Origin: an uncultured Erysipelotrichaceae bacterium | GTDB taxonomy: Bacteria > Bacillota_I > Bacilli_A > RFN20 > CAG-826 | NCBI GenBank assembly: GCA_902801805.1 | Contig: CADCJP010000026.1 | Coordinates: forward strand, 1-9,959 | Direction: 5' to 3' | DNA length: 9,959 nt | Shown: one piece after another, positions 1 through 9,959 of the stretch | How positions within the stretch are numbered: the first letter of the stretch is position 1 | Layout: every line of letters starts with the position of its first letter | Notes under the pieces: generated by a model | The model's input: only the letters and a program-made list of their open reading frames with translations | Told to the model about the DNA's origin: nothing | Databases searched by the model: none | Program-made: the position numbers and the translations under genes

Positions 1-193
1 TTTTGAGAAGGACAAAGCCTTCGTCACAGATTTGTTCGTTCACCTTAGAGCCGGATTTAATGTAGTTATTCTTTTCAGTGTTTTTAGAATAATCGCCGAT
101 GAATTCTGCATTAACGCCTTTAATGCCATTGCCCAAAGCCAAAGGCAAAGTCATACCCATAAGAAGAACAGAAAATAAAATCTTTCTTTTCAT
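1..193 (-). CDS. Exported protein, probable GH3 beta-glucosidase-type glycoside hydrolase (partial, N-terminal 64 residues)
   Basis: The gene runs off the left edge, so only the first 64 codons are seen. It starts with ATG at 193, preceded by GAAAGGG six bases upstream. Residues 1-29 form a typical signal peptide: KRK at the N-terminus, a hydrophobic core from about residue 5 to 21, and VNA at 27-29 as a plausible signal peptidase I site. After a short polar stretch comes VNEQICDEGFVLLK (51-64). This resembles the EGxVLLKN(x)LPL segment that opens the alpha/beta sandwich domain of family 3 glycoside hydrolases. Finding it so close to the signal peptide fits the inverted-domain GH3 enzymes of gut Firmicutes. 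The exported status is well supported. The GH3 call rests on one short motif and is inference. It would act outside the cell or at its surface on plant or host glycosides. Confidence 0.6.
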   Translation of the reverse strand, partial: MKRKILFSVLLMGMTLPLALGNGIKGVNAEFIGDYSKNTEKNNYIKSGSKVNEQICDEGFVLLK

Positions 194-227
194 AATTTTC
201 CCTTTCAAAATTATTTTTTCTTATGCC

Positions 228-251
228 GTTTGTTTCCTTAAGAATACAAAC
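228..251. repeat. Imperfect 24-bp palindrome upstream of the exported hydrolase gene (candidate operator)
   Basis: The two 12-base arms, GTTTGTTTCCTT and AAGAATACAAAC, are inverted copies centred on CTTAAG. They have one mismatch and one position that pairs only as a G-U wobble in RNA. The palindrome lies 34-58 bases upstream of the ATG at 193, where a repressor or activator site would be expected. The sequence does not match the catabolite-responsive element consensus. It could instead act as a hairpin in the 5' leader. The rest of the 194-330 gap is AT-rich. I could not choose a convincing promoter there: the best pair is TTGTAT (244-249) with CATAAG (220-225) at an 18-base spacing on the minus strand, which is weak and would overlap the palindrome. 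Confidence 0.4.
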
Positions 252-330
252 TAAGTTCTTATTTATTATCGGTCATTTTAATAAAAATGAATACGATTTT
301 TTTGTTATCATCGGAAAATTATTCCACAAA

Positions 331-356
331 AAAGAAAAAAGAGCCGAAGCCCTTTT
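331..356 (-). terminator. Rho-independent terminator of the FAD protein - CofE-like - UPF0371 operon
   Basis: Read on the minus strand, AAAAGGGC (356-349) and GCTCTTTT (344-337) pair over 8 bp with one G-U wobble around a TTCG tetraloop. A T-rich tail (TTTTTTCTTTTTT) follows. It begins 22 bases after the stop codon at 379 and closes the operon before the exported hydrolase gene. The stem is also flanked by Ts on the plus strand, but no plus-strand gene ends here. Confidence 0.85.
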
Positions 357-378
357 ATTCATTTTTATTAGATTATAT

Positions 379-1875
379 CTATTTAAAATATAGTTTGTGC
401 GCGTAACCAACTGGCTCTTCAGTAACATTAATTCCAAGAGCGGTTAAAGTTCTTAAATCTGCGTCAGAAAGGATACATGAGCAGTGTGCTTCTGAACCCT
501 TTAACTTTGGAATTTGTTTAAGCGCTAATTCGGCTAATGGGTTGCTACTTGCTTGAATAGCCAAGGCAATTAAGATTTCTTCACTACGGATACGTGGGTT
601 TTCTTTCTTTAATGGACCAGTTTTTAAATCGGCCATTGGGGTCACCACGTGTGGTGAAATAAGGTGAATACTATCATCAATTTTGCCTAATACTTTTAAT
701 GTATTTAAGAGCATTGCCGCTGGAGCACCTAATAATCTAGAACGCTTACCAGTGATGATCTTGCCGTTAGGAAGTTCAATAGCCACGACTCTTTCTTTAC
801 ATTTATTAGCTTTGTCTAAGCATGCTTTCACTGTTGGTCTATCATCAGTTGTAATGTCTAAAGCGGTCATTAATGATTCTTCTTTGGTAATTGTTTCGTC
901 AGCGAATTTACCTAAGTAGACATTTTTCCTAGCTTGATAGTATCTTCTAATGACTTCTTGTTTACTTGCTTCACAAGCCGCGGCATCGTTAATAATCGCA
1001 AAGCCAACCATATTAACACCCATATCAGTTGGAGATTGATATGGAGAAGAACCATAAATCTTTTCGAATATAGTCTTTAATAATGGGAATGTTTCAATAT
1101 CACGGTTGTAGTTAGTTGTGGTAATGCCATACGCCGCTAAATGGTATGGGTCAATCATATTGACGTCCGCTAAATCAACAGTGGCAGCTTCATAAGCTAA
1201 GTTCACTGGATGTGATAATGGAAGATTCCACACTGGGAATGTTTCATATTTCGCATAACCAGATTTAATACCACGGTTCATGTCATGATATAACTGACTT
1301 AAACAGACCGCCATTTTACCTGAACCAGGACCTGGTGCGGTCACAACGATTAATGGTTTTGTGGTTTCCACATAATCATTCTTTTCAAAGCCATCACTAC
1401 CGAAAACAGAGACGAGGTTATGTGGATAACCCGCGATTGTGTAGTGTTTATAAACTTTAATACCGTTTTTTCTAAGTTTAGTGGCAAATGTTTTTAAGAC
1501 TGGACTTTCTTCATAGAAACAGAAGACCACACTAGAAACATATAAACCCGCTTCTTGATAGGCATCGATTAATCTTTCGACTTCGGATTGATAAGTGATA
1601 CCTAAGTCATTTCTAACTTTGTTAGATTTGATATCGTTCGCGTTGACCGCCATGACGATTTCCGCGTCATCTTTTAATGTTAATAACATTTGAAGTTTTG
1701 AATCTGGTTCAAAACCTGGTAAGACTCTACTAGCATGGAAGTCATCGAATAACTTACCACCAAATTCGAGGTAAAGTTTACCGCCAAAAGATTTAATGCG
1801 TTTTAAAATCTCCTGACGTTGGATTTTCAGATATTTCTTATTATCAAAGGCTATTTTCTTCTTATTCGTCGGCAT
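379..1875 (-). CDS. UPF0371 / DUF1846 family protein
   Basis: This is a 498-residue cytoplasmic protein, the usual full length for UPF0371/DUF1846. Hallmarks are the N-terminal FDNKKYLKIQ segment (about 10-19), KLYLEFGGKLFDDFHASRVL (33-52), a glycine-rich P-loop-like APGPGSGKMA (180-189), and SPTDMGVNMVGF (281-292). No signal peptide or membrane segment is visible. The family is conserved in Firmicutes and actinobacteria, and I know of no established biochemical role. The APGPGSGK loop suggests phosphate or nucleotide binding, which is inference. The ATG at 1875 lies inside the end of the upstream CofE-like gene (14-base overlap), so translation is probably coupled. An in-frame TTG at 1884 would add three residues. 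AAGGA lies 4 bases before the TTG and 13 bases before the ATG, so the start is ambiguous; ATG is preferred as the stronger codon. It is the last gene of the operon. Confidence 0.9.
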   Translation of the reverse strand: MPTNKKKIAFDNKKYLKIQRQEILKRIKSFGGKLYLEFGGKLFDDFHASRVLPGFEPDSKLQMLLTLKDDAEIVMAVNANDIKSNKVRNDLGITYQSEVERLIDAYQEAGLYVSSVVFCFYEESPVLKTFATKLRKNGIKVYKHYTIAGYPHNLVSVFGSDGFEKNDYVETTKPLIVVTAPGPGSGKMAVCLSQLYHDMNRGIKSGYAKYETFPVWNLPLSHPVNLAYEAATVDLADVNMIDPYHLAAYGITTTNYNRDIETFPLLKTIFEKIYGSSPYQSPTDMGVNMVGFAIINDAAACEASKQEVIRRYYQARKNVYLGKFADETITKEESLMTALDITTDDRPTVKACLDKANKCKERVVAIELPNGKIITGKRSRLLGAPAAMLLNTLKVLGKIDDSIHLISPHVVTPMADLKTGPLKKENPRIRSEEILIALAIQASSNPLAELALKQIPKLKGSEAHCSCILSDADLRTLTALGINVTEEPVGYAHKLYFK

Positions 1876-3052
1876 AGTTATCAAAGTATCCTTGAATCAA
1901 GACAACAGGTGTACCTTTATCACCAGAGCCACTTGTTAAGTCACATAATGAGCCTAATAAGTCAGTGATTTGTCTTGGGGTTGTGCCTTCAGAGGCCATC
2001 TTGCCAACGAGGTCTTTTTCTTTAGCCTTAATATCTTCTTTAATCGCATCAGCGAGAGCTTTACCGGTTAAACCTTTATATGCATTGTCCGCTAAATATT
2101 TGAGTTTTAATTCGTTTGGTGTACCTTTTAAGCCCACTGTGTGGAATGGAGAAACAACTGGGTCTGCTAATTCCCAAATCTTACCTTGTGGATCTTTAAA
2201 AGCACCATCGCCATACACCATGACTTCAATGTGCTTACCAGTTTTTTCTAATAAATCAGCTTGCACACCTTCGACGAGAGATTGACCATCTCTTGGGAAT
2301 AATTTCACGGTTTCTTCAGTGGCTTTATTAGTGCCTAATAAGCCATACTTTTCGTTATAACCAGAACCATTAACTGGAGCGGTTAAAATATCATCAAGGG
2401 CTAAAACGAGTTCAGCGCCTTTATCTTTTAATAAACGTTTTGTGGCAAATCTTGTGTGAATGTCACACGTTAAGACTTTCTTAGTGTAATTTAAGATTGC
2501 TTCAGCGCGGTTAGCAAAGATAATCACCGCTTCCGCTCCTTGCTCTTCAATTAACTTTTTATAGTAATCAACATAGTCAACACCAGTGAATTCATGGACT
2601 CTATAACCAAATAATTCACGATATTTTTCTAACGACAAAACATCGCTATATGGATTAATACCTGCTTCATAAACTTGATCAGCGGTAATTAAAGCATTAC
2701 CAACTTCATCACTTGGGTAAGAAAGCATTAAGTAAACTTTCTTCACACCTCTAGCGATACCTTTGAGTAAAATAGCGAATCTATTTCTACTTAAAATAGG
2801 AAAAATGACCGCTAATTCGTCGCCACCGGTTTTCTTTTTAACATCGTCAGCAATATTATCGACTGAGGCGTAATTGCCTTGGCAGCGAGCGACGATACTT
2901 TCGGTGATTGCGACAACATCGCGATCATGGAATTTGAATCCTTCATTTTCTGAGGCTTTTAAAACTGAGTCGACAACGATTTGTCTTAAGTTATCACCAG
3001 TTTTTAATACAGGGAGTCTCACCCCTCTAGATGTCACACCAACACATCTCAT
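1862..3052 (-). CDS. CofE-like protein (coenzyme F420-0:L-glutamate ligase family, long Firmicutes form)
   Basis: This 396-residue protein has an N-terminal segment, VRLPVLKTGDNL (11-22) then FHDRDVVAITESIVARCQGN (41-60), that follows the start of the F420-0:gamma-glutamyl ligase fold. Other conserved-looking stretches are ALDDILTAPVNGSGYNEKYG (218-237) and VMVYGDGAFKDPQGKIWELA (277-296). True CofE adds glutamates to coenzyme F420 using GTP. Archaeal CofE has roughly 250 residues, so this protein carries about 150 extra residues, as Firmicutes homologues commonly do. No other F420 synthesis gene is in the window, so the substrate may be something else (inference). The start at 3052 is set by AGAAGGAGAA about 9 bases upstream. 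The gap to the upstream FAD gene is 16 bases, and the downstream UPF0371 gene overlaps its end, so the three genes are one transcription unit. Family assignment is fairly sure; function is not. Confidence 0.85.
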   Translation of the reverse strand: MRCVGVTSRGVRLPVLKTGDNLRQIVVDSVLKASENEGFKFHDRDVVAITESIVARCQGNYASVDNIADDVKKKTGGDELAVIFPILSRNRFAILLKGIARGVKKVYLMLSYPSDEVGNALITADQVYEAGINPYSDVLSLEKYRELFGYRVHEFTGVDYVDYYKKLIEEQGAEAVIIFANRAEAILNYTKKVLTCDIHTRFATKRLLKDKGAELVLALDDILTAPVNGSGYNEKYGLLGTNKATEETVKLFPRDGQSLVEGVQADLLEKTGKHIEVMVYGDGAFKDPQGKIWELADPVVSPFHTVGLKGTPNELKLKYLADNAYKGLTGKALADAIKEDIKAKEKDLVGKMASEGTTPRQITDLLGSLCDLTSGSGDKGTPVVLIQGYFDNYADE

Positions 3053-3068
3053 AATTTAGTTTCTCCTT

Positions 3069-4490
3069 CTATTTAGCACCCTTCTTTTCGAGGATGTTTC
3101 TAGCGACATAAACGCCACACGCTCCCGCTTGGGCTAAGCCACGGGTGAGACCCGCACCATCACCACCAACGTAGAGGTTTTTAATATCTTTGACTTCGAG
3201 TTTGTTATCAATTTGTGGGTGAGCGCTATAGTATTTAGCTTCAACGCCATAGAGTAATGTATGTTCAGTAGCGATACCTGGAGTGATATGGTCTAAGACT
3301 TGAATCATTTCGATAATCGCTTGCATAGTTTTTTGTGGTAAGCATAAGGCCAAGTCACCTGGAACCGCTTCTTTTAAGGTTGGTCTAACAAAGCCTTCAC
3401 GGATACGTTTAACAGTGCTACGTCTACCTTGTTTGATATCACCAAAGCGTTGCACTAAAACAGAACCACACGCTAATTGGTTAGCTAATGAGGAAACTTT
3501 TAAAGCATATTCGTTTGGTTTTTTGAATGGTTCTTCAAAGTGATGAGTCACTAATAAAGCAAAGTTAGTGTTTTCACTGGATAAAGATGGGTCATTATAT
3601 GAGTGACCGTTAACATTAACCACACCTTGGTAGTTTTCCATAACGACGTGACCACCTGGGTTGGAGCAGAATGTTCTAACAGTGCTACCGGTGCTCGCTT
3701 TGAAAAGGAACTTACCTTCGTATAAGTTTTTATTAATTTCTTCCATGACCATATTTGGGCATTCAACACGAACACCGATATCCACTTGGTTTTGGGTCAT
3801 TTCGATATTGAACTTTTCAAATAAGTCAGTGAGCCAAGCACTACCTTCACGACCGACCGCTAATAAGACATAGTCAGCGTCAATTCTTTCGCCATTTGCT
3901 AAGATTACACCTTTAACTTGTCCTTCTTCCACGACGATGTCTTTGACTTCGGTGGAGAATCTAGCGTCAATCTTCTCTTGTAAATCGATATATATTCTTG
4001 TGAGAATCTTTAAGTTTTCTTCAGTACCTAAGTGTCTAACTTTGCTATGTAAAAGCTTTAAGCCAACAGACATAGCTTTCTTTTCAATTTCTCTGACTTC
4101 CTTGGTATATGGGTCAGTAATGACTGGAGTAGCACCATATTTAAGGTTGATTTCATCGACATAGTGAATGAGATCCATTAAGGCATCTTGGTCGATATAA
4201 TCTTGTAACCAACCACCAAATTCAGAGGTGATGTTAAATTTGCCATCAGAATAAGCACCAGCGCCACCAAAACCATTAGTGATGGAGCAAGCTGGGAAGC
4301 ATTCTTGATAGCCTTTGATATTTCTTGGGCACTTTGTTAATTTGTGTTCTAAGACTGGGCAGTGTCTCTTTTCAATTGAGAGACCCTTATCTATAAGGAG
4401 CACCTTTAATTTTGGGTTTTTGTTGACTAATTCGTAGGCACAAAAATATCCACTTGGGCCTGCACCAACAATCACGACATCGTATTTCAT
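3069..4490 (-). CDS. NAD(P)/FAD-dependent oxidoreductase, COG2509-type
   Basis: This is a 473-residue soluble flavoprotein. The N-terminus has a Rossmann dinucleotide-binding motif, VVIVGAGPSG (5-14), with an acidic strand end at LLIDKG (31-36). Next come four cysteines at 44, 54, 64 and 68, and then GFGGAGAYSDGK (73-84), a signature of uncharacterised FAD-dependent dehydrogenases related to COG2509. A middle AVGREGSAW motif and the C-terminal LYVGGDGAGLTRGLAQAGACG (439-459) complete the FAD site. Substrate and electron acceptor are unknown. The start at 4490 is chosen because AAAGGAGAT sits about 6 bases upstream. An upstream in-frame start at 4553 would lie inside the promoter. It is first in the operon with the CofE-like and UPF0371 genes. 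The enzyme class is secure; the pathway is not. Confidence 0.9.
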   Translation of the reverse strand: MKYDVVIVGAGPSGYFCAYELVNKNPKLKVLLIDKGLSIEKRHCPVLEHKLTKCPRNIKGYQECFPACSITNGFGGAGAYSDGKFNITSEFGGWLQDYIDQDALMDLIHYVDEINLKYGATPVITDPYTKEVREIEKKAMSVGLKLLHSKVRHLGTEENLKILTRIYIDLQEKIDARFSTEVKDIVVEEGQVKGVILANGERIDADYVLLAVGREGSAWLTDLFEKFNIEMTQNQVDIGVRVECPNMVMEEINKNLYEGKFLFKASTGSTVRTFCSNPGGHVVMENYQGVVNVNGHSYNDPSLSSENTNFALLVTHHFEEPFKKPNEYALKVSSLANQLACGSVLVQRFGDIKQGRRSTVKRIREGFVRPTLKEAVPGDLALCLPQKTMQAIIEMIQVLDHITPGIATEHTLLYGVEAKYYSAHPQIDNKLEVKDIKNLYVGGDGAGLTRGLAQAGACGVYVARNILEKKGAK

Positions 4491-4537
4491 ACCGGTATCT
4501 CCTTTAAGTCTTTTCCACAAAGAAAAAACACTATTTA

Positions 4538-4566
4538 AGTATAGATTATGCACGCGTGATTGTTAA
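4538..4566 (-). promoter_or_regulatory. Promoter of the FAD protein - CofE-like - UPF0371 operon
   Basis: On the minus strand TTAACA (4566-4561) and TATACT (4543-4538) are separated by exactly 17 bases, and each differs from the sigma-A consensus by one base. Transcription would start near 4531, giving a leader of about 40 bases that contains the AAAGGAGAT ribosome binding site of the gene starting at 4490. The spacer contains the perfect 8-base palindrome CACGCGTG (4551-4558), which could be an operator half or chance. Confidence 0.7.
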
Positions 4567-4701
4567 TATATTTTTGACAATTTTGAACGAAAGAAAATCG
4601 ACCTATCTAGGATGTAGTTTAAAGAGATATAAAAGTTTATTAGTGGTCATTTAAAAAGATGACTTCACCGCTATTCTTGATACTTTCAATATTTTTTATG
4701 C

Positions 4702-5781
4702 TTATCCAAGCATCATTTCTCTAATTGTGTCGATTTCTTGTTGCTGAACACCTTTGTTGAGTAAGAAGTTGGTGGCTTTTTCTTGTAAGGTATCGCCTTT
4801 GGTCTCTTTAATTGCTTTAACGTAGCCATCAGCGATAAAAGATTTATCACGTGAACCACCGATATTACCAAAGTTGGAGAACAAATAATCTCTCCATAAA
4901 TCTTCTTCATTAACACCGACCACACTATTGATTAACCAAGCGACATAGCCAGTACGGTCTGTACCAATTGAGCAATGGAAGAAAGCGGGATAGTTTTCTT
5001 TATTACCTAAAATAGAAAATACTTTTCTTAAAGATGGATCGTTTTCACTAGAGTCCACCCCTATGCTATAGTCCATTGGACATTGATAGTATTTCACGTT
5101 ATTACCGATAACGCTTAAGCCTTCAGTTAAACCACCGACTTCATTGTTTTCCACCAATCTTAAATCGATTTCAGTTTTAACTTTAAGTTCTTTATGCATC
5201 GCTTCAATGCCTTTAGAAGTGATTCTCACATCCACTTCTTCAACGTCATTTCTATTTAATCTACCTGTACGGAACAAGACACCTTGCTTACTAACCCCGT
5301 CTTTAGTGGTATATCCCCCGATATCTCTCGCGTTTGTCACACCAGAAATATAAAGATTTCTCACTAGCTGTGCGGAAGTCACGAATGAATCTTCTTTAAT
5401 GCTTTTACCATTCGATCTAACGTCATAATAATACTTCGTATTAATCTTTAAATTACTAAATGATATTTTCGCCTCATCAGTGGTATAGGTATTCATATCA
5501 ATAAAATTAGGATTATCCGCGAGATAAACAGTATATGGAGCTTCCGCTTCTTCCCAAGTAAATGTTGGGGTTAACGGTCTAGAAAGCTCTTCCGCTCCTC
5601 GAGCGTATAAATTAACTTTATCAAGTGGTCCAGAAAGATATACCCTTTGGACTTCTGAATGTAAAATAACTCTTCCTTCATCAGGATCAGTTTCTTTAAC
5701 TTCTCCGCTACCACTATTACCTTTGTTACAGCATGATAAAAGGACAGCGAAAACAACAAAAAATAGTGCGTGTTTTTTCAT
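4702..5781 (-). CDS. Lipoprotein tyrosine phosphatase (Y_phosphatase3-like) with N-terminal fibronectin III-like domain
   Basis: This is a 359-residue surface protein. MKKHALFFVVFAVLLSC (1-17) is a lipoprotein signal peptide with lipobox LLSC, so Cys17 would be lipidated; a second Cys follows. A polar GNSGSG linker leads to a beta-rich domain (about 38-136) with TFTWEEAEAPYTVYLADN and LKINTKYYYDV, resembling a fibronectin III fold. The catalytic domain (about 140-359) has NARDIGGY (150-157), EIDLR (204-208) and the P-loop HCSIGTDRTG (269-278). Cys270 is the expected nucleophile and Arg276 the phosphate-binding residue of the CX5R motif. This matches the tyrosine/lipid phosphatase family that includes PtpB and Listeria LipA. 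It probably removes phosphate from proteins, phosphoinositides or other compounds outside the cell; the substrate is unknown. The start at 5781 is supported by AAAGG ten bases upstream and by the signal peptide beginning there. It stands alone, and no clear terminator follows it. Confidence 0.88.
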   Translation of the reverse strand: MKKHALFFVVFAVLLSCCNKGNSGSGEVKETDPDEGRVILHSEVQRVYLSGPLDKVNLYARGAEELSRPLTPTFTWEEAEAPYTVYLADNPNFIDMNTYTTDEAKISFSNLKINTKYYYDVRSNGKSIKEDSFVTSAQLVRNLYISGVTNARDIGGYTTKDGVSKQGVLFRTGRLNRNDVEEVDVRITSKGIEAMHKELKVKTEIDLRLVENNEVGGLTEGLSVIGNNVKYYQCPMDYSIGVDSSENDPSLRKVFSILGNKENYPAFFHCSIGTDRTGYVAWLINSVVGVNEEDLWRDYLFSNFGNIGGSRDKSFIADGYVKAIKETKGDTLQEKATNFLLNKGVQQQEIDTIREMMLG

Positions 5782-5811
5782 TGCTAGATTACCTTTCTCT
5801 TTAATCACAAA

Positions 5812-5838
5812 ATTATCAAAAAGTATGGTGTCTTGCAA
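5812..5838 (-). promoter_or_regulatory. Possible promoter of the phosphatase gene
   Basis: The minus strand has GATAAT (5817-5812), one base from the -10 consensus. Two weak -35 candidates precede it: TTGCAA (5838-5833, spacing 15) and TTGTTG (5841-5836, spacing 18). It lies between the upstream operon's terminator and the phosphatase ATG at 5781, where a promoter is needed. The spacing is imperfect, so confidence is low. Confidence 0.35.
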
Positions 5839-5839
5839 C

Positions 5840-5875
5840 AAAAATAAAAAGACCGGACTTTTGCATCCGGTCTTT
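5840..5875 (-). terminator. Rho-independent terminator of the uracil permease - upp - prs operon
   Basis: A perfect 10-bp stem, AAAGACCGGA (minus strand, 5875-5866) with TCCGGTCTTT (5857-5848), encloses an 8-base loop. It is followed on the minus strand by TTATTTTTG. It begins 17 bases after the prs stop codon and separates the salvage operon from the phosphatase gene. Confidence 0.93.
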
Positions 5876-5892
5876 ATTAGTTATTGATGAGA

Positions 5893-6822
5893 TTAGAAGT
5901 TTTCGTCAATGTACTTAGCAATGATTGGCGCTAAGGAGACAATACTGACGACGTCTTCTTCTTGTGGGATAGAATCGCTAATAGCGATGTCTAAGATGCC
6001 ACATCTATATAGTTTCGCGAGGGCATTCTTTGAGAAGATACCATGGCAAGCACAGATTAAGATACCTTTTGCTTCATTTTTGAGAAGTTCTTTACTCGCG
6101 GCAATAATTGTGCCACCAGTATCGATGATATCATCAATCATCAAACAGTATTTGTCCTCAACTGGTTCACCTTTAATGTTAGTAATAACGGCCTTATTTG
6201 GTTCAGGACGGTATTTATTTAACACTGCGATTGGTAAATCACCTAAATCTTTAGATAAATGTTTTGCTCTTTCGAGGCCGCCTTTGTCTGGAGAAACGAT
6301 GACGACGTCCTCAAGCTTAACTTTTAATGTTTTTAAGCGTTTACGGTAATAATCAGCAAACACTGATGAGGAATATAATTCCACCGCTTCCATGTTTTCG
6401 AAGTATGGTTGCATTGAACCACTGTGGTAATCAACAGATACAACTCTGTTACATCCAGCTTCTCTTAAGCAATTAGCGACTAATTTCGCACTAATTGGAT
6501 CGCCGAAATCGATTGTTCTGTCTTGTCTCACATATCCAAAATATGGAATGATCGCGGTAATGGTTTTAGCTTCACCTCTCTTAAGAGCATCGATGAAGAT
6601 CAATAATTCCATTAATCTGTCGTTAACTGGGTTACAGGTTGAATGAATAACAATGCAATCCTTACCTCTTACGTCAACGTTTGGTCTGGTAAAAATTTCA
6701 TTATCTGCGAATCTTCTGCAGATAGATGGTGCTTTTTCCACACCGAGTTCTTCACACACCCTGTACGCTAGTTCTTCACAGGATGTTAAAGAGAATACTA
6801 ATACTTGTTCTTTATTTGTCAT
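5893..6822 (-). CDS. prs: Ribose-phosphate pyrophosphokinase (PRPP synthetase)
   Basis: This 309-residue cytoplasmic enzyme makes PRPP from ribose 5-phosphate and ATP. The family pattern is clear throughout: RRFADNEIF (36-44), NPVNDRLMELLIFIDALKR (64-82), IPYFGYVRQDR (92-102), DPISAKL (108-114), VSPDKGG (176-182), and the PRPP loop MIDDIIDTGGTI (228-239). The catalytic flexible loop reads NKYRPEPN (202-209): Lys203 and Arg205 are kept, while the usual middle Arg is Tyr. The usual VDLHAxQIQGFF motif reads VDYHSGSMQPYF (130-141), keeping the His but otherwise divergent. The start at 6822 follows AGAGGG about 10 bases upstream; a longer frame would need a TTG at 6867. It lies 57 bases after upp with no terminator between, so it is probably cotranscribed and supplies the cosubstrate for Upp and Apt. 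Confidence 0.95.
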   Translation of the reverse strand: MTNKEQVLVFSLTSCEELAYRVCEELGVEKAPSICRRFADNEIFTRPNVDVRGKDCIVIHSTCNPVNDRLMELLIFIDALKRGEAKTITAIIPYFGYVRQDRTIDFGDPISAKLVANCLREAGCNRVVSVDYHSGSMQPYFENMEAVELYSSSVFADYYRKRLKTLKVKLEDVVIVSPDKGGLERAKHLSKDLGDLPIAVLNKYRPEPNKAVITNIKGEPVEDKYCLMIDDIIDTGGTIIAASKELLKNEAKGILICACHGIFSKNALAKLYRCGILDIAISDSIPQEEDVVSIVSLAPIIAKYIDENF

Positions 6823-6879
6823 GTCTTTCTTTCCCTCTTTCAACTGAAAGGAATTTCTACAGATCAATAAGTTGATTAA

Positions 6880-7554
6880 TTAAATAATAGGTCTATCTTC
6901 GGTTGTACCGTTTGTTGTGCCGAATGTTCTATCACCACAGTCACCTAAGCCTGGGCAGATATAAGCATTTTCGTTTAAACAACGGTCAAGGGCACCAATG
7001 TAAACTGGAATATCTGGATATTTTTTCACAAATGCTTCCACGCCTTCTGGTGCAGCGATAATGCAGACGAAGGTAATCTTTTTAGCACCATGCTTTTTGA
7101 GCATACCCACCGCATCAATAGCGGAGCCGCCTGTAGCGAGCATTGGGTCGACTAAATAGACGTCTTTTTCTGAAATATCCGCTGGTAATTTACAGTAGTA
7201 TTCAACTGGTTTCTTGGTGACTTCGTCACGATAGAGACCGATGTGACCACATGTACATCCAGGAAGTAAATCAAGCATTCCATCGGCCATACCTAATCCA
7301 GCACGAAGAATTGGGACGAAGCAAAGAGCTTTACGTTTGACAACTGGTTGAATTGTCTTTTCAATTGGTGTTTCAATTTCCACCATTTGAGTTTCAGCGT
7401 TTCTTAATGCTTCATATCCTTCCAAAACGGATATTTCTTTAACAAGCATTTTGAATTCACTAGTTTTAGTTGTCTTATCTCTAAGCTTTGTAATTTTGTG
7501 CTTGATCAATGGATGGTCAAGAATGTGGACTGTTGGATAATTTTCAAAAGCCAT
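6880..7554 (-). CDS. upp: Uracil phosphoribosyltransferase
   Basis: This 224-residue cytoplasmic enzyme converts uracil and PRPP to UMP. It has the family's VPILRAGLGM (80-89), the PRPP-binding loop VDPMLATGGSA (135-145), and the uracil-binding C-terminal motif ICPGLGDCGDRTFGT (199-213). In most relatives this last motif is IVPGLGDAGDR, so two small residues are Cys here. An 11-residue tail (TNGTTEDRPII, 214-224) extends past the point where many family members of about 208 residues end. The start at 7554 follows GAGGA seven bases upstream. That ribosome binding site lies in the 14-base gap after the permease stop codon, indicating coupled translation from one mRNA. Its product traps uracil brought in by the permease. 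Confidence 0.97.
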   Translation of the reverse strand: MAFENYPTVHILDHPLIKHKITKLRDKTTKTSEFKMLVKEISVLEGYEALRNAETQMVEIETPIEKTIQPVVKRKALCFVPILRAGLGMADGMLDLLPGCTCGHIGLYRDEVTKKPVEYYCKLPADISEKDVYLVDPMLATGGSAIDAVGMLKKHGAKKITFVCIIAAPEGVEAFVKKYPDIPVYIGALDRCLNENAYICPGLGDCGDRTFGTTNGTTEDRPII

Positions 7555-7568
7555 TATCTAATCCTCAA

Positions 7569-9068
7569 CTATTTTTCTTCGGAAGCTGCTTCTTGTTCTT
7601 CGTCATTGCTATTTCTTCTGAAGAGACGGACAAAGACGTTAACAAGGATGCCAAGGATTAAGGCACATGCAACTTCAGTAAGGGTGACTTTGCCGATTGT
7701 GAGGCTGAGACCACCGATACCTGCAATAAGTATAACACTAACCACGAAGAGATTTCTATTATCACCTAAATCAGAACCTTGAATCATCTTTAAGCCGGAG
7801 ACTGCGATGAAGCCGTATAAAGCGATACAGACACCACCCATGACACAGCTTGGGATTGTGGCTAAGAAGGTTGAGAATGGAGCGATGAATGATAAGACGA
7901 TAGCCATGAACGCTGTCACAATGATTGTTCTGATGGAAGCGTTACCGGAAATCGCAACTGTACCAACGGATTCACCATATGTTGTATTTGGGCAGCCGCC
8001 GAAGAAGGCGCCAGCCATGGAACCAACACCATCACCGAGTAATGTTCTGTGTAAGCCTGGTTCATTTAATAAATCTCTATCAATGATGGAGCTTAAGTTC
8101 TTGTGGTCAGCAATGTGTTCAGCGAAGACGACGAATGCGACTGGGACATAAGCAACTGCGACGGAACCAAAGTAAGCGAAGAATTCACCAGCGTTTGCGA
8201 AATCTTTGAAGCCATTGAACGCTTCAATGAAGGTGAATTTTGGTAACCATTGCATATTTTGGAATAAGCTGAAGTTGATAACTTTTAACGCATCATTGTT
8301 GGCGGCATAACCGATACCTGTGAATAATGCGGCAACGGCATAACCAGCCAAGATACCAATGATGAATGGAATCATCTTCATGAATTTCTTAGCATAAACG
8401 GAAACGAGGATTGTGGTGAATAATGTCACTAAGCCACAGAGTAAGGCGATCCACATATTTGTGGAAACGACTGTTGTGTTGTATGTGGCATAGAAATTAC
8501 CATCTAAAAGATCGATTGAACTAATGAGGCTATCACCTAAGTTAGCAACACCATCAGCGTTTAAGACTTCTGATGCAACGGCTGGGATGTAGTGAGAACC
8601 ACTTAATAAATCACCGACAGCGTTACCTGCTAATGATAAACCGATGATAGCGACTGTTGGGCCGATAACAACGGCTGGCATTAATTTATTGATCCATCTT
8701 GTACCAACGAATTTAACAATGAGAGCGATGATGACATAGACTAAGCCAGCTAAGATAGCACCAAGGATAATACCTAAGTAACCACCAGCGGCACTAGCAG
8801 CACCACCGAAAGCCGCAAACATGGAACCGATGAATGCGAATGAACTGCCTAAGAAGACAGGTGATTTGAATTTTGTGAATAATAAGTAAACCAATGTACC
8901 AACACCAGCACCGAATAAAGCTGCGGATTGGCTCATGCCGTGACCAATAATTGCTGGAACTGCGATTGTAGCAGCAAGAATGGCTAATAATTGTTGTAAT
9001 GCGAAGACAAAGGTTTTACCCCAACTTGGCTTATCTTCTACATTGTAGATTAAGTTTGTTTTTGCCAT
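7569..9068 (-). CDS. uraA: Uracil permease (NCS2 / nucleobase:cation symporter family)
   Basis: This 499-residue inner-membrane transporter has about 12-14 hydrophobic segments. Family motifs include FALQQLLAILAATIAVPAI (22-40) and FVVFAEHIADH (312-322), in which Glu317 aligns with the substrate-binding Glu of TM8. GGCPNTTYGESVG (357-369) has Glu366 at the TM10 substrate site, and PNTTYGE is typical of uracil rather than xanthine carriers. It is about 70 residues longer than Escherichia coli UraA. The extra length is mainly a polar loop at about 152-205, another at about 255-295, and an acidic C-terminal tail. It should import uracil with a cation, probably protons. The start at 9068 is set by AAAGGAG about 7 bases upstream; an upstream in-frame start would fall in the leader terminator region. 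It is first in the operon with upp and prs and is preceded by a leader peptide and attenuator. Confidence 0.95.
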   Translation of the reverse strand: MAKTNLIYNVEDKPSWGKTFVFALQQLLAILAATIAVPAIIGHGMSQSAALFGAGVGTLVYLLFTKFKSPVFLGSSFAFIGSMFAAFGGAASAAGGYLGIILGAILAGLVYVIIALIVKFVGTRWINKLMPAVVIGPTVAIIGLSLAGNAVGDLLSGSHYIPAVASEVLNADGVANLGDSLISSIDLLDGNFYATYNTTVVSTNMWIALLCGLVTLFTTILVSVYAKKFMKMIPFIIGILAGYAVAALFTGIGYAANNDALKVINFSLFQNMQWLPKFTFIEAFNGFKDFANAGEFFAYFGSVAVAYVPVAFVVFAEHIADHKNLSSIIDRDLLNEPGLHRTLLGDGVGSMAGAFFGGCPNTTYGESVGTVAISGNASIRTIIVTAFMAIVLSFIAPFSTFLATIPSCVMGGVCIALYGFIAVSGLKMIQGSDLGDNRNLFVVSVILIAGIGGLSLTIGKVTLTEVACALILGILVNVFVRLFRRNSNDEEQEAASEEK

Positions 9069-9087
9069 AACGTTTCTCCTTTCGTGC

Positions 9088-9118
9088 AAAAAAAATCACC
9101 CGACAATAAGGGGTGACT
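9088..9118 (-). terminator. Leader terminator (attenuator) in front of the uracil permease gene
   Basis: On the minus strand AGTCACCC (9118-9111) pairs with GGGTGATT (9101-9094), giving 8 bp with one G-U wobble around a 9-base loop. Eight uninterrupted Ts follow (9095-9088, the first two shared with the stem base). It lies after the operon promoter but before the permease ribosome binding site, so it can only reduce read-through into uraA-upp-prs. The stop codon of the leader peptide (9119-9117) overlaps the stem base, so a ribosome finishing the peptide would cover the 5' arm and block the hairpin. Confidence 0.9.
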
Positions 9119-9212
9119 ACAAACAGACAGGAATAGCGAATGAGAGGGAATTTTGAGGGAAGAAACCCCCTAATGCAGATGGGTTCTTACACTTTCTAAT
9201 TCGTCTCTTCAT
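9117..9212 (-). CDS. Leader peptide of the uracil permease operon (31 residues, putative UTP-sensing attenuation)
   Basis: An open frame of 31 codons begins with ATG at 9212 and ends with TAG at 9119-9117. AAAGGA lies five bases before the ATG, a good ribosome binding site. The peptide starts MKRRIRKCKNPSALGG and ends FAIPVCL. It has no signal peptide and no known domain. It is basic at the N-terminus and not dominated by any one amino acid, unlike his, trp or ilv leaders. From codon 16 onward the RNA is strongly pyrimidine-rich: in the 48 bases from 9167 to 9120, 36 are pyrimidines and 21 are U. The stop codon lies in the base of the attenuator stem. This matches the pyrBI scheme of enteric bacteria: low UTP slows polymerase in the U-rich tract, the ribosome catches up and the terminator cannot form. 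The reading frame and signals are seen; the mechanism is inferred. Confidence 0.7.
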   Translation of the reverse strand: MKRRIRKCKNPSALGGFFPQNSLSFAIPVCL

Positions 9213-9230
9213 AGGAATCCTTTGCCTAAA

Positions 9231-9258
9231 ACTTTATCACATGCATATGATATTGCAA
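9231..9258 (-). promoter_or_regulatory. Promoter of the leader peptide - uraA - upp - prs operon
   Basis: On the minus strand TTGCAA (9258-9253) and TAAAGT (9236-9231) are 16 bases apart, and the -10 is preceded by TG one base upstream (extended -10). The start would be near 9225, leaving only about 12-15 bases before the leader ATG at 9212, just enough to hold the AAAGGA site. Each hexamer matches the consensus at four of six positions, so the call also relies on the context. Confidence 0.5.
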
Positions 9259-9340
9259 ACTATTTTTTCAGATTTTTTTCGCCTTCAAACATAATCATAT
9301 ATTTTGTCAAAAGATTGTCCTAAAAATTGCCTCAAACAGA
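9259..9340. other. AT-rich spacer between divergent salvage promoters
   Basis: This stretch separates the leftward uraA promoter from the rightward apt promoter and contains no supportable gene. It is rich in T-tracts on the plus strand. CTCAA (9331-9335) and TTGAG (9341-9345) form a small inverted repeat whose right arm is the apt -35 box, a possible but weak regulator site. I see no sequence resembling a Bacillus PurR box or a PyrR RNA-binding loop. Confidence 0.4.
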
Positions 9341-9369
9341 TTGAGAAAAAAGCCCTAGTGAGTTAGAAT
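9341..9369 (+). promoter_or_regulatory. Promoter of apt
   Basis: TTGAGA (9341-9346) and TAGAAT (9364-9369) are separated by exactly 17 bases, and each differs from the sigma-A consensus by one base. The start would be near 9376, giving a leader of about 28 bases that includes the TTGAGGTG ribosome binding site before the ATG at 9405. Confidence 0.7.
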
Positions 9370-9404
9370 AATGTTTGTCTTTCTTAAATATTGAGGTGCT
9401 TATT

Positions 9405-9956
9405 ATGACCAAAAAAGAACAAGTGATTTTAGAATCAGAAAAACATATTAAAGATGTTCCTGGTTTTCCTAAACCAGGCATTATTTTCAAAGATATCGTG
9501 CCTGTGTTTGAAGATCCAGAATATCTCCAAAAAGTGTTCGATGTCATGGTCGAAGAATTAAAAGAAAATAATATTCAATTCGATAAAATCGTTTGTCCAG
9601 AAGCGAGAGGTTTCCTCTTTGGTCCAACATTGGGTTTATTAACAAAGAAGGGTGTGGTCATGGCGAGAAAGCCAGGTAAACTCCCAAGACCAGGTAACTG
9701 TGTTTCTTATAATTTAGAATATGGCACCGCTACTCTCGTTATTAGTGAAGATTCCATTAAACCAGGCGACAAAGTTTTAGTGGTTGATGACTTATTAGCG
9801 ACAGGCGGTTCAGCGAAAGCTTTATGCGAACTCGTTGAAAGAAGTGGCGCTTCTGTTGCCGGTGTAATGTTCTATATCGAACTCACCCCTCTCAAAGGCC
9901 GTGAAATACTCAAAAAATACCCAGTAATTTCTATCGTTCCTGTTGAAGCTTACTAA
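9405..9956 (+). CDS. apt: Adenine phosphoribosyltransferase
   Basis: This 183-residue cytoplasmic enzyme salvages adenine by converting adenine and PRPP to AMP. It has the family's IKDVPGFPKPGIIFKDI (15-31), with PKPGIxFKD near the adenine site, PEARGFLFGP (65-74), ARKPGKLP (87-94), LEYGTATLVI (104-113), and the PRPP-binding loop VLVVDDLLATGGSA (124-137). Its length is close to that of other bacterial Apt proteins. The ATG at 9405 is preferred over an in-frame TTG at 9375 because TTGAGGTG lies six bases upstream and the conserved protein begins here; the TTG would almost coincide with the transcription start. It is the only plus-strand gene and is divergent from the uracil operon, which supplies PRPP through Prs. 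The stop codon is three bases from the window end, so its terminator is not seen. Confidence 0.97.
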   Translation: MTKKEQVILESEKHIKDVPGFPKPGIIFKDIVPVFEDPEYLQKVFDVMVEELKENNIQFDKIVCPEARGFLFGPTLGLLTKKGVVMARKPGKLPRPGNCVSYNLEYGTATLVISEDSIKPGDKVLVVDDLLATGGSAKALCELVERSGASVAGVMFYIELTPLKGREILKKYPVISIVPVEAY

Positions 9957-9959
9957 ACA

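Follow-up and report, generated by a model that had tools for sequence, protein, structure and literature searches.

A short reading frame ending on a terminator stem precedes a uracil-salvage operon in an uncultured Erysipelotrichaceae bacterium: a conserved leader and candidate UTP-sensing attenuator

Pyrimidine control in Bacillota is usually PyrR control. A locus of an uncultured Erysipelotrichaceae bacterium (contig CADCJP010000026.1, assembly GCA_902801805.1) raises the question of whether a premature terminator before uracil-salvage genes in this phylum may instead be governed by a ribosome that translates a short leader peptide. We analysed the whole stretch of 9,959 nucleotides, here called the window, in which the leader stands on the minus strand before uraA-upp-prs, a pyrimidine operon that it would control. 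The features of the leader and the operon are as follows.

9231 to 9258, minus strand: predicted promoter, with -35 TTGCAA at 9258-9253, a 16-nt spacer and an extended -10 TGA-TAAAGT at 9239-9231
9218 to 9223, minus strand: Shine-Dalgarno (SD) sequence AAAGGA of the leader open reading frame (ORF), as read in the sequence
9117 to 9212, minus strand: leader ORF of 31 codons plus TAG, MKRRIRKCKNPSALGGFFPQNSLSFAIPVCL, open in 14 of 14 leaders compared, with a coding signature over codons 2-19
9155 to 9170, minus strand: small hairpin GGGGG-UUUCUU-CCCUC directly before the tract, a possible pause hairpin
9120 to 9167, minus strand: pyrimidine-rich tract, the 48 nt before the stop, with 36 pyrimidines (21 of them U); its first bases overlap the hairpin
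9117 to 9119, minus strand: TAG stop codon at the foot of the terminator stem, beginning 1 nt before the stem and overlapping it by two bases
9088 to 9118, minus strand: intrinsic terminator, with an 8-bp stem at 9118-9094 and a run of eight U at 9095-9088
7569 to 9068, minus strand: uraA, uracil permease of the NCS2 family (PF00860), with its ATG at 9068
6880 to 7554, minus strand: upp, uracil phosphoribosyltransferase, by family match (PF14681)
5893 to 6822, minus strand: prs, ribose-phosphate pyrophosphokinase, by family match (PF13793), its start ATG predicted from the ORF list

The initial annotation of this DNA had described a promoter, a 31-codon ORF, a tract with 36 pyrimidines in 48 bases and a stop codon at the base of an 8-bp terminator, and its coordinates and counts are right. 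It had also given the terminator eight terminal Us; the run of eight is present, but two of these lie within the stem, so that six are left. The stem (AGUCACCC/GGGUGAUU) has 8 pairs and a 9-nt loop at -9.5 kcal/mol, and a terminator scan with a loop limit of 8 reported none in the region. Transcription is expected to start near 9226-9223 from a promoter that is largely kept across the genus alignment described below, and that is not among the listed matches of a consensus promoter scan. The complete leader folds in an unremarkable way (z -0.66), and its structure by itself would therefore not prove an attenuator. Elsewhere in the window, two neighbouring genes at 379-3052 run in the same direction, one for an F420 ligase-family protein (PF01996) and the other for a DUF1846 protein.

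Comparison with relatives indicates that this arrangement has been maintained within the genus. The nearest relative by UraA, G061, shares with the window 82% of identity in UraA, 98% in Upp, 96% in Prs and 97% in Apt, and the 16 genomes of its genus, which do not include the window's own, served as the comparison set. The leader DNA is matched in 13 of these genomes, in G118 and G097 only in pieces. Seven near relatives share 84-89% of their leader DNA with the window. G143, G137 and G155 gave just distant permease matches in the family search; genome completeness is not given, which makes these absences soft. The genus alignment holds 14 leaders, that of the window and those of 13 relatives. 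Read from the aligned ATG, the frame has 30-31 codons in 13 of the 14 leaders and 33 in G118, and the other two frames hold stops in every leader except frame 2 of G247. The stop lies at -1 or -5 from the stem, again in 13 of 14. The position of the terminator had entered the rule by which the ORFs were first picked, and a second reading that started at the aligned ATG and ignored the terminator gave the same result. The arms of the terminator change together, from UCACCC/GGGUGA in the near clade to GACUCG/CGAGUC in G149 and G247, GACCUG/CAGGUC in G004 and GACCC/GGGUC in G038, G118 and G097. The exception in stop position is G118, where the stop lies inside the hairpin (+10) and the permease ORF behind the leader has only 144 codons (L162, about 1666-2098, turned to the leader strand). 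The sole leader that breaks the rule thus precedes a truncated permease, although a single case of this kind may reflect an error of assembly. The SD sequence is weaker in the more distant genus members (AAAGAA or similar), and we count this against the explanation that we prefer. The small hairpin forms 4-6 of 6 tested pairs in each of the 14 leaders, and the genus alignment holds no compensatory pairs in it, which leaves its support weak. In the same family, outside this 16-genome genus, L112 and L113 (G077 and G056) carry 32-codon uraA leaders whose stop lies at +7 in the stem. The apt-side flank in G061 contains a purine riboswitch above the gathering score (L091, 4005-4102).

The pattern of substitutions argues that the front part of the frame is read as protein. 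Over codons 2-19, pN/pS is 0.51 in 13 leaders (G118 left out), a value as low as which occurred in 1 of 400 column permutations, and 0.34 in the 8-member near clade (9 of 400). Over codons 2-12 it is 0.43 in the 13 leaders (0 of 400) and 0.48 in the near clade, where 74 of 400 permutations were as low; the latter is not significant and is counted against us. Shifted frames over codons 1-19 of the near clade give 1.17 and 3.45. Codons 20-31 have a pN/pS of 1.23 (8-member near clade only), indistinguishable from permuted columns, and the peptides of the genus members end variously in CL, LIC, VK, VC, VI, IC or TP. These last codons drift and do not form the conserved C-terminal peptide of an arrest peptide, though Cys recurs, as 11 of 14 genus leaders have it at the last or the last but one codon. 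At the level of bases, the last 48 nt hold 31-38 pyrimidines in all 14 leaders. By this comparison, a frame open in 14 of 14 leaders with a coding signature over codons 2-19 points to a translated leader, in which the front part evolves as coding sequence and the part over the tract keeps its pyrimidines but not its amino acids. The initial annotation had proposed to check whether relatives keep the frame, the tract and the stop on the stem while the peptide drifts. The leader ORF is conserved with these three properties, its stop being at the terminator base in all but one leader read from the aligned ATG, but the drift is confined to the tract, and codons 2-19 are constrained.

Leaders of this design are also found at uraA genes outside the genus. 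Our survey covered the 211 best-scoring uraA loci, which are not a random sample; 210 were usable and gave 187 distinct upstream regions after removal of duplicates, 80 with a terminator by rule and 107 without one. We counted as a leader any SD-preceded ATG ORF of 18-45 codons that ends from -8 to +2 nt from the stem. Eighteen of the 80 terminator-bearing regions fit this rule, compared with 0.37 +/- 0.60 expected from dinucleotide shuffles. They comprise eight genus members, nine leaders from outside the genus and L127, which is probably a spurious hit on the end of a gene lying upstream, given that neighbouring species have tails like it. Two leaders of the genus set, L095 (G149) and L108 (G038), are missed by the rule and have no listed SD string before the ATG, and several similar uraA leaders fail its strict form and were left uncounted, namely L001 (+9), L025 (+14), L112 and L113 (both +7) and L070 (-13). 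Among the nine outside leaders, L015, L044, L067 and L124 belong to one order, L054 and L214 to a second and L080 to a third, with L003 and L035 making up the nine; judged from non-overlapping sets of genome handles, they span at least three orders besides the family of the window. The nine share the design and not the sequence. Their peptides have no similarity visible by eye, and their ends are rich in U and C, with 30-36 pyrimidines in the last 48 nt (Y48). Both the lack of shared sequence and the origin of four of them in one order count against the explanation that we prefer. Horizontal spread of uraA together with its leader is possible, and the outside leaders are not proven to be independent origins.

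The composition of the tract and the rarity of the design can be set against a background of 640 terminators, in which the uraA leaders themselves are included. In 23 leaders (14 from the genus and 9 from outside), Y48 averages 34.6 against a background of 23.0 (s.d. 4.9). The number of U in the same 48 nt is 22.6 against 12.6 and that of C 12.0 against 10.4, so that U is enriched more than C. On the other side of the account, 9.7% of background terminators reach a Y48 of 30, the lowest value outside the genus (L003). An ORF comparable to the leaders (15-45 codons) accompanies 15 of the 640 background terminators, uraA leaders included. In 400 kb of genus DNA from G061, G149, G125 and G082, 1 of 160 terminators has an intergenic SD-preceded ATG ORF at its base, and this one belongs to uraA of G061; in G149, G125 and G082 the sampled stretches do not reach the uraA leader.

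Another finding of the comparison is that the leader is conserved where the permease behind it is not. G125 shares with the window 94% of identity in Apt, 98% in Upp, 97% in Prs (part) and 89% in leader DNA, but 48% in UraA, and UraA identity is similarly low in G110 (53%) and G131 (49%). Over these three relatives (L107 of G110, L111/L151 of G125 and L119 of G131, compared with window 7569-9068), UraA ranges over 48-53%, Apt over 94-96%, leader DNA over 84-89% and Upp over 85-98%. Along the G125 locus, base identity is 87% over the leader, 60-72% over most of uraA, 54% at the end of uraA and 95-96% in upp. In the five near relatives measured, identity is 57-76% in the spacer that separates apt from the leader, compared with 84-87% for the leader. 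These alignments suggest that the permease has been replaced in place, or is diverging very fast, behind a retained leader.

The family model for PyrR passes its cut-off in 2 of the 16 genus genomes, G038 and G097 (the window's own genome was not included, and completeness is not given), and in 2 of 13 genomes reached through the loci, G003 and G005 (G243 of L124 and G436 of L214 were not included). A covariance model of the PyrR box, R1, was built from 20 relatives and also detects boxes outside its training set (L036, L016, L027 and L130). With R1, neither the window nor 12 of 13 genus loci give any match up to E = 10; in L163 and in five loci from outside the genus the matches are at chance level alone (E >= 3), away from the leaders. 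When at most 150 candidates per genus genome were scored, boxes were found exactly in G038 and G097, where they adjoin PyrR and a second gene for a permease. In these two genomes (L191 2714-4904 in G038; L276 in G097) the second permease, a PyrR box and a divergent pyrR stand together, and the copy with the peptide leader lies elsewhere in the genome. G003 likewise encodes PyrR and combines a PyrR box at the pyr operon with a peptide leader at uraA. Both types of control thus coexist in the same genomes, and the leader does not need PyrR. These results agree with the initial annotation, which had seen no PyrR loop at the leader. The genome search for pyrR that it had proposed showed PyrR to be scarce in the genus, the two genomes mentioned carrying it at the second permease. 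It had also considered a riboswitch or PyrR site that would explain the terminator; no Rfam family reaches its gathering score in the window, which is a weak negative, as Rfam also missed the PyrR boxes of relatives. The best weak Rfam match, GcvB, scored 23 bits with a cut-off of 42 and was treated as chance, and regular expressions for PyrR boxes proved too strict (none of the 187 regions with the first, 7 with the second) and were not used.

The model for aspartate carbamoyltransferase passes in 0 of the 16 genus genomes and in 14 of 14 control genomes; ten of the 16 give weaker matches of 124-136 bits with a cut-off of 237, which we take for the related ornithine enzyme. With no aspartate carbamoyltransferase over the cut-off, salvage is the expected source of pyrimidines, and judging by this one enzyme de novo pyrimidine synthesis would be absent from the genus. 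Of the 13 other genomes, G003 and G013 pass. The pyr synthesis operon of G013 (L189 7750-7840), a genome with no PyrR over the cut-off, has a promoter and, some 40 nt beyond the start expected from it, a terminator, and its leader holds no ORF of the leader design and no PyrR-box match; as the sole PyrR-less synthesis operon examined, it is counted against our preferred explanation.

Taken together, a conserved translated attenuator of the uracil-salvage operon is very probably real, to judge from these comparisons, and we consider it fairly probable that it is a ribosome-coupled attenuator that senses UTP. The leader combines a terminator that a ribosome could mask, a U-rich tract, an ORF of the translated type and a pyrimidine operon presumably under its control, and the comparison supports the ORF, the holding of the stop on the terminator base, the keeping of the tract and the dispensability of PyrR. 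Polymerase pausing, coupling in the source organism and UTP as the signal are what we infer, the UTP part because the tract and the target operon point to it and PyrR is lacking. According to this mechanism, the pyrimidine pool, most likely UTP, would be sensed by how fast RNA polymerase moves relative to the first ribosome. With ample UTP, the polymerase would cross the U/C tract fast, and the hairpin would form ahead of the ribosome and terminate transcription near 9088. When UTP is low, the polymerase would slow in the tract, perhaps helped by the small upstream hairpin, and the ribosome would close up; on the last codons or the stop codon it would cover the 5' arm of the terminator, so that uraA-upp-prs is transcribed. 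A ribosome at a stop codon covers about a dozen nt downstream, and the 5' arm would thus be hidden completely. For E. coli, the lambda tR2 terminator placed a few bp after a stop codon is reported to be almost fully repressed, with maximum activity beyond about 30 bp (PMC4824070).

This mechanism requires coupling. B. subtilis, also a member of Bacillota, is described as mostly uncoupled, with terminators just a few nt after stop codons (PMC7858274), and this is counted against our mechanism. At gene ends, the spacing from stop to stem has a median of 19 nt in the genus, with 21 of 87 below 12 nt, compared with a median of 22 nt in 150 kb of E. coli, with 2 of 17 below 12 nt; in these small samples, which include none from B. 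subtilis, the difference is not significant, so that there is no clear pattern of runaway transcription and coupling is not proven. The pyrimidine tract could also be kept for reasons other than pausing.

Several other explanations have to be weighed against a UTP sensor. One of them accepts that the ORF is translated and that the ribosome blocks the terminator, but takes the signal to be translation capacity or growth state, the tract serving only to prevent structure in the region. It requires the same anatomy, and it can appeal to the fact that a pyrimidine tract cannot pair with itself, so that composition would be no proof of pausing. However, U (22.6 against 12.6) is enriched more than C (12.0 against 10.4), and a pyrimidine signal, rather than a global one, is the better match to the occurrence of the design at uraA and at no other of the 160 terminators sampled in 400 kb from the genus. 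We leave this explanation a small but real chance. The constraint on codons 2-19 and the recurrent Cys near the end of the genus peptides would instead suit a sensor in the nascent peptide, of the kind of the arrest-peptide families TnaC and SpeFL, in which a stall at the stop codon, caused by uracil or UMP, say, masks the terminator; for a ribosome detained at termination, the stop is suitably placed. But the last 12 codons, which would lie near the peptidyl-transferase centre, are precisely those that drift in the near clade, with varying ends, and the nine peptides outside the genus have no resemblance to the genus peptide that the eye can see, so that a nascent-peptide sensor is distinctly unlikely. 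Ordinary chance, an ORF that happens to end on a terminator, draws on the commonness of short ORFs, seen in the 15 of 640 background terminators (uraA leaders included) that pass a similar rule; conservation, stop position, shuffle statistics, the specificity of 1 in 160 and the coding signature together contradict it and leave it a negligible probability.

An amino-acid attenuator of the trp or his type would work by pairing, since a ribosome held up by codons in short supply would free UUAGGGGGU to pair with ACCCCUUA of the terminator. In the window there is in fact a 7-pair alternative between the hairpin arm and the terminator arm, and this pairing is strong there (-16.0 kcal/mol, z -3.0), in G125 (-16.9, z -3.8) and in G110 (-16.1, z -2.9), so that another mode of switching is possible in the window. 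We looked for a conserved antiterminator pairing on this basis and rejected it, as it is strong in these three only and neither covaries nor is conserved: across the genus, matched pairs average -11.9 kcal/mol and mismatched ones -12.4, and the lowest z among 14 loci outside the genus is -1.8. RNAalifold on the genus alignment returned the small hairpin only, the terminator arms being out of register in that alignment. No codon run shared by the leaders was seen, the tails outside the genus use Ser UCN 32 times and AGY 5 times, as base composition predicts, and uracil uptake is hardly a process that an amino acid would be expected to signal; we regard this type of attenuation as very unlikely. 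Control of the terminator by PyrR, another RNA-binding protein or a riboswitch has precedent in other Bacillota uraA genes, those of relatives included, which have PyrR boxes. It is most unlikely here, given that R1 draws a blank in the window and in all but one of the genus loci, that PyrR and its box occur in the same two of 16 genomes beside a second permease, and that Rfam gives its weak negative for the window. Among these explanations the UTP-sensing, ribosome-coupled attenuator remains the one that we prefer.

Known systems resemble the leader in different respects. The PyrR-controlled uraA and pyr attenuators of Bacillota also place before uraA a premature terminator that answers pyrimidine supply, as reported for pneumococcal uraA (PMC6212727), but they need PyrR and an RNA loop, and no loop was found in the leader here. 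The leader of hisS/hisZ in Firmicutes (Naville and Gautheret 2010) is likewise a leader-peptide attenuator in Bacillota; in contrast to ours, it has histidine codons and senses an amino acid, and the words uracil and uraA are absent from the main text of that article (PMC2965389). A pyrimidine attenuator of the leader-peptide type in Bacillota is not described in the literature covered, which mostly excludes subscription papers and so does not establish absence from print. The initial annotation had called the layout pyrBI-like. E. coli pyrBI, with its leader pyrL, does share a short U-rich leader ORF, an intrinsic terminator, a pyrimidine operon and readout by coupling (PMC3641672 and PMC7818426), and the likeness stands for the translated type of leader, the pyrimidine tract and a terminator that a ribosome could mask. 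It fails in the ORF, since the 44 codons of pyrL continue across the terminator to within 3 nt of pyrB, whereas the leader here has 31 codons, stops on the base of the stem and thus does not run through the terminator as the pyrBI frame strictly does. Host phylum and target differ as well, synthesis there and uptake here; the likeness drawn is one of design. In both pyrBI and pyrE of E. coli, the UTP-dependent speed of the polymerase decides whether the ribosome arrives in time, according to PMC7818426 and PMC3641672. E. coli pyrE, which lies behind rph, is UTP-controlled and has a frame that ends before the terminator, so that the finishing ribosome can mask it (PMC7818426). What is translated before pyrE is the rph gene, in contrast to the small ORF dedicated to this role here. 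The truncated rph annotated in MG1655 ends about 36 nt short of the stem of the pyrE attenuator. The wild-type rph ends close to that stem. The geometry of the leader is therefore closer to that of E. coli pyrE than to that of pyrBI.

What is new is a pyrE-like geometry with a dedicated small ORF, in Bacillota, and for uptake rather than synthesis. That several lineages of Bacillota have a coupling-dependent, protein-free UTP attenuator before uracil-salvage genes, probably independent of that in enterics, has in our judgement an even chance of being right. If so, the leader would be a self-standing cassette, kept while the permease behind it is replaced by divergent versions. For the mechanism proposed, a ribosome has to follow RNA polymerase closely, in a genus with PyrR in only 2 of 16 genomes, and coupling would then work in these Bacillota, unlike in B. 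subtilis. With B. subtilis reported as mostly uncoupled, such leaders offer a direct test of coupling elsewhere in the phylum.
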